Source of the DNA: Frankia sp. AgB32
Lineage (GTDB): Bacteria > Actinomycetota > Actinomycetes > Frankiales > Frankiaceae
Reading direction: 5' to 3'
Length of the DNA: 64,000 nt
Assembly (NCBI RefSeq): GCF_023243045.1
Contig: NZ_JALKFX010000001.1
Coordinates: 119,503-183,502, forward strand
How positions within the stretch are numbered: the stretch's first letter is position 1; each line of letters opens with the position of its first letter. This document shows positions 1-64,000 of the stretch, one piece after another. A program made the position numbers and the translations under genes. The notes beneath the pieces are model-generated. The model ran no database searches. It saw only the letters and a list, made by a program, of their open reading frames with translations, and was not told the DNA's origin.

Positions 1-2975
<2,975 letters not shown>

Positions 2976-3132
2976 TCAGATCGCGTATGGTGCGCATTCG
3001 GGTGTCTACAGGTGGGGCGGTGGCGCGCCGCCAGAGGCAATCGGCGATGGTGGTGGGGTGGCTACACCCACCACGGACCGGCAGGGCGACCGCGCAGGTC
3101 GGCAGGGCGACCGTGAAGGAGGAGGCAGGCGG

Positions 3133-3771
3133 GTGACCGAGCGGACCGGCGGTTTCGCTGACGGTGAAGGCGGGCCGACCGCGGAACGGCCCCGTAGCAA
3201 GATCCTTCTCGTTGACGACCGGGCGGACAACCTCATGGCCCTGGAGGCGATTCTGGCCTCGCTGGACCAGGATCTCGTCACCGCGTCCTCGGGCGAGGAG
3301 GCGCTCAAGCGGCTGCTCGTCGACGACTTCGCTGTGATCCTTCTAGACGTCCAGATGCCCGGAATGGACGGATTCGAGACGGCCCATCGGATCAAGCAGC
3401 GTGGGCGTACCCGGGACACGCCGATCATCTTTCTCACCGCGATCGACCGGGAGCCCCACCATGCTTTCCGGGGTTACGCCGTCGGCGCCGTCGATTACAT
3501 CGCGAAGCCCTTCGATCCGTGGTTGCTGCGGGCCAAGGTCAGTGTCTTCGTGGAGCTGTTCGAGAAGAATGAGCGACTCTCCGAGCTCGCCCACCAGCGA
3601 GTGCGGGACTTCGACCTGATGGCGGAGGTCGCCGAGCGGCTCATCGCGCTCGACGTGCTGTTGGAGGGCAGCGGTGACGGCACCGCGGACGAGACGCTCG
3701 CCGCCGCCGGGGCCGAGGTCCGTGGGCTGGTCGCCCGCCTTCAGCCGTTCGCCCGGTCCGCCAACTCCTGA
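3133..3771 (+). CDS. Response regulator receiver protein
   Basis: The 212-residue protein starts at GTG 3133, chosen because AAGGAGGAGG (3116-3125) lies 7 nt upstream; the open frame extends 5' to 3058 without a better site. The receiver domain fills about residues 20-145: acidic pair Asp28-Asp29 (LVDDRAD), phospho-acceptor Asp73 (LLDVQMPGMDG) and conserved Lys125 (IAKPFD). The last 65 or so residues form a helical tail (VFVELFEKNERLSELAHQRV), a layout typical of receivers that work with hybrid kinases rather than binding DNA; no DNA-binding domain is visible. The gene follows the hybrid kinase by about 160 nt on the same strand, so the two probably form a phosphorelay. Confidence 0.9.
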   Translation: MTERTGGFADGEGGPTAERPRSKILLVDDRADNLMALEAILASLDQDLVTASSGEEALKRLLVDDFAVILLDVQMPGMDGFETAHRIKQRGRTRDTPIIFLTAIDREPHHAFRGYAVGAVDYIAKPFDPWLLRAKVSVFVELFEKNERLSELAHQRVRDFDLMAEVAERLIALDVLLEGSGDGTADETLAAAGAEVRGLVARLQPFARSANS

Positions 3772-4218
3772 CGCGGGCCGGACCACTGTCGTCGCGGCCC
3801 GGTCGGGGCGGAGGCGGTCCGGCCGGGCCGATCGGCCGCCGCTCCCCCGCGGGGGACATCCCTGCGGGGGCGTCCGGGGGGCACGAACGGGTGGGACCCG
3901 TGGCCGCGATTGGCCGGTTGGAGCGTTCCCTCGGTCACATCATCAGGTCGTCGACGTCGACGACGGACCCGGCAGTGAACGCCGATGCGTTCGCGCGTTC
4001 CTACGCACGGTCATAACCGCTGAGTCGGCGGGTGTCGTACCGGCCGTCAGGCCGCTCAGGTCGCTCCGGCGCGCCCGCTGCGGCGGGGGTCCTCTCCCGG
4101 GGCGGACCGATTCATCGGCGCGCAATGTTCCGCCGTCGCCGATAACATGGATTTGTCGACCAGATCCGCCGGCGTACCTGCACGGCTGGATTGCCCGAAC
4201 CGCAGGAGGTTTCGTCGT
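3772..4218. other. Intergenic region without a recognised gene
   Basis: These 447 bases between the response regulator and the Ser/Thr kinase hold only short shadow frames. The sequence at about 4126-4147 is less G+C-rich and could hold the kinase promoter; no clear -35/-10 pair was identified. Confidence 0.5.
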
Positions 4219-5982
4219 ATGGCGATAGCCCGGCGCGATCATCATGGGCTGACCGGGTTTGACCCAGCCACTATCGGTCCGTATACGGTTGAACGGATGG
4301 TCGTTGACGCCGGGACCGGGCCGGTGTTTCTGGCGCGTAACAATCGCGCGCAGCCGGTTCTCGTCAAGACCGTCACCGCGGGCTTCGCCCGGGATGCGAA
4401 CTTCCGCCGCCGCCTGAGCGCCGATCTCGACCGGCTCCGCGAGCTCGCGCCGTTCTGTCTGGCCACGATCCTGGACGCGGACATCGAGGCCAGCCCGCCG
4501 TACGTGGTTGTCGAGTACGTCGATGCGCCCACGCTCGCGACGAGCGTCGCCGACGAGGGTCCGTTGTCGGCCTCCGACGCCCTCCGGCTGGCGCTCGGAC
4601 TCGCCACCTCGCTCGCCGCACTGCACGAACTGGACATTGTCCTCGCCGATTTGAAGCCCACTAATGTGGTGCTTTCCGGACAAGGTCTACGACTCGTCGA
4701 TTTCGGCCTGGCCAGGGTGCTGAATGGCGACCTGCCCGATAATTCGGGAATGTCCGTCGGTGGGATTGGAACGCTCTCGTTCATCAGTCCCGAACAGGTT
4801 CTCGGTCAGCCGGTAACGGCGGCGTCCGATATCTTCACCCTGGGCGGGGTGCTCCTCTTCGCGGCGACCGGCCGGCCGCCGTTCGGCCAGGGCAGTCCCC
4901 GCGCGCTGCTCCAGCGTGCGGTCTACGCGGAGCCGGACCTGTCCGCGCTCGAGCCGGATCTGCGCGGCCTCGTCGCCGCCGCCATGCGCAAGGACCCCAA
5001 GCACCGGCCCGAGGCGGCCGAGCTGCTGGAGCGCCTCCTGGGCGACCTCCCGGCAGGCGACCCGGACCCGACCGGCGTCGCCCACCCGTCGACGACGCGC
5101 CCGCCCGCCGAGGCGGCTCCCGCGACCGTCGCCCCCCCGGCGCAGCGCCGTCCCACCACCGGGGCCACGCCTGTCCCGCTGCTCGTCAAGCCGCGCAGGC
5201 CAGCTGATGACCTGGAGCCGGTCACTCCCGCGGTCGAGTCCGCGAGGAGATCGTCCGCTGGCGGCAGGCCCGCCCCGCGGTCGGCCAGCGCGCGGACGGT
5301 GGCCGCGGCCGTCGCCGGCGCGGACGCCGACTTCGCCGCCGGCCAGGCCGCCGAGGACGACACTGCGCCGGCCGGCGCCAGCCCGCGTGGCGGCATCGTG
5401 GCCGGCAGGGTCGTCCCGGGTCTGGCGGACGTCTCGGAAGGCGACCTGGTCCTGCCGGCTGACCGGGTCGAGTCCCACGGCACTGCTCTCGACGAGCGGG
5501 ACGATGTCGACCCGGACGACCTCGACCCAGACCTCGACCCCGGCGACGACGACTCGGCGGACGACCGGTCGTCGCGGCGGTGGCGGCCGGTGACCGCCGG
5601 CGCGGGCCGGCCGGACGGCGACCGGCCGGCCGGCGCAGGTCCCGCCGCAGCGGTGGCGCGCAGATGGCCGGGCGGCGGGCGGTGGCACCTCTCCGGGGCC
5701 GGCCAGCGCCTGCGACCGGAGCGCATCGACGGTGATCAGCTTGTCCGGCCGCCCGGGGTTGGCGCCGTCCGCGCCGTGCCGCCAGCAGGACCGGGCGACG
5801 ATCGGCTCGGGCGGCCCGCCGGAGCCGAGGCCACCCCGGCTGAGCAGGCAGCTCCGTTTGCGCAGGCAGCTCCGTTTGCGCAGGCAGCCAAGGTCGACGA
5901 CGCCCGGCCGCCGGTCCGTGGCTGGTTGCGGCGGGTCCTGCCGATCGGTTTCGCCGACGGGGGCCGTCGCGCTATCGGCTGA
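4219..5982 (+). CDS. Ser/Thr protein kinase with long acidic/low-complexity tail
   Basis: The start at ATG 4219 is set by AGGAGG at 4204-4209. Residues 15-275 form a eukaryotic-type kinase domain. It has a weak glycine loop, invariant Lys50 (VLVKTV), catalytic Asp144 in ADLKPTN (the usual HRD His/Arg are replaced by Leu-Ala), Asp161 in VDFGLA and an APE-like SPEQ. All three key residues are present, so it is probably active. The remaining 310 residues are rich in Pro, Ala, Arg and Asp, include an acidic patch (DPDDLDPDLDPGDDD) and a doubled AAPFAQ near the end, and have no clear membrane segment. The last 10 nt overlap the stop end of the convergent AlkB-like gene. Substrate unknown. The very C-terminal part could be in a shifted frame, since no recognised domain supports it. 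Confidence 0.85.
   Translation: MAIARRDHHGLTGFDPATIGPYTVERMVVDAGTGPVFLARNNRAQPVLVKTVTAGFARDANFRRRLSADLDRLRELAPFCLATILDADIEASPPYVVVEYVDAPTLATSVADEGPLSASDALRLALGLATSLAALHELDIVLADLKPTNVVLSGQGLRLVDFGLARVLNGDLPDNSGMSVGGIGTLSFISPEQVLGQPVTAASDIFTLGGVLLFAATGRPPFGQGSPRALLQRAVYAEPDLSALEPDLRGLVAAAMRKDPKHRPEAAELLERLLGDLPAGDPDPTGVAHPSTTRPPAEAAPATVAPPAQRRPTTGATPVPLLVKPRRPADDLEPVTPAVESARRSSAGGRPAPRSASARTVAAAVAGADADFAAGQAAEDDTAPAGASPRGGIVAGRVVPGLADVSEGDLVLPADRVESHGTALDERDDVDPDDLDPDLDPGDDDSADDRSSRRWRPVTAGAGRPDGDRPAGAGPAAAVARRWPGGGRWHLSGAGQRLRPERIDGDQLVRPPGVGAVRAVPPAGPGDDRLGRPAGAEATPAEQAAPFAQAAPFAQAAKVDDARPPVRGWLRRVLPIGFADGGRRAIG
5848..5883 (+). repeat. 18-nt direct repeat, two copies, in kinase tail
   Basis: Two adjacent 18-nt copies of caggcagctccgtttgcg (phase approximate) duplicate a hexapeptide (AAPFAQ) in the C-terminal tail without shifting the frame. 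Confidence 0.7.
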
Positions 5983-6733
5983 AGTGCCGGGCCGCGCCGT
6001 AGTCGGGCCCCTGCTCGGGACGCCCGGACCGGGAGGTCCACCGCCACTGCACCGAGATGCGGCCGCCGACGTGGCCATGGACCCGCGGGACGGCGTGCAG
6101 CCAGTCGGCCTGCGCCCGGCCGCCGAGAACGATCAGATCACCGCTGGCGGGGGAGAGGTCCCGGCCGCCGGGCGCGTGCGGGTCGTTGAGCAGCCGTCGG
6201 CCCGGTGGCAGGTGACGTGACTTCACCAGGAACGGCCGGCGCGCGCCGAGGCTGAGAATGGCGATCACCGTGTCGTCCAGCCAGCGCATCTCACGGTCCC
6301 GGTGGAAGGCGACGGCGTCGTTCCCGCCGCGGTACATCGACATGCCGAAGCCGTCGAAATCCACTCCGTAGGTGCGCCGCAGCGAGCGGTAGGCGTCCAC
6401 CAGCGGGGGAAAGGGGATGGGACCGCCGCGCGGGATCCACGCGCTCAGCCGCGGTGCGGTGATGTGGCGTTCGTACCGCCACATGGTTCCCTGCCGCCAG
6501 GGCAGACCGTCGCGCATCGCCGCGTACAGGTCGTCCGCGCCGCGCAGCCACCCGCGGGCCACGTCCACCCAGGACTGGTCGTCGAGCCAGATCCGCTCGG
6601 CGCGGGCGGTCGGACTCACCCCGCCGACCGCCGGATCCGCCCCCGAGCCGCGAACGCTCCCCACATCCGGCAGGTCCGGCGGGTCTGGCGGAGCAGGCGC
6701 CGGTCCGGGCGGGGGCCAGCCTGCGTCCTTCAC
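5972..6733 (-). CDS. AlkB-like 2-oxoglutarate/Fe(II)-dependent dioxygenase
   Basis: This is predicted to repair alkylated bases by oxidative demethylation with Fe(II) and 2-oxoglutarate. The core shows the AlkB signature: a YRG-x-N-D segment before the iron ligands (MSMYRGGNDAVAFHRDRE gives H-x-D), a distal His in DWLHAVPR, and the closing RISVQWRW with the two oxoglutarate-binding arginines. A short Pro/Gly-rich leader precedes the domain. The start is uncertain: GTG 6733 keeps the leader short, but the frame is open to 6895. A ribosome-binding site is weak for either. The gene converges on the kinase gene with a 10-nt overlap and diverges from marR. Confidence 0.85.
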   Translation of the reverse strand: MKDAGWPPPGPAPAPPDPPDLPDVGSVRGSGADPAVGGVSPTARAERIWLDDQSWVDVARGWLRGADDLYAAMRDGLPWRQGTMWRYERHITAPRLSAWIPRGGPIPFPPLVDAYRSLRRTYGVDFDGFGMSMYRGGNDAVAFHRDREMRWLDDTVIAILSLGARRPFLVKSRHLPPGRRLLNDPHAPGGRDLSPASGDLIVLGGRAQADWLHAVPRVHGHVGGRISVQWRWTSRSGRPEQGPDYGAARHFSR

Positions 6734-6855
6734 GGGATCGACGCTACTCCCGCTGGATGCGGCGGCCAGCAGGATGATCTGGACGGGCCGTGCCCGCCCC
6801 TGGACCGGCACGGCGTAATCTCCGTTCAGCCAGGGAGCCCTGTGGACGAGTGGAC

Positions 6856-6883
6856 GTACTCCCGCGTGTGCGGGGATGGCGAC
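6856..6883. other. Isolated CRISPR-repeat-like sequence
   Basis: The segment containing CCCGCGTGTGCGGGGATGG resembles the middle of type I-E CRISPR repeats of actinobacteria. Only one copy exists, with no spacers and no cas genes nearby, so it may be chance or a relic. It lies between the AlkB-like gene and marR and can form a short hairpin. Confidence 0.25.
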
Positions 6884-6974
6884 TCCCACACCCACTGGAA
6901 GGGGAGGTCGCCACCTTGACGAAGCGGCATTTCCTGCCTGCCGTCCAGGGCATGGTCCCCGCGTCGCCGCCCCG

Positions 6975-7520
6975 ATGAACGGCCCTTCGGTCGACGCCCA
7001 GACCGCGGGCGGCGTCGACGGCGGGTCCGCGGGCCCAGCGGCCGGCTCGGATGGTGATCTGGCTGGTCTGGACCGTGACGTGCGTCAACTCACGGAGGTC
7101 GTCAACCGGCTGCGGCGGGCCCTGCGCGCCAGCATCCGCACCGAGTACACCTGGGAGTCGCTGCCCATGGCCCAGGTCGAGCTGTTGCAGTGCCTGGCCG
7201 AACGCAACGGCGCCCGGGTCGGGGAGCTCGCCGGTCTGCTGCGGCTCGCCCCGAACAGTGTCTCCACGCTGGTGCAGCACCTGTCAGACGCCGGCTACCT
7301 GCACCGCGAGCGGGATCCCGCCGATCGTCGGGCGGCCCTGCTGCGGCTGACGCCGGTCGGGGCCGCCGCGCTCGCGGGCTGGCAGCGAGCCCACGAGCGG
7401 CGCCTGGGCACGGCCCTGGCCCGGTTGGGCGAGGGTGACCGGACGGCGATTCTGGCCGCGTTGCCCGCGCTGTCGAACCTGGTCGAGGCCCTCGGCGACC
7501 GCGGCGAACCGGACCGCTGA
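6975..7520 (+). CDS. MarR-family transcriptional regulator
   Basis: The 181-residue protein is taken from ATG 6975; the frame is open upstream to 6876, but that leader is low-complexity. The winged helix-turn-helix is clear: QVELLQCLAERNGARVGELAGLLRLAPNSVSTLVQHLSDAGYLHRER, followed by the wing DPADRRAALLRLTPVG, the standard MarR D-R-R signature. Flanking helices (RRALRASIRTEY and the C-terminal EGDRTAILAALPALSNLVEAL) would form the dimer interface. The ligand is unknown. It is divergent from the AlkB-like gene and could control it. It converges on csoR, with a 27-nt gap. Confidence 0.88.
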   Translation: MNGPSVDAQTAGGVDGGSAGPAAGSDGDLAGLDRDVRQLTEVVNRLRRALRASIRTEYTWESLPMAQVELLQCLAERNGARVGELAGLLRLAPNSVSTLVQHLSDAGYLHRERDPADRRAALLRLTPVGAAALAGWQRAHERRLGTALARLGEGDRTAILAALPALSNLVEALGDRGEPDR

Positions 7521-7547
7521 ACCGCGCTCGGCAGGCCGCGCGACGGT

Positions 7548-7829
7548 TCAGGAACGCACGAGCCGCGCGATCGCCGCGGACGCCTCGCGCAGCTTTTCGT
7601 CGGCGACGGGTCCGCCCTCCGTGGCGGCGTGGGCGACGCAGTGGCCGAGATGGTCCTCGAGCAGACCGAGCGCGACCGACTGCAGGGCCCGGGTGGCCGC
7701 GGAGACCTGGGTGAGGATGTCGATGCAGTACTTGTCCTCGGCGACCATCCGTTGCAGGCCGCGAATCTGGCCCTCGATTCGCCGCAGGCGGGCGGTGTAC
7801 TCGTCCTTGGAGTTGGTGTAGCCGTGCAT
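7548..7829 (-). CDS. csoR: CsoR-family copper-sensing repressor
   Basis: The 93-residue all-helical repressor belongs to the CsoR/RcnR family (DUF156). The Cu(I) ligand set is intact: Cys35 (KYCIDIL), His60 and Cys64 (EDHLGHCV), matching the Cys-x24-His-x3-Cys spacing of mycobacterial CsoR. The helix-1 arginines (RLRRIEGQIRGLQRM) also fit family DNA contacts. Family knowledge says apo-CsoR binds DNA and Cu(I) releases it. A palindrome of the expected kind sits just upstream (7855-7873), suggesting autoregulation. No copper exporter (copA/copZ) is adjacent, so the main target may be elsewhere. The gene lies 34 nt downstream of the allophanate hydrolase on the same strand. Confidence 0.9.
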   Translation of the reverse strand: MHGYTNSKDEYTARLRRIEGQIRGLQRMVAEDKYCIDILTQVSAATRALQSVALGLLEDHLGHCVAHAATEGGPVADEKLREASAAIARLVRS

Positions 7830-7854
7830 CCACCGCGCCTTCCCCCAGGTGACA

Positions 7855-7873
7855 GGTACCCCCCTACGGTACC
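7855..7873. promoter_or_regulatory. csoR: Candidate CsoR operator
   Basis: GGTACC-CCCCTAC-GGTACC is a perfect 6-bp inverted repeat around a C-rich spacer, close to known CsoR sites. It sits 26 nt before the csoR start and overlaps the last codons of the upstream allophanate hydrolase gene. Confidence 0.55.
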
Positions 7874-10179
7874 CGGGACGGTGTGGGCTCCGACCGGGAT
7901 CCGGCGAGGAAGCGTCGCCACCCGCCAAGCTCGCTGATGTCCTCCGCGCCCGCGACAGCCGCCGACTCGCACAGGAAGCCCAGGGTCGGCCCACCGACAA
8001 GGTCGACCGTTCCGATCGCGAGCGGGGCCGGAACCCCGCGCAGGAACGTGCCGACCGCGGCGACCGGCATCCGCCACACCTCGGCGTCGATCGCCACTCC
8101 GTCGGCGGCCACCCGCAGCAGACCAGGACGGCGGGGCGGGCCGCCGGGCAACGCGTACAGGCGGTAACGCGGCAGCGTGCGATCGCGGCGGAGCAGCACC
8201 GCGCCGAGACGGACCAGCTCGCCATTGAGCGGCAGCCCACTCATGTGGGCACCGACCACGGCAACGTCCACCCGGTCCGTGTCCACCCGGTCCGTGTCCA
8301 CCCGGTCCGTGTCCACCTCGTCCGCGGGACTCACCGGCGAAGCCGACGTACCGTCGGCCGCTGCGACACCTCGGGCGGCGGGCGTCGTACCGCGGAGGGT
8401 CACGGAGCCCGAGCGGACCAGGGCATGGCCCGTGGCGCCCAGGGGCAGGGCCGCGCGGGACTGGAACTGCGTGGCGACGTCCGCGAGAAGCGTGTCCCGG
8501 CCCGCCGGCGCGATGAACGTCACCCCGTGCGGAAGTCCGTCGGCGAAGCCGGCCGGGACCGCGATGGCGGCGAGGTCGAGCAGGTTCACGAAGGTCGTGT
8601 AGTGACCCAGCTCGCCGTTGCGCCCGATCGGGTCGGCCAGCACCGCCTCGACCGGGTAGGTCGTGGGCACGGTGGGCAGGACCAGCACGTCGATCGTTGT
8701 CCACACCTCATCCACCTGCTGGCGCAGCGCGCGCAGGTGGGACAGCCCGCGGAAGACGTCCACCCCGCTGATCCGCGATCCGGGGGCGAGCACGGCCCGG
8801 ACGACCGGGTGCGTCTGCTCCGGTCGGGCCATCACGAACTCGCCCACCGAGGCGAACCGTTCGGCCAGCCACGGTCCGTTGTAAAGCAGCGCGCCGGCGG
8901 CCAGGAACGGCGCGAGGTCGACCTCGCGCGTCCGGTCTCCGCCCGCCCTGATCAGTTCCAGGCTCCGGGCGTGAACGGCGCGGGCCCCGCGGTCCCCGAA
9001 GAACGTCAGATCCTCCGGTCGGGCGATGCCGACGCGTAGTCTGCCCGTGCCTGGTCCGGATGGGTCGGTGCGCGGACCTGGCCCCGGACCTGGCCCCGGA
9101 CCTGGCGGGTGGCCCGATCCGATCAGGCGCTGGCCAGCCGGCGAGCTGACCGGCCCGGACCCGACACCCGGCGGCGGCACGAGCGGCAGGCGGCGGGAGT
9201 ACGGGTCGGCCGGGTCGTAGCCGTTCATGACCGACAGCACCAGTCGGGCGTCCGAGACGCTGAGCGCGAAGACGCTCAGGCAGTCCAGCGAGCGGCAGGC
9301 AGGGACCAGACCCCGGGTGCTGACCAGACCCCGGGACGGCTTCAGCCCGACGACGTTGCTCAGCGCCGCCGGTACCCGGCCCGAACCGGCGGTGTCGGTC
9401 CCGATCGCGAAGGTCACCAGTCCGACGGCGACCGCGACACCGGAGCCGGAACTGGAGCCGCCGGCGATCATTGAGGAGTCGAACGGCGAGACAGGCGTGC
9501 CATAGGGGGAACGGGCGCCGGACAGTCCCGTGGCGAACTGGTCGAGGTTCGTCTTGCCGACGCACACCGCGCCGGCGGCGAGCAACGCGGCCACGGCGTG
9601 GGCGTCCTCGGCCGGCTCGCGGGCGAACGCCGGGCAGCCCGCCGTGGTCGGCAGCCCCGCGACGTCAATGTTGTCCTTCACCGCGAACGGCAGCCCGAAC
9701 AGCGCGGGCAGGTCGGCCTGGTCAGCCGGATCCTGGCCGTCCGGACGGCCGTCGTCGGGCCCGCCGGCCCGGTCGGCCGGCGGGCCCAGGAGCGCGTCCC
9801 GTTCGGTGTCCAGCGCCACCGCCCTCGCCAGGGCCTCCTCGCGCGGCACGGTCGCGATCCACACCGCGTCGTCGCCGCGCCGCTCGATCCGGTCGTAGAC
9901 GGCCCGGATGACGTCTGCCACCCGCAGGGTTCCGGCCCGGTATCCGGCCCGCAGGGACGCGACCTGCAGATCCGCAGCGTCCGCCGCGGGCCATTGCCGT
10001 GGCTGTCCGGGGGATGCCCTGGGCGGTTCTGGGGATGCCCTGGGAAGTTCCGAGGATGCCATGGGCGCTTCGGGTGATTCCCTGGCTGGTGCGGGGGATG
10101 CGGTGGGCGCCTCGGGGGATGGAGTGGGCCGTGGGGGGGCCGGTCTGGTCGGATCGGGGGAGGGCGCGTCGATCGCCAT
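7864..10179 (-). CDS. atzF: Allophanate hydrolase (amidase family with C-terminal domain)
   Basis: This 771-residue enzyme should hydrolyse allophanate to ammonia and CO2. The amidase-signature domain shows the Ser-cisSer-Lys triad: Lys in LPFAVKDNIDVAG and the serines in AGGSSSGSGVAVAVG, followed by GTDTAGSGRVPA. The C-terminal 200 or so residues match the small second domain of AtzF-type enzymes (VAVVGAHMSGLPLNGEL and LPGGPPRRPGL). Start ATG 10179 lies 14 nt after the biuret hydrolase stop, so the two are co-transcribed. The first 65 residues are a Pro/Ala/Ser repeat leader not needed for the fold. Two in-frame expansions are visible: DTDRV four times at 8266-8325 and a GP run near 9078-9110. 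Function follows from the family and is strengthened by the neighbouring biuret amidohydrolase. Confidence 0.9.
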   Translation of the reverse strand: MAIDAPSPDPTRPAPPRPTPSPEAPTASPAPARESPEAPMASSELPRASPEPPRASPGQPRQWPAADAADLQVASLRAGYRAGTLRVADVIRAVYDRIERRGDDAVWIATVPREEALARAVALDTERDALLGPPADRAGGPDDGRPDGQDPADQADLPALFGLPFAVKDNIDVAGLPTTAGCPAFAREPAEDAHAVAALLAAGAVCVGKTNLDQFATGLSGARSPYGTPVSPFDSSMIAGGSSSGSGVAVAVGLVTFAIGTDTAGSGRVPAALSNVVGLKPSRGLVSTRGLVPACRSLDCLSVFALSVSDARLVLSVMNGYDPADPYSRRLPLVPPPGVGSGPVSSPAGQRLIGSGHPPGPGPGPGPGPRTDPSGPGTGRLRVGIARPEDLTFFGDRGARAVHARSLELIRAGGDRTREVDLAPFLAAGALLYNGPWLAERFASVGEFVMARPEQTHPVVRAVLAPGSRISGVDVFRGLSHLRALRQQVDEVWTTIDVLVLPTVPTTYPVEAVLADPIGRNGELGHYTTFVNLLDLAAIAVPAGFADGLPHGVTFIAPAGRDTLLADVATQFQSRAALPLGATGHALVRSGSVTLRGTTPAARGVAAADGTSASPVSPADEVDTDRVDTDRVDTDRVDVAVVGAHMSGLPLNGELVRLGAVLLRRDRTLPRYRLYALPGGPPRRPGLLRVAADGVAIDAEVWRMPVAAVGTFLRGVPAPLAIGTVDLVGGPTLGFLCESAAVAGAEDISELGGWRRFLAGSRSEPTPSRVP
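8266..8325 (-). repeat. Four tandem 15-nt copies (VDTDR pentapeptide) in atzF
   Basis: The unit gtccacccggtccgt occurs three times exactly and a fourth time with two changes. It codes a repeated acidic pentapeptide between the amidase and C-terminal domains, probably a linker. Confidence 0.85.
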
Positions 10180-10193
10180 GCGGGGGGTGCCGC

Positions 10194-11030
10194 TCAGCGG
10201 GCGGCGGTGGCGGCGGCGGTGACCGCCGACCGCACCGCATCGGATGACGCGACCGCGCCAAACACGCCACCCTGCATTTTGACCATGTGCAGGGCGGCCG
10301 CGTGGTTGGCCGGATCCGTCGCGCCGGTGCAGTCCGACAGCAGTAGGCACTCGTACCCGCGGTCGTTGGCGTCGCGCATCGTGGTGTGCACGCAGACGTC
10401 GGTCGTGATGCCGGTCAGGATGATGTGCGTGATCCCGTGCCGGCGCAGGACGAGGTCCAGGTCGGTCGCGTAGAAGGAGCCCTTGCCGGGCTTGTCGATG
10501 ATGATCTCGCCGGGCAGTGGTGCGACCTCGGGCACGATTTCCCACCCGGCCTCGCCGCGGGTGAGGATCCGGCCGCGCGGACCGCGGTCGCCGATGCCGG
10601 CGCCGATCTGCTTCGACCGCCACAGCTTGTTCGGTGGGCAGTCCGACAGGTCCGGCCGGTGGCCCTCGCGGGTGTGGATGACGAGGAAGCCGAGTGGCCG
10701 CAGCAGGTCCAACAGCGCCGCCGTCGGCGCGAGGCCCGCGCGGGTCAGCGAGAGGTCGTAGCCCATCGCGTCCACGTAACCGCCGGGGCCGCAGAAGTCG
10801 ACCTGCCAGTCAATATTGATCACAGCGGTCGTGGCCGGGCTGAACGAACCGTCGTACGGCCAGGCGTAGGGCTCGGCGCTGACCGGGCCGATCCGCAGGC
10901 CGCTGCCCTCGGCCAGGCGGTCGACGTTCGGCGGGGGCGGTCCCGCGGTGACGGCCGGGCGCCCGGGAGCGGCCGGGACGATGGTGGACTCCGTGTCACC
11001 ATCGGTGACGGTGGACGTGGTGATGGTCAT
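10194..11030 (-). CDS. biuH: Cysteine hydrolase of the isochorismatase fold, probable biuret amidohydrolase
   Basis: The 278-residue protein has the isochorismatase-like catalytic triad: Asp74 (NIDWQVDF), Lys180 ([10 protein letters not shown]) and Cys213 ([11 protein letters not shown], with the cis-peptide-type turn before it). The motif context ([25 protein letters not shown]) fits the biuret/ureidoacrylate hydrolase branch. In the biuret pathway this enzyme makes allophanate and ammonia, and the next gene, an allophanate hydrolase, uses the product. The pairing is the main reason for choosing biuret over ureidoacrylate. Regulation is probably by the GntR protein encoded just upstream. Alternatives: RutB-like ureidoacrylate hydrolase or another carbamoyl amidase. 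Confidence 0.82.
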
Positions 11031-11138
11031 GGTGGCTCCTCTCGGGCGAGCCGACGGTCAGCTATGAGCCGGCGGACGGCAACAGCGATCGTTACCTTGG
11101 GTCGCTGGTGTGGCTGTCGGGGCGCCGATCCTGGGCGG

Positions 11139-11861
11139 TCAGTCCCGGCTGGCCGTGGTGCGATGGCGGTTGAGCACCATCTGGGTGATCGCCCGGGCCG
11201 CGCGCTTCTCGACGACGTCCATGGATTCGCCGACGTGCCGACGCAGGGCGACGACGCTGCCCTCGAGATCGCCCGAGAGCACCCTCTCGACGATGTCGAG
11301 ATGCTGGTCGATGGTCAGATGAACACGGTCGGCCGTCACGAAGTCGTACATGCGGACGGGCCGGATCCGGGCATTGATCGAGTCCAGCATGTTCGCCAGC
11401 TCGGCATTCCCGGATGCTCTGCTGAGGGCAATGTGGAAACCCTCGTCCAGGCCGACGAAGGCGGGATCGGGGGCGGGCGGATCGTCCCGCAGCGCCCGCC
11501 AGGTGTCCCGCAGCGGCTCGAGCAGGGCCGGGTCGTGGGCCGCGCCGGACTCCACCGCGCGTTCCAGTCCGCGCAGTTCCAGTGTGACCCGGATCTCGTA
11601 GAGGTCGCGCAGCCCGCCCAGGTCGGGTTCGGCCGGGTAGTAGCCGCCGTCCGGGCGCCTCTGCACGAGCCCGTCGCTGGCAAGCCTGGTCAGGGCCTCG
11701 CGGATCGGGGTACGGGAGACGCCGAGAAGGGCCGCGAGGCGTTCTTCGGCGAGTCGATCCCGGAAGGAGAACTCCCCGGACATGAGCCGCTGGCGCAGGG
11801 CGACATAGGCCTGGTCGCGAAGATTCCCGGCGGCGGACCGGGAGGACGGGGACGCAGTCAT
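11139..11861 (-). CDS. GntR-family regulator, FadR/FCD subfamily
   Basis: The 240-residue regulator starts at ATG 11861. Residues 15-75 form the winged helix (LRDQAYVALRQRLMSGEF, then RLAEERLAALLGVSRTPIREALTRLASDGLV, the classic GntR pattern). The C-terminal helical FCD domain carries conserved metal or ligand positions (DEGFHIALSRASGN and DQHLDIVERVLSGD, with an RRHVGES end). It reads in the same direction as biuH-atzF, 108 nt upstream, and most likely controls them in response to a pathway intermediate. A 12-bp palindrome lies upstream of its start at 11998-12009. Confidence 0.88.
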   Translation of the reverse strand: MTASPSSRSAAGNLRDQAYVALRQRLMSGEFSFRDRLAEERLAALLGVSRTPIREALTRLASDGLVQRRPDGGYYPAEPDLGGLRDLYEIRVTLELRGLERAVESGAAHDPALLEPLRDTWRALRDDPPAPDPAFVGLDEGFHIALSRASGNAELANMLDSINARIRPVRMYDFVTADRVHLTIDQHLDIVERVLSGDLEGSVVALRRHVGESMDVVEKRAARAITQMVLNRHRTTASRD

Positions 11862-11997
11862 GCAGCCGAGCATCCGGCATCGGGCCGGGCGGCGCGGCAC
11901 CCGCCTCGGCCTGGCCACCCGAGCCCGGCCGGACGGCGACTTCCGACCGGAGCGTGGCGGCGGCCGTGACAGGCTTTCCGTCCGTATTGCATACTGA

Positions 11998-12009
11998 CCT
12001 GTATACAGG
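11998..12009. promoter_or_regulatory. Candidate GntR operator
   Basis: CCTGTATACAGG is a perfect 12-bp palindrome, with a related half (GTGTACA) 5 nt further on. It lies between gntR and the divergent alpha/beta hydrolase gene, in an AT-richer patch (TTGCATACTGACC) that would suit a promoter. Confidence 0.5.
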
Positions 12010-12212
12010 GCCGTGTACATGGTTGGGACGTTAAGGATTCCAAGGTTTCCAATCAATGCATCGACTGTTACGTTCGTCTGCCGGCGATTGCGGGTCTGTT
12101 AACGACGGGGACCGTTGTCGCGGCCAGATCCGCCCACCGGTCGCGCGGCTGGCCCGGTACGTCGGGTTGGCGGCGGGTTGGACGCCGGGAACCTCGGAAT
12201 GGAGGGGCCGCA

Positions 12213-12956
12213 GTGGCACAGCTCAGCTCGGCCGGCCACCCGGCCGGCCACCCGGAAGGCCACACTGAGGGTCAGGCAGGGGGCAACACGGAGGGTGAGG
12301 CGGGGGTGGAGCCGCCCGGCTTCGTGGGGATGTTGCCACCCGTCGTCCTGGTGCACGGCACCGCGACGACCGGCGCGGTGTGGCGCCGGGTGCGCCGGGA
12401 GCTCGGCGACCGTCGGGTGCACGCGCCGGACCGGCCGTCGAGCGGCAGCCTCTCGACCGAGTTGGCGGCGCTGCGGCCCCTGCTCGACGGTGCGGTGTAC
12501 GGCGGGGTCAGCGGTGGGGCCACTCTGGGCCTCGCCCTGCTCGCCGCCGGCGTTCCGCTCGCCGGGGCCGTGCTGCACGAACCTGCGGTGGGATCGCTCC
12601 TGCCCGGCCTGCTGGCGCCGGTGGCGGCCGCCTACGCCGACGGTGGGGTGGCCGCGCTCGCCCGAACCCTGTACGGCCCCGCGTGGACGCCGGCGGACGC
12701 GCCGTCCGATCCCGCGGTGGTCGAGCGCGACCTGGCGATGTTCCTGGAGTTCGAACCGGAGCCGCTGCCCGAACGGGCAGGTCCGACGATCATCACGGTC
12801 GGCGCGAACTCTCCGCCGGTGCGCCACCGGGCCGCGGCTCTGCTGCGGGAACGGCTGGGCCTGACCGTGCGCGTTCTGCCGAACTGCGGGCACGCGGCCC
12901 ATCTGGAGGCGCCAGCGGCCTTCGCCCGGACTCTGTTTGACGTGTACCGACCCTGA
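12213..12956 (+). CDS. Alpha/beta hydrolase
   Basis: The 247-residue protein starts at GTG 12213, with GGAGGGG at 12201-12207 as ribosome-binding site. After a 40-residue repeat-like leader (GHPAGHPEGHTEGQ) the fold is clear: oxyanion strand VVLVHGTATTG, nucleophile serine in GVSGGATLG, and a late His in NCGHAAHLEAPAAFA, with the acid probably in the strand before it. Substrate unknown; it resembles small esterase or peroxidase-type hydrolases. It diverges from the GntR-biuret operon across the palindrome at 11998-12009, so it could share regulation. Confidence 0.82.
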   Translation: MAQLSSAGHPAGHPEGHTEGQAGGNTEGEAGVEPPGFVGMLPPVVLVHGTATTGAVWRRVRRELGDRRVHAPDRPSSGSLSTELAALRPLLDGAVYGGVSGGATLGLALLAAGVPLAGAVLHEPAVGSLLPGLLAPVAAAYADGGVAALARTLYGPAWTPADAPSDPAVVERDLAMFLEFEPEPLPERAGPTIITVGANSPPVRHRAAALLRERLGLTVRVLPNCGHAAHLEAPAAFARTLFDVYRP

Positions 12957-13200
12957 CGGCTGGTCAGGCCGCCGGATTCCCAGGCGGAATGCGGCCCCGG
13001 CGACGGATTACCGGGTACCGGACCCGGATGGTTGGGGAAACCGGACCCGGCACCCTGGTAATTCCGCGGCGAGACATCTCGATCGGCACGGTTGTCGGCT
13101 GGGTGGACTTACCGGCCGGAGGGCGCAATACACCGGAAAGGGCGGGTGTCGGACTTTCCGGGCCGGCGGCCACCCCGCCGACGGTCGGCGACGCCGCTGG

Positions 13201-13344
13201 TCAGCGCTCCACGTGGTGCGGAGGCAGATCCGCGATGAGCCGCTCGATGTCCGGATCCTCGTCCTCGGACAAAGACTCGTCGCCCCATCCGATCTCTCGT
13301 TCGTCCTCGGTCCAGTCGTCCTCACGCGGCTCGGTGACGCCCAT
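13201..13344 (-). CDS. Small acidic conserved-looking protein (47 aa)
   Basis: This short gene encodes MGVTEPREDDWTEDER, then REIGWGDESL, then DPDIERLIADLPPHHVER. It is supported by AAGG 4 nt before ATG 13344 and a good codon pattern. The layout (acidic body, GWG motif, C-terminal D/E-R-L-x-x-D/E-x-PPH) matches small uncharacterised proteins I associate with actinobacteria, but no function is known to me. It contains no cysteine or membrane segment. It stands alone between the hydrolase and the 13532-13819 gene. Confidence 0.6.
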   Translation of the reverse strand: MGVTEPREDDWTEDEREIGWGDESLSEDEDPDIERLIADLPPHHVER

Positions 13345-13531
13345 GGCCTTCCCCCTTGTGTGGCGTGCTTGTGCGACGTGCTGTGTGGCGTGCTGTGTGG
13401 CCTGATTGTGTCCTGTGCGCCCGCCGGAGAAATCGACCTGTCGTCGAGGCGGGCCGCCGCCGACCGGTCACCCGTGCCGTCCTGCCTGGCCCGGGTGAGC
13501 GGCGGTCAGCTACCGGCCGGTCCGCCGGCGG

Positions 13532-13819
13532 TCAATCTACGCCGCGCGTCGGCGGCGGCATGGCCAGAGCGTGGCCAATCACCTCGACGACGAGCCGCAA
13601 GGTGGCCCTGCTGCCCGCGAGAAAGGCGTCTGCCTCCCGCTGTGACCAGGCGCTGGCCACCACGCCGGGTTCTGGGGCCTGGGCGGCCAGGGTCGCCCGC
13701 AGCGCTGCTCGGTACCGGCTGACCGTGATCGGTGGATCCCCGATCGGATCCTCGTCGTATGCCTCGTCGCGGTCTAACAGCGCCCCGACCTCATCGGCGC
13801 GGCGCGGGGTGTGGGGCAT
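13532..13819 (-). CDS. Hypothetical protein paired with a divergent DNA-binding protein
   Basis: The 95-residue, mainly helical protein (VSRYRAALRATLAAQ and READAFLAGSRATLRLVVEVIGHAL) has no recognised domain. The start at ATG 13819 has a strong GGAGGAGG site 6 nt upstream. The gene is divergent from the 13875 gene, and the 55 bases between them contain a 22-bp inverted repeat. The arrangement resembles a regulated small-protein pair on a mobile or plasmid-like module, possibly toxin-antitoxin, but nothing in this sequence proves toxicity. Confidence 0.65.
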   Translation of the reverse strand: MPHTPRRADEVGALLDRDEAYDEDPIGDPPITVSRYRAALRATLAAQAPEPGVVASAWSQREADAFLAGSRATLRLVVEVIGHALAMPPPTRGVD

Positions 13820-13836
13820 GGTTTCCTCCTCCGTCT

Positions 13837-13858
13837 TAATTTGCTGTCAAGCAAATTA
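13837..13858. promoter_or_regulatory. 22-bp inverted repeat operator between divergent genes
   Basis: TAATTTGCT-GTCA-AGCAAATTA is a perfect 9-bp inverted repeat with a 4-nt spacer. It is strikingly A+T-rich in this G+C-rich context and lies 17 nt before the start of the minus-strand gene. It is a likely binding site for the divergent DNA-binding protein. Confidence 0.7.
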
Positions 13859-13874
13859 GACCCTAGCGAGGTTC

Positions 13875-14129
13875 TTGGGGAAGAGCAAAGTGGTTACGAT
13901 GTTCCGTGTGGACGACGGTGAGCAGTTGGTCGGCATCGGGGACATCGCGTTCCAACTCAAGATCACTCGCCAGGCGGTGGACTACTGGACTCGCAAGGAC
14001 TCCCGGTTTCCGGCGCCCTTGCAGGTCATCAACGCGCCGACGGGTAGTGGGGCCAAAGGGACCCGAGTTTGGCGCAAGCGAGAGGTAGACGCCTGGATCG
14101 TGGAGCACTATCGGCGGCGCAAACAGTAG
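13875..14129 (+). CDS. Small helix-turn-helix DNA-binding protein (AlpA/MerR-like)
   Basis: The 84-residue protein (TTG 13875; ATG 13899 is an alternative giving 76 residues) has the single-domain fold of excisionase or AlpA-like proteins. IGDIAFQLKITRQAVDYWTRKDSRFPAPLQVINA is the helix-turn-helix plus wing, and GTRVWRKREVDAWIVEH is the typical closing R-x-v-D-x-W motif. Such proteins regulate mobile-element or small operons. The 22-bp inverted repeat directly upstream is the probable operator. Confidence 0.75.
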   Translation: MGKSKVVTMFRVDDGEQLVGIGDIAFQLKITRQAVDYWTRKDSRFPAPLQVINAPTGSGAKGTRVWRKREVDAWIVEHYRRRKQ

Positions 14130-14789
14130 ACCGGCTGGTCAGCCTGCCGGAGCGGGTGCACGATCCGGTCTGGACCGATCGGGATCGACGTCCGGTGTGG
14201 TCCCGCAGCTCGTTGGCGTCAGCGCGATCGGGCTGCGGCCGAAATGCGTCGGCGCCCGGAGTGCCGTTTGCTCTCAAGCGCATTTCGGTGAACTGGGCGA
14301 ATAGGTCGATTGCTTCCGAGTGGGAGTGACGACGTGGCGGAGCGGCGGCGATGTCGCATGCTCCGCACTGGTCGCGCCGCCACGTGGCGGTCGCGCGCAT
14401 TGAGTCGGATTCGCGACACGTCGTGGTCCGTCGTGCGCGGGCCCGCCCGCCGTCACCGCGCGTGGTGGGCTGGCTGGTGCCGAGGCGGTCCGATGGTCGC
14501 TCTGTACGGACAACTCTGTACGGACAACCAGCCATGGAACCGGGTAGAACGACCATCGCGGCTGTGCGGCCTGACTCCGAACCGCGTGCGACGTCGACCC
14601 AACGTGGGTCCTCGGTGCCGCACTGACCGCCGCGCTCGCGAGGGCGTCACCGGAGGCGCTCCGCGCCCAGGTCGGCTACGCGTGCGTTACTGGCCGATCG
14701 AGCGGTCCGGTGGCGTGTGGTGGGTTGGCCGGCACCAGCCCGGTCCTGGCTCGTCCGGGCCTGAACAGCGGCAGCCCATCACCGTACGT
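14130..14789. other. Gene-poor region with a 14-nt tandem duplication
   Basis: No supported gene is visible. At about 14500-14528 the unit ctctgtacggacaa occurs twice in tandem. Overlapping open frames on both strands lack motifs and start signals. Confidence 0.5.
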
Positions 14790-14829
14790 ACCGAAGGCGT
14801 CCGGGCACGGACGCCAGGACGCCTTCGGT
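14790..14829. terminator. Strong hairpin downstream of the FmdB-like gene
   Basis: ACCGAAGGCGTCC (14790-14802) pairs perfectly with GGACGCCTTCGGT (14817-14829) across a 14-nt loop. It lies 55 nt past the stop of the minus-strand zinc-ribbon gene and probably ends that transcript; no U run is obvious. Confidence 0.6.
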
Positions 14830-14883
14830 AGACGGCGAGGCCTGCGCAGCCGTGGGCGGCGGAGGCTGCGTGCCAGCCGGTGG

Positions 14884-15255
14884 TCAGGCCGCCGCGGTGC
14901 TGGAGGCCGTACTCGTGCTCGCGGAGGACGCGGCAGGCGTCCCGCTGCCCGCCGCGGCGCCGGACGAGGAGTCCGACGACGAGTCTCCGTTGGTCGACGT
15001 CGAACTGGTGCTGCTGGAGCTCGCGGCGTCGCCGGCGGTGTCCTTCGGGCGTTGCTGGGTGGCGCCGCCCGAGGAGCTCGACCTGCTGTCGTTCTTGTAG
15101 AAGCCGCTGCCCTTGAACACCACGCCCACCGAACCGAACACTTTCCGAAGTCGGCCGGCGCAGGTCGGGCACTCCGTCAGTGAGGCGTCGCTGAAGCTCT
15201 GGACGACTTCGAGATCACGCCCGCAGTCGGTGCAGCGGTACTGGTAGGTAGGCAC
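14884..15255 (-). CDS. FmdB-family zinc-ribbon protein with Ser/Thr/Ala tail
   Basis: The start GTG 15255 is set by GGGAGGAG 5 nt upstream. Residues 1-50 are the FmdB zinc ribbon: PTYQYRCTDCG, then LTECPTCAGRLRKVF, giving two CxxC pairs that bind one zinc, followed by the conserved VVFKGSGFYKNDSR. The remaining 75 residues are a low-complexity tail of Ser, Thr, Ala and Gly, common in actinobacterial members. The family is named for a regulator of formamide metabolism, but its biochemical role is unclear. The upstream neighbour encodes 5-formyl-THF cyclo-ligase on the same strand, 80 nt away, a pairing frequent in actinobacteria. Confidence 0.88.
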   Translation of the reverse strand: MPTYQYRCTDCGRDLEVVQSFSDASLTECPTCAGRLRKVFGSVGVVFKGSGFYKNDSRSSSSGGATQQRPKDTAGDAASSSSTSSTSTNGDSSSDSSSGAAAGSGTPAASSASTSTASSTAAA

Positions 15256-15335
15256 GTACTCCTCCCGGAGTTGGCACTCGGTAGTGGCGACTGCCAACTT
15301 TAGCTCGTGAGCGGGCCCGGATGTTCCCGGGTCCG

Positions 15336-16145
15336 TCAGACGGTTTCGCACCGTAGAGTACGACTCGGTGTGACGATGATGTCCACGCTGCGGTCATGTG
15401 GCTCGGACGGCACCCGATCGAGCAGTTCCTGATCATAGATGACGGCGATCACCGCGGCGCCGGCGGCCCGCTGCAGCGCCCGGTCGTAGGAGCCGCCGCC
15501 GCGGCCGAGTCGCCGCCCCGCGTGGTCGACGGCGAGGGCGGGCACGATCACCGCTCCGGCTTCGGCGAGGTCCCCGGGCGGCGCCGCGGCCGGGGGTTCC
15601 CGCGTGCCGAGCGCACCTGGCACGAGCGTGCCGACGTGCGCGCGGAAGTCCAGGTCAAGATCGGCGCGCAGGGTCGGCAGGAGCACCCGGGTGCCCTGCG
15701 CCAGCAGCCGGGTGAGCAGATCGCCAAGATCCGGCTCCCCGGGCAGCCCCACGTAGCCCGCCACGCACTGGGCGCTGGCGACCTCGGGGAGCCGCAGGAT
15801 CCGGGCGGCCAGCGCGGCGGGGCCCGGCCGCGACCCGGAGCCGCGCCGCGGCGCTGCCAGGGCCCGGCGTTGGGCCAGCATCCTGGCGCGCAGCCGACTC
15901 TTGGCGACGCTGACGGACACGGTCTCGAGCGGCACCGTGTCCGGTGTCACCGTGTCCGGTGTCACCGGGTCTGGGGCCACCGACTCGGGGGGCGCCGGCC
16001 CGGTGGCCGGGCGTGACGCGGCCGCGTCCGGATCGGCCTCGCCGGGGTCGTCCGTGCCGGGCGCGGCCGGCGGGCGTAGGTCGGGCGTCGAGGGGCTGAC
16101 GGCGGAGGTCCGCTGGTCGTCTGGTGAAAGGTGGTGTCCCACCAT
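15336..16145 (-). CDS. 5-formyltetrahydrofolate cyclo-ligase
   Basis: This folate-salvage enzyme converts 5-formyl-THF to 5,10-methenyl-THF with ATP. Motifs: KSRLRARMLAQRRAL at the domain start, VAGYVGLPGEPDL, and the hallmark GRGGGSYDRAL near the C-terminus for ATP/folate binding, then DIIVTPSRTL. The domain covers about the last 195 residues. The start is uncertain: ATG 16145 has GGGAGG 8 nt upstream and would add about 75 residues of Pro/Asp/Ala leader, including a doubled TPDTV from a 15-nt repeat near 15930-15965. A shorter GTG start near the domain is possible. Confidence 0.87.
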   Translation of the reverse strand: MVGHHLSPDDQRTSAVSPSTPDLRPPAAPGTDDPGEADPDAAASRPATGPAPPESVAPDPVTPDTVTPDTVPLETVSVSVAKSRLRARMLAQRRALAAPRRGSGSRPGPAALAARILRLPEVASAQCVAGYVGLPGEPDLGDLLTRLLAQGTRVLLPTLRADLDLDFRAHVGTLVPGALGTREPPAAAPPGDLAEAGAVIVPALAVDHAGRRLGRGGGSYDRALQRAAGAAVIAVIYDQELLDRVPSEPHDRSVDIIVTPSRTLRCETV

Positions 16146-16424
16146 GCGCGCGGCCTCCCGCTGATCGGCGCCGCAGGGGCGTTGCTGCGGTCGCTGACCC
16201 TGGATGATGCACTGTTCGGGCCACTGGGTGGCGGTGTCCGCGTGGCCACGGCCGCCCGTGGCCGGATCCTCCCGGGCGGGGCGTTGCCCGCGCCTGCCAC
16301 CGAACCCGCCGGGGGACGGGAACGCCATCGCCTCGTCCGGTGCCGGAGCGCCGTGAGCTGTGTGTTGTCCCTGAAGGCGGCCGCCGTGATGCTTCTGCTG
16401 CGCCGGTCCCGCTAAGGTCTGTCC

Positions 16425-17354
16425 ATGCCAGTGACGAAGGCGGTAATTCCGGCCGCGGGTCTGGGTACGCGCTTCCTGCCGGCCACGAAGGCAGTGCCCA
16501 AGGAGATGCTGCCGGTGGTCGACAGGCCGGCAATCGAATACGTCGTCGAGGAGGCTTCGCGGGTCGGACTGCGCGATGTCCTCCTTGTCACCAGTCGCAG
16601 CAAAAAGGCCATCGAGGATCATTTCGACCGAGAAGCTGAGATCGAGGCGGCGCTCGAGCGCAAGGGCGACGAGACTCGCCTGGCCAGGGTGCGCGCGTCG
16701 TCCTCGCTCGCCGAGGTGCATTCCGTTCGTCAGTCCTCGCCGCGCGGGCTGGGGCACGCCATTCTGTGCGCCGCGTCGCACGTCGGTAACGAACCGTTCG
16801 CGGTCCTGCTCGGTGATGACCTCATCGACGAACGTGATCCGCTGCTGGAGGAGATGCTTACCGTCCAGGCGCGTTTCGGGGGCAGCGTCATCGCGCTGAT
16901 GGAGGTCCCGCGCGAGCAGGTGTCGCTGTACGGCGTGGCCACCGTGGAGGCGGTCCCCAGCGGTCCCGACGACCGGTATCCGATCGTGAAGATCCGCGAT
17001 CTGGTGGAGAAGCCGCCGGTCGCCGAGGCGCCGAGCAACCTGGCGATCATCGGCCGTTACGTCCTGGCGCCCGAGGTGTTCGAGGTGCTGCGCCAGACTC
17101 CGCCCGGCCGGGGCGGGGAGATCCAGATCACCGACGCGCTGCGGACCCTGGCGCTGCGGGCGGCGGAGGATCCGCAGGCCGCCCCGGTGCACGGCGTCGT
17201 CTTCACGGGCCGGCGTTACGACACGGGTGACCGGGTGGACTACCTGAAGGCGGTCATCCGGCTGGCCTGTGAGCGGGCCGATCTCGGTCCGGAACTCTAT
17301 CCGTGGCTCGAGGAGTACGTCGCGGCGGGTGGGCCGAAGGAAGGCCTGTCCTGA
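16425..17354 (+). CDS. galU: UTP-glucose-1-phosphate uridylyltransferase
   Basis: GalU makes UDP-glucose from UTP and glucose 1-phosphate. The 309-residue protein begins TKAVIPAAGLGTRFLPATKA, the nucleotide-binding signature of bacterial UGPases, then KEMLPVVDRPAIEYVVEEA. Also present are GLGHAILCA, the metal-site LLGDDLID, VEKPP and the closing RRYDTGDRVDYLKAVI. Length is normal. It stands just upstream of glp/moeA on the same strand with a 275-nt gap, in the order usual in actinobacteria. Confidence 0.95.
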   Translation: MPVTKAVIPAAGLGTRFLPATKAVPKEMLPVVDRPAIEYVVEEASRVGLRDVLLVTSRSKKAIEDHFDREAEIEAALERKGDETRLARVRASSSLAEVHSVRQSSPRGLGHAILCAASHVGNEPFAVLLGDDLIDERDPLLEEMLTVQARFGGSVIALMEVPREQVSLYGVATVEAVPSGPDDRYPIVKIRDLVEKPPVAEAPSNLAIIGRYVLAPEVFEVLRQTPPGRGGEIQITDALRTLALRAAEDPQAAPVHGVVFTGRRYDTGDRVDYLKAVIRLACERADLGPELYPWLEEYVAAGGPKEGLS

Positions 17355-17629
17355 TTGTGGTATTTCATCCACTTGTCATCTACCGGACATTCCTGGTTGC
17401 ATTCGTTTAACCTCGGCGGCCTGGCGGTGGGTCGGTAACGCTTCCGGAATCGGCCGACGCGCGGTCCCGTGCGGACCCGCCGTCGGCCGACGATCCGGCT
17501 CGGGTGCGCCACTTGGCGTGACCAGTGGTGCCGAGGTGATGCCCGGGTTCCGATGGCCGTAGCCCGGGTGATGGCGGAACGCGGCAGCGCGAGTCACCAT
17601 CGACGGGCACGGAACGGGGACATGCGCCG

Positions 17630-18994
17630 ATGACGACGGTGGACGAACACCTGGAGCGGATCCTTTCGGCGGTCTCGCCGGGCCGTCCCCGGCGAGCCGA
17701 TCTGCACCAGGCCCACGGCTGCGTGCTCGCGGCCGCCGTCCGGGCGACCGTGGCGCTGCCCAGCTTCGACAACTCGTCCATGGACGGCTATGCCGTGCGC
17801 GCCGCCGATGTCGCCGACGCCACCGAGCAGGAGCCCGTCACCCTTCCGGTCGAAGCCGACATCCCGGCCGGACCCGGCACCCCGGCCCCGCTGGCGCCGG
17901 GCACCGCGGCCCGGATCATGACCGGCGCGCCGCTGCCCCGCGGCGCGGACGCGGTCGTCCAGCTGGAGTGGACCGACGGCGGGCGGACGTCCGTCGCCGT
18001 GCGCCGCCCGGTCGACCGCGGCCGGCACATCCGCCGGACCGGGGAGGACGTCACCCCCGGCTCGCTGATCCTGCCCGCCGGGACGATCATCGGAGCGGCC
18101 CAGATCGGTCTGCTCGCCGCCGCGAACGTGGCGCGGCCGCCGGTGCACCCGCGGCCCCGGGTCGCGGTGCTCTCCACCGGAAGTGAACTCGTCGAGGTCG
18201 GTTCGCGCCTCGGCGACGGGCAGATCGTCGACTCCAACAGCCACGCGATCGCCGCCGCCGCCCGGGAGACCGGCGCCGTCGTCGACCGGCTGACCGGCGT
18301 GCCCGACGACGCCGATGCCTTCGCCAAGGTCTTCTACGCCCTGCTGTCCGACTACGACGCGGTGGTGACCACCGGCGGGGTCAGCGTCGGCGCGTACGAC
18401 GTCGTCAAGGAGGTGCTGACCGGCGCGGGCAGCGTCCAGTTCGACCAGGTCGCGATGCAGCCCGGCAAGCCGCAGGGCTTCGGCGTGGTCAGCGGCGTCC
18501 CGGTCTTCACCCTGCCGGGTAATCCGGTCAGCGCGCTGATCTCCTTCGACCTGTTCGTCCGGCCGGCTCTGCAGCGCATGCGCGGGCTGCCGGCGACGGG
18601 CCTGCCGCGGGCCGAGGTGACCCTGGACGCGCCGGTGCGTTCGGTGCCGGGCCGGCGCGGCTTCGTCCGGGTCACCCTGGCCGGCCTCGGCCCCGACGGG
18701 CGGCCCGGCCCGGACACCCTCGCCCGCCCGGCCGCCAGCCAGGGCTCCCACCAGCTCTCCTCCCTCGCCAGCGCGCAGGCACTGGTGATCGTGCCGGAGG
18801 AGGTGACGCAGGCGCCGGCCGGCTCGCGGCTCGTGGCGCTGTTGCTCGGCAACGGCCCAGGGTCCATCCTCTCCGGAATGGGCTGGGCGGATTCCGACTC
18901 GACGGACACGGGCGGCTCCCGCGCGGGGGGATCCCACCAGGCGTCGCCAGCGGCGGGCGCGCCGAAGGAGCCCGGCCCGGAGCCCACCCGCTGA
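17630..18994 (+). CDS. glp: MoeA/Glp family molybdotransferase (gephyrin-like)
   Basis: The 454-residue protein shows the MoeA domains in order: PSFDNSSMDGYAVRAADV, GTAARIMTGAPLPRGADAVV, GEDVTPGSL, then the MogA-like core VAVLSTGSELVEVG, the TTGGVSVGAYDVVKEVL loop, and LPGNPVSALISFDLF. It either inserts molybdate into molybdopterin or acts as the division-associated Glp paralogue. The context (galU before; moaC, moaB, rimJ-like and a GlpR/SepX-type membrane gene after) is the one known for Glp, the FtsZ-binding MoeA homologue of Corynebacterium. It overlaps moaC by 1 nt (TGATG), so translation is coupled. A Ser/Gly/Pro tail of about 35 residues follows the core. Confidence 0.9.
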   Translation: MTTVDEHLERILSAVSPGRPRRADLHQAHGCVLAAAVRATVALPSFDNSSMDGYAVRAADVADATEQEPVTLPVEADIPAGPGTPAPLAPGTAARIMTGAPLPRGADAVVQLEWTDGGRTSVAVRRPVDRGRHIRRTGEDVTPGSLILPAGTIIGAAQIGLLAAANVARPPVHPRPRVAVLSTGSELVEVGSRLGDGQIVDSNSHAIAAAARETGAVVDRLTGVPDDADAFAKVFYALLSDYDAVVTTGGVSVGAYDVVKEVLTGAGSVQFDQVAMQPGKPQGFGVVSGVPVFTLPGNPVSALISFDLFVRPALQRMRGLPATGLPRAEVTLDAPVRSVPGRRGFVRVTLAGLGPDGRPGPDTLARPAASQGSHQLSSLASAQALVIVPEEVTQAPAGSRLVALLLGNGPGSILSGMGWADSDSTDTGGSRAGGSHQASPAAGAPKEPGPEPTR

Positions 18995-19524
18995 TGACGC
19001 ACCCACATCTCACCCACCTCGACGAGCACGGCGCGGCCCGGATGGTCGACGTCTCCGCGAAGGACGTCACCACCCGGACGGCCACCGCCGCCGGGTTGCT
19101 GCGGGTCACCCCGGAGGTCGTGCGGCTGCTGCGCGGCGCGGGCGTGCCGAAGGGGGACGCCCTCGGGACCGCCCGGATCGCCGGGATCATGGGCGCGAAA
19201 CGCACTCCCGACCTCATCCCGCTGTGCCATCCCATCGCGATCTCCGGTGTGACGGTGGACCTCACCGTCCATGACGACGGCGTGGAGATCACCGCCACGG
19301 TGCGGACCGCGGACCGGACCGGCGTCGAGATGGAGGCGTTGACCGCGGTGACCGTCGCCGCCCTGACCCTGCACGACATGGTCAAGGCGGTCGATCCTGG
19401 CGCGGAGCTGACCGGTGTGCGGTTGCTGGCGAAGACCGGTGGCCGGCGCGGGGACTGGCGGGCCGAGCCGTCCCGGGAGCCTGCGGGCGAGCCCGGCTCC
19501 GGGGCGGGGAGCGCGCCCCGATGA
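18994..19524 (+). CDS. moaC: Cyclic pyranopterin monophosphate synthase
   Basis: MoaC works with MoaA in the first step of molybdenum cofactor synthesis. The 176-residue protein has the family pattern: RMVDVSAKDVTTRTATA, then GTARIAGIMGAKRTPDLIPLCHPI with the active-site His, then the GVEMEALTAVTVAALTLHDM helix with DMVKAVD. The last 35 residues are an extra low-complexity tail. It overlaps glp upstream by 1 nt and moaB downstream by 4 nt. Confidence 0.95.
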   Translation: MTHPHLTHLDEHGAARMVDVSAKDVTTRTATAAGLLRVTPEVVRLLRGAGVPKGDALGTARIAGIMGAKRTPDLIPLCHPIAISGVTVDLTVHDDGVEITATVRTADRTGVEMEALTAVTVAALTLHDMVKAVDPGAELTGVRLLAKTGGRRGDWRAEPSREPAGEPGSGAGSAPR

Positions 19525-20063
19525 GCGCGGCGGCCAGGCCGCCGGCCGGCTCCCGGGCCAGGGTGGTCACGGTGTCGGATCGGGCCTACCGAGGCGTCTA
19601 CCCGGACCGGTCCGGGCCGCTGCTCGCCAGCGGGCTTGCGGCGCTCGGGTTCGCCGTCGACCCACCGCGGGTCGTGCCGGACGAGCGGGAGCGGATCGAG
19701 GGCGCCCTGCGCGAGGCGGTCGCCGCCGGCGTCGAGCTGGTCGTGACGACCGGCGGTACCGGCCTGGGGCCGCGCGACGTGACACCGGAGGCGACCGACG
19801 CCGTCCTCGAACGACCGATCCCGGGCCTGGCCGAGGCGCTGCGCTGCGCCGGCCGGGACGCCGTGCCGACGGCCGTGCTCTCCCGCGGCCTCGCCGGCAC
19901 GGCCGCGGGCACGTTGGTGGTGAACCTGCCGGGCTCGACCGGCGGCGTCCGCGACGGGCTCGGGGTGCTCGCCGGGGTCCTCGCGCACGCCGTCGCCCAG
20001 TTGCGGGGCGCCGACGATCACGGGTCCGTGCCCGGGCACGGCCCGGCCGGGACCGGAGGTTAG
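19521..20063 (+). CDS. moaB: MogA/MoaB-type molybdopterin adenylyltransferase
   Basis: The 180-residue protein adenylylates molybdopterin. It shows RARVVTVSDRAYRGVYPDRSGP, the VVTTGGTGLGPRDVTPEATDAVLERPIPGLAEALR signature and the VVNLPGSTGGVRDGL loop. The start at 19521 overlaps the moaC stop by 4 nt (ATGA). Family members are called Mog, MoaB or CinA-like; the sequence does not separate the first two. Confidence 0.93.
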   Translation: MSAAARPPAGSRARVVTVSDRAYRGVYPDRSGPLLASGLAALGFAVDPPRVVPDERERIEGALREAVAAGVELVVTTGGTGLGPRDVTPEATDAVLERPIPGLAEALRCAGRDAVPTAVLSRGLAGTAAGTLVVNLPGSTGGVRDGLGVLAGVLAHAVAQLRGADDHGSVPGHGPAGTGG

Positions 20064-20070
20064 CGCGGCC

Positions 20071-20703
20071 ATGGTGCGGGCCCCGGGTTGGCCGGCCATC
20101 CTGTCCGAGGGGCCGGTGACGGTGCGGCCGCTGCGGCTGCGGGACGCCTCGGCCTGGGTGGAGGTGCGCCTGCGCAACGCCGACTGGCTGGCGCCCTGGG
20201 AGGCGACGCCGCCCGGCCTGGTGATGGTCCGGGAGACCTGGGCGCAGCGGCAGTCCGTCGGCGTCTACCGGCAGATGTGGCACCGTCTTCGGCAGCAGGC
20301 CCGGATCGGCGTCGCGTTGCCGTTCGCCGTCGCCTTCCAGGGCCGGCTCGTCGGCCAGGTGACCGTTTCGCCCATTGCCCGCGGCGCCTTCAACAGCGCC
20401 CAGGTCGGCTACTGGGTGGACCGTGATTTCGCCGGCCGGGGCATCACCCCGACCGCGCTCGCGCTTGTCGTCGACCACTGTTTCGGCCCGGTGGGGCTGC
20501 ACCGCGTCGAGGCGAATGTGCGCCCGGAGAACGCGGCCAGCCAGCGCGTGCTTGCCAAGCTCGGCTTCCGCGAGGAGGGGCTGCACCGGCGCTATCTCGC
20601 CATCGACGGCCACTACCGCGACCACATCTCCTTCGCACTCACGACGGAGGACGTTCCCACCGGGCTGGTGTACCGCCTGCGGGAGAACACGCGGCGCCAC
20701 TGA
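20071..20703 (+). CDS. GNAT acetyltransferase, RimJ-like
   Basis: The 210-residue protein belongs to the RimJ/RimL N-acetyltransferase branch. VTVRPLRLRDASAWVEVR opens the fold, QVGYWVDRDFAGRGITPTALALVVDHCF holds the acetyl-CoA site (R-D/G-x-G-x-A pattern, here FAGRGI), and HRVEANVRPENAASQRVLAKLGFREEG is the conserved late motif. It lies 7 nt after moaB in the same operon. In actinobacteria this gene regularly sits between the Glp block and the GlpR/SepX membrane protein; the substrate is unknown. Confidence 0.9.
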   Translation: MVRAPGWPAILSEGPVTVRPLRLRDASAWVEVRLRNADWLAPWEATPPGLVMVRETWAQRQSVGVYRQMWHRLRQQARIGVALPFAVAFQGRLVGQVTVSPIARGAFNSAQVGYWVDRDFAGRGITPTALALVVDHCFGPVGLHRVEANVRPENAASQRVLAKLGFREEGLHRRYLAIDGHYRDHISFALTTEDVPTGLVYRLRENTRRH

Positions 20704-21347
20704 GCCCACGGTCGAGGGTGCCCTCTCGACGGGTTGGCGTCCGGTGGGTTGGCACCTCGGCGGAACCAGAACGGTGACCCCGGCCGCCCGGTGCCCTGCC
20801 GCAGCGGCTCCACCTCGGGGGTTCCCGCCACCGGCCGGGGGTCCACAGGTGGGTGGCGCCCGGGTGGGGTGATGAGTTCCACGTCGCGCGCGGCGCCGCT
20901 GTCGTGAGGCGGACGTCCAGGGCCACTGTCACCCCCTGTTGTTCCCGCACTCACGCCCGAGCTCATTCCCGGCGTGGAGCTGGACCCTCGTGCTTTACCC
21001 GAGTGCCGCCGTATGTTGTCCCGTGATCTTCCTTGGTGTCTGAATTTGGTTGGACGACGACAGGACGATCGAGTCACACCTCATTGCGGATGCGACACGC
21101 GGGGTGCGGGTCGGTGACCACGTGGATTTCGCTCACTAGCGTCAACCCCGAAATCGCAATCCGCTGGTGTCGAGAAGAGGCTCCCCATGGTCTGCACCGC
21201 CGCCCCCGCCGCGCCTGTCGCGTCCGGCGCGCGCGGTGCGCGCCCGGTATTCGATGCGGTACGTCCTGTCCTCGGGAGGCCGGCGGTCGCACATCCGCCC
21301 GCGTCGCCCCACGCCGCGTGCGTTGCGCGTCGGGGAGTGATGTTCCG
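20704..21347. other. Intergenic region, no recognised gene
   Basis: These 644 bases separate the acetyltransferase from the membrane gene. No start signal, RNA or conserved motif was found. Promoter elements for the downstream gene are presumably here. Confidence 0.5.
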
Positions 21348-22637
21348 GTGAGCGCGCTGATCTGGGTGGCGATCGTCGCGGTATGGGGATTCGTGCTGAT
21401 TCCCATGTGGCTGCGCCGCCACGACACGTCCTCCGAGCAGCGTGCCACGGAGCGGTTCACGGTGGCGATGCGGGTGCTCTCCCGCCGCCCCTCGGTCCAC
21501 GACGAGGGAGTCGTCGACCGGCCGCTCGATGATCATGAGAGTCTCGACAGGGTGGGAGGCACGGCCATGTCGCACGCGGAGTCGATGGACCCGCCGGATC
21601 CGCTGACCCGGGAGGAATCCGCTCCGGCCCGCCCGGTGGCCACGACCGGGCCGCGGGCCGCGCGTCCGCTGGGCGCCCGGTCGGCGCCGGACCTGCGGGT
21701 CGAGCGGCGCGATACCGCCCGAACCGGCCCGAGACGGCGACCCGGCCCCGAGCGGGCGGCCGCGATGCGGGTTCGCCGACAGCGGCTGACGCTGCTGGCC
21801 GCGCTGTTCCCGCTGACGGTCATCCTGGCCGCCGTGCTCGGCGGACTGTGGATCGGCGTGCAGCTGCTGGCCGATCTGGCGATCGCCGGCTACGTCGTAC
21901 ACCTGCGTCGTTCGGCCCAGGTCGAGCGCCGCCTCGAGATCACCCGGGCGGCGATCGAGCGGCGCATCGAGGCCGAGCGGGCGGCCCGCGGCCGCCGGCG
22001 CCCCGCCGGTTCCGCCTTCGCCTACCGCGGCCGGGACGCCGACGGGCCGGCCGATGCTGAGGACGACTTCACCCCCGAGGAGCTAGCGCACGCCCAGGCG
22101 GAGACGATCGACCTCGGTGTGCTGATGTCCACGGCGTCGACCAGGTCCGGCGACTGGTCCGAGCCGGCCGATGACGAGCGGTGGGAACCGATCTACGCGG
22201 ACGGCGCCGGGCACCCCGCGGCCCAGGTCGCCGAGCCCGGGGCAGGCCACGCGATCGGCGGCGGCCCCGCGGCGGTGCTGCCCTCGCGCGGCGCGGTCGA
22301 TGCGGACCAGTTCTACGAGGCGCACCAGGTCGTCGAGGCGTATCAGGTCGTCGACGCGGACGTCGCCCTGGAGGTGGACGTCGAGGTCGAGATGGCGGTC
22401 GACACCCCGGAGGTCGCCCCGGCCCGGGCGGCTGCCCGCCCCGTGAACCGGCCGACGGGCCGGCCGACCACCTCCCGTCCCGGCCGCGTGCAGATCAACC
22501 CACCCGGCACCCACGGCGGTCTGACCGCCCCGCCGGAGGCGGCGCCGACAAGCCCGGCCGCCGGCGTCGAACCGGCCGCCGCGGTACCTGGCGAGGAGAT
22601 CGACCCGCTGCTGCGCCGGCACGCCGTCGGAAGCTGA
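21348..22637 (+). CDS. GlpR/SepX-like membrane protein linked to cell division
   Basis: Start GTG 21348 puts a membrane helix at the N-terminus (ALIWVAIVAVWGFVLIPMWL) followed at once by RRHD. GGGAG lies 12 nt upstream. A second, longer hydrophobic stretch (LTLLAALFPLTVILAAVLGG and on to DLAIAGYVVHLRR) lies near residue 145-180, then a charged helix (RRLEITRAAIERRIEAERAARGRR) and a 240-residue disordered, acidic tail. This layout and the position after galU-glp-moaC-moaB-rimJ match the membrane receptor of Glp (GlpR in Corynebacterium, SepX in Streptomyces), which acts at the septum with FtsZ. Assignment rests on topology and gene order, not on alignment. Confidence 0.78.
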   Translation: MSALIWVAIVAVWGFVLIPMWLRRHDTSSEQRATERFTVAMRVLSRRPSVHDEGVVDRPLDDHESLDRVGGTAMSHAESMDPPDPLTREESAPARPVATTGPRAARPLGARSAPDLRVERRDTARTGPRRRPGPERAAAMRVRRQRLTLLAALFPLTVILAAVLGGLWIGVQLLADLAIAGYVVHLRRSAQVERRLEITRAAIERRIEAERAARGRRRPAGSAFAYRGRDADGPADAEDDFTPEELAHAQAETIDLGVLMSTASTRSGDWSEPADDERWEPIYADGAGHPAAQVAEPGAGHAIGGGPAAVLPSRGAVDADQFYEAHQVVEAYQVVDADVALEVDVEVEMAVDTPEVAPARAAARPVNRPTGRPTTSRPGRVQINPPGTHGGLTAPPEAAPTSPAAGVEPAAAVPGEEIDPLLRRHAVGS

Positions 22638-22655
22638 CCGGCGGCGTCCACCCGC

Positions 22656-23408
22656 TCACCGCGGTGGCGGGCCCAGCCGGGCGACCGCGCGGACGGGCCC
22701 ACCGTCGGCACCCGCCAGCGGCAGCGGGAACAGGAAGACCTCGATCGGCCGCCCCTGTGCGGCAGCGTCCAGCAGACCGCCCAGGGCGGTCAGGTTCTCC
22801 ACGATGACCGCGCCCGCCCCGCACAGCACCCGGTGCGCCGCCAGGCCGGGCTCCCCGTCCGGCGCACCGGCAGCCACCGCGGCGAGGCCGGCCGGTCCGT
22901 GATCGCCCGGCCCGGTCGTCGGGTCGACGCTCGCCGCGTCGATGCCGACGGTCCGGACACCCGCGTCGACGATCGCCCGGGCTGTCGCGGCCGTCAGATA
23001 CGGATGGTCGAGGTACTCGGCCCGACCCCAGTGCCGAGACCAGCCGGTCACGATCAGGACGACGTCGCCCGCGCGCAGCCCGGCCGGCAGCGCGCCTGGC
23101 CCGATCGGGGCCCGCGGCGCCAACCCGCGGGCGTCGACCAGCGCCACCGGCCCGGTGAAGCGTTCCAGCGGCAGCTCGTCGAGGCGGGGCAGCCCGTCGT
23201 CGACATGCCAGGGCGCGTCGACATGCGTGCCCGTCTGCGATCCCAGCCGCAGGCACTGGACGTTGACGCCGTCGACCCCGACCCGCAGCGCGGGCTCGAC
23301 CGCCACCTCGGGGTCCCCCGGGTACACCGGCATGCCGGTGGTGATCGCCACCGAAAGGTCGATCAGGTCCCCCGGGGGCGGATCCGGTTCGACGGAACTG
23401 CTGGACAT
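22656..23408 (-). CDS. Cyclase family protein (kynurenine formamidase-like metal hydrolase)
   Basis: The 250-residue protein starts at ATG 23408, with GGAGG 6 nt upstream. DLSVAITTGMPVYPGDPEV opens the fold, and SQTGTHVDAPWHV is the family metal-binding motif (H-x-D-x-P-x-H). Later come GDVVLIVTGWSRHWG and VRTVGIDAASVDPTTG. Family members hydrolyse N-formylkynurenine or related ring substrates; the substrate here is unknown. The frame stays open far upstream, but the shorter start is better supported. It converges on the GlpR/SepX gene 18 nt away, and its leader contains the long hairpin at 23469-23519. Confidence 0.88.
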   Translation of the reverse strand: MSSSSVEPDPPPGDLIDLSVAITTGMPVYPGDPEVAVEPALRVGVDGVNVQCLRLGSQTGTHVDAPWHVDDGLPRLDELPLERFTGPVALVDARGLAPRAPIGPGALPAGLRAGDVVLIVTGWSRHWGRAEYLDHPYLTAATARAIVDAGVRTVGIDAASVDPTTGPGDHGPAGLAAVAAGAPDGEPGLAAHRVLCGAGAVIVENLTALGGLLDAAAQGRPIEVFLFPLPLAGADGGPVRAVARLGPPPR

Positions 23409-23468
23409 CGCGGACCTCCGGCCCGATCGGGTGCCCGCCGACGCGACGGGCCTGCCACCACCATGGAG

Positions 23469-23519
23469 CTGTCGCTTCCATAGGGATAAACCGGCCGCAA
23501 GACCCTGTGGAAGCGACAG
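23469..23519. promoter_or_regulatory. 17-bp hairpin in the divergent leader of the cyclase gene
   Basis: CTGTCGCTTCCATAGGG pairs with CCCTGTGGAAGCGACAG over all 17 positions (one G-U on one strand) around a 17-nt loop. It lies 61 nt before the cyclase start and 104 nt before the YbaK gene. It could be an attenuator, operator or small RNA; no pseudo-terminator U run follows. Confidence 0.65.
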
Positions 23520-23622
23520 GAAGCCCTTCTCCCACGTACCCCCGGGGCCTGTCCGCGCCGCATGCTGCCGCGGTCGCCCCCGGCCGCCGCCGCCCCGGCC
23601 ACCGTCGCCGTAGCCTGCTGGC

Positions 23623-24189
23623 ATGACCGACATCGTGCAGCCGGTCGGCGCGCTCGCCGGCGCGGACCTGCTGGCCGTCGCCACCGCGTCGGCGCTCACG
23701 AACTGGCCGGACCCGGCCACCCGGCCGCTGCTCGAACAGGCGGAGGTCGCCGAGATCGATCCCGAACTGGCCGACACCGCGGCCTTCTGCGAGCGCTACG
23801 GCGTCGCCCCGGGCGACTCGGCGAACTGTGTGATCGTCGCGGCCCGCCGCGGGGAGGTCACGACGCTCGCGGCGTGCGTGATCCTCGCGACGACCCGGGC
23901 CGACGTGAACGGCCTGGTCCGGCGGCGGCTGAACGCCCGCAAGGTGTCGTTCGCGCCGATGGACACGGCGGTGGCGCGCACCGGCATGGAGTACGGCGGC
24001 ATCACGCCCGTCGGCCTGCCCGCCGACTGGCCGGTGCTGGTCGACCGGGTGGTGGCCGAGCATCCGCGGGTCGTCGTCGGCTCCGGGCTGCGCCGGTCGA
24101 AGCTGTGGGTGCCCGGCGCGCTGCTCGCCGCTCTCCCGAACGCCGAGGTCGTCGACGACCTCGGCCGTCCCGAGCCGGCGGCCCGCTAG
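23623..24189 (+). CDS. YbaK/aminoacyl-tRNA deacylase-domain protein
   Basis: The 188-residue protein carries the YbaK/ProX fold: FCERYGVAPGDSANCVIVAARRG, then a beta region, LVRRRLNARKVSFAPMD and MEYGGITPVGLPADWPVLVDRVVAEHPRVVVGSGLRRSKLWVP, the last being the family's conserved glycine-rich end. Family members hydrolyse misacylated tRNAs in trans; the specific tRNA cannot be told from sequence. It is divergent from the cyclase gene, with the long hairpin between them. Confidence 0.85.
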   Translation: MTDIVQPVGALAGADLLAVATASALTNWPDPATRPLLEQAEVAEIDPELADTAAFCERYGVAPGDSANCVIVAARRGEVTTLAACVILATTRADVNGLVRRRLNARKVSFAPMDTAVARTGMEYGGITPVGLPADWPVLVDRVVAEHPRVVVGSGLRRSKLWVPGALLAALPNAEVVDDLGRPEPAAR

Positions 24190-24325
24190 CGCGCCGCCCA
24201 CGATCCTCCCGGGCAGCGCGGTCACCGACCGCAGCGCTCGTTTCGGCTTCTGGGCCTGACGGCGGCACCGCCGAACGCCGCCCCGGGCTTGACAGCCTGC
24301 CCCCGCACCCGGCAGAATCGAATGC

Positions 24326-24661
24326 GTGTTCGAATTCCTCGGAACCCGGCCACGGCCCCGCCTCGCGACGCGTGACCATGCCGCCGGGCGGCGCGCGCCA
24401 GCCGTCGGACCTCCTTCGCGGATCGACGCCACCGCGCCACGCCCGTCCGCCGCGCTGCCGCCGAGCGTGGCGCGGGTGGCGGCGCGCAACCGGCTTTCCG
24501 CCGACCTGCTCGCCGCCCTTCTCACCGTTGACGGCCGCTCCCGCGCGACCCTCGACGACATGGAGCGCGCCGACGCCCTCGCGGACGCCATGCTCGCCCG
24601 CCGCCGCCAGCGCGCCACCCCCCACCGCCCCGACCTCACCGCGGTCGGCCGGCGTGGCTGA
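24326..24661 (+). CDS. Hypothetical protein (111 aa)
   Basis: It starts at GTG 24326 and has a plausible helical C-terminal half (LPPSVARVAARNRLSADLLAALLTVDGRSRATLDDMERADALADAMLARRR), rich in Ala, Arg and Leu. No domain is recognised and there are no membrane segments. The N-terminal 45 residues are basic and low-complexity. It is probably real because the reading frame and helix pattern are regular, but support is modest. Confidence 0.45.
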   Translation: MFEFLGTRPRPRLATRDHAAGRRAPAVGPPSRIDATAPRPSAALPPSVARVAARNRLSADLLAALLTVDGRSRATLDDMERADALADAMLARRRQRATPHRPDLTAVGRRG

Positions 24662-24717
24662 CCCGGCCCCGGTGGGTCGACGCCGAGATGACCCAGGACG
24701 TCGAGGACTGACGCCGG

Positions 24718-24966
24718 TCAGCCGGCCTCGGTGGCCCCCGGGCTGGCCGGAGTCTCGTGCGGGCGGTTGCGGCGCCGGCGCTGGGCGTTCCAGTCATCCA
24801 CCGTCGAGCGGTGCCAGCGCGGCCGCCGCCGGTGGGGCTCCTTGCCGTCGTCGGGGTCGTCGGGCTTCGGCGCGGATCCGTCGGCGACGGAGGCGCGCCA
24901 GGAGGACGCGGTCAGGCGAAGGCGGTCAGCGACTTCGGTGACGGTCAGCAGAGGATCGGCGTCCAT
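24718..24966 (-). CDS. Small helix-turn-helix (AlpA/excisionase-like) protein
   Basis: The 82-residue protein begins MDADPLLTVTEVADRLRLTASSWRASVADGSAPKPD, the layout of helix-turn-helix 17/excisionase proteins, followed by a basic WHRSTVDDWNAQRRRRN close. Such proteins are common on mobile elements. ATG 24966 is preferred over the longer frame to 25098. It stands at the edge of the decayed accessory region, next to a sortase fragment. Confidence 0.65.
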   Translation of the reverse strand: MDADPLLTVTEVADRLRLTASSWRASVADGSAPKPDDPDDGKEPHRRRPRWHRSTVDDWNAQRRRRNRPHETPASPGATEAG

Positions 24967-25104
24967 CTGACCATCGTGCCTCCGCCGCCCCAGCACGACG
25001 CTGCCAGACGGATCACACCTGAATATCCCGAATTGTCGCATCATCTGTGGGTAGGTGAGTGCCGCCCTGACGAACCCGCTGCGGTAGGCCCACACCACCA
25101 GGCG

Positions 25105-25355
25105 GCCCGGCGGACTGCTACCGGCTGCGCGGACTGCGCGCGGGCGCCAGGGTGTTCGTCGACCGGGCGGACGTCACGACCGCGACCTTCGTCGTGGACA
25201 GGCTGGCCGAGTTCGCGAAGGCCGACTTCCTGGACCAGGAGGTCCACCACTCGGGCAGCGGCGCACAGCTTCGCCTGATCACCTGCGGCGGCCACTTCAA
25301 CCACGGTACCGGCCACTACCACGACAACGTCGTCGTCTTCGCCCATCTCGGCTGA
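25105..25355 (+). pseudogene. C-terminal fragment of a class F-type sortase
   Basis: The frame reads GPADCYRLRGLRAGARVFV then RLAEFAKADFLDQEVHH and LRLITCGGHFNHGTGHYHDNVVVFAHL. LITCGG holds the sortase catalytic cysteine, and the GHY-x-D-N-VVVFA end is typical of actinobacterial class F sortases. The N-terminal two-thirds, including the catalytic His region and membrane anchor, are missing. It is therefore a remnant rather than an active transpeptidase. Confidence 0.7.
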
Positions 25356-25493
25356 ATCGGGCGGCGGCCAGGCCCGCTCCGCTGGGACATCCGCCAGGCC
25401 AGGCATGAAGTGGACAACGGGCGGCGACGACCCGTCCGGCTTGGTACGAATGCAGCCACTCAGCCGCGCCTGATGGATGGAGTACCGAAGATC

Positions 25494-25955
25494 ATGGTCT
25501 CGTCCCTTGTAGTGGTCTCCCTCGTTCTGACCGGCCTCGTAGCGGGGACAATGACCATTGGTCTGGTCGCCGTGCGGCCCGCGATGCACTCGCTGCCCGC
25601 GACGACCTACGTGCTCGTCAAGCAGGCGTTCGATATCAGCTATCCGAAGTTCATGAAGCCGCTGCAGATCGCCGGCCTGCTTTCGACGGTGGCCCTGGCG
25701 GTGGTCGCCGCCGTAGCTGGCCCCGCAACCTGCGCGATCCTGGCCGCGGTCGCCGCGGTGGCCGTCTTCACCAACATCATCGTCACGGTGCGGGGCGATC
25801 TCCCGATCAACAACGCGATGGCCACCTGGACGCCGGACGCCCCGCCCAGCGACTGGCAGTCCCAGCGCGCCCGCTGGGACTACTTCAACTCCATCCGGAC
25901 GATCGCCGCGGTCAGCGCCCTGGTGCTGCTCGCACTGGCGGCGACCGCGTCCTGA
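25494..25955 (+). CDS. DUF1772-type small membrane protein
   Basis: The 153-residue protein has four probable membrane helices (SSLVVVSLVLTGLVAGTMTI; IAGLLSTVALAVVAAVAG; CAILAAVAAVAVFTNIIVTV; TIAAVSALVLLALAATAS). The loop NNAMATWTPDAPPSDWQSQRARWDYFNSIR, with its NNxxxxW...R-x-x-W-x-x-xN pattern, is typical of DUF1772 proteins (anthrone-oxygenase-like). ATG 25494 follows GGAG by about 10 nt; ATG 25473 is an alternative. Function unknown in bacteria. Confidence 0.78.
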   Translation: MVSSLVVVSLVLTGLVAGTMTIGLVAVRPAMHSLPATTYVLVKQAFDISYPKFMKPLQIAGLLSTVALAVVAAVAGPATCAILAAVAAVAVFTNIIVTVRGDLPINNAMATWTPDAPPSDWQSQRARWDYFNSIRTIAAVSALVLLALAATAS

Positions 25956-26431
25956 CGCGGGTCTCCGAAGCGCCAACTCGATCAGGCTCTCCGACATCAC
26001 GGCGGCTCGTCAGTCAACCCTCGCCTGGGCCACAGGGTCGCCAACCGGATATGCCGACGCCAGTCGAAGATCGCGAACGAGTTCGTCGACCGCCGCGAGT
26101 CACGTGTCGCATCGTGCACAGGTGTGCGTAGGGCCGCCGCTGCCCGTGAACGTGGGTCGTCTCGTACGACAACGAGTACTTCTGGACGAGCCAGGGGGCG
26201 GGCCGACGGAAGCGGACCGTGAGCGAGAACGGGCTGCGCGCCACCCGCAGGAGGGAGCCCCCGCTACGACCGAACCCGGGCGCCTGTGAAGAAAACCAGA
26301 GCGAACAGAAGAACGTCGCGAGACGCGTCCCGTGACAGTTACCGACTAGTTTTCCGTGATGCCACTTCCTTTATGATTGACGCTCGGCTAAGCACCCAGC
26401 CCCTGCCGGCGGCTCCTGACCAGGCTGGCTC
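25956..26431. other. Region without a recognised gene before IS remnants
   Basis: Nearly 480 bases hold short frames on both strands, none with a recognised motif. The base composition becomes more mixed toward 26350, where transposase relics start. Confidence 0.45.
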
Positions 26432-26706
26432 TGAGGAGAACCCCAGAATCCACTTCCACTTCACCCCAAAAGGGTCATCGTGGAACAACCAGATCGAAAC
26501 CTGGTTCGGCATCATCACCAAGCAGTCAATCCGCCGGGGCACCTTCAGTTCAGTCAAGGTGCTGGTCAAGCATATCCGGGACTACATCAAGCACTGGAAC
26601 TCCCCTGCGGAGCAGTTCGTCTTGGACCGCGACAGCCGGGGAGATTCTGGCCAAGGTCAAACTCGTCGAGACCAACATCAAAAAACTGGTTGCCAACAAT
26701 GAATAA
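26432..26706 (+). pseudogene. IS630-family transposase C-terminal remnant
   Basis: The frame reads RIHFHFTPKGSSWNNQIETWFGIITKQSIRRGTFSSVKVL then HWNSPAEQFV, which is the end of the DDE domain of IS630 transposases (the W-N-Q-I/V-E glutamate is present). One extra T after codon GTC breaks the frame; in the next frame it continues WTATAGEILAKV to a TAA at 26704. The 5' two-thirds are missing and no terminal repeat was found. Confidence 0.8.
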
Positions 26707-26731
26707 TAAAGGAAGCGAAATCACGAGACAC

Positions 26732-27628
26732 TAGTGTCCTGAGTCGTTAATTCGCATGTAGATCTTATATGCTTGGGGTATGCCGGGTCCGCGTGCTGTG
26801 CAGATCGAGTTGACCGCTGATGAACGGCGGGTGCTGGAGGGCTGGGAGCGTCGACCGAAGACGTCGCAGGCGTTGGCGACGCGTTCCCGCATCGTTTTGG
26901 CTTGCGCGTCGGAGGCGACGAACGGGCAGGTCGCGGCGGCGGTCGGGGTGTCGATCGCGACGGTGGCGAAGTGGCGGGGCCGGTTCCTGAAAGATCGGCT
27001 GGAGGGTTTGGTCGACGAGCCACGGCCGGGTCGTCCGCGGACGGTGTCCGACGACCAGGTGGACGCGGTGATCACGAAGACGTTGGAGCAGGCGCCATCG
27101 AACGGGGACACCCACTGGTCGACGCGATCGATGGCGAAGGCGTCGGGTTTGTCGCAGTCGACGGTGTCACGGATGTGGCGTGCGTTCGGCCTGAAACCGC
27201 ATCTGGTCGAGACGTGGAAGAGTTCGTGGAGAAGGTTCGCGACGTGGTCGGCGTCTACCTCGACCCACCGGAGAAGGCGATCGTTCTATGCGTGGATGAG
27301 AAAAGCCAGATCCAGGCTTTGGACCGCACCGCGCCTGTCTTGCCGATGATGCCCGGTACTCCGTCGCGGATGACCCATACCTACGTCCGCAACGGCACGA
27401 CCAGCCTGTTCGCCGCGTTGGACCCGGCGTCCGGCTCGGTGATCGCCCATCACTACCGGCGCCACCGCCAGCAGGAGTTCCTGCGTTTTCTGAAACTGAT
27501 CGATGCCTCGGTTCCGAAGGGGCACGACCTGCAAAGGACCCCAAGCCGTTCGTCTGGGCCAAGACCGCCGACGAGATCCTCGAGACCCTCGGCGCCTACT
27601 GCCAACGAATTAACGACTCAGGACACTA
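26732..27628 (+). mobile_element. IS630-family element, internally deleted, with perfect ends
   Basis: The ends are a perfect 21-bp inverted repeat (26734-26754 and 27606-27626, starting GTGTCCTGAGTC), each flanked by TA, the IS630 target duplication. The 897-bp length is shorter than the usual 1.1 kb because of internal deletions. It could still be moved by a related transposase because both ends are intact. Confidence 0.88.
26780..27625 (+). pseudogene. IS630-family transposase, broken by two deletions
   Basis: The first part (LTADERRVLEGWERRPKTSQ, helix-turn-helix NGQVAAAVGVSIATVAKWRGRFL, then THWSTRSMAKASGLSQSTVSRMWRAFGLKPHLVETW) is in frame 2. After a small deletion near 27215 the frame changes and continues EFVEKVRDVVGVYLDPPEKAIVLCVDEKSQIQALDRT with the first catalytic Asp, to KGHDLQ. 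A second deletion removes the segment with the second Asp and the Glu. A final piece, KPFVWAKTADEILETLGAYCQ, ends within the right inverted repeat. The enzyme cannot be active. Confidence 0.88.
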
Positions 27629-27665
27629 GTAGGGGGCACTGTCCGGAAGAAAAGAGGCACCTCAG

Positions 27666-27703
27666 CAGGTCTGGTCCCGGTAGGGCGGCCGGGGCCAGAC
27701 CTG
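27666..27703. terminator. Long hairpin downstream of the IS630 element
   Basis: CAGGTCTGGTCCCGG pairs with CCGGGGCCAGACCTG (one G-T) around an 8-nt loop. It may be a terminator or the end of another mobile element. Confidence 0.5.
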
Positions 27704-27752
27704 CGCGCGAAGCGACGTGATGATGGGAGTTTCTTGGGGTCGTGAGCGGTGG

Positions 27753-28079
27753 CTATGTCTCCCTTCGGCGTGTCGGTGATTCGGTGTCATGGTTCGGACT
27801 GTCGGGCGGCGCCCGCTGCCCGGCTCTCCGTTGGAGTCGTCGGGTAATCGGCGGTCCGGATCGGTGAGGGTGTGAACGGCAGGCGGTCCGTGGTGGTCCC
27901 TGCGGCGCTGGTCTCGGCGCGGGTGGCCGCCCCGGCCCGCCCGTCGGAACGTCGCTGTCCCATCCGGCCGAGATGATCGCGTCGAACTCGGCGTGCAGCA
28001 GGTCGGGGTCGGAGCAGATCAAGTCGGCCAGCTGCGCCTCGACTGGCCGGACCGGCGCCGCACCCTGCAGGTTCGTCAT
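27753..28079 (-). CDS. Small hypothetical protein (108 aa)
   Basis: The N-terminal part, VEAQLADLICSDPDLLHAEFDAIISAGW, has the regular acidic-helical pattern of a short protein common near mobile sequences in actinobacteria. The remaining residues (PPAPRPAPQGPPRTACRSH and on) are Pro/Arg-rich and may be a shifted frame. It ends 16 nt from the Hsp20 gene and reads the same way. No function is known. Confidence 0.5.
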   Translation of the reverse strand: MTNLQGAAPVRPVEAQLADLICSDPDLLHAEFDAIISAGWDSDVPTGGPGRPPAPRPAPQGPPRTACRSHPHRSGPPITRRLQRRAGQRAPPDSPNHDTESPTRRRET

Positions 28080-28094
28080 CGGTCCAGCCGCGGC

Positions 28095-28526
28095 TCAGGC
28101 GTGGATGGACCGGCGGTCGTCGCTGGAGGTGTCGATAGCGATCTTCCGGGGCTTGGCCTTTTCCGCGACCGGGATCCGCAGGGTCAGCACGCCGGCGTGG
28201 TAGCTGGCGGTGATCTTCTCCGTGTCCAGGTTGTCGCCCAGGATCAACTGGCGGCTGAACACACCGCGTGGCCGCTCGGCGACCAGGACCTCGCGGTCCC
28301 CTTTCAGTGCCGGACGTTGCGCCCGCACGGTCAGCACGTTGCGTTCGACGTCCAGATCCACAGTGGCCGGGTCCACCCCGGGCAGATCGAACTCCGCCAC
28401 GAACTCCTCGCCCTCGCGCCAGGCGTCGATCGGCATCCCGGTCGGCCGGGCCACCGTGCCCAGGGTGCCGAGCACCTGCTGGCTGAGTCGATCCAGCTCC
28501 CTGAACGGGTCGGTGCGCACCAACAT
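28095..28526 (-). CDS. Hsp20 small heat-shock protein
   Basis: The 143-residue alpha-crystallin chaperone starts at ATG 28526 behind GGAGGTGGAG. After the [19 protein letters not shown] leader, the crystallin domain runs [41 protein letters not shown], through [32 protein letters not shown] with the conserved A-x-x-x-x-GVLTL motif, to [11 protein letters not shown]. It would form oligomers that hold unfolded proteins. The leader has an inverted repeat and shares a promoter-like motif with the nearby MerR gene, the probable regulator. Confidence 0.93.
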
Positions 28527-28569
28527 CGGAACTCCACCTCCACGATCACGATTTTGTCGATCAGAGCGT

Positions 28570-28620
28570 TGGGTCACCACTTATCTGTGGTGGCTGACCC
28601 ATATTTTATATAGCACTGGC
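28570..28620 (-). promoter_or_regulatory. Leader of hsp20: inverted repeat and shared GTGCTATAT motif
   Basis: TGGGTCA and TGACCCA face each other (about 28570-28602) with internal CCAC/GTGG. Next to them, on the minus strand, CCAGTGCTATAT (28608-28619) nearly equals CCGGTGCTATAT before the MerR gene. Both could be a common promoter or regulator site. Confidence 0.5.
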
Positions 28621-28938
28621 GGCACATCTGAGGCAAGACCCCGGTCGGCCGTCCGGGCGGAATCCCAGGAGGCGCCCCGTGAGACCGTCCGGTGTCGACC
28701 CGACCCAGGGGGTGTACGGCTCGGTAGTTAGGCTGTCGCGTCCAGCCTTAGGACCGCTGTCGTGGTGGACGCGACGACGAATACCAGCCCAGCAGGCTGC
28801 CTGCCCCGTGGGCCAGCAGCGCGCTGGCGGGGGCTAGCTTGGCAGGAGCGGTGAAGATCCGCTTGACGCGGTGTGGGCTACGCGAAGGGGCCGGCTGCGG
28901 GCACGGTTCGTGGAGTCCGTGGGTAGGCACGACGGCCG
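28621..28938. other. Divergent intergenic region, no gene
   Basis: About 320 bases between the hsp20 leader and the plus-strand ATP-binding protein. No coding frame with a good start or motif was seen. Confidence 0.45.
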
Positions 28939-29361
28939 GTGAGAGACATGATCGACGGGATGAGGGGTTGGTCGCGGTGCGCGACAGGGGCTGGTCGGCC
29001 AAGTGTGGAGCTCCCGTTCGCCGCGCGTTCCGTGGGCGCTTCTCGAGAGGTGCTGCGGGGGTTGTTGCTGGCCTGGGGCCATGAGCATCAGATTGACGAT
29101 GCTGCGGTGGTGGTGTCGGAGCTGGTGACCAACGCCGTGCAGCACGCCTGTGAACAGGGGCAACTGCGGCTGGAGCTTCGGGTCACCGGTGAGGTGCTGC
29201 GCCTGGAACTCGCCGACGGGTCGTCGGTGCGGCCGATGGCTCGGGAGATCGTCGACTCCGATGAGCGGGGCCGTGGGATGCACATCGTCGATGTGCTCAC
29301 CGCCCGGTGGGGAGTCGAGACGCACGGCGACGGTAAACGCGTCTGGGTCGAACTCGACTAG
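28939..29361 (+). CDS. RsbW/SpoIIAB-like ATP-binding regulatory protein
   Basis: The 140-residue protein has a HATPase_c domain of the anti-sigma/regulatory type common in actinomycetes. AARSVGASREVLRGLLLAWG leads in, then DAAVVVSELVTNAVQHACEQGQLRLELR with the N box (E-L-V-T-N-A-x-x-H), LRLELADGSSVRP as a degenerate G1, and ERGRGMHIVDVLTARWGVE as G2. Such proteins bind ATP and often bind sigma factors or antagonists. GTG 28939 is chosen; ATG 28948 is possible. No sigma factor gene adjoins it. Confidence 0.82.
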   Translation: MRDMIDGMRGWSRCATGAGRPSVELPFAARSVGASREVLRGLLLAWGHEHQIDDAAVVVSELVTNAVQHACEQGQLRLELRVTGEVLRLELADGSSVRPMAREIVDSDERGRGMHIVDVLTARWGVETHGDGKRVWVELD

Positions 29362-29457
29362 CTGGCCCTCCGGGGCGGCCACTTGGACGGGGTCGTTCGG
29401 TGGCTGTGTTCGCCACGGGTCTGCGGCGGCTGGCCTGCGACGTCGCGTCCACCACCG

Positions 29458-29853
29458 CTACCCGAAGGGCGGGGCCACATCCCGACTGGTCCGCTTGCTG
29501 TTGGTCTGCGCGTCCGGGGTTTCGGCGGGCGACGGCTGGCTGTCGCGTATCTGCTGGTTGAGTTGCTGGGCTTCGGCGAGTTGATCTTCGAGGATGACGA
29601 TGCGGCAGGCGGCGTCGATGGGGGTGCCTTGGTCGACGAGTTCCCGGACGCGGGCCGCGAGACGCAGCTGGTAGCGGGAGTAACGGCGGTGGCCGCCTTC
29701 GGAGCGAAGCGGTGTGATCAGGCGGGCTTCGCCGAGGGTCCGCAGGAAGGCCGGCGTGGTGCCGAGCATCTCGGCCGCGCGGCCCATGGTGTAGGCGGGG
29801 TAGTCGTCGTCGTCGAGACTGTCGGCTGGTCTACGAGCGCTTTCAGGGGTCAT
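29458..29853 (-). CDS. MerR-family regulator, HspR-like
   Basis: The 131-residue protein contains a MerR-type winged helix: YPAYTMGRAAEMLGTTPAFLRTLGEARLITPLRSEGGHRRYSRYQLRLAARVRELVDQGTPIDAACRIVILEDQL. This matches the helix-turn-helix, the wing (R-S-x-G-x-H-R-x-Y) and the dimer coil. The tail is polar (TPDAQTNSKRTS). It is close to HspR-type repressors that control Hsp20 genes, and an Hsp20 gene lies about 1 kb away on the same strand. The leader holds a perfect 12-bp hairpin. Confidence 0.85.
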   Translation of the reverse strand: MTPESARRPADSLDDDDYPAYTMGRAAEMLGTTPAFLRTLGEARLITPLRSEGGHRRYSRYQLRLAARVRELVDQGTPIDAACRIVILEDQLAEAQQLNQQIRDSQPSPAETPDAQTNSKRTSRDVAPPFG

Positions 29854-29875
29854 CGCGCCTCTCGGGACACGTCGA

Positions 29876-29905
29876 GGGGCCCGGTGCCATATAGCACCGG
29901 GCCCC
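29876..29905 (-). promoter_or_regulatory. Perfect inverted repeat before the MerR gene
   Basis: GGGGCCCGGTGC-CATATA-GCACCGGGCCCC is a 12-bp perfect inverted repeat with a 6-nt AT centre, 23 nt before the start. The central CGGTGCTATAT (minus strand) recurs before hsp20, suggesting a MerR operator/promoter. Confidence 0.6.
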
Positions 29906-30460
29906 GAGGGTTCACCACCATCTACCGGCCAAGACGCGCCGGGCACTGGAACCCGCCTGCCCACCCGAGAGGGCGGGGCTGCGGGGATCGCATATGCGTG
30001 ACCGGGGACCACCTTCCAATCCGGGGCCTGCGCGGTGACCGAGCGAGAATGCCCATCGCCCGGGCGATCCTGATGGTGCCTGCTCCCCTCTCCTCGTGGG
30101 TCACCTAGGTTCTGCCGAACTTGTCGCGGTGATGCTCGGCGGCCTACCCTGGCCGCCGTCCTGCTCGCGGCAGTTCCTGTCTGCCGCGACCATGGACTCT
30201 CTTGGCTACGAGAGGAACTGTACCCAGCGTGGCGCCGGATGTCTAGTACGGCGGGGACAGATTTTCGGGCCCCCAGTAGACAGCTACCCTCCGGTGACTC
30301 TGGTAGCGAGTCTTGGATCCGGTGCTGATCTTGTGATGATCCGGTCTGCTGTGACAGCGCGCGGGCGGCAAGGATCGGGTCGCGAGCCGCAGACGGCATT
30401 GATCGAGTGGGGGGCCTGCGGTCCCTGTGCGACCCGGACGCCGCGAATCGAGTGAGTCGG
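29906..30460. other. Region without a recognised gene
   Basis: About 555 bases with only unsupported overlapping frames on both strands. No RNA, repeat or motif stood out. Confidence 0.45.
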
Positions 30461-30715
30461 TCAGTGACCGCCCGGCGCGAACATGATCACGGACATGCCG
30501 GTCAGGCAGATCAGCGCACCGGTGATGGCGAAGCTGTCGGGTCGGCAGCCGTCGGCCACCGCGCCCGACAGCAGCGAACTGGCGACGAAGATCCCGCCGT
30601 AGGCAGCCAGAATGCATCCGAAGTGGGCGTCGGGCTGGAAGGTGGCGGCGAAGCCGTACAGGCTGGCAACGCCAGCTCCGCGCAGCCCCGCCGGAACCCC
30701 GTGCGGACCTCCTGA
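30461..30715 (-). pseudogene. YnfA-family (UPF0060) membrane protein, C-terminal part
   Basis: On the minus strand the frame reads [34 protein letters not shown], then [34 protein letters not shown] and stops at 30461. FQPDAHFG-x-ILAAYGG is the family signature. The N-terminal membrane helices and the normal start are missing or degraded, so only about 75 of the usual 110 residues remain. A minus-strand frame further upstream ([12 protein letters not shown]) could be a shifted relic of the same gene. Confidence 0.75.
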
Positions 30716-30868
30716 ACGTGCCCGACCCGCTCGGCCAGCGCCTCGCGCCCGGCCACGTTCAAGCCCGCCAGGTCCGCGCCCACGCCCTCCACCGCGGCGA
30801 CCGGGACGTCGGTGAGCAGCCGGGTGCTGGGATGCGCCAGCAGATGAGCCAGCCCGACCTGCCGGACC

Positions 30869-31203
30869 CCCCTACTTCTACTGACTCGGCCGGCAGCGCG
30901 GAATCTGCCGGCAGCCCTACGTCACGATCGAGGTCGTCGAAAAGATGGTCGAGGAATGGTGGCGTCGTGTGGAGATCACCCCACGGCAGAAAGCCAGTAT
31001 CCGGGACATCGTTCTTGGTAGCGCCCAGAGCCTTACCGCCAACGGGGCACAACAGGCCGACCGGCAGAAACGGAAAATCGGCGCGCTGGACGACGAACGG
31101 CGCCTGTGCATGCGTTCCTACTACAACGGCGCGATCAGCGAAGATTTCATGAAAGAAGAACAGCAGCGGATCGACCGGGACCTGAACCAAGGCAGGGTCA
31201 AAC
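30869..31203 (+). pseudogene. Serine recombinase, middle fragment before IS30
   Basis: The frame reads LGRQRGICRQPYVTIEVVEKMVEEWWRRVEITPRQKASIRDIV, then AQQADRQKRKIGALDDERRLCMRSYYNGAISEDFMKEEQQRIDRDL. This is the zinc-ribbon end and long coiled-coil of a large serine recombinase. Just before LGRQ a TGA replaces an expected zinc-ribbon Cys codon (YFY-stop-LGRQ). The catalytic N-terminal domain is absent. The IS30 element follows at once, and the gene resumes after it. Confidence 0.82.
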
Positions 31204-32261
31204 GGTCGTAGCGACGCCCCGATAGGATGATCGTGATGGTGTTGAGGGATGGGATGGTGGATGGTGCGGTGGGAGCTGTTGACGGTCGAGGATCGGGAGG
31301 TCATTTCCCGGGAGTTGAGCCAGGGCCGTTCGGCGCGGTTTATCGGGGCGATGCTCTGCCGGCATCATTCGACGGTCTCGCGGGAGATTGAGCGTAACGG
31401 CGGCGGGAGTGCGTACCGGGCGGTGGATGCGCAGGCGCGTTGTGACGCGATGCGGGCGCGTCCGAAGGAGCGGAAGCCTGTGGCGTCGCCGGAGCTGCAT
31501 GACGCGGTCAACGCGGGCTTGGCGGAGAGGTGGTCACCGAAACAGATCGGGGAGAGACTGAAGAAGGCTTGTCCCGACGACGAAGGCATGCGGGTGTCTC
31601 ACGAGACGATCTACGAGTGTCTGTATCTGCAGGCCCGCGGTGAGCTGCGTACCGAGCTGAAGCTCGCGTTGCGTAAGGGCCGGACCAGGCGGGTGAACCG
31701 GTCCCGGACGACCGTGGCCCGTGGCCAGATCGTCGACATGGTCAACATCAGCGAGCGGCCGAAGGAGGCCGACGACCGCGCGGTACCCGGCTTTTGGGAG
31801 GGCGACCTCGTCATCGGGAAGGGAAACAAGTCCCAGATCGCGACGCTCGTGGAGCGTACCACGCGGTTCGTCATGCTGGTGCGTATTCCCTACGACCGCA
31901 ACGCCGAGAAGGTCGCCTACCTGCTGGCGAGAAAGATGGAGACCCTTCCCGAGTTCCTTCGTAACAGTGTGACCTGGGACCAGGGGAAAGAGATGGCCCG
32001 CCACGCCGACTTCACCCTCCGGACCGGGATATCGGTGTACTTCTGTGATCCGCATTCACCCTGGCAGCGTGGGTCGAATGAGAACACCAACGGGCTTCTC
32101 CGCCAGTATTTCCCGAAGGGTACCGACCTGTCCTTGCATTCCCGGGACGAACTCGATAAAGTAGCCGCGCAGCTGAACGGAAGGCCACGCCAGACGTTGG
32201 ACTGGGCGACACCCGCCGAGGTCCTCAACGATCTACTGACAAAGCATGCGTCGCCATGACC
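31204..32261 (+). mobile_element. IS30-family insertion sequence, apparently intact
   Basis: The 1.06-kb element has imperfect 14-bp ends (GGTCGTAGCGACGC at 31204-31217; GCGTCGCCATGACC at 32248-32261; 12 of 14 match as an inverted repeat). It carries one full transposase gene. It lies inside the serine recombinase gene, whose two parts resume on either side. No target duplication is obvious. Confidence 0.85.
31249..32259 (+). CDS. IS30-family transposase
   Basis: The 336-residue enzyme is complete. An N-terminal helix-turn-helix (LTVEDREVISRELSQGRSARFIGAMLCRHHSTVSREIERNGG) recognises the ends. A second HTH region (SPKQIGERLKKACPDDEGMRVSHETIYECLY) follows. The DDE core shows WEGDLVIGKGNKSQIATLVERTTRF with the first Asp, VTWDQGKEMARHADF with the second, and DPHSPWQRGSNENTNGLLRQYFPKGTDL with the Glu, the IS30 signature. 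The stop lies within the right end. It is probably active or recently active. Confidence 0.93.
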   Translation: MGWWMVRWELLTVEDREVISRELSQGRSARFIGAMLCRHHSTVSREIERNGGGSAYRAVDAQARCDAMRARPKERKPVASPELHDAVNAGLAERWSPKQIGERLKKACPDDEGMRVSHETIYECLYLQARGELRTELKLALRKGRTRRVNRSRTTVARGQIVDMVNISERPKEADDRAVPGFWEGDLVIGKGNKSQIATLVERTTRFVMLVRIPYDRNAEKVAYLLARKMETLPEFLRNSVTWDQGKEMARHADFTLRTGISVYFCDPHSPWQRGSNENTNGLLRQYFPKGTDLSLHSRDELDKVAAQLNGRPRQTLDWATPAEVLNDLLTKHASP

Positions 32262-32622
32262 ACTTGATTCCGCCCAGGCACGCGCCACCCTCCACGCCTG
32301 CGAAGGTGAGTGGAAATCCGTCGGCACCGTGCTTGACCGAATTCTCAGCCTGTGCGAGGACGGCCACACCCTTTACCGAACCGTCCCGCCGGTCGTGAAA
32401 CGCCAACTCAACCAGGCCGCTTTTCAACGCTTTTGGATCATGGATAAGGGCATCCACGGGTCGGACGTCTACCCGCCACTGGCCCAGATCCTGACAAACG
32501 ATCTTGCCGAGCGGCTCACTCGGGAAACCGAGATCCTGATCAAGGCTCAGAACGTCTCAGACGCTTCAGAACAAGCCGACCCGGAAACCCCCTATCAGGC
32601 AGGCATGCCCGACAGCCTGTAG
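32262..32622 (+). pseudogene. Serine recombinase, C-terminal fragment after IS30
   Basis: Directly after the IS30 end the frame resumes DSAQARATLHACEGEWKSVGTVLDRILSLCEDGHTLYRTVPP, then VKRQLNQAAFQRFWIMDKGIHGSDVYPPLAQIL. This is the usual C-terminus of large actinobacterial serine recombinases (R-x-x-x-NQAxFxRxW). It joins the fragment at 30869-31203 in logic, so one ancestral gene was split by the insertion. Confidence 0.82.
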
Positions 32623-32737
32623 TGCTGTCGGGACCCACTACGGGGGTGCGACGGTGCCGTTGGGCATCTACCCGAACGGCCTAACCGCTTTCCAGGGTGC
32701 GAGCCGTGATGATCAAGTTTCAAACATCACAACTCTT

Positions 32738-32911
32738 GTGGACCTGACGCAACACAATAAGAACCGCCTGATCTTGGTTCAGGGTCCTGAGATCACCGTC
32801 CGCCCGGTCTCTGCGAGGCTCCCGACCAGGGGCGATGCCGAGTGAGCACTCGACTCGCGACATCATCGCCAGAATCGAACACGCGTTCCGTAGGTCTGGC
32901 GGGTCCGGACG
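32738..32911 (+). repeat. 174-bp diverged repeat, copy A
   Basis: Copy A is the same length as copy B (34984-35157) and clearly similar. The plus frame encodes VDLTQHNKNRLILVQGPEI then TVRPVSARLPTRGDAE and a stop. Most differences in the central part are synonymous (GGT/GGA, CCT/CCC, GAG/GAA, ACC/ACT, CGC/CGA, CCG/CCA, TCT/TCC), so this frame was translated under constraint. Confidence 0.8.
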
Positions 32912-33038
32912 CTGCGGTCCCGTTGGCGGCGCCGAGCGGGTCCCGTCGTCCCGTCAGGGGTGTGTCGCCCTCGTCCTGGCCTGGCGCCGCATCCCTGGCG
33001 GCAAGCCCCAGCCGAACTCACCGGATGGTGTGCCCGCC

Positions 33039-33160
33039 CGGTCCTCGCCGACGCCGGCTACGGAGACTCGGCGGAGTTCCGCCAAGACCTCACCGGCCAG
33101 AACCTGGTCTACGTCGTCGGCGCGGCCCACACCGCGACCGTGGCGGCCGTGCGGGGCTGA
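33039..33160 (+). pseudogene. IS701-type transposase scrap
   Basis: The frame reads VLADAGYGDSAEFRQDLTGQNLVYVVGAAHTATVAAV, which matches the DAGYGD-x-x-x-F segment of IS701/IS4-type transposases. Only about 40 residues remain. Confidence 0.65.
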
Positions 33161-33229
33161 GATCCGCCGTGCAGCTCGCGTCCCGGCGGATCTCAGTGGC
33201 TGGCCACGCGTCGGTCGTATCCTCGATGG

Positions 33230-33451
33230 GTGAGTACTCTGCGGGACGAGCTGCACAGTCTGATCGACCGCCTGCCCGAGTCGCACGTGGCGCCGATCCT
33301 GGCTCTCGTGCGCGAGAACGCGCCCGCCGAGAGCGGCGGCGACGAGTGGCCACTACCGGATTTCGTAGGTGCGTTGGCCAGCGGCAAGGGCGATCTCGCC
33401 GCCCGTTCGGCGGAGATCCTGCGCGCGGAACTGGGGCGCGACCCCGAGTGA
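33230..33451 (+). CDS. Putative antitoxin (VapB-like)
   Basis: The 73-residue protein (STLRDELHSLIDRLPESHVAPILALVRENAP, then LPDFVGALASGKGDLAARSAEILRAELGRDPE) has an N-terminal amphipathic helix pair and a C-terminal toxin-binding-like helix. It immediately precedes, and overlaps by 4 nt, a PIN-domain gene (GTGA), the standard antitoxin-toxin arrangement. Family membership is inferred from context. The partner toxin is frameshifted, so this may be an orphan. Confidence 0.7.
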   Translation: MSTLRDELHSLIDRLPESHVAPILALVRENAPAESGGDEWPLPDFVGALASGKGDLAARSAEILRAELGRDPE

Positions 33452-33851
33452 TTGTCTGGGACACCGGGCCGCTGATCGCCGCCGCCGACACCGACGACGA
33501 GCACCACGCCCGCAGCGTCGCGCTCATGCGGCGCACACCCGGCCGCTACTCGTTCCCTATCCCGTCCTGACCGAAGTCTGTTTCATGCTCGAACGGGAGA
33601 AAGGCACCCGCGCCGAAGCCGCATTCCTGCGCTCCATCAGCACCGGACAGATCAGCCTGATCCCACTTGCTCGCCAGGACCTCGACCGGATGGTCGAACT
33701 GGTCGAAAAGTACAGCGACTTCCCACTCGGCGCCGTCGACGCCTCCGTTCTCGCGATCACCGAACGGCTCGGTGCCGATGCCATCGCGACCCTCGACCGG
33801 CGGCACTTCTCCGTCGTCCGCCTCACGAAGCCGGTCGCACTGCTGCCATGA
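33448..33851 (+). pseudogene. PIN-domain toxin (VapC-like), frameshifted
   Basis: The start GTG overlaps the antitoxin stop. The first part, VIVWDTGPLIAAADTDDEHHARSVALMRR, holds the first catalytic Asp. The frame then shifts near 33535-33550, and the rest is read from another frame: PLLVPYPVLTEVCFMLEREKGTRAEAAFLR (Glu) to YSDFPLGAVDASVLAITERLGADAIATLDRRHFSVV (two further Asp). All four acidic residues survive, but the gene is split by a single indel. A sequencing error would restore a full 133-residue ribonuclease. Confidence 0.8.
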
Positions 33852-33955
33852 GGCGGCGTCAAGCCGAAAGCCCGCCGGACCGCCAGGTCGCGGCGTCCCT
33901 CGGCCTGTTGCTAGCCCGACTGATGGCGAAATGATCGAACTCGTAGCCTCACACC

Positions 33956-34411
33956 ATGACCCGCTCCCATGACCTTCGGGGTCGGCCCGCTCTGATCAGC
34001 GATCGAGAGTTCCTCTTCGGCGTGAGGCGAGCCGCCCTGCGGGCATACGTCGAACAGACGTCGGGGTGGGACGATGCGGAACAGCGCATAACCGCTGACA
34101 GGGAGTTCGCCGACCTGCCATTTGCCGTGGTCGAGGAGAGCGGGCGACCCGTCGGCTACGCATGTGTCATCCACCGGAGTGAGTACGACTTCGTCGAGGA
34201 GATCGCGCTGATCCCCGAGGCCCAAGGTCGTGGCATTGGCACCCATCTGTTACGGGGCATCCTTCGGGCTGCTCAGCGGCGCGGCGTTCCGGTCCGGCTC
34301 AGCGTCTTCGTCAACAATCCCGCACAGGCCCTCTATACCCGCCTCGGGTTCGAAGTCGTGCGGATCGAGGATCCGCGCATGTCGATGGAGTGGACTCCGG
34401 GCAACACGTGA
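33956..34411 (+). CDS. GNAT-family acetyltransferase
   Basis: The 151-residue protein has the GNAT fold. SDREFLFGVRRAALRAYVEQTSGWD opens, FAVVEESGRPVGYACV is the central strand pair, and EEIALIPEAQGRGIGTHLLRGILRAAQRRG carries the acetyl-CoA loop (Q-x-x-G-x-G). NNPAQALYTRLGFEVV is the late motif. It resembles acetyltransferases of unknown substrate common on mobile DNA. It stands alone between the TA pair and decayed sequence. Confidence 0.85.
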   Translation: MTRSHDLRGRPALISDREFLFGVRRAALRAYVEQTSGWDDAEQRITADREFADLPFAVVEESGRPVGYACVIHRSEYDFVEEIALIPEAQGRGIGTHLLRGILRAAQRRGVPVRLSVFVNNPAQALYTRLGFEVVRIEDPRMSMEWTPGNT

Positions 34412-34540
34412 GGCACCCCATCGTCCGATCTTCAGCCGAACGCGCCCCCAGACGGCCTGCGGAGTCGTCGTCGGCAACCAGCCAGTCGTAGAGAAAGCTC
34501 AGGAGTTCGGAGCCACCACAGGGATCATCCCCGTCCTGAC

Positions 34541-34735
34541 CGATCATCGCCGCAGCCACCGGTGCGGCCGACGAACGGTTCCTCCTGGCTCACCCGCAGC
34601 CAGCCGGCGGCCAGGACACAGCGCCAGACATCGTCGGGATACCAGGCCAGCACTCGACGTACTGGTGAGCAGATCAAGCGGGTCGTCCCGGACCACGCCG
34701 CCCGTGAGGCTGGCCAGAATCTGGGTCGGGGCCAC
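34541..34735 (-). pseudogene. DUF4037 nucleotidyltransferase-like fragment
   Basis: On the minus strand QILASLTGGVVRDDPLDLLTS in one frame joins VLAWYPDDVWRCVLAAGWLRVSQEEPFVGRTGGCGDD in another. The W-Y-P-x-DVW...QEE-x-FVGR pattern belongs to the C-terminal part of DUF4037 proteins. The frameshift and loss of both ends mark it as a relic. Confidence 0.6.
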
Positions 34736-34885
34736 CCGGGCGCCGAACCGAACACGACCCCAGAATCTCCCCACGGCGTCCCGTCATGAACCGGACGACA
34801 CCATGATCCCACCGCCCCGCCGACGGATAGCGCCCGCGAGCTCCCGAAGGCCCGCCCGAGACCACCTGACCACCTTGGGCCAACT

Positions 34886-34986
34886 CCACGCCGGCCGAAC
34901 GGGGGTCCGGGGGTTGCCCCCGGGGAAACATCGCGGCCCGCCGCGAAGCCGATCAAAGATCGGCGAGCACGACGGGCCGGCTCGTG
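34886..34986. repeat. Copy of the tRNA-Ala 3'-flanking hairpin element
   Basis: This sequence matches 50475-50580, the 3' flank of tRNA-Ala, from the G-rich run to cgggccggctcgtgg. It contains a long stem (CGGCCCG...CGGGCCG) and an inner stem GCCGATC-aaa-GATCGGC; in the other copy the inner stem is GCTGAC-caaa-GTCAGC, so both sides changed together. Confidence 0.75.
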
Positions 34987-35157
34987 GACCTAACGCACCA
35001 CAATAAGAACCATTTGATCTTGGTTCAGGGACCCGAAATCACTGTCCGACCAGTCTCCACGAGGCTCCTGGCCAGGGACGAGGTCCCGTGAGTCTCCGGT
35101 CGACAACATCATCCACCGAGTCGAACACGCGTTCCGCGGGTCTGGTGGGTCCGGACG
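34984..35157 (+). repeat. 174-bp diverged repeat, copy B
   Basis: It pairs with 32738-32911. The plus frame reads LVDLTHHNKNHLILVQGPEI then TVRPVSTRLLARDEVP and stops. It begins exactly where the tRNA-flank repeat ends, sharing gtgg. Confidence 0.8.
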
Positions 35158-35281
35158 CCCGCCCTGGCCCGCCTGGTGACCATAATCGTGGCCGGGTCTC
35201 ACTCGCCGCATGCAGCTGACCCGGCGAGGCGGACTGAAACCACCGGCTCGCGTGCGGGCGAGCGGCATGCCAGGATGCCCG

Positions 35282-35578
35282 TTACGCCGCTGAACGAGGG
35301 ATGACGCGGACGTCGAGGTCGGCGTCAAGAGCCTCGGCGAGCCGTTCCAGCACAGGCAGTGTCGGTACGGTGCCACCGGCCTCGAACCGCGCTACCGCCG
35401 ACTGCGTCATGCCCGCCGCGCGGGCCAGTTCGGTCTGACTCCAGGCGCGCCGCTGGCGCAGCTCCCGCACCGACCTGCCCAGCTCAAATGCCAGCCTGGC
35501 TGCCTGGTAGGCCTCGCGCGCGCCCGGCTCGTCCATCCGGCGTTCCCTCAGCCCCGCCCAGTCCGCCCGCTCAGCCAT
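35282..35578 (-). CDS. XRE-family antitoxin-type regulator (HigA-like)
   Basis: The 98-residue protein carries one XRE helix-turn-helix: LGRSVRELRQRRAWSQTELARAAGMTQSAVARFEAGGTVPTLPVLERLAEALDADLDVRVIP. Its gene overlaps by 31 nt the end of the toxin-type gene upstream on the same strand. Toxin-first order is typical for HigBA. The operator is probably the palindrome at 35927-35942. Confidence 0.88.
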   Translation of the reverse strand: MAERADWAGLRERRMDEPGAREAYQAARLAFELGRSVRELRQRRAWSQTELARAAGMTQSAVARFEAGGTVPTLPVLERLAEALDADLDVRVIPRSAA

Positions 35579-35928
35579 CGCCGTCGCCCCCCTCGCCCTC
35601 GCCCACCGTGTGCGGCCCTGTCAGGCAGCGTGCCAGCGCGCGCCTCGCCCTCGGCGACCTCCCTCATCCGCGACTTGGCAAACACCGTCAGAGGCACCAC
35701 CCTCCGCCCCGGCGCGATCCAGTAGGTCACCCGGATCGCCCGGCCCTCCAGATGAAACCGCAGCTCCCGCAGCTTGCCGTCGAACTGCCGCGTGTACGGC
35801 TCACCCAGCAACGGACCCTGCTCGGCGAGCAGATCCACATAGAAAGCGGCCGTCGCGAAATGCACGGTCGGCAGCCGTTCCAGCCAGTCCCGAACTTCCG
35901 GTTCCAGCTCGACGGTACCCCAGGTCAT
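35548..35928 (-). CDS. RelE/HigB-type toxin (Gp49-like)
   Basis: The 126-residue protein matches phage-derived Gp49/HigB proteins: VELEPEVRDWLERLPTVHFATAAFYVDLLAEQGPLLGEPYTRQFDGKLRELRFHLEGRAIRVTYWIAPGRRVVPLTVFAKSRM. The G-K-L-x-E-L-R-F and R-V-x-Y segments form the mRNA-cleaving core of this ribosome-dependent RNase group. A Gly/Arg tail follows (RGRGGRRRW). It starts at ATG 35928 and is followed by the XRE gene. Confidence 0.85.
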   Translation of the reverse strand: MTWGTVELEPEVRDWLERLPTVHFATAAFYVDLLAEQGPLLGEPYTRQFDGKLRELRFHLEGRAIRVTYWIAPGRRVVPLTVFAKSRMREVAEGEARAGTLPDRAAHGGRGRGGRRRWLSGRTGRG

Positions 35929-35942
35929 AGCGTTGACGCTAT
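35927..35942. promoter_or_regulatory. HigBA-type operator overlapping the toxin start
   Basis: atagcgt-tg-acgctat is a perfect 7-bp inverted repeat with a 2-nt centre. It overlaps the toxin start codon, so a bound antitoxin would block both transcription and translation start. Confidence 0.65.
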
Positions 35943-36206
35943 AGCCACGCGGCCGCGGTCCACCTGTCAAGACCGACACGGCCACCTGTCAGACCACGAT
36001 GATCAGGTGGCCCGAGCGTAGTCCACTGCCGCGAGATCAGGACGCAGGCCAGAGTAGGAGGTGATCCTGGCGGGGCGTGCTCCTCGAAGCCGAGGTCCAC
36101 CCAGCGTCCGGCGCGTCGGGCGGTGTCGGCTTCCCACGCCGCACGGGCGCGGCAGGTTATGCCAGCCACAGCGAAGGCCAGCGATCGACGGAGGCGAAAG
36201 CCGCAA

Positions 36207-36449
36207 ATGGCGTACGACCCTGACAGCGACGTCACGGACGCCGCGAACAGCGACTCGGCCGCCGACGTCGAGGACAGTCCAGCCACAAGACCCCGGCGGC
36301 AACCCGCCATACGCCCGGCCATCGACAGCATCGAAACCGTCCCGATGACCCCGGAAGAACGGACACAGGCCGTCAATGCCCTCGCCGAGCTGATCGTCGC
36401 CTGGGAGAAAGTCGGAGCGCCGACCAAAATACCGCGAGCCGGGTTCTAG
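36207..36449 (+). CDS. Small hypothetical protein (80 aa) of mobile-region type
   Basis: It begins AYDPDSDVTDAANSDSAADVEDS and ends VPMTPEERTQAVNALAELIVAWEKVGAPTK. The second part (MTPEER-x-QAV-x-AL-A-x-LI) is a helix pair seen in short proteins near transposases and integrases; function unknown. A GGAGG lies 12 nt before ATG 36207, a little far. Confidence 0.55.
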   Translation: MAYDPDSDVTDAANSDSAADVEDSPATRPRRQPAIRPAIDSIETVPMTPEERTQAVNALAELIVAWEKVGAPTKIPRAGF

Positions 36450-36500
36450 TCAACGCATCGCGCAGATGACGGCGTCGCCCTCGTCGAGCTTCACGACGAC

Positions 36501-36995
36501 ATGGTCGTCATCGGCACCCGCTACCGGCCGGCGGCGGGCGTGTGGACCCTGTACCGGAACCGGCTGCCGGTCGGACAGGTGACCATACTCGGCATCGCCG
36601 CCCAGGGCGCCCGGTCGGTACTGCGCCTGGCCGAGCCACTGCCTTTCGACCTGGAGGTGGGAGACGAGATCGGCGAGCGGCTACTCTCCCCCAATCGGCT
36701 ACACGACCTTCGACACGGTTCGGCGTCGATCATGCTTGGGGAAGGCATCGACATCAAGACCGTGTCGAAGATCCTGCGTCACTCTTCGACGTCGATGACC
36801 GGGAACACCTACGCCCATCTGCTGCGGTCGACCGGGCAGGCGGCGGCGGAGACTGTCGCCGCGGCGATTGCTCGCAAAACGGTTCGTCCACACCAACCGC
36901 GCCACCGGCGAATCGACCCCAACCTGGCGAGGAACCTGAACCCGAATCAGACAGACTTCGCGGGATCGAACGCCCTGTTGATCAAGGAGCTGTAG
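36501..36995 (+). pseudogene. Chimeric fragment: unknown N-terminus joined to tyrosine integrase C-terminus
   Basis: Residues 1-63 (TRYRPAAGVWTLYRNRLPVGQVTILGIAAQGARSVLRLAEPLPFDLEVGDEIGERL) look like a beta-rich domain not found in integrases. From residue 66, NRLHDLRHGSASIMLGEGIDIKTVSKILRHSSTSMTGNTYAHLL gives the second half of a tyrosine recombinase active site (H-x-x-R, H, Y). The N-terminal arm and catalytic first Arg are missing. It is a deletion junction or fusion rather than a working integrase. Confidence 0.72.
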
Positions 36996-37150
36996 TCGCC
37001 AGGTTCGGCATGACTGATGCCCGAGTCGAGGTCATGATTCGGGAATGGTGTCACAGAGCGCAGGGCTGACATGTGATCACAGAGTGCCCAAGATCGCTGG
37101 CATTCCCGGATCGATACGTGTCTGGTTTGGAACTGGCTGTGACGTCTCCA

Positions 37151-38734
37151 TCACCGTGGATGCGCGTCAGTCGGCAGGGTCCGTTTCGCCAGACTACTGA
37201 CTTCGTCGGTTCCACCGTGGGTCATGCTGACCGTTTCCTCCTCGAGATCAGCGCACATGTACACGTACTCGCCGACTCGCAGGCCGAACCGTCGGACGTA
37301 GGTACCAAAGCCGTGGGTGAATCCCGTCTCATCGTTGTACACAGCGGTGCCGCACGGTTCGCCTCGTCCATCGATCAGCTCAAACCGGGTGGAAGGGGTA
37401 CCAGCCGGGAACCATCGTCGCAGCAGAACTCCGGTGAGTTTGAAGTTGGACGTCACGGCCAACGTGACACTCGGGCGACCGTTCGGCGTAGTACCGGCGC
37501 GGAAATGCCGGTTCTCCGTCAGCGAGCGTGCCCGTGCCTGACTCTGTACGGTCGCCACCACGGCCGAGGCGACCTGCGTACCGCGGACGGTCCACGCGTT
37601 TCGGTCCAGCTGCACGAACGCGGGATGGAAGGTCAGGTACACGCTGACCGTGCTGAGGTTCATGCCGAACGCCTCGGCGGTCTCCATCAGGCTCGTGCGA
37701 TCGAGGACGCCGTTTGGTGACATCCTGATCAGCTCGACGAGAAGCGCCGCCTCGACACCCAGTTCTGCGTTGTGGTCCAGCGGGACTGTCGCGCTGAGCT
37801 CGTTGTCGTCGACCGCAAACTGGTCGTGCCACTCGCAGAACGCCCGCAGTCCGGTGATGGTCGGGGCCACCAGATCCGCTTGGTCTGCGGTGCGGCCGGA
37901 GTTGCGGTAGGTCCAGAAGTTCTCAACCGCCCGTCGTGCGCTGGGCAGGTCGACGGGCTGATGCACGGACAGAAGGGTACGGAGCGTGTTGACCAGGCGG
38001 TTTCGCACCGAGGACCCCCAGGTGACGTGGTCCTCATCGAGCCACACAACCGACTCCGACGCCGCCAACAGTGGTCTGACGTCGTCCTCGGTGACGACAA
38101 CACCGGCGTCGAGTGCCTCGTCACTGACCTGGAGCAGCGTGGCGAGGCCCTGCCGTTCGGTAAGCCTGCGAGTTGCCCTGTACACGGCGGTGAGGGTGTC
38201 GGGATCGTTGGTGACGACCCCGGCCCTCAGGTCCAGGTCGAACGGTCGTCCGGCGAACTCGGCGCACGCGCGCAGGCTGTCGAGGCTGTACCGGGTGGTG
38301 GTGACGCCTCTACGGAGCAGTTCGTCGGCCAACGCCAACTCCGTGCAGGGAGCCTGCCTCCTCGCAAGCTCCAGCGCGGCATCGAGCTGCGGCCACCACA
38401 GATACAGCCCGTAGAGAACCTTGTGCTGCTTCTGGATCTGGCGGGCGCGTTCGCGGGTTACGCCCATCGCGAGCCCTGTTTCCTCCAATGTGGCGGGTGG
38501 CTTTCCGAGCAGTCCGTACCGTGCTGCCAAACCGTTGATGACGGCCGGTCGGCAGGGCTTTCGTTTGCCATGAATCACCCTGTCCGCCCCGGACAGAATT
38601 CCGACGACCGTCGTCTCCAGCGGTTCGGTGCCGTCGAAGGTCAGTTCGGCGAACTTGCCAAGCGCACTCGCCAGGTCAACCTGCGTGTCCGGCCGATCTG
38701 GTTCCTGGGGGGCGCTGGTTTGTTTGCCCGTCAT
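37151..38734 (-). CDS. Sigma-70 region-4-like / winged-HTH protein of the defence operon
   Basis: The 527-residue protein is the last gene of the five-gene operon; its ATG shares one base with the AIPR stop (TGATG). Residues about 78-105 read PPATLEETGLAMGVTRERARQIQKQHKVL, matching the helix-turn-helix of sigma-70 region 4, without the other sigma regions. Two later segments resemble winged helices: CTELALADELLRRGVTTTRYSLDSLRACAEF, and LVELIRMSPNGVLDRTSLMETAEAFGMNLSTVSVYLTFHPAFVQLDRNAWTVRG. The C-terminal 130 residues are beta-rich (SVTLAVTSNFKLTGVLLRRWFPAGT, then GFGTYVRRFGLRVGEYVYMCADLEEE). No nuclease or ATPase motif is visible. It could bind DNA or RNA polymerase and guide or sense for the system; that role is inference. 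Confidence 0.85.
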   Translation of the reverse strand: MTGKQTSAPQEPDRPDTQVDLASALGKFAELTFDGTEPLETTVVGILSGADRVIHGKRKPCRPAVINGLAARYGLLGKPPATLEETGLAMGVTRERARQIQKQHKVLYGLYLWWPQLDAALELARRQAPCTELALADELLRRGVTTTRYSLDSLRACAEFAGRPFDLDLRAGVVTNDPDTLTAVYRATRRLTERQGLATLLQVSDEALDAGVVVTEDDVRPLLAASESVVWLDEDHVTWGSSVRNRLVNTLRTLLSVHQPVDLPSARRAVENFWTYRNSGRTADQADLVAPTITGLRAFCEWHDQFAVDDNELSATVPLDHNAELGVEAALLVELIRMSPNGVLDRTSLMETAEAFGMNLSTVSVYLTFHPAFVQLDRNAWTVRGTQVASAVVATVQSQARARSLTENRHFRAGTTPNGRPSVTLAVTSNFKLTGVLLRRWFPAGTPSTRFELIDGRGEPCGTAVYNDETGFTHGFGTYVRRFGLRVGEYVYMCADLEEETVSMTHGGTDEVSSLAKRTLPTDAHPR

Positions 38735-40764
38735 CAGGCATCCGTGTTCCCGGTCAGGGCGAAGCCGTTGTTGAGGGCGGCGTCGTAGATCCTTCTGAGG
38801 CTGTCGATCTGCTTGTCGGTCGGCGTCTTTCCCGCGCTCAGCAGTACTGCGGTACCGGATGCGATGCGCCGGTCAACGGCGGTAAGCTTATTGTGCTCGC
38901 CCGCCCAGGCAGCCAGCTCCGACCAGGGCACGAGCAGTAGGTCCTCGGTGCTGATACTGGACGCGACGATCTGGATCGGGTCTTTCGTGGTGAGCTGGGC
39001 GACGGTTGCCCCGCTGAGCTTCCACGGTAGGGCGCGCGCCTTCTCCCAGCACGCTGGCTTCTTGGCCCATTCGCCGACGTTGCCGGGTGTCCGGTCGAAG
39101 AACGACCGGAGCAGTCGGGCCAGCGCCGGGATCTCGCTGCGCAGCTGCTCCGGTATCTGTTGGGTACGCCAGATGACGTCAAGGTCGAGGCGCCGGCTGG
39201 TACGATTGCTGATCAGCGCCACGGCGTAGGCGACGACCTGCGCCTTGTAGCCCTCCAAGCCGCTCTCCCGGAACGTCCTGGCCACGATCCTGTCAGTCTG
39301 TCGGAACAGGATCGCCTTCGCGACAAGGTGCTCGTAGTAGCGCCGAGAGGGCTTCTGGTCCTGCTCCGGACGTTGCGCGAGCCGCAGTGCGAACTCGGCG
39401 AAGCACTTCTGACCACCGAGGCTGACGGCGTGCGGAGCCTCGTCCCAGGCGAGCTCGAACTTCGCCAGGTCGGTCTTGACGAACTTTTGCGCGGCCGGAT
39501 GGATCTCCTTGAATGCCTTCTGCCTGGCCGGTGTCCCCGTTCGGGCCAGCTCGTCCTGGTACTGGCCGCGGGCACGTTCGTAGAACCATCGGGTCTGCCG
39601 CTGGCTGCCGTTCGTGGCCGGCGCCCACACCGATCGGGAGAGACGTTCGATGTCGACATGGAAGGAGTGACTGGTGCTGAAGTCCGCCTCCTGGACCTTG
39701 TTCTGGCTGTTGGCATAGCGGGAGATCAGCGGGACGAGCTCGGCGAGTTGGTCCGGCGGGACGACGGTGAGCTTCATCTGGACGTGTATCCCGTCCAGCG
39801 TCGCCCTGTGTCGGACTGCCGCGTGGTATAGGGACGCGGTGGTCTGGCCGCCGTTGACGATCTGTAGGTCCTGCAGGCTGGCGATGGCGCTGCCGCCCTC
39901 GGGCGTCCTGACTATGTCGACGGCAGATGCGGTCGCGGAGATGCCGTTGTTGTAGGCGAGGAACCGGCGAGGCTCGTTGAGTATGGTATCGCGGATACCC
40001 TGGTTGACCTTGCCCCTTGCCTGCAGGAACGACCGCACGTTGAGTTCGAGCAGGCGGGCGGAGTACGTCGCGTAGATCTCCTTCAGCACGGTACCGGGCA
40101 CGATGGCCAGCATCGTGTGACATCCCTGCTCGTCAAGGTCGGTGGGAAGACACGGGACTGGCGCACCGAACCGGCTGAGGAAGTCGACGTGGATGGGCTC
40201 CTGCTGCCGGCCAGAGGTCACCAGTCGGTGCAACCGCACCACGTCCCAGACCTGGACCGACGTCGGAACATCACCGAACTCCGGCGTCGCCACGTCCTTC
40301 CTGGTGGCGACCCCACCATCGGTGAACAACCAGAACCGGACCCGAGTGAGTTCCGGGAGAACCTGGCTGATGCTGTGCGCCATGTCGAACACCGGTGAAG
40401 CCACCTCAAGCCCGGCTGTGCGGTTCCGCGACACCTTCTCCAGGAAACCGCGCAGCCGCCGGAGACAGGTCTCGATCTCCGCCTTGCCGACGGGTGCGGG
40501 TGGCGCCACCTGCCTGAGCACTACGCCGAACAGGTCGAGCGTCTGGCCATCGACGCTGATGTTGTAGCCCGAGATCTCCTCGCCGCGCGCCTGGTGGAAA
40601 CAGGCCTCCCCGCCCTCGAGTTCGGCGACATCGGTGAGCTCGCCGACCATCCGTTCAAGGAAAACGTCGCGGATGTTCCGCTCCGCGCCGGGCACACCCG
40701 CCTCCGCGCGCAGATCGTCCTGGAGCGACTCGGTGAACTGGCCGAGATCGGTGTCGTCGGTCAT
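38734..40764 (-). CDS. AIPR (abortive-infection phage-resistance) family protein
   Basis: The 676-residue protein starts at ATG 40764, overlapping the DUF4420 stop by 4 nt (ATGA). The AIPR core is recognised by FLAYNNGISATASAVDIV, then LQIVNGGQTTASLYHAAVRHR and SRYANSQNKVQEADFS. The N-terminal third (AELEGGEACFHQARGEEISGYNISVDGQTLDLFGVVL) resembles a restriction-fold region. AIPR proteins occur in phage-defence loci, often with restriction-type partners; the mechanism is not settled. In this operon it sits between a PD-(D/E)XK protein and the sigma-like protein. Confidence 0.9.
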   Translation of the reverse strand: MTDDTDLGQFTESLQDDLRAEAGVPGAERNIRDVFLERMVGELTDVAELEGGEACFHQARGEEISGYNISVDGQTLDLFGVVLRQVAPPAPVGKAEIETCLRRLRGFLEKVSRNRTAGLEVASPVFDMAHSISQVLPELTRVRFWLFTDGGVATRKDVATPEFGDVPTSVQVWDVVRLHRLVTSGRQQEPIHVDFLSRFGAPVPCLPTDLDEQGCHTMLAIVPGTVLKEIYATYSARLLELNVRSFLQARGKVNQGIRDTILNEPRRFLAYNNGISATASAVDIVRTPEGGSAIASLQDLQIVNGGQTTASLYHAAVRHRATLDGIHVQMKLTVVPPDQLAELVPLISRYANSQNKVQEADFSTSHSFHVDIERLSRSVWAPATNGSQRQTRWFYERARGQYQDELARTGTPARQKAFKEIHPAAQKFVKTDLAKFELAWDEAPHAVSLGGQKCFAEFALRLAQRPEQDQKPSRRYYEHLVAKAILFRQTDRIVARTFRESGLEGYKAQVVAYAVALISNRTSRRLDLDVIWRTQQIPEQLRSEIPALARLLRSFFDRTPGNVGEWAKKPACWEKARALPWKLSGATVAQLTTKDPIQIVASSISTEDLLLVPWSELAAWAGEHNKLTAVDRRIASGTAVLLSAGKTPTDKQIDSLRRIYDAALNNGFALTGNTDA

Positions 40765-41774
40765 GCCTTCGTTTCCAGGGCGGTGATCATGTCCTCGTGG
40801 CTGACGAGGAACGAGGTGGCGGCCAGCAGGTCGACGGTGTAACGGACGCCGGACACCCCGACCGGTCTGGTCTGCTCGATGATCCGGGGAAAGCCGTCTG
40901 TCACCCGGTGGACCGTCCGACCGCGCAGCGCGTATCGCCGGTCCTCGTACAGCCGGCTCTGTGTGTCCAGGTAGCCGGCACGTACCAGCCGCCGATCCAG
41001 CTCGCCCGCGCCCCCGAGGCCGGTTGCCTGGTGACGCACCTGGCGAACGAGTTCGGGAAGGGACATTCCACGTCCGCCCTGGCGCGCGTCGAGCGCCAGC
41101 GTCACCAGGAACAACGCCCCCGGTCCGGCGTCGTTGAGCTGTCGTTCGCTGCTGATCCACACCCGGTTGGCGTCGTGTCCAGCCGCGGTCTTGATCTCCA
41201 CGCTGCCGGACTGGAACTGGAAGTCCTGCAACTCCTGGTCGGGGCCGGTCCAAGCGTACACCGCCGCCGGGCCGAACGTCGGGAGGAACAGGTCGGACAT
41301 CGTGTGCAGCTCGCCGAACAGCCCACGCTGCCGCTCTCGTGGCAGCCCGTCGGGACTGACCCCGGACAGCATCCGCTGCCACTCACTCAGCCGGTTCACC
41401 ACCACGTCGCCCGGTTCCGTGGTGACCTGGGTGAGCATCACGAGCAGGTCGGCCACCAGCGTGGTGAAGATGTCCGTGTACGCACCCGCGCGCAGCACGA
41501 GGTCCAACGTGGTCCCGTACTCCGGGAGGCTCCCCGGCTCGACCACCACGCCGGAGGTGACCAGCAGCCCCTTCGTCGCGCTGGCCGGGGTGTGGTCGGT
41601 GACCACCGAGAACACCCGACGCGCGGCCGGGTACTCGACGGCGACGAAACAGTGGTGTGGACTGTCCGCCAGCACCCGCCGAACCCGCCGGCCGGCCGAG
41701 CCCGGGCCACCCTGCCTGGCCTCCAGTTCGGCCCAGAGTTCCTCAAGGTCCGTGGCGGACGGTACCGCGGTCAC
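40761..41774 (-). CDS. DUF4420 PD-(D/E)XK nuclease-like protein
   Basis: The 337-residue protein starts at GTG 41774, overlapping the helicase stop. The nuclease-like motif lies about residue 190-210: a D (QDFQFQSGS) followed by VEIKTA (E-x-K), as in PD-(D/E)XK folds. Other family features are RLSEWQRML, RGLFGELHTMSDLFLP and a late QTRPVGVSGVRYTVDL. DUF4420 proteins are found with Z1 helicases and MORC-like ATPases in restriction-type loci, where they are the likely DNA cutter. No metal-binding test is possible from sequence. Confidence 0.9.
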   Translation of the reverse strand: MTAVPSATDLEELWAELEARQGGPGSAGRRVRRVLADSPHHCFVAVEYPAARRVFSVVTDHTPASATKGLLVTSGVVVEPGSLPEYGTTLDLVLRAGAYTDIFTTLVADLLVMLTQVTTEPGDVVVNRLSEWQRMLSGVSPDGLPRERQRGLFGELHTMSDLFLPTFGPAAVYAWTGPDQELQDFQFQSGSVEIKTAAGHDANRVWISSERQLNDAGPGALFLVTLALDARQGGRGMSLPELVRQVRHQATGLGGAGELDRRLVRAGYLDTQSRLYEDRRYALRGRTVHRVTDGFPRIIEQTRPVGVSGVRYTVDLLAATSFLVSHEDMITALETKA

Positions 41775-44620
41775 GCCTGCTCCTCGTCGGATTCCTCGCC
41801 GCCGAACTCCTGGCTGCCGAACTCCTGGTCCCACCACAGGTTCGTCACTCGGTACTTGATGGTCTTCGCGGTCGGACTCTTCGGAAAGCTGAGGGCGAAC
41901 CCGACGGGCGGCAGGTCGGGATGCATCCAGGTGTCGGGCCGGAGCGGATACAGCAACAACAGTCCGCGACCCGGTGGGCGGACCTCACGGATGGCGAGCC
42001 CGCCCGGCGCGCTGGGCGCCGTCTTCCTCGTCTTCGGGTCCGCCTGCCAGGCCTGCCTGGTCATCTCCAGAGCTCGCCCGCCCTCCTCGTCGGAGAGGTC
42101 CAAGCCCTCGTCGCTCGGCGAGACGAGGCGACGGACCACGTAGCGGTCCTTCCCCGCCCGCAGCCCGGCCTTGTACTCCGCGTCGGCGTTCGCGCCTTCC
42201 CTCGGCAGGTACAGGGCCCGCCGGACCAGGCCGACCTCGAACTCACCGATCCGGTGAGTCCTCAGGTCGTCGCCGGAGACCGACACGAGCCCCACAGTCC
42301 ATGTGGTGAGCTCCGGCTGCTCGGTGGTCAACAGCGTCCTGACGTAGTCGGCCAGTGCTCGCGGCTGTGCCTTGGTCGCGACGTCGGAGGCCTGGTACCT
42401 GTCCAGGAAATCCAGCACGTCGGCCGCCGGCACGTTGTCCCACCGAACGGTGCCGAGAGCACCCCGGCGGGGTGCCGGAGTGCCCATGACACCGACCAGG
42501 CGCTTGGTGGCGGCCAGGTTGGTGCGGAGCACCTCCTCGTCGGTCTCGAAGGTGATCGACTCGCTGATTGTCTGGGAGAAGGTGATATCGACGTCGGTGC
42601 CGTTGCGCATCTTGGTTCGGGCGGTGATCATCAGCCCGTCCGGATGCGCACGGACCCGCAGCCCGTACTCCTGCGGGGTCTTCCCGAGCGCCGCCATGTA
42701 GTCGAACTCGCGCAGCAGTTCCTCGTTGGCCAGCGCGATGTCCCGGTACCACCCGGCCAGCTCGTCGGTCGTGTAGAGCCGGCACAGGTCGAGGTAGCCG
42801 GGTCGGTAGCCGAACCAGCGGCCCATCTGCATCAGCGTGTCGTACATCCTCGACGCCCGCAGGTAGTAGCTGACCGTCAGCCCCTCGAGGGTCAGACCGC
42901 GGGAGAGCTTGTCCCCACCGATCGCGATCAGCGTCAGCGGCTGGTCGGCCTCACTGTAGGTCAGCGCGTCCTCGGACTTGCCGTTGAGAATGCGCAGTTC
43001 GACGTCGTCGAGCACGCCCGGAAGCGCCTCGCGGATCTGCGCCCAGTCGATGACCCCACCAACTTCCAACGTCACGTCCGGGTTCCGCAGCAGCGACTCG
43101 GTGGTCGGTACGAAGTCGCTTCGCCACAAGGACTCCAGGGCGGGCCAGGGGGAGTCCGGGCTGGTGGGGTCGCCGTGCCACAGGCGCTGGCGCATCAGGC
43201 CCAGATGCTCGTGCAGGGCTCGGCGGAGCAGCGCCTGGACGTCGGTGAAGCGGGTGACGTGCACCAACATCGAGTTGTGGTCCTCGTGGCCCCGAACCCG
43301 ACGGGCGGCCGTGGCGAGTAGGAAGGCGTTGATCGCGGTGAGCAGCGATGCCGGCAGTCGGCCCGGGACGGTGTCCTTTCCGTGCTTGTTCGGGAGCCAC
43401 ATCTCGTGGTCGTCGAAGGTACTGATGATCGGTAGTCCGACCTGCCCCTCGATGCCGGAGTTCGCGTCGCGGTCCAGGCCGAACACCCTGTTCACGCCCA
43501 CGTAGTTGCTCGGTGGCCGGAGGCTGATGATGAAGCTGCGTGGGAAGAGGTCCTCGCCGTACTTCTCGGTCCTCGCGTCAGCATCGATGAACACGTTGGC
43601 GAACGGCGTGGCGGTGTACGCGAGGTACGCGGACTTCTCGAACGTGCGCAGCAGCTTCCGGATCAGACCGTTGATCTTGGTTGGGTCGTAGTCGTCGATC
43701 GGCTGCCCGTTCTCGTCAGTCGGCCGGGCCCTGGTGTTGACCGACGCGTTGTCCGCCTCGTCGTCGATCACCAGCAACGGAACGTCGCGCACGATCTGCT
43801 GACCGGTCTCCGGGTCACGTTCCTGGTTCAGCCGGGTCGCCCACGAGTGTAGGTTCCGCAGTACGGACGCGTTCTTCTTGACCACCAGAATGACCGGGTC
43901 GCCGCCGCCCGCGTTGAGCCAGACCTGCCGGGCGACCTTGACCTGGAAGTCACCCTTCTCGTCGCTGCTGGTCAACGAGTGGACGTGGAGGAACTTCCCC
44001 GGCATCCGCCCGACGCCGACCTTGGCATTGGACTGGTCGTAGCTGCGGTTGCTCCTCGTGTCGAACCCGAGGAACTCCAGGTCCAGCCGGTGCTGGGTCT
44101 GGCTGCGCAGGCTGTTGTGCAGACCGGCCAACACGACGATCAGGCGGTAGCCGGCGTCCGCCGCCTTGCAGATGACGCCGGTGTAGTTGGCGGTCTTGCC
44201 GGACTGCACCTGCCCGACCACCATCCCGCGACGGTCCCACCGGCCAGGCCGGTCCGGCTTCTCGAACGAACCCAGAATCCGGTCGGTGACCTGGTCGATG
44301 CTGCGAATCTGGGCTGGTGCCCAGTCCTTCCGGCCCAGATACCGCCGGTACCGTTCCCAGAAGCTCCAGTCGATCTCGCCCCGGGCGGCGTCGAGCCAGG
44401 GTACGTGGTCCTCACGGCCGTTGAGAACCTGTTCGGTCGGAAGCCAGACGTTGCACCGACTCTCTACGTCCCGCCGCAACTCGCCGACGTCGACGTTGGC
44501 CTGCTCCACAAGAAGCAGCGCCTTGTCGACCGCCTGTTCGACCTCGTAGGCCGTAACGTCGTCTTCGTCGTCGAGCAACATCAGGGCGATCTCCATCGCC
44601 CTGCGATGGTCGGGGTTCAT
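41771..44620 (-). CDS. Z1-domain superfamily II helicase/ATPase
   Basis: The 949-residue protein has all the helicase motifs: Walker A VVGQVQSGKTANYTG, the DEAD-type LLVIDDEADNAS, YTATPFANVFID as motif III, IAIGGDKLSRGLTLEGLTVSYYLR as motif V and MQMGRWFGYRPGYLDLCRLYTT as motif VI, with the Z1 domain around it. It is likely a DNA translocase. It overlaps both neighbours by 4 nt. In related loci Z1 helicases pair with GHKL ATPases and nucleases, acting after modification status is read. Confidence 0.93.
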   Translation of the reverse strand: MNPDHRRAMEIALMLLDDEDDVTAYEVEQAVDKALLLVEQANVDVGELRRDVESRCNVWLPTEQVLNGREDHVPWLDAARGEIDWSFWERYRRYLGRKDWAPAQIRSIDQVTDRILGSFEKPDRPGRWDRRGMVVGQVQSGKTANYTGVICKAADAGYRLIVVLAGLHNSLRSQTQHRLDLEFLGFDTRSNRSYDQSNAKVGVGRMPGKFLHVHSLTSSDEKGDFQVKVARQVWLNAGGGDPVILVVKKNASVLRNLHSWATRLNQERDPETGQQIVRDVPLLVIDDEADNASVNTRARPTDENGQPIDDYDPTKINGLIRKLLRTFEKSAYLAYTATPFANVFIDADARTEKYGEDLFPRSFIISLRPPSNYVGVNRVFGLDRDANSGIEGQVGLPIISTFDDHEMWLPNKHGKDTVPGRLPASLLTAINAFLLATAARRVRGHEDHNSMLVHVTRFTDVQALLRRALHEHLGLMRQRLWHGDPTSPDSPWPALESLWRSDFVPTTESLLRNPDVTLEVGGVIDWAQIREALPGVLDDVELRILNGKSEDALTYSEADQPLTLIAIGGDKLSRGLTLEGLTVSYYLRASRMYDTLMQMGRWFGYRPGYLDLCRLYTTDELAGWYRDIALANEELLREFDYMAALGKTPQEYGLRVRAHPDGLMITARTKMRNGTDVDITFSQTISESITFETDEEVLRTNLAATKRLVGVMGTPAPRRGALGTVRWDNVPAADVLDFLDRYQASDVATKAQPRALADYVRTLLTTEQPELTTWTVGLVSVSGDDLRTHRIGEFEVGLVRRALYLPREGANADAEYKAGLRAGKDRYVVRRLVSPSDEGLDLSDEEGGRALEMTRQAWQADPKTRKTAPSAPGGLAIREVRPPGRGLLLLYPLRPDTWMHPDLPPVGFALSFPKSPTAKTIKYRVTNLWWDQEFGSQEFGGEESDEEQA

Positions 44621-46143
44621 GCCGTCTCCTGACCGGGTTCGCGGGTACAGACCTCCCGAACCAGGTCGGGAAAGTCAGAGAACGGTTCCATTGTCAGCAT
44701 CCGACCGACAATTTCCGGGTTGGACATCCCCGCGCGTCCCATCGCCCGGACGACGTCGGTCAGCACCGACCAGACCACGGCCGGGTCGGTCTCCTCGAAC
44801 GGCGCCGCCTGCCGGCCCTGCCGGTCCGCATGGTTCAGGATGATCAGCGGAACCGGAACGGTCTCCTCCAGCAGCCTGACCAGGGCCTCGACGTCACCGC
44901 CGTCCGCCGCCGTGAGCAGCGCGGCCACCAGCGGGTGCTGACGGTTGACCTGGTAGGCGATCTTCGTCCCGCGTGCGACCTGTAGCCAGGCCTGGACCAC
45001 TTCACCCTGGCTGGTCCGCTGAAGTACCTTGCCGCGGTGTCGGTAGACACTTGTCGACCGCAGCCGAACGACCTCGGCGATCCGCCGCAACCCGGGCCCC
45101 AGCGCGCCCGGCGCGCGGGCCACCGACTTACGGACGTCGATCTGCCAGTCGGAGTCCAGGTGGTTGGGCAGATCGAGCCGGATCCGGGCCAGCGAGGTCA
45201 GCTCGTCCCGCCGGAATCCGAGCCCGAGCCAGCTTCCGGACACGATCAGCCGTCGGTTCCGGTAGATGTAGAACCCCTGCTGGGAGGTCCAGCCACGACG
45301 ACCCCCAGCGGTGGTGTGCTCCTGGGAGGTCAGCCGGCTCACGTGCGGCAGGACGAACGACTTCACCCTGATCAGCTCGTCCCGGCACGGCAGCGACTCG
45401 TCCGTGACCACCTGGGTGGTCTCGTGGGACTCGAGGAACGGGTCCCACGGCACGACGTTCCGGCCGTTCACCCGGATCGTGATCTGCCCGGGCCCCGTGA
45501 CGTACCGATGGAAGGTCATCCCGAGATGCCGGGCAACCCGGTCGGCGATGTCGTAGAAGTGCCGCTCAGCCTGCTCGTTCCGCGGATCAGGTGCGGCAAC
45601 CAGTCGGTCCAGCCCTCGCCACAGCACCACCGTTCCCGGCCGGTCACCGTGCAGCTCGTCCCACCGCGCCCGGTCCTCGGCGGCCAACGTCGTCAGGAGC
45701 TGCCAGGCGCCGACGCGGACGACGTGGTCGAGATCCCACGTCCGAGCCGCCAGCGACGAGCTCGTCGTCGCCGACATGACGACCAGCCGCCGGCACTGCG
45801 AGAACGACGCGGTCTTCAGCCCGAGCCCGAACCGCCCGAGGTCGTTCGCCCTTCTCGGCGTCGAAGGGCTGGTCGTGCCCGGCCGCATCGCCTCCCGGAG
45901 CCCGGCACCGTCCATCCCGAGACCGTCGTCGACGACCGCGATCCACGACTCCGCGCCGGCCCAACGCAGGCGGACGTCGATCGAGGTGGCCTTGGCCGTG
46001 ATGCTGTTGTCAACCAGATCCGCAACCGCGGTCTCGGTGGAGTAGCCGAACGCGCGAAGGGACTCCACCAACGACTCCGCGCGAGGTTCGACCACCTCGT
46101 AGCCGGTCACGCTGCCGCCGTCGGACGATCTTCGGTCGGCCAC
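44617..46143 (-). CDS. MORC/MutL-like GHKL ATPase of a restriction-type system
   Basis: The 508-residue protein starts at GTG 46143 with AGGAGG 4-5 nt upstream; the frame is open further, but that part lacks motifs. GHKL signatures: SLRAFGYSTETAVADLVDNSITAKAT (N box with E and DN), WIAVVDDGLGMDGAGL (G1, D-x-G-x-G) and ANDLGRFGLGLKTASFSQCRRLVV (G2). An S5-like region (GRRGWTSQQGFYIYRNRRLIVSG) follows. This is the ATP-clamp part of bacterial MORC-like proteins known from restriction systems, not MutL mismatch repair: no mutS and no MutL C-terminal domain. It is the first gene of the operon and divergent from the methyltransferase gene. Confidence 0.9.
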   Translation of the reverse strand: MADRRSSDGGSVTGYEVVEPRAESLVESLRAFGYSTETAVADLVDNSITAKATSIDVRLRWAGAESWIAVVDDGLGMDGAGLREAMRPGTTSPSTPRRANDLGRFGLGLKTASFSQCRRLVVMSATTSSSLAARTWDLDHVVRVGAWQLLTTLAAEDRARWDELHGDRPGTVVLWRGLDRLVAAPDPRNEQAERHFYDIADRVARHLGMTFHRYVTGPGQITIRVNGRNVVPWDPFLESHETTQVVTDESLPCRDELIRVKSFVLPHVSRLTSQEHTTAGGRRGWTSQQGFYIYRNRRLIVSGSWLGLGFRRDELTSLARIRLDLPNHLDSDWQIDVRKSVARAPGALGPGLRRIAEVVRLRSTSVYRHRGKVLQRTSQGEVVQAWLQVARGTKIAYQVNRQHPLVAALLTAADGGDVEALVRLLEETVPVPLIILNHADRQGRQAAPFEETDPAVVWSVLTDVVRAMGRAGMSNPEIVGRMLTMEPFSDFPDLVREVCTREPGQETA

Positions 46144-46289
46144 CTCACCTCCTCGGACGCAGCTTCGGGAAGGGCTCGGCATCGTCGAGCGGTTTCCGAT
46201 TCGTTCATCATCCGCAGTGCGGGCACAGGCACCTGCACACCGGGGCTCCCCTGGATCAGGCGACCAGTGTAAGGAAGCCGGGCAGATGC

Positions 46290-48449
46290 GTGCGTACCGT
46301 ATGCTCTCGGGCCGGTAACCCGGTACGCAGAGTGATGGGCCGTAGTTCTGCCGTCCACCCCACCGTGATCGAACCGTCAACCTGGCTGCGAGCCACCCCG
46401 GCCAAAATCGTCGGACCCCACCGTTATCGTTACTGTCGTCCATCGGCCCCGGTGACGGACGGACGGCGACCCGACATCGAGATCCTGGGCCCCTTGATCC
46501 AGGACGATGTCCGTGTTCTCCTGGTGCTCGTTGACGCAGACGTTCGGGAAGGGTATCGGCGAGTGTCCACTTACGGGGTCAAGCTGCAACGCAGCGACGA
46601 TCTGCGACTGGTCCGCCATCCGGATGGCTGTACAGGGGACACTTTCGAGCAGTGGTGCGCGCAGAGGCTGGCGGAGGGAAAGCGGCTCGCCGTCGACCTC
46701 TTCTCCGGCGCCGGGGGGCTGAGCCTCGGGCTGGAGGAGGCTGGCTGGACGGTCGCGGTCTCCGTCGACAACGACGAGAAGGCCGTGCAGACGCACAGCC
46801 ACAACTTCCCCGGTCTGGCCCTGGACCTCGACCTCAGCGAACCCTCACAGCGTCAGGGGCTCGTCGATCTCCTCAACACGACCAACATCGATCTCCTCGC
46901 CGGCGGACCACCCTGCCAGCCGTTCAGTCGCGCCGGTCGCAGCAAGATCCGAAGCTTGGTGGTCGCCGGGCACCGCGAGGAACATGACCGTCGGCGTGAG
47001 CTGTGGCAGGCGTTCCTCGATGTCGCGCTGGCCGTGCGGCCTCGGGCTGTCCTGATGGAGAACGTTCCGGATATGGCCCTCGGTGACGACTTCGCCGTGG
47101 TGCGGACCATGGTCGACGCACTGGAACGCGGCGGTTACTACACCGAGTTCAGACTGGTCGATGCGTGGCGTTACGGCGTTCCCCAACATCGGAAGCGTCT
47201 CATAGTCCTTGCTCGGCGTGATGTCGAGGACTTCGCCTGGCCGGCCGAGCAGAGCAGGCAGCCAACACTGCGCGACGCGATCGGTGACCTCCCCGAACTC
47301 GGCGACACCACCGGCGCTCGCGAGCTGCCCCACAGCAGGCTCCGACGTCTGTCTGCCTTCGCCAGGACGATGCGAGCCGGCGCCCGGAACGGCATCGTGT
47401 GGGACCACATGACCCGGCCGGTGCGGGACGACGACCGCGCGATTTTCGGAATGATGGACGCCTCCACTCTGTACGCCAACCTTCCCGCAGCCCTGAGGCG
47501 CTACTCGGCCGAGACTTTCGACGACAAGTACAAGAAGCTCGACTGGAACTCGGTGAGCCGCTCCATCACCGCCCACATCGCCAAGGACGGCTACTGGTAC
47601 ATCCATCCCCAGGAGCTCAGGACTCTCACGGTCCGCGAGGCCGCCCGAGTTCAGACCTTCCCCGATCGCTTCCGATTCGCGGGTACCCGCAGCGACGCGT
47701 TCCGCCAGATTGGTAACGCCGTTCCCCCGCTCCTGGGACGCGCCGCAGCGACTGCGCTCCACCCGGCACCGACGTACGAACGTTCCGAGGAGCGGCTGGG
47801 GGAAGCATCACGCTGGGTACAGGCGAGGCAGGCGCTTACCATCTGGGCAGCGCAGCAGCAGCGCGGCCCCAACTGGTATGCGCTGCCCGGTCCGGACCTC
47901 ACGCCGGCCGTGGCCGCAGTCGCGGCACTCCTGTTGAACCGTTCCAGCTCTCCCAAGGGAACCGACCAGGCGCTTTCCGTGATCCGCGGCCGTGCGCGGC
48001 TGGCGAGGGCGGAGCTGGACCAGATGCAGCAGGAACTCCCGACGCAGGCCGGACGTCAGGTGCTGGAACGGTTCCGCCCACTGCTGCCGAAGCGCAAGCT
48101 CTGGGCGGACCCCGAGGCACTGATCGAGCACCTGACAATGAAAGCAGCGGAGGAGCGAACCTTCCGACTCCTGATCGGCGAGGACGTACTCCTTGCCTCC
48201 CAGACGACTCTCAGGGTTGCGGCCCGAGTGGCTGGCAGTGACTCGGACAGGACGAACAGGTTGAGCGACGGCCGTGTCGATCTGGCCAGGCTGGTCGGAG
48301 CCGGCGCGGAGGCGCCGCTGCGTACAGCGGCACTCCGGCTGCTCGGCAGTACGGTGTGCAGGGCACCCAGCACCGTGTGCGGCGACTGCCCGCTCCAGCA
48401 GCAGTGCGTCGGCAGCTCCGGTGAGCGTGCCGTGCAGACCCTGTTCTAG
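46290..48449 (+). CDS. C5-cytosine DNA methyltransferase with EndoIII-type FeS C-terminus
   Basis: Motifs run in order: LAVDLFSGAGGLSLGLEEAG (SAM site, from residue about 133), GGPPCQPFSRAG with catalytic Cys near residue 208, MENVPDM near 257, PQHRKRLIVLARR and IGNAVPPLLGR at the end of the core. After the core, a 220-residue domain ends in Cys690-x6-Cys697-x2-Cys700-x5-Cys706. That spacing is the same as the [4Fe-4S] loop of endonuclease III and MutY. Just before it, LRVAARVAGSDSDRTNRL resembles the HhH-GPD R-v-x-x-R segment, but the glycosylase Asp/His positions are not conserved. The start is unclear: GTG 46290 is the longest, ATG 46335 and GTG 46452 are alternatives. Its stop overlaps the convergent vsr stop by 4 nt. 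Confidence 0.92.
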   Translation: MRTVCSRAGNPVRRVMGRSSAVHPTVIEPSTWLRATPAKIVGPHRYRYCRPSAPVTDGRRPDIEILGPLIQDDVRVLLVLVDADVREGYRRVSTYGVKLQRSDDLRLVRHPDGCTGDTFEQWCAQRLAEGKRLAVDLFSGAGGLSLGLEEAGWTVAVSVDNDEKAVQTHSHNFPGLALDLDLSEPSQRQGLVDLLNTTNIDLLAGGPPCQPFSRAGRSKIRSLVVAGHREEHDRRRELWQAFLDVALAVRPRAVLMENVPDMALGDDFAVVRTMVDALERGGYYTEFRLVDAWRYGVPQHRKRLIVLARRDVEDFAWPAEQSRQPTLRDAIGDLPELGDTTGARELPHSRLRRLSAFARTMRAGARNGIVWDHMTRPVRDDDRAIFGMMDASTLYANLPAALRRYSAETFDDKYKKLDWNSVSRSITAHIAKDGYWYIHPQELRTLTVREAARVQTFPDRFRFAGTRSDAFRQIGNAVPPLLGRAAATALHPAPTYERSEERLGEASRWVQARQALTIWAAQQQRGPNWYALPGPDLTPAVAAVAALLLNRSSSPKGTDQALSVIRGRARLARAELDQMQQELPTQAGRQVLERFRPLLPKRKLWADPEALIEHLTMKAAEERTFRLLIGEDVLLASQTTLRVAARVAGSDSDRTNRLSDGRVDLARLVGAGAEAPLRTAALRLLGSTVCRAPSTVCGDCPLQQQCVGSSGERAVQTLF

Positions 48450-48904
48450 CCACCGCTGCTTCGTGTCGCCGCCAGTACCCGACCGGCAGCAGCAGCAGCA
48501 TCCCTGCGGATCTCGCATTCCCACACCCGGACCACTCGCCAGCCTGCCATCTCGGCGGCTTGGTTGTTCCGTCGGTCGCGTTCGCGGTTAGTCGACAGTT
48601 TCTCGTCCCACCGCTGGGCGTTCGGGCCACGGAACTGTGTGGGTGAATGTGTGGGACACCCGTGCCAGAAGCATCCGTCGACGAAAACGACCAAGCGGTA
48701 CCGAGGTAGGACGAAGTCAGGCGTACATCGTGGAGCCACGGTCCGATGGATCCGGAACCGTAGTCCCAGGGCGTGTACGGCGCGGCGCAGTACGAGTTCG
48801 GGCTTCGTGTCGCGCGTACGTCGGCCGCGCAAGTGTTGGCCCTTGACGGTCTGTATCCATCCTTCGGGCACAAAGTCCCCCAATCGCCAACATCGGCTAC
48901 GCAA
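48446..48904 (-). CDS. vsr: Very short patch repair endonuclease
   Basis: The 152-residue protein shows the Vsr core: RRTRDTKPELVLRRAVHALGLRFRIHR, TVAPRCTPDFVLPRYRLVVFVDGCFWHGCPTH (with the catalytic Asp and the zinc-site Cys and His) and NNQAAEMAGWRVVRVWECEIRRD. Vsr nicks T:G mismatches that arise from deamination of 5-methylcytosine, so it protects sites of the adjoining methyltransferase. The start is TTG 48904, or GTG at VPEGW about 12 codons in. It converges on the methyltransferase gene with a 4-nt overlap. Confidence 0.92.
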   Translation of the reverse strand: MRSRCWRLGDFVPEGWIQTVKGQHLRGRRTRDTKPELVLRRAVHALGLRFRIHRTVAPRCTPDFVLPRYRLVVFVDGCFWHGCPTHSPTQFRGPNAQRWDEKLSTNRERDRRNNQAAEMAGWRVVRVWECEIRRDAAAAAGRVLAATRSSGG

Positions 48905-48964
48905 GATCCCGTCGTGAACTCAGCTCGGTCACTCCTATTTTCTCGACAACCCGTGCCCCCAGGT

Positions 48965-49262
48965 CGCCACAGGGAACTCCCTGCGCCGCGACTGGCCGAC
49001 CCCGACCGCGCGGGACTCGACCCGCAGGGGCTGGCTTGAACGACCCTGCCCGACCCCTGCCTGAGACGGTTGATGGACGCCTCAGCCCCGAATGGGTGGA
49101 GCTGATGATGGTCCTGTCCCTGGCCGGACCGAAGTCGAGTAGGGCCCTGAGAGCCTGGCAAGCGACGTGCCGCACCAGGTCGAACGGCTGCGCGGCCTGG
49201 GCAACGCCGTCGTACCCCAGGGTGTGGAACACCTCGGCCGCATCCTGCGCACTTGGCGGCGC
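48965..49262 (+). pseudogene. Remnant of a second C5-methyltransferase (C-terminal)
   Basis: In several frames the sequence reads GNSLRRDWPTPTARDSTRRG, then VDGRLSPEWVELMM, then DVPHQVERLRGLGNAVVPQGVEHLGRILRTWRR. The LRGLGNAVVPQ motif is the motif X end of phage-type cytosine methyltransferases, and PTPTARDS precedes it in that group. Frameshifts separate the parts. It shows that another methyltransferase once sat here. Confidence 0.72.
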
Positions 49263-49272
49263 AGTGCACCGA

Positions 49273-50025
49273 TCAGCTATCAGCCCGATCGGAGAAGTCG
49301 ATCTTCAGCTGAGATTGGACGTCGAGTTGCGAATCACCACCAAGAGCCGGTTGTACATCATCACGGTGCGGTACTCGCGCAAGGAGGTTGATCACGAGTC
49401 CGGCCAGCCGGCTCGTCTCGAACACGGACGGCGCCAGGATGACAAGAAGTTCCGGCCGCGCGGGGTCGATAGTGAATCCACAGCCACTCTCCTCGACCAG
49501 TGGCTGCAACTGCTGGACAACCCGCCTGCTGGCCGCGAAGTAGACCACCGGATGATCAGACCAGGCGTGGCGGTCGCCGTGCCCCCGGCAGCTGGCCGCG
49601 GGGAAGGCACCGAACTCCGCCAGCGCATAGGTCAGGCCGGCAACGCCGATCTCCAGGCCATCGAGTGTAGGTTCGTCGTAGGGCCCCCTCAGCAGGACGT
49701 CGGCGAGGTCGCTTCCGGCAGGCAGGTCGATGCTATCTCGACCCTCGACCGCAGTGGCCAGCTCTGCGAAGTGGTCCGGGCTATCCGCCAAGAGACAGAG
49801 GCCATCAATGATCTTTCGCTCTTCCTCCACGATTCCCGAAGCAACACCCGGGCCCAGATCGGCTATCACCCAGTTGTCCCGGAAGTAGCCGAAGCCTTCG
49901 TCGTCGGTCAGATCATCGTCGCTCGGCAGCCAGTAAGCCGCCGCCTTTGGGATTGTCGGGTCAACATCGATGTCCGCACAGGGAAAGACTCGTCGGAAGC
50001 TCTCGCGCTCCACCATCCTCGTCAT
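49273..50025 (-). CDS. Hypothetical protein (250 aa) at the edge of the defence island
   Basis: The gene has good start signals (GGAGG just before ATG 50025) and regular coding. Recognisable segments are AYWLPSDDDLTDDEGFGYFRDNW, LTYALAEFGAFPAASCRGHG (with a Cys-x-Gly-His pattern), HPVVYFAASRRVVQQLQPLVEESGCGFTIDPARPELLVILAP. I do not assign a family. It may be a defence or nucleotide-signalling component or unrelated. A 10-bp palindrome overlaps its leader (50032-50041). Confidence 0.7.
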   Translation of the reverse strand: MTRMVERESFRRVFPCADIDVDPTIPKAAAYWLPSDDDLTDDEGFGYFRDNWVIADLGPGVASGIVEEERKIIDGLCLLADSPDHFAELATAVEGRDSIDLPAGSDLADVLLRGPYDEPTLDGLEIGVAGLTYALAEFGAFPAASCRGHGDRHAWSDHPVVYFAASRRVVQQLQPLVEESGCGFTIDPARPELLVILAPSVFETSRLAGLVINLLARVPHRDDVQPALGGDSQLDVQSQLKIDFSDRADS

Positions 50026-50031
50026 GGCCCT

Positions 50032-50041
50032 CCAATATTGG
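50032..50041. promoter_or_regulatory. Palindrome before the 250-aa gene
   Basis: CCAATATTGG is a perfect 10-bp palindrome whose minus-strand copy runs into the Shine-Dalgarno GGAGG, in an AT-rich patch (AATATCGGATCG on the plus strand). It is a candidate operator. Confidence 0.45.
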
Positions 50042-50474
50042 AATATCGGATCGCGGCTTTTGCCTCCTAAAGAAGCAATAGCGCCAGCATCTTAGCACTC
50101 GTCCGCATGACTGAGGTCATGCCTCGCCGGACACCGGAAACCTGTGGACATCTGGCCCGTCCCATCCGGGCCCAGGCGTCGCCGGAGACGGATCCCATTG
50201 CCTCTACTTACAGACTTCTCCTCGTCGCGAGCGTTCAGGCCCCGGAGGCCGGGGACGGGTGCGTGGTCCCGGCGGCGGCTCGGTCGGGTGAGGACTTCTA
50301 CGCTGTCGACGGACTGGTCGATCGCGCCCCGGGGAGATGGACAAGCGGGCCGTCAGATCGGTGCCCGAGCAGGGCGAAGAAGGCTCGCAGCCGCGAATCG
50401 TTGATCGCATGGGTCAGGCGCAGCGCCGAGTACATGCTCGCCTGACACCACCCCACCAACCACCACCAAGCCGG
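50042..50474. other. Intergenic region before the tRNA flank
   Basis: About 430 bases without a supported gene; plus-strand frames here read into the tRNA region and carry no motif. Confidence 0.45.
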
Positions 50475-50577
50475 TTACACGCCGGCGGGACGGGGGGCTC
50501 GGGGGGTTGTCCCCCCGAAAAACATTGCGGCCCGCCGCGAAGCTGACCAAAGTCAGCGAGCACGACGGGCCGGCTTG
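50475..50577. terminator. Hairpin element downstream of tRNA-Ala
   Basis: Read on the minus strand this is the tRNA 3' flank: an outer stem of 7 or more bp (CGGCCCG/CGGGCCG), an inner stem GCTGAC/GTCAGC and a G-rich/C-rich pair (GGGGGG...CCCCCC) with a T-rich stretch (TTTTT). It probably ends the tRNA transcript. A diverged copy is at 34886-34986. Confidence 0.6.
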
Positions 50578-50651
50578 TGGAGGTGAGGGGACTCGAACCC
50601 CTGGCCTCCTCCGTGCGAGGGAGGCGCTCTACCAGGCTGAGCTACACCCCC
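50578..50651 (-). tRNA. tRNA-Ala (anticodon CGC)
   Basis: The cloverleaf is complete: acceptor GGGGGTG/CACCTCC with the G3:U70 pair that marks alanine tRNAs, D-arm GCTC...GAGC, anticodon stem CCTCC/GGAGG with loop CTCGCAC (anticodon CGC), variable loop of 5 and T-arm AGGGG-TTCGAGT-CCCCT. The CCA end is not encoded. It reads GCG codons. Confidence 0.95.
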
Positions 50652-50749
50652 TGGAAGTAAGTGAAGCTTACAGGACGCCGGGGAGTAGGTGGGGACTGCC
50701 CCCCGTCGTCCCGCGCAGTGGGCTCCCGGAGCTTCCTGGGCCCGGTTGT

Positions 50750-51307
50750 TCAGGTCGGGACGACCAGGGGGTGCTGGTCCACCGACCTGGCGACGGGGAC
50801 GGTGATCTCGGGAGATCTGCCCAGATGCAGGGCGGGACGTTCGCCCTGTGCCTGGGCGGTGGGGCGGACGGGCGTTGTCGCGTCGCCGATGGCGAGGTCG
50901 GCGGCCAGGCGGTCGAACAGAGCGGCCGCGTCGGCCGGGCGCAGCAGGCCCGCCTCGTGGCTGGTCCAGCCGTAGGCCTTCGCGCCGTCGATGACGATCA
51001 CCTGGTCGGGTTGGGCGCCGGGGAAGGCCAGCCGTGCGCCGGTGGGCGGCGGTGAGGATTCGAGCGGGCGGTGGGCCCACAGCTGCAGCTCCTCCTCGGG
51101 GCACCATGCCTCGTCCCGGACGCAGACCTGCCAGGCCGTGCGGCCGGGACGGTAGGCGGCGAGGCGGACGGCGGTGCCGCGGCAGCGGAAGTGCAGGCCG
51201 ACACCGTCCCGGCGGACGCTGCGGACATCGACCGGAACCGCGGAACTGGCCGGGCAGACGAGGTGTCCGTCCGCCCGCAACCTGGTCATCCACGCCTTGA
51301 AGGACAT
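50750..51307 (-). CDS. Hypothetical protein (185 aa)
   Basis: It starts at ATG 51307 with AGGAAGGAAGG upstream. The N-terminal part (FKAWMTRLRADGHLVCPASSAVPVDVRSVRRDGVGLHFRCRGTAVRLAAYRP) is beta-rich with two Cys; later come EEELQLWAHRPL and VIVIDGAKAYGWTSHEAGLLRPADAAALFDRLAADL. The family is not recognised. It is likely chromosomal, outside the island. Confidence 0.7.
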   Translation of the reverse strand: MSFKAWMTRLRADGHLVCPASSAVPVDVRSVRRDGVGLHFRCRGTAVRLAAYRPGRTAWQVCVRDEAWCPEEELQLWAHRPLESSPPPTGARLAFPGAQPDQVIVIDGAKAYGWTSHEAGLLRPADAAALFDRLAADLAIGDATTPVRPTAQAQGERPALHLGRSPEITVPVARSVDQHPLVVPT

Positions 51308-51978
51308 GGCTTCGTTGCCTTCCTTCCTCGTCGAGCGAACCTTGCCGGACACGGGACTGTCAGCGGGAGGTCTGGGATGAGACGGGGCGCGGCCGTCGGC
51401 CGCCTGCCGCACCGGCCGGGCCCGTGGTTCACAGCGGATTCGGCGATGCCGGCGTAGACGCGAGGCGCGACGAGAGCGGATGTCGAGGGCAGGGACTTGC
51501 CCGCCGATGGATCCGTCATCCAGCGGTCAGACCAGCGGGAGCGATCGCCGCGTGGACGAGGCGGTCGGCCCGCTGTGACCGACTCGTGTGCGCGGAAGGC
51601 CGCGTTCCGGCCCGGGCGCGGAGTTGGCCGCGCGCCGCGCCGGGGACTTCAGCTGCCGAGGGGGACCCTCGCGCCAAGGCGGCTCCGCTGTCAGCGGGCC
51701 GCGCGGCTCGTCGTGGTGGCGAGGAGCCTCAGTGGACGCGAGGGCTGGGACAACACGGACAGGCTCCGGGACGACAGACCACTTGCCACGCCCAGCGAGG
51801 GGCGGTGCCGTGCTGCAGACGGAGCGTCACCTCTCCAATTATGCACGGTAGTTGCCGAGGATGCCCGTGCCGAGGTGCGTGCCACAGCGGACAGCCCGTT
51901 CGGAGGATGGGGTGGGCGGTCCGGGGGGAATCAGTCTGTGGAGGGATCCGGCGGCGCGGCGGGAAGGCGGTGCGGACA
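51308..51978. other. Upstream region without a recognised gene
   Basis: About 670 bases. Open frames exist on both strands but none shows a domain or good start. A promoter for the phosphoribosyltransferase gene is expected here; no convincing DosR-like box was seen. Confidence 0.45.
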
Positions 51979-53289
51979 ATGGCGATCTTCGTGGATCGGG
52001 CCGACGCCGGTCGACTGCTCAGCGCCCGCCTCGCCCACCTGTGCGGCGAGGACGTCGTCGTCGCGGCCCTGCCGCGGGGCGGCGTGCCGGTCGGGTTCGA
52101 GATCGCCCGGGCGCTGGCCGCACCGATGGACGTGATCTCCGTTCGCAAGATCGGCGTTCCGCGCCAGCCCGAACTGGCCATGGGCGCGATTGCCGAGGGC
52201 GGCATTCGCGTGGTCGACGACGAGACGGTGTGCATGGCCCAGGTGGGCCAGGAGGAGTTCGCTCGGATCGAGGCGCTGGAGGCGGTCGAGCTCGATCGGC
52301 GCGCCCGCCGCTTCCGGGCCGGCCGGCCGCGGATACCGCTGTCCGGACGCACCGTTGTCGTCGTCGACGACGGCATCGCCACCGGCTCGACGGCCCTGGC
52401 CGCGTGCCGTGCCGCGCAGGCGCAGGGCGTGGCCCGGCTGGTGCTGGCCGCCCCGATCGCCGCGCGGGACCGGCTGATCCGGTTTCGGGCCGACGCCGAC
52501 GAGGTGGTCTGCGTCGAGGCGTCGCAGGCATTCTTCGGCGTCGGCGAGTTCTACGGTGATTTCACCCAGACCTCGGATGAGGAGGTCGTCGAGCTGCTTG
52601 ACCGGTCCGCCCGCAATGTGGGGCGAACCGTGGAGGTCGAGATCCCCACCCCGGCGGTCGGGCTGTCGGGCATGCCTGGACTACTTGGCCTGCCCGCGCG
52701 GCCCCGCGCGGTGGTGGTCTTCGCGCATGGCAGCGGCAGCGGTCGGCACAGTCCGCGCAACCGGTTCGTCGCCGACGTACTCCGCGCGGCCGGCTTCGCG
52801 ACGCTCCTGGTCGACCTCCTCGACCAGGACGAGGCGGCGGACGACGTGGCCGCGTTCGACCTCAGGCTGGTGGCCGGGCGTCTGCTGACCGCGGTCGCCT
52901 GGCTGCGCGCGCGGCCTGAGACGGCCTCGTTGCCCCTCGGCTGTTTCGGCGCCAGCACCGGCGCCGCCGCGGCGCTGTCGGCGGCGGCCCAGGCCGGCGC
53001 GGGCATTGCTGCGGTCGTGTCCCGGGGTGGGCGCCCCGACCTGGCCTGGGAGGTGCTGCCGGAGGTCAGCGCGCCCACCCTGCTCATCGTCGGCGACCGG
53101 GACGACCAGGTGGTGGAGCTCAACCGGTGGGCCCGGCAGCGACTGACCGGCTGCATCAGTCGGCTGGAGATCGTGCCCGGGGCGACGCATCTGTTCGTCG
53201 AGCCGGGCGCGCTGACCCAGGTGGCGACGGACGCCCGCGACTGGTTCCTCGAACGGCTCGCGCCACGACCGGCGGCCCGATCGGCCTGA
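51979..53289 (+). CDS. Phosphoribosyltransferase-dienelactone hydrolase-like fusion
   Basis: The 436-residue protein joins two enzymes. Residues 1-210 form a PRTase-type I domain: LPRGGVPVGFEIARALAAPMDVISVRKIG, then TVVVVDDGIATGSTALAACRAA, the PRPP-binding loop. Residues about 220-436 form an alpha/beta hydrolase of the dienelactone-hydrolase kind: AVVVFAHGSGSGRHSPRN, nucleophile in LGCFGASTGAAAAL, acid in TLLIVGDRDDQV and His in PGATHLFVEPG. The same fusion occurs in mycobacterial dormancy (DosR-type) regulons, as does the CBS protein encoded next. Start ATG 51979 lies within a long open frame (from 51424) whose first part has no domain. Confidence 0.88.
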   Translation: MAIFVDRADAGRLLSARLAHLCGEDVVVAALPRGGVPVGFEIARALAAPMDVISVRKIGVPRQPELAMGAIAEGGIRVVDDETVCMAQVGQEEFARIEALEAVELDRRARRFRAGRPRIPLSGRTVVVVDDGIATGSTALAACRAAQAQGVARLVLAAPIAARDRLIRFRADADEVVCVEASQAFFGVGEFYGDFTQTSDEEVVELLDRSARNVGRTVEVEIPTPAVGLSGMPGLLGLPARPRAVVVFAHGSGSGRHSPRNRFVADVLRAAGFATLLVDLLDQDEAADDVAAFDLRLVAGRLLTAVAWLRARPETASLPLGCFGASTGAAAALSAAAQAGAGIAAVVSRGGRPDLAWEVLPEVSAPTLLIVGDRDDQVVELNRWARQRLTGCISRLEIVPGATHLFVEPGALTQVATDARDWFLERLAPRPAARSA

Positions 53290-53440
53290 CCAGGCGGCGC
53301 ACCGCCCGTTCGGGCCACCCGGAACACCTCTCGCGACGATGTGCGTTCTCTCTGTAATCGGGGAATGACGGTGGAGGCACACGTGAGCCCGTTCGCGCGG
53401 TGTAGGTAGATGGGAACGGGCCGATCGGAGGAGGAGAGAG

Positions 53441-54184
53441 ATGGCCTACGTCGGCTCGATGATCAGCCGGCCGCCGACGACGGTCGAGCGGTCCACCACG
53501 ATCGCGAACGCCGCCCGGGAGATGGCCCGAACGGGGGTGGGTGCCCTGCTGGTGGTCGACAACGAACATCTCGTCGGAATTGTCACCGATCGTGACATTG
53601 TGGTACGGGGAATGGCCCGCGGGATCGGTGCCGACGGCCGTATCGACGCGTTGATGACCACGGAGGTCGTGACGGTCCCCGCGGGCATGGGCATCGAGCG
53701 GGCGTACGAGATCTTCCGCGATCACGCGTTGCGACGGCTGCCGGTGCTCGACGGACGCCGCATCGTCGGCGTCGTCACCGTCGATGACCTGCTCATCCGC
53801 TGCCAGCACGAGCTGGCGGAGCTGACTCGTCCGCTGCGGGACGAGACCTTCGCTCCGCAGCACGAGGCCGCCGCACCGGTCGTTGTCGGCGCACCCGCCG
53901 CCGGCGCGGTCGCCGGTACCGTCGCCGCACTGTCACATTCCGCGGTGTTCCCCCACCGCATCGGCGTGCTCCGGGCTCATCCCGGGGACACGTTGATCGT
54001 CCACAGCCATATCCCCCGCACGCCGGACCGGCTGGGCGAGATCTTCGATGTGCGGTCGGATGTCGGTGACCCGCCGTTCGCCGTGCGGTGGGCCGACAAC
54101 GGCCATGTCACCTTCGTCTTCCCCGGCCCGGACGCCGAGGTCCGCCACGTCCCCGCCGGCGCCGCCAGCCGGCAACCCGCCTGA
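53441..54184 (+). CDS. CBS-domain and DUF1918 protein
   Basis: The 247-residue protein starts at ATG 53441 behind GGAGGAGGAGAG. Two CBS repeats occupy residues 1-130 (ISRPPTTVERSTTIANAAREMARTGVGALLVVDNEHLVGIVTDRDIVVRGM, then MTTEVVTVPAGMGIERAYEIFRDHALRRLPVLDGRRIVGVVTVDDL). These bind adenine nucleotides in other proteins. The C-terminus is a DUF1918 domain (HPGDTLIVHSHI, then RLGEIFDVRSDVGDPPFAVRWADNGHVTFVFPGPDAEV). The function is unknown. Placed next to the PRTase-hydrolase fusion, it suggests a stress or hypoxia module. Confidence 0.88.
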   Translation: MAYVGSMISRPPTTVERSTTIANAAREMARTGVGALLVVDNEHLVGIVTDRDIVVRGMARGIGADGRIDALMTTEVVTVPAGMGIERAYEIFRDHALRRLPVLDGRRIVGVVTVDDLLIRCQHELAELTRPLRDETFAPQHEAAAPVVVGAPAAGAVAGTVAALSHSAVFPHRIGVLRAHPGDTLIVHSHIPRTPDRLGEIFDVRSDVGDPPFAVRWADNGHVTFVFPGPDAEVRHVPAGAASRQPA

Positions 54185-54242
54185 CCGGCCCCGCGGCCTC
54201 GAGGGGCCGGGCCGGTTCGGCGGCTCAGGCTGTTTCGGCGGC

Positions 54243-54980
54243 TCAGGCTGTTTCGGCGAGGTCCGCCAGGTGGCCGGCCTCTATCGCGATGGTGCGGTCG
54301 GCGAGCACCTCGGCGTCCGTCGGGTCGTGCGTGACGATCAGAACGGGCGCGGACAGGGTCGGCAGCAGGCCGAGCAGGAACGTGCGGACCTCCTGCCGGG
54401 TGACGGTGTCGAGCGCGGACAGCGGCTCGTCGAGAAGCAGCAGACCCGGCTGGGTGGCCAGCGCGCGGGCCAGCGCGACCCGCTGCCCCTGGCCACCGGA
54501 CAGGGCGGCGGGCCGGCGGTCCGCCAGTTCGCCGATCCCGAACTGGTCCAGCCAGTCCTGGGCCTGGTGGCGGGCCTGGCGGCGGCGCTGGCCGAGGCGG
54601 GCCCGCAGGCCGAAGGCGACGTTGTCGCGGGCGCGCAGGTGCGGGAACAGCAGGTAGTCCTGGAAGACCACGCCCACCGGCCGGCGCTCGCTCGGCACGA
54701 ACCGGCGGGCGGCCGGATCATCGAGCACCTGGTCGGCGAGGGTGATGTGGCCGGCGTCGATCGGCAGCAGGCCGGCCAGGGCGCGCAGCAGCGTGCTCTT
54801 GCCCGCGCCGCTGCGGCCGAGGACGGCGACCGTCTCGCCCGGGGTCACCCGCACCTCGACGTCCAGCACGAACTGGCCGCGCCGCACCGTCACCCGGGCG
54901 TCGAGGCCACCGAGGGGGGCGGCCGTGGCCTGGGCCGGCATGCGGCGACCAGCCGGTTCGGCGGACCGTTCGTCGTTCAC
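54243..54980 (-). CDS. modC: Molybdate ABC transporter ATP-binding protein
   Basis: The 245-residue ABC protein has Walker A AVLGRSGAGKSTLLRALAG, Q-loop VVFQDYLLFPHL, signature LSGGQGQRVALARAL, Walker B GLLLLDEPLSALD and the switch His in VLIVTHDPTDAEVLADR. GTG 54980 follows GGAGG by 4 nt and overlaps the permease stop. It is shorter than full ModC because the TOBE domain is missing; a separate TOBE protein is encoded upstream. Molybdate specificity comes from context: the TOBE/helix-turn-helix protein and permease partner. Confidence 0.85.
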   Translation of the reverse strand: MNDERSAEPAGRRMPAQATAAPLGGLDARVTVRRGQFVLDVEVRVTPGETVAVLGRSGAGKSTLLRALAGLLPIDAGHITLADQVLDDPAARRFVPSERRPVGVVFQDYLLFPHLRARDNVAFGLRARLGQRRRQARHQAQDWLDQFGIGELADRRPAALSGGQGQRVALARALATQPGLLLLDEPLSALDTVTRQEVRTFLLGLLPTLSAPVLIVTHDPTDAEVLADRTIAIEAGHLADLAETA

Positions 54981-55918
54981 AGGACCTCCCCGCCGGCGGC
55001 GGCCGCCGGCTCGACGGCGCCTCGACTGCGCAGCACGCGCCGGGCGCCCGGCACCCAGCTGGCACGCAGCGCGACCAGTACCGCGACACACACCGCCAGC
55101 AGGATGAGCGACAGCGCGATCGCGGCATCCGGGTCGTTCTCCAGGGCCAGGTAGACGGCCAGTGGCATCGTCTGGGTCGTGCCGGGGAAGTTGCCGGCGA
55201 AGGTGATCGTCGCGCCGAACTCACCCAGCGCCCGCGCCCAGCACAACGCGGCGCCGGCGGCCACCGCTGGGGCGACGAGCGGGACGGTGACCCGGTGGAA
55301 CGTCGTCCACGGGTCGGCGCCGAGGGTGGCGGAGGCATCCTCGTAGCGGCGGTCGGCGCTGTTGAGGGCGCCTTCGACCGAAACGACCAGGAAGGGCATC
55401 GCCACGAAGGTCTGCGCGACCACCACTCCGGTGGTGGTGAACGGCAGGGTGAAGCCGAACCACTGGGACAGCCACTCCCCGAGCAGGCCGCGCCGGCCGA
55501 GCGCGAGCAGCAGCGCCACGCCGCCGACCACGGGCGGCAGCACCATCGGCAGCGTGATCAGGGCTCGCAGCAGGGCCCGCCCCGGGAAGCGGGTGCGGGC
55601 GAGCAGCCAGGCCAGCGGGATGCCGAACACCAGCGACAGGCCGGTCGCGATGGTCGCGGTCCGCAGCGACAGCAGGAGTGCCTGCCGGACGTAGGTCTGG
55701 GTGATCAGACCACCGAGCCCGGACCAGGGCGCCCGCACCAGCAGGCCGACGAGCGGCAGCAGCAGGAAGAGGATGGCGAGCGACGCCGGCACCCACAACG
55801 CCCAGGGGACCCGCCGACGGGTCTCCCGGCGGACCGACCGGCTGCCCGCGAGGACGCGGGGAGGCGGTCCGGAGCCGTCCGCGGACGCCGCCGCTGCCGA
55901 GACGTCTGGGCTCGTCAT
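54977..55918 (-). CDS. modB: Molybdate ABC transporter permease
   Basis: The 313-residue protein has a charged N-terminal leader (RETRRRVPWALW) and about six membrane helices, with the permease EAA-type loop LNSADRRYEDASATLGADPWTTFHRVTVPLVAPAV before the last helices and ALGEFGATITFAGNFPGTTQTMPLAVY. That last segment is typical of ModB. It overlaps modC by 4 nt. The substrate-binding protein gene (modA) is not found on either side. Confidence 0.87.
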   Translation of the reverse strand: MTSPDVSAAAASADGSGPPPRVLAGSRSVRRETRRRVPWALWVPASLAILFLLLPLVGLLVRAPWSGLGGLITQTYVRQALLLSLRTATIATGLSLVFGIPLAWLLARTRFPGRALLRALITLPMVLPPVVGGVALLLALGRRGLLGEWLSQWFGFTLPFTTTGVVVAQTFVAMPFLVVSVEGALNSADRRYEDASATLGADPWTTFHRVTVPLVAPAVAAGAALCWARALGEFGATITFAGNFPGTTQTMPLAVYLALENDPDAAIALSLILLAVCVAVLVALRASWVPGARRVLRSRGAVEPAAAAGGEVL

Positions 55919-56032
55919 CGCCGGCGTGGACCCCTCTCCCCAGGGACGGACGTGACCGATGGATGTGGCGCGACCGGCGACCCGACGGACCGCGGAGGCC
56001 CCGTGAGGCGGACCACGCCGGGCCGGGTCGCC

Positions 56033-56440
56033 TCAGCGGCGTTCGGGCATCTCGATGACGACGTTGGTCGACTTCACCGCGCCGACGGCCAGGACACCGG
56101 GCTCGAGGCCGAGTTCGTCGGCCGCCTCCCGGCTCATCAGGGAGACCAGCCGGTGCGGACCGGCCTGGATCTCCACCTGGGCCATGACCGTGTCCCGGGT
56201 GACCCGGGTGATGATGCCGGGGAACCGGTTGCGGGCGGACTCCGCCACGACGGGGATTACCGTGCTCGGTTGCTCGCCTGCCATATCCTTGGCGAACTCG
56301 GCCAGGTTGGTTCCCTCGACTGCCCGGCGGCCGGCGTCGTCCAGGATGGTCGGCAGGCGGCCGCTGTCCGCCCACCGGCGGACGGTGTCATCGCTGACAC
56401 CAAGCAGCGCCGCTGCCTCACTGATCCGGAATCTCGGCAT
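56033..56440 (-). CDS. TOBE-domain / MerR-like helix-turn-helix molybdate-binding protein
   Basis: The 135-residue protein starts at ATG 56440; the frame extends to 56461. Residues 1-50 form an excisionase-type helix-turn-helix (FRISEAAALLGVSDDTVRRWADSGRLPTILDDAGRRAVEG). Residues about 65-130 form a single TOBE/Mop domain (ARNRFPGIITRVTRDTVMAQVEIQAGPHRLVSLMSREAADELGLEPGVLAVGAVKSTNVVIEMP), which binds molybdate. It lies 114 nt upstream of modB on the same strand and probably regulates modBC in response to molybdate. It also supplies the TOBE domain that this ModC lacks. Confidence 0.88.
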   Translation of the reverse strand: MPRFRISEAAALLGVSDDTVRRWADSGRLPTILDDAGRRAVEGTNLAEFAKDMAGEQPSTVIPVVAESARNRFPGIITRVTRDTVMAQVEIQAGPHRLVSLMSREAADELGLEPGVLAVGAVKSTNVVIEMPERR

Positions 56441-56681
56441 TCCTGGATAGTATCCCCGCAAGTTCGGTTACTTGGCGATGGTTGACCCGAATTTGCGGTG
56501 ATTTCTACTGCGTTTTTGCCGCTCGTGCGGAGTTCGCTTCGGGCCGTGGCGATAGGCGCCATCGTGGCCTCGCCGCCCCGCCGCGGGCCGGATGGCCGGT
56601 TAGCGCACGGCCGCCGGCGGGAAGCGGCACGATGCGGAGACTGCCCACCCGACCCCGACCCCGTCCCCGGAGGGTCCGCCC

Positions 56682-57185
56682 GTGACACTGCCCACCAAGC
56701 CGTCCATCGCCTCGACCGCTCGCGGCCGGATTCCCGATCCGGAGCGGCAGGCCGCTGACCCGGTGCGGATCAACGTCCGCGCGCTGCTCGTCGAGGGGGA
56801 TCGGATCCTGCTCGCCAACGTACGTGGTCAGACTACCTTCCGCCTGCCCGGCGGCTCGGTGGGCCCCGGAGAGACGGTGCAGGTGGCGCTGCGCCGCCTG
56901 CTCGACATGCAGGCCGGCATCGAGATCGACTCCGTTACCTTCGTCGGCTGCATCGAGGCGACCGGCGTCGACCGTGGCGTGCCGATCACCGAGGTCGACG
57001 TCATCTTCGCCGTCGACCGGTCCTGGGCCGGCGAGTTCGGCAGTCGACTCGACGATCTTGACATCGTCTCGGCCCCGCTGGCCGGCCTGGCCGATCTCCA
57101 GCTGCGCCCCGCCAGTCTGCGCCAGCTCCTTCCCGAGTGGCTGCTGCACGCCCGGCCGGCCTGGTTCAGCGCCGCCCGGAGCTGA
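56682..57185 (+). CDS. Nudix-like protein with a degenerate Nudix box
   Basis: The 167-residue protein folds as a Nudix domain: VRINVRALLVEGDRILLANVRGQTTFRLPGGSVGPGETVQVALRRLL. The box should read G-x5-E-x7-R-E-U-x-E-E-x-G-U. Here, after GGSVGPGE, it continues R-R-L-L-D-M-Q-A-G, so the catalytic Glu pair is replaced. The protein may bind a nucleotide without hydrolysing it, or use other residues. The substrate is unknown. Start GTG 56682. Confidence 0.8.
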   Translation: MTLPTKPSIASTARGRIPDPERQAADPVRINVRALLVEGDRILLANVRGQTTFRLPGGSVGPGETVQVALRRLLDMQAGIEIDSVTFVGCIEATGVDRGVPITEVDVIFAVDRSWAGEFGSRLDDLDIVSAPLAGLADLQLRPASLRQLLPEWLLHARPAWFSAARS

Positions 57186-57317
57186 ACCAGGCGCGGACGG
57201 ACCGACCGGCCGCCGTTGACCTCTACTCGGCTTCAGGTTCTAGTGTGCGGGCCAGACGCCCGGCAGCCGTGTCCTCGGCTGCCGGGGAAGGCCCGCGACC
57301 GAACCGGAGACCCACGC

Positions 57318-58298
57318 ATGTACGCGGTCAGGCTGCGCGAGTTCGGCCCGGCGGAGAACCTCCGGTACGAGGAGGTGGATGATCCCCGCCCCGCGCCCGG
57401 CGAGGTGCGGATCCGGGTCGAGGCGGCCGGCGTCCACGTCCTCGACACCCGGCTGCGGGAAGGTCTCAGCGGCGGCCCGTTCCCCGCACCGTCGCTGCCG
57501 ACCATCCCCGGCCGGGAGGTCGCCGGGGCCGTCGACGCGCTCGGCGCCGGCGTCGACCCGGTCTGGCGCGGCCAGCAGGTCGTCGCGCACCTCGGGCCGG
57601 ACGGGCACGGCTACGCCGAGCTCGCCGTCCGGGCGGTCGACAACGTCCACCCCGTCGCCGACGGACTCACCGCCGCTGCCGCCGTCGCGATGATCGGTAC
57701 GGGGCGCACGGCGATGGGCATCCTCGAGGTGGCCGAGCTGTCCGCGCGGGACGTCGTGCTGGTCACCGCCGCGGCCGGCGGCATCGGCGGCCTGCTCGTC
57801 CAGGCCGCCCGCAACGCCGGGGCGACCGTCGTCGGGGTGGCCGGGGGAGCCGCGAAGCTCGCGGCGGTCCGCCGGCTCGGCGCTCACGTCGCCGTCGACT
57901 ACACGCTTCCCGACTGGCCGGACACGGTCCGCGACGCGCTCGGCGGCCGGGCCGTGACGGTGACGCTCGACGGCGTCGGCGGCCAGAGCGGTCGCGCCGC
58001 CCTGGAGCTGACCGGCCAGGGCGGCCGCGTCCTCATGTTCGGCTGGTCGGCGGGCGAGCCGACCGCCCGTACTCCCGCGGACGTGACGGACCGCGGCCTG
58101 CGCGTGGAATCCGAGCTGCCGGGACGCATCATGCGCCGGCCGGGTGGCATCGCCCCACTGGAGCAGGCCGCGCTCGCCGCCGCCACCACCGGGACGCTGG
58201 TGCCGACCGTCCAGACCTTCCCCCTCGCGCAGGCCGCCGCCGCCCACACCGCCCTGCAACGGCGAGAGACCATCGGCAAGGTGGTCCTCGTGCCCTGA
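57318..58298 (+). CDS. Quinone oxidoreductase-like alcohol dehydrogenase (MDR family)
   Basis: The 326-residue protein belongs to the zinc-independent medium-chain reductases. MYAVRLREFGPAENLRYEEV opens, GREVAGAVDALGAGVDPVWRGQQVVAHLG is the GroES-like part, and DVVLVTAAAGGIGGLLVQAARNAGATVVGVAGG is the NADPH-binding loop with GGIGG. GGRVLMFGWSAGEP and the TIGKVVLVP end follow. It lacks zinc-ligand Cys clusters, so a quinone or enone reductase role is likely. ATG 57318 lies within a longer open frame; this start gives the family's normal beginning. Confidence 0.9.
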   Translation: MYAVRLREFGPAENLRYEEVDDPRPAPGEVRIRVEAAGVHVLDTRLREGLSGGPFPAPSLPTIPGREVAGAVDALGAGVDPVWRGQQVVAHLGPDGHGYAELAVRAVDNVHPVADGLTAAAAVAMIGTGRTAMGILEVAELSARDVVLVTAAAGGIGGLLVQAARNAGATVVGVAGGAAKLAAVRRLGAHVAVDYTLPDWPDTVRDALGGRAVTVTLDGVGGQSGRAALELTGQGGRVLMFGWSAGEPTARTPADVTDRGLRVESELPGRIMRRPGGIAPLEQAALAAATTGTLVPTVQTFPLAQAAAAHTALQRRETIGKVVLVP

Positions 58299-58378
58299 GC
58301 TGGTGCTGTGCCCCGAGGCGGTGCTGTGGCCCGAGGCGGAGCTGTTGCCGCCGCGGGCGCTCCTGGCCCGGCCGTGGG

Positions 58379-58576
58379 GTGTGGATGATGGCGGCCGTGG
58401 TGCGGAGCGGGATCGTGCTCCCCGCTGCCGAGGATCCGGCCGCGGTCGCGCGGGAGCTCGCCGCCGAACTCGGTGAACTCGCCCGGTGGTTGGCGCTCGA
58501 CCGGATCGAGGTGGTCCCGACAGGCACCCTCGCGTCCCCGCGTGCCCACGCCGTCGCCGTGGCCACCGCCGGGTAG
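58379..58576 (+). CDS. Small protein of 65 aa, possibly a C-terminal fragment
   Basis: The frame MAAVVRSGIVLPAAEDPAAVARELAAELGELARWLALDRIEVVP has a helical pattern like the last helix of YcaQ-type DNA glycosylases, but only that part exists. It may be a real short gene, a fragment or chance. The flanking sequence 58299-58378 repeats ctgtg-cccgaggcgg. Confidence 0.35.
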   Translation: MWMMAAVVRSGIVLPAAEDPAAVARELAAELGELARWLALDRIEVVPTGTLASPRAHAVAVATAG

Positions 58577-58683
58577 CCGGCCGGCGGCTACCCTCGCGGA
58601 GTGCCACCTACGGTTTCGATTCATCCTGGCGTGGCCAGGCACACACACCGGCTCATGAGGCCGCGCTCCAGGCGGGTGGGTAC

Positions 58684-59217
58684 GTGCGCACCGTCGGCGT
58701 GACAGGGCATCGCGGCCTCACCGGGGACCAGAGCAGCCTTGTCGCCGCGGAGCTTCGCCGGGTGCTGCGGCCCCTCGCCGCCGGCGGCTTCGCCGGCATC
58801 AGCTGTCTGGCCGACGGTGCGGACACCGTCTTCGCCGACGTGGTCCTGCAGCTCGGGGGACGGTTGATCTCGGTGATCCCCGCCGCTGGCTACCGGGAGT
58901 TTCAGCCCGCCGCCCACCTGGGTGATTTCGATCGGCTGCTGAGCAGTTCCGCGGAGGTGCGCCGGCAGGATCGTCCGATGCCCGATCTGGCGAGTCTGAT
59001 GGATGCCAGCCGGGCGCTCGTCGACGCCTCCGACCAGATCCTCGCGGTCTGGGACGGCCTGCCCGCCCGCGGCTTCGGCGGTACGGCGGACGTCGTCGAC
59101 TACGCTCGCCGACGCAGCCGCCCGGTGCAGATCATCTGGCCGCGGGGAGCCGTGCGCCGGCCCGCCGACCCCGCGACGGACGCCGACCCCACCACCTTCC
59201 GGGCCGACCGGGATTAG
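58684..59217 (+). CDS. SLOG-like (LOG/DprA-type Rossmann) protein
   Basis: The 177-residue protein starts at GTG 58684, where the domain begins: VRTVGVTGHRGLTGDQSSL, then GISCLADGADTVFADVVLQLGGRLISVIPAAGYREF. VDASDQILAVWDGLPARGFGGTADVVDYARRRSRPVQIIWP follows. The T-G-H-R...S-L-A-x-G-A-D...W-D-G-x-x-x-x-G-G-T pattern belongs to the SLOG superfamily that binds nucleotides. Some SLOG proteins act in defence or signalling; no effector partner is visible here, so a general nucleotide-binding role is all that can be claimed. Confidence 0.7.
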   Translation: MRTVGVTGHRGLTGDQSSLVAAELRRVLRPLAAGGFAGISCLADGADTVFADVVLQLGGRLISVIPAAGYREFQPAAHLGDFDRLLSSSAEVRRQDRPMPDLASLMDASRALVDASDQILAVWDGLPARGFGGTADVVDYARRRSRPVQIIWPRGAVRRPADPATDADPTTFRADRD

Positions 59218-59437
59218 GTCGTGTCCGGCCGATCATGGTGAGGGCATCCGGACACCGGTCCCTGCAAAGCGACCAGTCGGCAGCGCAATCGGCCCCTCCA
59301 TGGAACCCGACCGGCTCACCGGGCCACAACCCACAAAATGACGACTCACCCACCAGCAAGATCGCCCGGACGCTGCCTGGCCGGCCAGCCCCCGCCACGA
59401 CGGTCGGGGGCGGCGGGGATTGCCGACCGCGAGGCAC

Positions 59438-61792
59438 TCAGCGGGGTGTCAGCGCCACCACGCCGATCGGAACCGCGGCAAGACCGTTGCCGGCAGCGGA
59501 GGTGCTCGCCGCCGTGCTGGCTGGTGTCTGCTGCGCCGACGGCCGGTGGGCGCTGGTGGCCGCCGGTGCCCCCGCGGCGGCCGCCCGCACGGCCGGAATC
59601 CGACCCATCGGCCGGTTGGCCGCGGGGCGGACCGCCGGCTGTGGTGCGACCTGCTGTGGTGCGACCTGCTGTGGCGCGGCCGGTTTGGCGGCTGCCGGCT
59701 GGGGTGCTGCGGGCTGGGGTGCTGCCGCGGGCTGGGGTGCTGGCTGTGGTGGAGCTGGCTGGGGCGCGGGGGCGATGGACGGCCGGTTGGTCGGGGTGAG
59801 CGGGGTGATCAGGAGACCTGCCGGGAGCTGCGCGGCCAAACCGCCGCCCACGGCTGGTCGGTCTGTCGACAGGGGCGGCGCGGTGCCGTCGTCCCCGGTG
59901 CCGGCCGCGAGGGTCAGCATGTTCACCGCGGAGTCCTGGGCGCTCAGATGCCGCTGCTGCTCCTGCGCGGCCGGCGCGAGTGCCTCGTCGTCGCCGGTGG
60001 TGCCGGCGCCGGCCGACGCCGACGGGACGGGTGCGCCGATGACGGGGACGTGATCGGCGGCGCGACTGTCGGTGGCGTCGTCTCCGGACCGCGTCTCGTG
60101 CAGGGGCGCCTGGGCGCCGGTGGTCACGTCGTCGCTTGCGCCCGCTCCGAGCCCCGCGGCCGTCGCCGCCGCCGCGACCGCGGCGGCCGCCGCCACGGCG
60201 ATGGCCGCCGCCGGGCGAACCCAGGGGCGCCGCCGGCGCTCGGCGTCGCTGCCCGCCTCGACGTTGCCGCCCGCGGGGCGCGGTGGAAGGAGACGGATGG
60301 CCGGTTCGGCCGACCCACGCCTCGGCGTCCCGTGATCGGCGTCGGCTGCGCCAGCCAGGGCGCCGTCGGCCGCCGCCACCGGTTCGGTCCGGCCGCGTCG
60401 GGTCGGGCGACCCGGCCTGACCGCCGCGTCCTGCGCCGACGGCGGCAGGGGCGACGGCGGAAGGCTGGCCAGCGGTGGAAGCAGAATGCTGAGCGCGTCC
60501 AGCTCCGTACCCATCGCCTCGACGTGTTGGTCGCTGCCTGCGCTGCCGCGACGAGTCTTCCTGCCGGGCCCGGCCGACCGGGAGGCGCCGTGCCGCGTCG
60601 CGCCGGCGGTGCCACCGGCCCGAGCGGCGCTGTGCCGACCTCCGCCGGCGGGGCGGGCGTCCCCGGCTCGGGCGGCGTCCGGGCGCCTCGTCGGCGGCGC
60701 GGCTTCGGCCGGCGCCGGACCGACGGTCCCGGTTGCCCGCGGACGGGGATCCCGCGACGCGCTCGGGCGCGGGTTCGGCCCGTCGATCGTGTCCGGTACG
60801 GAAGCGGCGGGCCTGGTGGTTGGTGCGCCGCTGCTGTCCCGCGCCTGGCCGCGGCGTTCGGAGCCGGGGATGACGGTCGCCCGCTCCGGAGCCAGGCTGG
60901 GAAGGTCGCGCTGGTCCCGCTCGCGCCTGGCCCGCGACGGGCGGGCACGCCCGGCGGTGAGCAGGGCCAGCAGCTCCGAGGTGTCGGGCAGGGAGGCGCC
61001 GTCGGCCTGCCGCACGCAGGCGAGCGCCCGGCGCACCCCGGGGCTGGTCGGGAGGTCGGGACCGGAGCGGTCCGCGCGCCGCCAGGCGCCGCGGGCGGCC
61101 GGTTCCACCGCGCCGCCCGCCCGGCCGGTGGCGGCCAGGTCGACGATGCCGGCCCAGGCGACGATGTCCGCCGCGGGACCCTCCCACCCGCTGGCGGCGG
61201 GCCCGTAGCCGTAGCCGGGCACGTAACCGCCCCCGGTGAGGGCGCTGGCACCGCTGCGGGCGGCGGTCGTCACCAGCAGCGGCCGCAGCGCGGCGGCGAT
61301 TCCGAGGTCGACCAGGCGGGGGCCGACCACGGACAGCACGAGGTCGGTGGCCGTCAGGTCACCCAGCGCGCCGATGGTGTGATGGGCCGCCTCGATCGTC
61401 ATCAGCAGGGTTCGGGCCAGCCGGTCGATCTCGTCGACGGACAGCGGGCCCCGTTCGGCCAGTTCCCGCGCCAGCGTCGGGCCGCCGACGAACTCGCTGA
61501 CCACGTAGGGACGGTCCGCCTCCGGCGCGGCGTCGAGCACGCCACAGGTGTGCGGCCCGGCCAGGGCGCGGGCGCGGTCGACCGCGGCGGCGAAGCGGGC
61601 CCGCATGTCGGCGCGCGGCGAGTCGCCCGGATGCAGCGAGCGGACCGCGACCTGCGCGCCGCCGGGAGCCCGGCCGAGGTGCACGACGCCGGTGATACCC
61701 GCGTCGATGCGGCCGAGGAGCTGGTAGGGCCCGAGCGCGTCCGGCTCGCCGGGAGCGAGGGGCGCGACGTGGCGCGGAAGTCGAACAGTCAT
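59438..61792 (-). CDS. Membrane-anchored Ser/Thr pseudokinase with a Pro/Ala/Gln extracellular tail
   Basis: The 784-residue protein has an N-terminal kinase-like domain (residues about 20-280), but the VAIK Lys is Arg (VAVRSL) and the catalytic loop reads GDLTATD instead of HRDLKPxN. The DFG-like VDLGIA keeps one Asp. It is therefore probably a pseudokinase that senses or scaffolds. A low-complexity basic region follows, then one membrane helix (AAAIAVAAAAAVAAAATAAG). The outer part is disordered and ends with QPAAAPQPAAPQPAAAKP-type repeats. No ligand-binding PASTA domain is visible. It ends the chromosomal block before tetR. Confidence 0.85.
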   Translation of the reverse strand: MTVRLPRHVAPLAPGEPDALGPYQLLGRIDAGITGVVHLGRAPGGAQVAVRSLHPGDSPRADMRARFAAAVDRARALAGPHTCGVLDAAPEADRPYVVSEFVGGPTLARELAERGPLSVDEIDRLARTLLMTIEAAHHTIGALGDLTATDLVLSVVGPRLVDLGIAAALRPLLVTTAARSGASALTGGGYVPGYGYGPAASGWEGPAADIVAWAGIVDLAATGRAGGAVEPAARGAWRRADRSGPDLPTSPGVRRALACVRQADGASLPDTSELLALLTAGRARPSRARRERDQRDLPSLAPERATVIPGSERRGQARDSSGAPTTRPAASVPDTIDGPNPRPSASRDPRPRATGTVGPAPAEAAPPTRRPDAARAGDARPAGGGRHSAARAGGTAGATRHGASRSAGPGRKTRRGSAGSDQHVEAMGTELDALSILLPPLASLPPSPLPPSAQDAAVRPGRPTRRGRTEPVAAADGALAGAADADHGTPRRGSAEPAIRLLPPRPAGGNVEAGSDAERRRRPWVRPAAAIAVAAAAAVAAAATAAGLGAGASDDVTTGAQAPLHETRSGDDATDSRAADHVPVIGAPVPSASAGAGTTGDDEALAPAAQEQQRHLSAQDSAVNMLTLAAGTGDDGTAPPLSTDRPAVGGGLAAQLPAGLLITPLTPTNRPSIAPAPQPAPPQPAPQPAAAPQPAAPQPAAAKPAAPQQVAPQQVAPQPAVRPAANRPMGRIPAVRAAAAGAPAATSAHRPSAQQTPASTAASTSAAGNGLAAVPIGVVALTPR

Positions 61793-61880
61793 GAAGGGCT
61801 GCCCCGGGTGCGACTCGAGGATCGCCGGTGGCGACTGACCTCTCCGACGGTAGCTACTCAGGTCGCGTCCGTGAAGGCCG

Positions 61881-62699
61881 CTAAGCCCCCTTCTTCGGGA
61901 CGGTCCCGGTCGTGGTCGCCACAGCGCGGCCTTCCCCGCCGCCCTTACCGGCGCCGAGCTGCACGGCTTCGGGGTGCGCCGCCCCGATGCCGTCGAGCAG
62001 CCAACCCAGCGCCTGCTCGAAGCGCGTCGGGCGCCGCAGGCATCCGCTCGTCCACAGGTTGCGCAGCCGCGGGAGGTCCTCCGCGCGGACGAGCTCCCCG
62101 AAGTCCGGCATCGGCTGGAGCACCTCGGCCCAGGGGTCGCCGGAGTCGGCCGGATTCCCGGTGGGCGGGGGGAAGGCGCGGACGCCGAGCTCCCGCAGGG
62201 TGCAGCCGACCACGAGATCGCTCACGGAGTGCAGGATGCGCAGCTGCTCGTCCAGATCGTCGGTGATCATCGAGACGACGGTGAGGTACTGCTCGATGTG
62301 GCGCATCTTGTTGGGGCCGCGCGCGGGGCGGGCGACGACGTGCAGCGCCCACGGGTGGCGCTGGTAGGACTCCCGGGTCCGCTGGGCGATCGCGGTGAGC
62401 GCGGTGCGCCAGTCCGCCGGCACCTCGGCGAGCAGGTGCTCGCCCATGAACTCGTCCCACATCAGGTCGAGCAGCTCGTCCTTGTCGCGGACGTGGTAAT
62501 AGAGCGTCATCGTGCCGACGCCGACGGTGGTGGCCAGTCGTCGCATGGACACTGCCGCGAGGCCGTCGACGTCCGCGATGTCGATGGCGGCCCGGGCCAG
62601 CAGCTCGGGATGCAGCCTCGGCCTGCTGGCCGCCGCGGTAGCCAGCGCCGCATGACCGCTCCGACCTGGCTCAACAGCTGGATCTGCTGGCGCAGCCAT
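61881..62699 (-). CDS. TetR-family repressor
   Basis: The 272-residue protein starts at ATG 62699 with GGAGG 10 nt upstream. The N-terminal helix-turn-helix (LHPELLARAAIDIADVDGLAAVSMRRLATTVGVGTMTLYYHVRDKDELLDLMWDEF) is of the TetR/TetR_C type. The C-terminal ligand-binding domain (AEVPADWRTALTAIAQRTRESYQRHPWALHVV) matches regulators of drug exporters. It diverges from the MFS gene, and its operators lie between the two. Confidence 0.9.
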   Translation of the reverse strand: MAAPADPAVEPGRSGHAALATAAASRPRLHPELLARAAIDIADVDGLAAVSMRRLATTVGVGTMTLYYHVRDKDELLDLMWDEFMGEHLLAEVPADWRTALTAIAQRTRESYQRHPWALHVVARPARGPNKMRHIEQYLTVVSMITDDLDEQLRILHSVSDLVVGCTLRELGVRAFPPPTGNPADSGDPWAEVLQPMPDFGELVRAEDLPRLRNLWTSGCLRRPTRFEQALGWLLDGIGAAHPEAVQLGAGKGGGEGRAVATTTGTVPKKGA

Positions 62700-62757
62700 C
62701 TTCTGGTCACCTCCGAGAGCGTGCGGCCGACGCACGCCGTTTTGCCGCTCGTACATC

Positions 62758-62804
62758 GTACGGCGTATGGTGGTCCTCGTCGTCGTACGGCGTACGACGA
62801 CGAG
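62758..62804. promoter_or_regulatory. Double TetR operator between tetR and the MFS gene
   Basis: CTCGTCGTCGTAC-GGC-GTACGACGACGAG (62776-62804) is a perfect 13-bp inverted repeat. A weaker copy of its core (GTAC-GGC-GTAT) starts at 62758. The first sits 22 nt before the MFS start, so binding would block its transcription. Confidence 0.75.
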
Positions 62805-62826
62805 TGGAGGTGGGAGGACCTTGGCG

Positions 62827-64000
62827 ATGAGTTCAGAGGCGATGAGTTCAGAGGCGACGGCGAGTTCGGAATCGAAAGCGAGTTCGAAAAGTGGGGCGGC
62901 CGACCGGTCGCGGGCGAGCTGGGCGGTCCTGGCGGTGTGCTGCCTGGCCCAGTTCATGGTGGTGCTCGACATCTCCATCGTGAACATCGCCCTGCCGTCG
63001 ATGCAGGACGACCTCCACATGTCGGCCGGTGGGCTGCAGTGGGTGGTGAACGCGTACACGCTGGCCTTCGCCGGTCTGCTGCTGTTCGGCGGGCGCGCGG
63101 CGGACCTGTTCGGCCGGCGGCGGGTGTTCGTCTTCGGCCTGGCGCTCTTCACGCTGGCCAGCCTCGGCGGCGGCCTGGCCCAGAACGAGACGCAGCTCAT
63201 CATCGCGCGGGCGGTGCAGGGCCTCGGCGGTGCCGTGCTGGCGCCGGCCACCCTGAGCCTGCTGATGACCTCCTTCGCCGAGGGGCGGGAGCGGACCCGG
63301 GCGGTCGGCGCCTGGGGCGCGACGGCGGCCAGCGGTGGTGCGTTCGGCACGGTCCTCGGTGGCGTCCTGACGGACGTCGCCAACTGGCGCTGGGTGCTGT
63401 TCGTGAACGTGCCGATCGGTGCGCTGTTGATTGTCGCCGCGCGGGCGGTGCTGGTGGAGTCGCGCGGCCAGGTCAACCGGCTTCGTGACCTCGACGTGCC
63501 GGGCACCCTGACGGTCACGGGTGGGCTGGTGCTGCTGGTCTACGCGATCGTGCGCACCGAGAGTGACTCCTGGACATCGGCGACCACGATCGGCATGCTG
63601 GCCGGCGGAGTCGCCCTGCTCGTCGCGTTCCTCGTGATCGAGGCGACGAGCGACAACCCGCTGGTGCCGCTCGGTATCTTCCGCTACCCGGGCATCGCGG
63701 TGGCGAACTCCATCGCGGCCGTGCTGGGTGCCGGCATGTTCGCCGTGCTGTTCTTCCTGACGCTGTACCTGCAGCGGGTCCAGGGCTTCAGCCCGCTGCG
63801 GGCCGGGGTCGCGATCCTCCCCATGCCGGTGTCGATCATCATTGCCTCGCAGACCGTGACGCGGGTCATCGGGCGGCTGGGGCCGCGTCCGATCATCCTG
63901 ACCGGTGTGGTGCTGGGCGCGGCGGGCCAGTTCTGGATGACGGGCATCTCCGCGGGCGGTTCCTACTGGGCGGAGGTGTTCGGGCCCATCTCCCTGATGT
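62827..64000 (+). CDS. MFS drug exporter (EmrB/QacA DHA2 type), 3' partial
   Basis: The frame starts at ATG 62827 (GGGAGG 9 nt upstream), with a doubled MSSEA at the N-terminus from a 15-nt repeat, and is still open at 64000. DHA2 features: RASWAVLAVCCLAQFMVVLDISIVNIALPSMQDDL (motif D1, first membrane helix), GGRAADLFGRRRVFVFGLALF (motif A), RAVQGLGGAVLAPATLSLLMTSF (motif B) and GPIS near the window end. It is a proton-driven multidrug exporter under TetR control. At least 8 membrane segments are visible. Confidence 0.93.
   Translation, partial: MSSEAMSSEATASSESKASSKSGAADRSRASWAVLAVCCLAQFMVVLDISIVNIALPSMQDDLHMSAGGLQWVVNAYTLAFAGLLLFGGRAADLFGRRRVFVFGLALFTLASLGGGLAQNETQLIIARAVQGLGGAVLAPATLSLLMTSFAEGRERTRAVGAWGATAASGGAFGTVLGGVLTDVANWRWVLFVNVPIGALLIVAARAVLVESRGQVNRLRDLDVPGTLTVTGGLVLLVYAIVRTESDSWTSATTIGMLAGGVALLVAFLVIEATSDNPLVPLGIFRYPGIAVANSIAAVLGAGMFAVLFFLTLYLQRVQGFSPLRAGVAILPMPVSIIIASQTVTRVIGRLGPRPIILTGVVLGAAGQFWMTGISAGGSYWAEVFGPISLM

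What the first reader, a model, noticed from the sequence alone, without database searches (positions are those of the whole stretch)
46290..48449. C5-methyltransferase with an endonuclease III-type iron-sulfur loop at its C-terminus
The last 30 residues hold Cys-x6-Cys-x2-Cys-x5-Cys (690-706), the exact spacing of the [4Fe-4S] loop in EndoIII and MutY, preceded by a stretch resembling the HhH-GPD R-v-x-x-R segment with its catalytic residues lost. A DNA base-modifying enzyme joined to a degenerate repair-glycosylase tail could read DNA lesions or redox state, or position the enzyme on mismatched DNA, next to a Vsr that repairs deaminated products.
Basis: partly seen in the sequence, partly recalled or inferred. 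Interest (0 to 1): 0.72.

Follow-up and report, generated by a model that had tools for sequence, protein, structure and literature searches.

The report
DNA methyltransferase with dead repair-glycosylase tail
A bacterial phage-defence locus encodes a DNA cytosine methyltransferase whose rear part is a complete copy of the MutY repair-enzyme fold that has lost its catalytic and damage-reading residues but keeps the four cysteines that hold an iron-sulfur cluster, suggesting that a repair enzyme was recycled as a non-cutting accessory part of a self-marking enzyme.

Summary
Residues 690-706 of the ORF carry Cys-x6-Cys-x2-Cys-x5-Cys, the only such match in six frames of the window. The tail is more than a motif. 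A profile of 72 homologous tails matches the whole MutY catalytic domain (PDB 5kn8, E 5.9e-15; MutY proteins from genomes, E 8.8e-18). AlphaFold2 gives an HhH-GPD fold (pLDDT 91; the top Foldseek hits are all MutY, MUTYH, Mig and EndoIII). All four Cys are present in 67 of 80 homologues and all lost in one clade of 13. The catalytic Asp is absent from all 72 tails; the QQT wedge, GY wedge, GxG hairpin and basic loop residues are also gone. So this is a catalytically dead, MutY-type, probably [4Fe-4S]-binding accessory domain. "Lesion reader" is not favoured, because the lesion-reading residues are lost. The gene lies in an MZA-like (MutL/Z1/PD-(D/E)XK/AIPR) defence locus with Vsr, already predicted as a defence system (PMC9523054). 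Searched papers do not mention the tail. Most likely role: a non-catalytic scaffold or docking module of the methyltransferase. The correct start is 46563 (628 aa), not 46290.

The parts
46563..48449 (+). True coding sequence of the fused C5-methyltransferase / MutY-type tail protein (628 aa, GTG start; the given 46290 start is upstream over-annotation)
   Evidence: GTG at codon 92 preceded by GGGAAGGG; relatives of the window's subfamily have a start codon at the same place
46692..47756 (+). C5-cytosine methyltransferase domain (ORF residues 135-489), with GGPPCQPFS, ENV, QHRKR and GNAV motifs
   Evidence: PF00145 E 2e-57; TIGR00675 above cut-off; invariant columns; Foldseek DNMT1/MET1/M.HaeIII
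47802..48446 (+). MutY-type HhH-GPD-fold tail (ORF residues 505-719), catalytically degenerate
48198..48200 (+). Ser637 at the position of the MutY catalytic Asp (D138 in E. coli MutY)
   Evidence: never Asp in 72 tails
48213..48227 (+). R-V-A-A-R (642-646), the retained R-x-x-x-R of the HhH-GPD core
   Evidence: first R in 63/63, second R in 61/63 Cys-bearing tails
48267..48299 (+). Family-specific conserved stretch, (S/T)xGRxxxARLxG (660-670), not found in MutY
   Evidence: motif pattern in 55 of 63 Cys-bearing tails
48357..48407 (+). Iron-sulfur-loop motif C690-x6-C697-x2-C700-x5-C706
48446..48904 (-). Vsr T:G mismatch endonuclease, tail to tail with the methyltransferase, ends overlapping by 4 bp
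   Evidence: TIGR00632 above cut-off; PF03852
44617..46443 (-). MzaB-like MutL/GHKL ATPase, divergent from the methyltransferase (true start probably near 46090)
   Evidence: PF13589; NCBIfam MzaB E 2e-139 but below the equivalog cut-off
41771..44620 (-). MzaC-like Z1 helicase-family protein
   Evidence: PF10593; MzaC E 1.6e-236, below the equivalog cut-off
40761..41837 (-). MzaD-like PD-(D/E)XK protein (DUF4420)
   Evidence: PF14390 E 1.5e-71
38734..41382 (-). MzaE-like AIPR protein (ORF over-extended; conserved part begins near 40740)
   Evidence: PF10592, PF22879
37151..38734 (-). Fifth gene of the operon with a sigma-70 region 4 (only that segment resembles MzaA)
   Evidence: PF04545; NF041931 MzaA E 6.7e-5 over region 4 only
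49273..50025 (-). 250-aa ORF of unknown family beyond Vsr, similar ORFs present in three homologous loci
   Evidence: L001, L003, L013; no Pfam hit

Best explanation
The gene encodes a C5-cytosine methyltransferase, with all the usual catalytic motifs, whose C-terminal third is a complete but catalytically dead MutY-type HhH-GPD domain that very probably still binds a [4Fe-4S] cluster. Shown by computation: the fold, the full-length homology to MutY, retention of the four Cys under purifying selection, loss of the catalytic Asp and of the lesion-reading and hairpin residues, and a new conserved (S/T)xGRxxxARLxG stretch. Inferred: the methyltransferase marks host DNA as self for the neighbouring MZA-like restriction machinery (MutL-type ATPase, Z1 helicase-family protein, PD-(D/E)XK nuclease, AIPR protein), and Vsr repairs T:G mismatches left by deamination of its 5-methylcytosine. 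Inferred: the tail works as a rigid, non-catalytic accessory module, held together by the cluster as a structural staple. It braces the methyltransferase on DNA and/or docks it to a partner such as the GHKL ATPase, rather than excising bases or scanning for lesions.
For: Profile of 72 tails vs PDB: MutY 5kn8 E 5.9e-15 over profile 10-215 = MutY 6-220, Mig.Mth 1kea E 9.6e-12. hhalign to a MutY alignment: probability 99, E 8.8e-18, 197 columns. AF2 tail model pLDDT 91.1, pTM 0.87; all 50 listed PDB hits are MutY/MUTYH/Mig/EndoIII/ROS1. Full-length model pTM 0.88, so the tail is predicted to pack in a defined way on the methyltransferase. Four Cys all present in 67/80 and all absent in 13/80, one clade, support 100. 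Catalytic Asp position T/N/S/G and never D in 72. QQT wedge, GY wedge, GxG hairpin and the basic residues of the loop lost. dN/dS 0.05-0.31 in the Fe-S segment and 0.08-0.28 in the rest of the tail, so the tail is maintained. Tail detected in every homologue returned (the Tsukamurella copy is frameshifted but its tail is found in another frame), in the more distant Synechococcus plasmid copy and in two viral contigs. A MutL/GHKL-type ATPase N-terminal domain lies in 67/80 loci, 3 of the 13 others being short contigs; Vsr in 54/80. The genome has separate MutY and Nth genes, so the tail is not the cell's only copy.
Against: No biochemical evidence: neither iron nor the methylation target has been measured. 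Tail Foldseek TM-scores are only about 0.5-0.58 (rmsd 5-6), so the two sub-domains are shifted relative to MutY. One clade keeps the tail without the Cys, so the cluster is not essential to the family. DNA binding by the tail is not excluded (net charge about +6 in the window protein).
Confidence: 0.6

Rival explanations
1. The tail is a DNA reader: a glycosylase made inactive by loss of Asp (like MutY D138N) that still binds mismatched, hemimethylated or damaged DNA and steers the methyltransferase there.
For: MutY/Mig ancestry, net positive tail in the window protein, Vsr next door in 54/80 loci; the Asp position is Asn in 18 of 72 tails, as in MutY Asp-to-Asn mutants whose structures are listed, one of them bound to DNA.
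Against: QQT wedge absent in all 63 Cys-bearing tails examined, GY wedge replaced (R/T/K), GxG hairpin lost, and the loop's basic residues not conserved. These are the contacts by which MutY and EndoIII find lesions (from established structural knowledge).
Confidence: 0.18
2. The cluster is a redox or iron-status switch, or takes part in DNA-mediated charge transport, gating methylation and therefore self-marking.
For: Strict all-or-none retention of the Cys with loss of most other functional residues. The clusters of EndoIII and MutY are redox-active on DNA (review PMC9266487).
Against: The Cys-less clade keeps methyltransferase and tail. A structural role of the same cluster explains retention equally well. 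In EndoIII/MutY the redox activity depends on DNA contact, and the loop's basic contact residues are not conserved here.
Confidence: 0.12
3. The tail is an active glycosylase using altered catalysis, excising T from T:G produced by deamination of the enzyme's own 5mC, as Mig.MthI does beside a methyltransferase (from memory).
For: Mig.Mth is among the top PDB relatives; the Glu position is E or D in 40 of 72 tails.
Against: No Asp in any of 72 tails, hairpin lost, Glu position is Pro in the window protein, and Vsr already covers the same lesion.
Confidence: 0.05
4. The four Cys bind Zn as a simple structural knuckle.
For: Loop spacing varies in 7 of 67 members, which a Zn site would tolerate.
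Against: The loop sits exactly where MutY has its [4Fe-4S] loop, with the CPL signature in the same place, and MutY homologues show similar spacing variation (L085-L087).
Confidence: 0.05

Closest known systems
MutY / MUTYH adenine glycosylase catalytic domain (HhH-GPD superfamily)
   Same: Whole-domain sequence and fold match, [4Fe-4S] loop spacing and CPL signature, conserved W of LPW, R-x-x-x-R helix
   Different: Catalytic Asp lost in all, Glu lost in the window protein, GxG hairpin, QQT and GY wedges lost; no C-terminal oxoG-reading domain; fused behind a methyltransferase
Mig.Mth T:G mismatch glycosylase
   Same: [4Fe-4S] HhH-GPD relative (1kea, E 9.6e-12); naturally associated with a C5-methyltransferase (from memory)
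   Different: Mig.Mth is a separate, active enzyme; the tail is fused and lacks the catalytic Asp
MZA anti-phage system (mzaABCDE)
   Same: MutL-type ATPase, Z1, PD-(D/E)XK and AIPR genes together, and a fifth gene with sigma-70 region 4
   Different: All four Mza proteins score below the NCBIfam equivalog cut-offs; this locus adds the methyltransferase and Vsr; the fifth gene resembles MzaA only over region 4
Putative Z1 + PD-(D/E)XK + cytosine methyltransferase defence system, types I/II (PMC9523054)
   Same: Same core genes; type II adds AIPR and is associated with a MORC-family protein, and is described as reminiscent of mzaABCDE; type I is associated with repair endonucleases
   Different: The section read describes the methyltransferase without any C-terminal domain; the window locus has AIPR, MutL-type ATPase and Vsr together
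paraMORC restriction-modification operons (PMC2292703) and HEF_HK / Response_reg_2 loci (PMC8011034)
   Same: GHKL ATPase with C5-methyltransferase, Vsr, nuclease, AIPR; the Cys-less clade sits beside a two-ATPase-domain protein of this kind
   Different: Neither paper's text mentions a glycosylase (term searches)

Membership tests
C5-cytosine DNA methyltransferase (PF00145) | Family profile above the curated cut-off and motifs PCQ, ENV, QxRxR, GN | tested here: met
   195.5 bits vs 22; invariant columns
HhH-GPD superfamily, MutY branch | Overall fold and whole-domain homology | tested here: met
HhH-GPD superfamily, MutY branch | Four-Cys [4Fe-4S] loop | tested here: met
   the cluster itself was not measured
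HhH-GPD superfamily, MutY branch | Catalytic Asp (D138 in E. coli MutY) | tested here: not met
   Ser637 in the window; never Asp in 72 tails
HhH-GPD superfamily, MutY branch | Helix-hairpin-helix with GxG | tested here: not met
   window T-M-K in place of G-I-G; not conserved in the family
HhH-GPD superfamily, MutY branch | Glycosylase activity | not testable with these tools
   Needs purified protein; predicted absent
MutY (NCBIfam TIGR01084 equivalog) | Score above the equivalog cut-off 286.5 bits | tested here: not met
   18.4 bits for the window tail: relative, not MutY
MZA system | MzaB, C, D, E at equivalog level | tested here: not met
   465/850, 787/1500, 139/420, 388/1050 bits: related, not equivalogs
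MZA system | MzaA sigma-factor gene | tested here: inconclusive
   The fifth gene has sigma-70 region 4; the MzaA profile hits only that segment
Z1/PD-(D/E)XK/cytosine MTase system type II of PMC9523054 | Z1, PD-(D/E)XK, cytosine methyltransferase, AIPR, MORC/GHKL together | tested here: met
   for the genes, for the definition

The most novel reading that the evidence does not exclude
A family of phage-defence C5-methyltransferases in which a captured, dead MutY domain with a [4Fe-4S] cluster gates self-methylation, or its coupling to the MutL-type ATPase effector, in response to cluster redox state or iron supply.
Probability: 0.12. Interest if true: 0.8.

Novelty: new variant of a known kind. 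Interest (0 to 1): 0.56.

Why it matters
Iron-sulfur clusters are not, to my knowledge, known in C5-methyltransferases. A widespread subfamily carrying a dead [4Fe-4S] glycosylase domain, within a predicted phage-defence system whose mechanism is unknown, gives a concrete handle on how methylation is coupled to restriction. It also offers a natural test of whether EndoIII/MutY-type clusters serve structure, DNA contact or redox signalling: the domain kept the Cys while losing catalysis and lesion reading, and one clade then lost the Cys as well.

Tried and rejected
TAL-effector hits at the head of the PDB profile search are repeat/composition artefacts: no single stretch passes, and they cover only the mid-tail helices. 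The single-sequence PDB search was weak (MutY E 0.058), and its first four typed residues (DRLQ) did not match the window; it was superseded by the profile search. The idea that the tail replaces a missing MutY/Nth was rejected, since both exist elsewhere in the genome. A known phage or plasmid origin: no phage record at E 1e-40; the only close plasmid relative is from Synechococcus. Cys loss tied to a change of ATPase partner: not consistent, because Cys-bearing L042/L043 have the same partner type as the Cys-less clade. Spread in the phylum of the Erythrobacter homologue: 0 of 298 further genomes at E 1e-18. The viral structure library gave nothing significant. Sigma-70 promoter scan of the divergent gap found none.

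Full report
WHAT IS THERE. The ORF 46290-48449 (+) encodes a C5-cytosine methyltransferase (PF00145, E 2e-57, residues 135-489) and ends in a Cys-x6-Cys-x2-Cys-x5-Cys motif at residues 690-706. The motif occurs once in the six frames of the window and in none of 20,000 shuffles of the protein. The annotated start is too early: the likely start is GTG at 46563 (codon 92), preceded by GGGAAGGG, and relatives of the window's subfamily begin at the same place, three codons before YGVKL. The protein is therefore 628 aa.

THE TAIL IS A WHOLE MUTY-TYPE DOMAIN. The window sequence alone gives only weak MutY hits (NCBIfam E 0.0013-0.006; PDB E 0.058). Eighty homologous loci were fetched and 72 non-redundant tails aligned (A1). 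Searched as a profile against PDB sequences, they match the full MutY catalytic domain (5kn8, E 5.9e-15, profile 10-215 to MutY 6-220) and the T:G glycosylase Mig.Mth (1kea, E 9.6e-12); TAL-effector matches in the same list are repeat artefacts. Sixty-three of 72 tails hit NCBIfam mutY on their own, best E 2.2e-14, and one hits nth; 15 hit the Pfam EndIII iron-sulfur domain. Profile-profile comparison with MutY proteins taken from bacterial genomes gives probability 99, E 8.8e-18 over 197 columns. AlphaFold2 on A1 gives an all-helical model with pLDDT 91.1 and pTM 0.87, and the 50 listed PDB fold matches are MutY, MUTYH, Mig, EndoIII and one ROS1, probability 0.95-1.00, query-normalised TM 0.41-0.56. 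The moderate TM-score points to a shifted arrangement of the two sub-domains. The full-length model (pTM 0.88) suggests that the tail packs in a defined way on the methyltransferase.

WHAT IS KEPT AND WHAT IS LOST. All four Cys are present in 67 of 80 sequences (60 with the exact spacing, 7 with one of the gaps altered) and all four are absent in 13. The 13 form one clade (support 100, one change on the tree), so the Cys were lost together, once. The position of the catalytic Asp is T, N, S or G in most tails and never D in 72; it is Ser637 here. The catalytic Glu position is E in 30, D in 10 and Pro in the window, with some alignment uncertainty there. The QQT wedge is absent from all 63 Cys-bearing tails, the GY wedge is replaced, the GxG hairpin is not conserved, and the basic residues between the first two Cys are not conserved. 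What stays is the R-x-x-x-R helix (first R 63/63, second R 61/63), the core Trp residues, the CPL signature (CP in 62 of 63) and a new (S/T)xGRxxxARLxG stretch (55 of 63) with no counterpart in MutY. Among close relatives dN/dS is 0.05-0.31 in the Fe-S segment, 0.08-0.28 in the upstream tail and 0.08-0.12 in the methyltransferase. The tail is thus maintained by selection, though more loosely than the enzyme.

CONTEXT. Divergent from the methyltransferase run MzaB-, MzaC-, MzaD- and MzaE-like genes and a fifth gene with sigma-70 region 4. Convergent with it, and overlapping by 4 bp, is Vsr (TIGR00632 above cut-off). Across 80 loci the recurring companions, judged by similarity to the window's proteins, are a MutL/MzaB-type protein (62), Vsr (54), Z1 (46), PD-(D/E)XK (45) and AIPR (40); a GHKL ATPase N-terminal domain is detectable in 67. 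This locus type is known. paraMORC/helicase/methyltransferase/Vsr/AIPR operons were described in PMC2292703, and PMC9523054 predicted the Z1 + PD-(D/E)XK + cytosine methyltransferase set as a defence system, type II of which resembles mzaABCDE. A term search found no 'glycosylase' or 'HhH' in PMC2292703 and no 'glycosylase' in PMC8011034, and four further literature searches found no report of the fusion. The library holds open-licence papers only, so absence there is not proof of novelty.

HOW IT MOST LIKELY WORKS. Shown: a methyltransferase with intact motifs, joined to a dead MutY-type domain that retains its Fe-S ligands under selection. Inferred: methylation marks self DNA for the MZA-like effector, and Vsr repairs the T:G mismatches that 5mC deamination causes. 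Because the lesion-reading and DNA-contact residues are gone while fold, cluster ligands and a new conserved stretch stay, I favour a structural, docking role for the tail over a lesion or mismatch reader (confidence 0.6 overall). A DNA-reader role (0.18) and a redox or iron switch (0.12) remain open; active excision (0.05) and a Zn site (0.05) are unlikely.

OTHER POINTS. Five loci (L010, L011, L022, L024, L025) carry two tail-bearing genes; in L010, L022, L024 and L025 the second copy is a methyltransferase on the opposite strand. This may reflect two methyltransferases for an asymmetric target (inference). The window locus lies beside a tRNA-Ala gene, with direct repeats 34909-34988 / 50503-50581 and GC of about 0.65-0.68 against about 0.70-0.76 on most of the flanks, as expected of an integrated island.

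VERDICT. New variant of a known kind, interest 0.56.

Noticed in passing
window 34909-34988 and 50503-50581; tRNA-Ala 50577-50651 (-): Two long direct repeats (82% and 93% in two pieces, start-to-start about 15.6 kb), one ending at the 3' end of a tRNA-Ala(CGC) gene, bracket the whole MZA-like locus, which has lower GC than most of the flanks: probably the attachment-site repeats of an integrated island.
   Followed up: partly
window 32735-32912 and 34981-35158: Further pair of related repeats (81-87%, 2246 bp apart) next to the left island repeat; may mark a second, nested insertion.
   Followed up: no
window 31249-32259 (+): Transposase/integrase (rve core with HTH_38) just left of the island repeats.
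   Followed up: no
window 49273-50025 (-): 250-aa ORF without Pfam or PADLOC match beyond Vsr; similar ORFs (28-41%) are present in loci L001, L003 and L013, so possibly an unrecognised accessory of this defence locus.
   Followed up: partly
L010 12779-14797 (-), L022 5110-7185 (-), L024 10375-12657 (-), L025 10591-12651 (-), L011 5976-7853 (+): Second tail-bearing gene in the same locus; the first four encode C5-methyltransferases with their own Cys motif. Could indicate an asymmetric recognition site methylated by two enzymes.
   Followed up: partly
L041 7911-9783: The Tsukamurella copy of the methyltransferase is frameshifted before the tail, which continues in another frame: pseudogene, sequencing error or programmed shift not resolved.
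   Followed up: partly
L026 9731-13167: The Cys-less clade sits beside a protein with both HATPase_c_3 and HATPase_c domains and a weakly response-regulator-like protein, as in the HEF_HK/Response_reg_2 pair of PMC8011034.
   Followed up: partly
L015 1759-6123 (+): 1454-aa open frame matching MzaA (sigma) and then part of MzaB in one chain: possible MzaA-MzaB fusion, or an over-extended frame.
   Followed up: no
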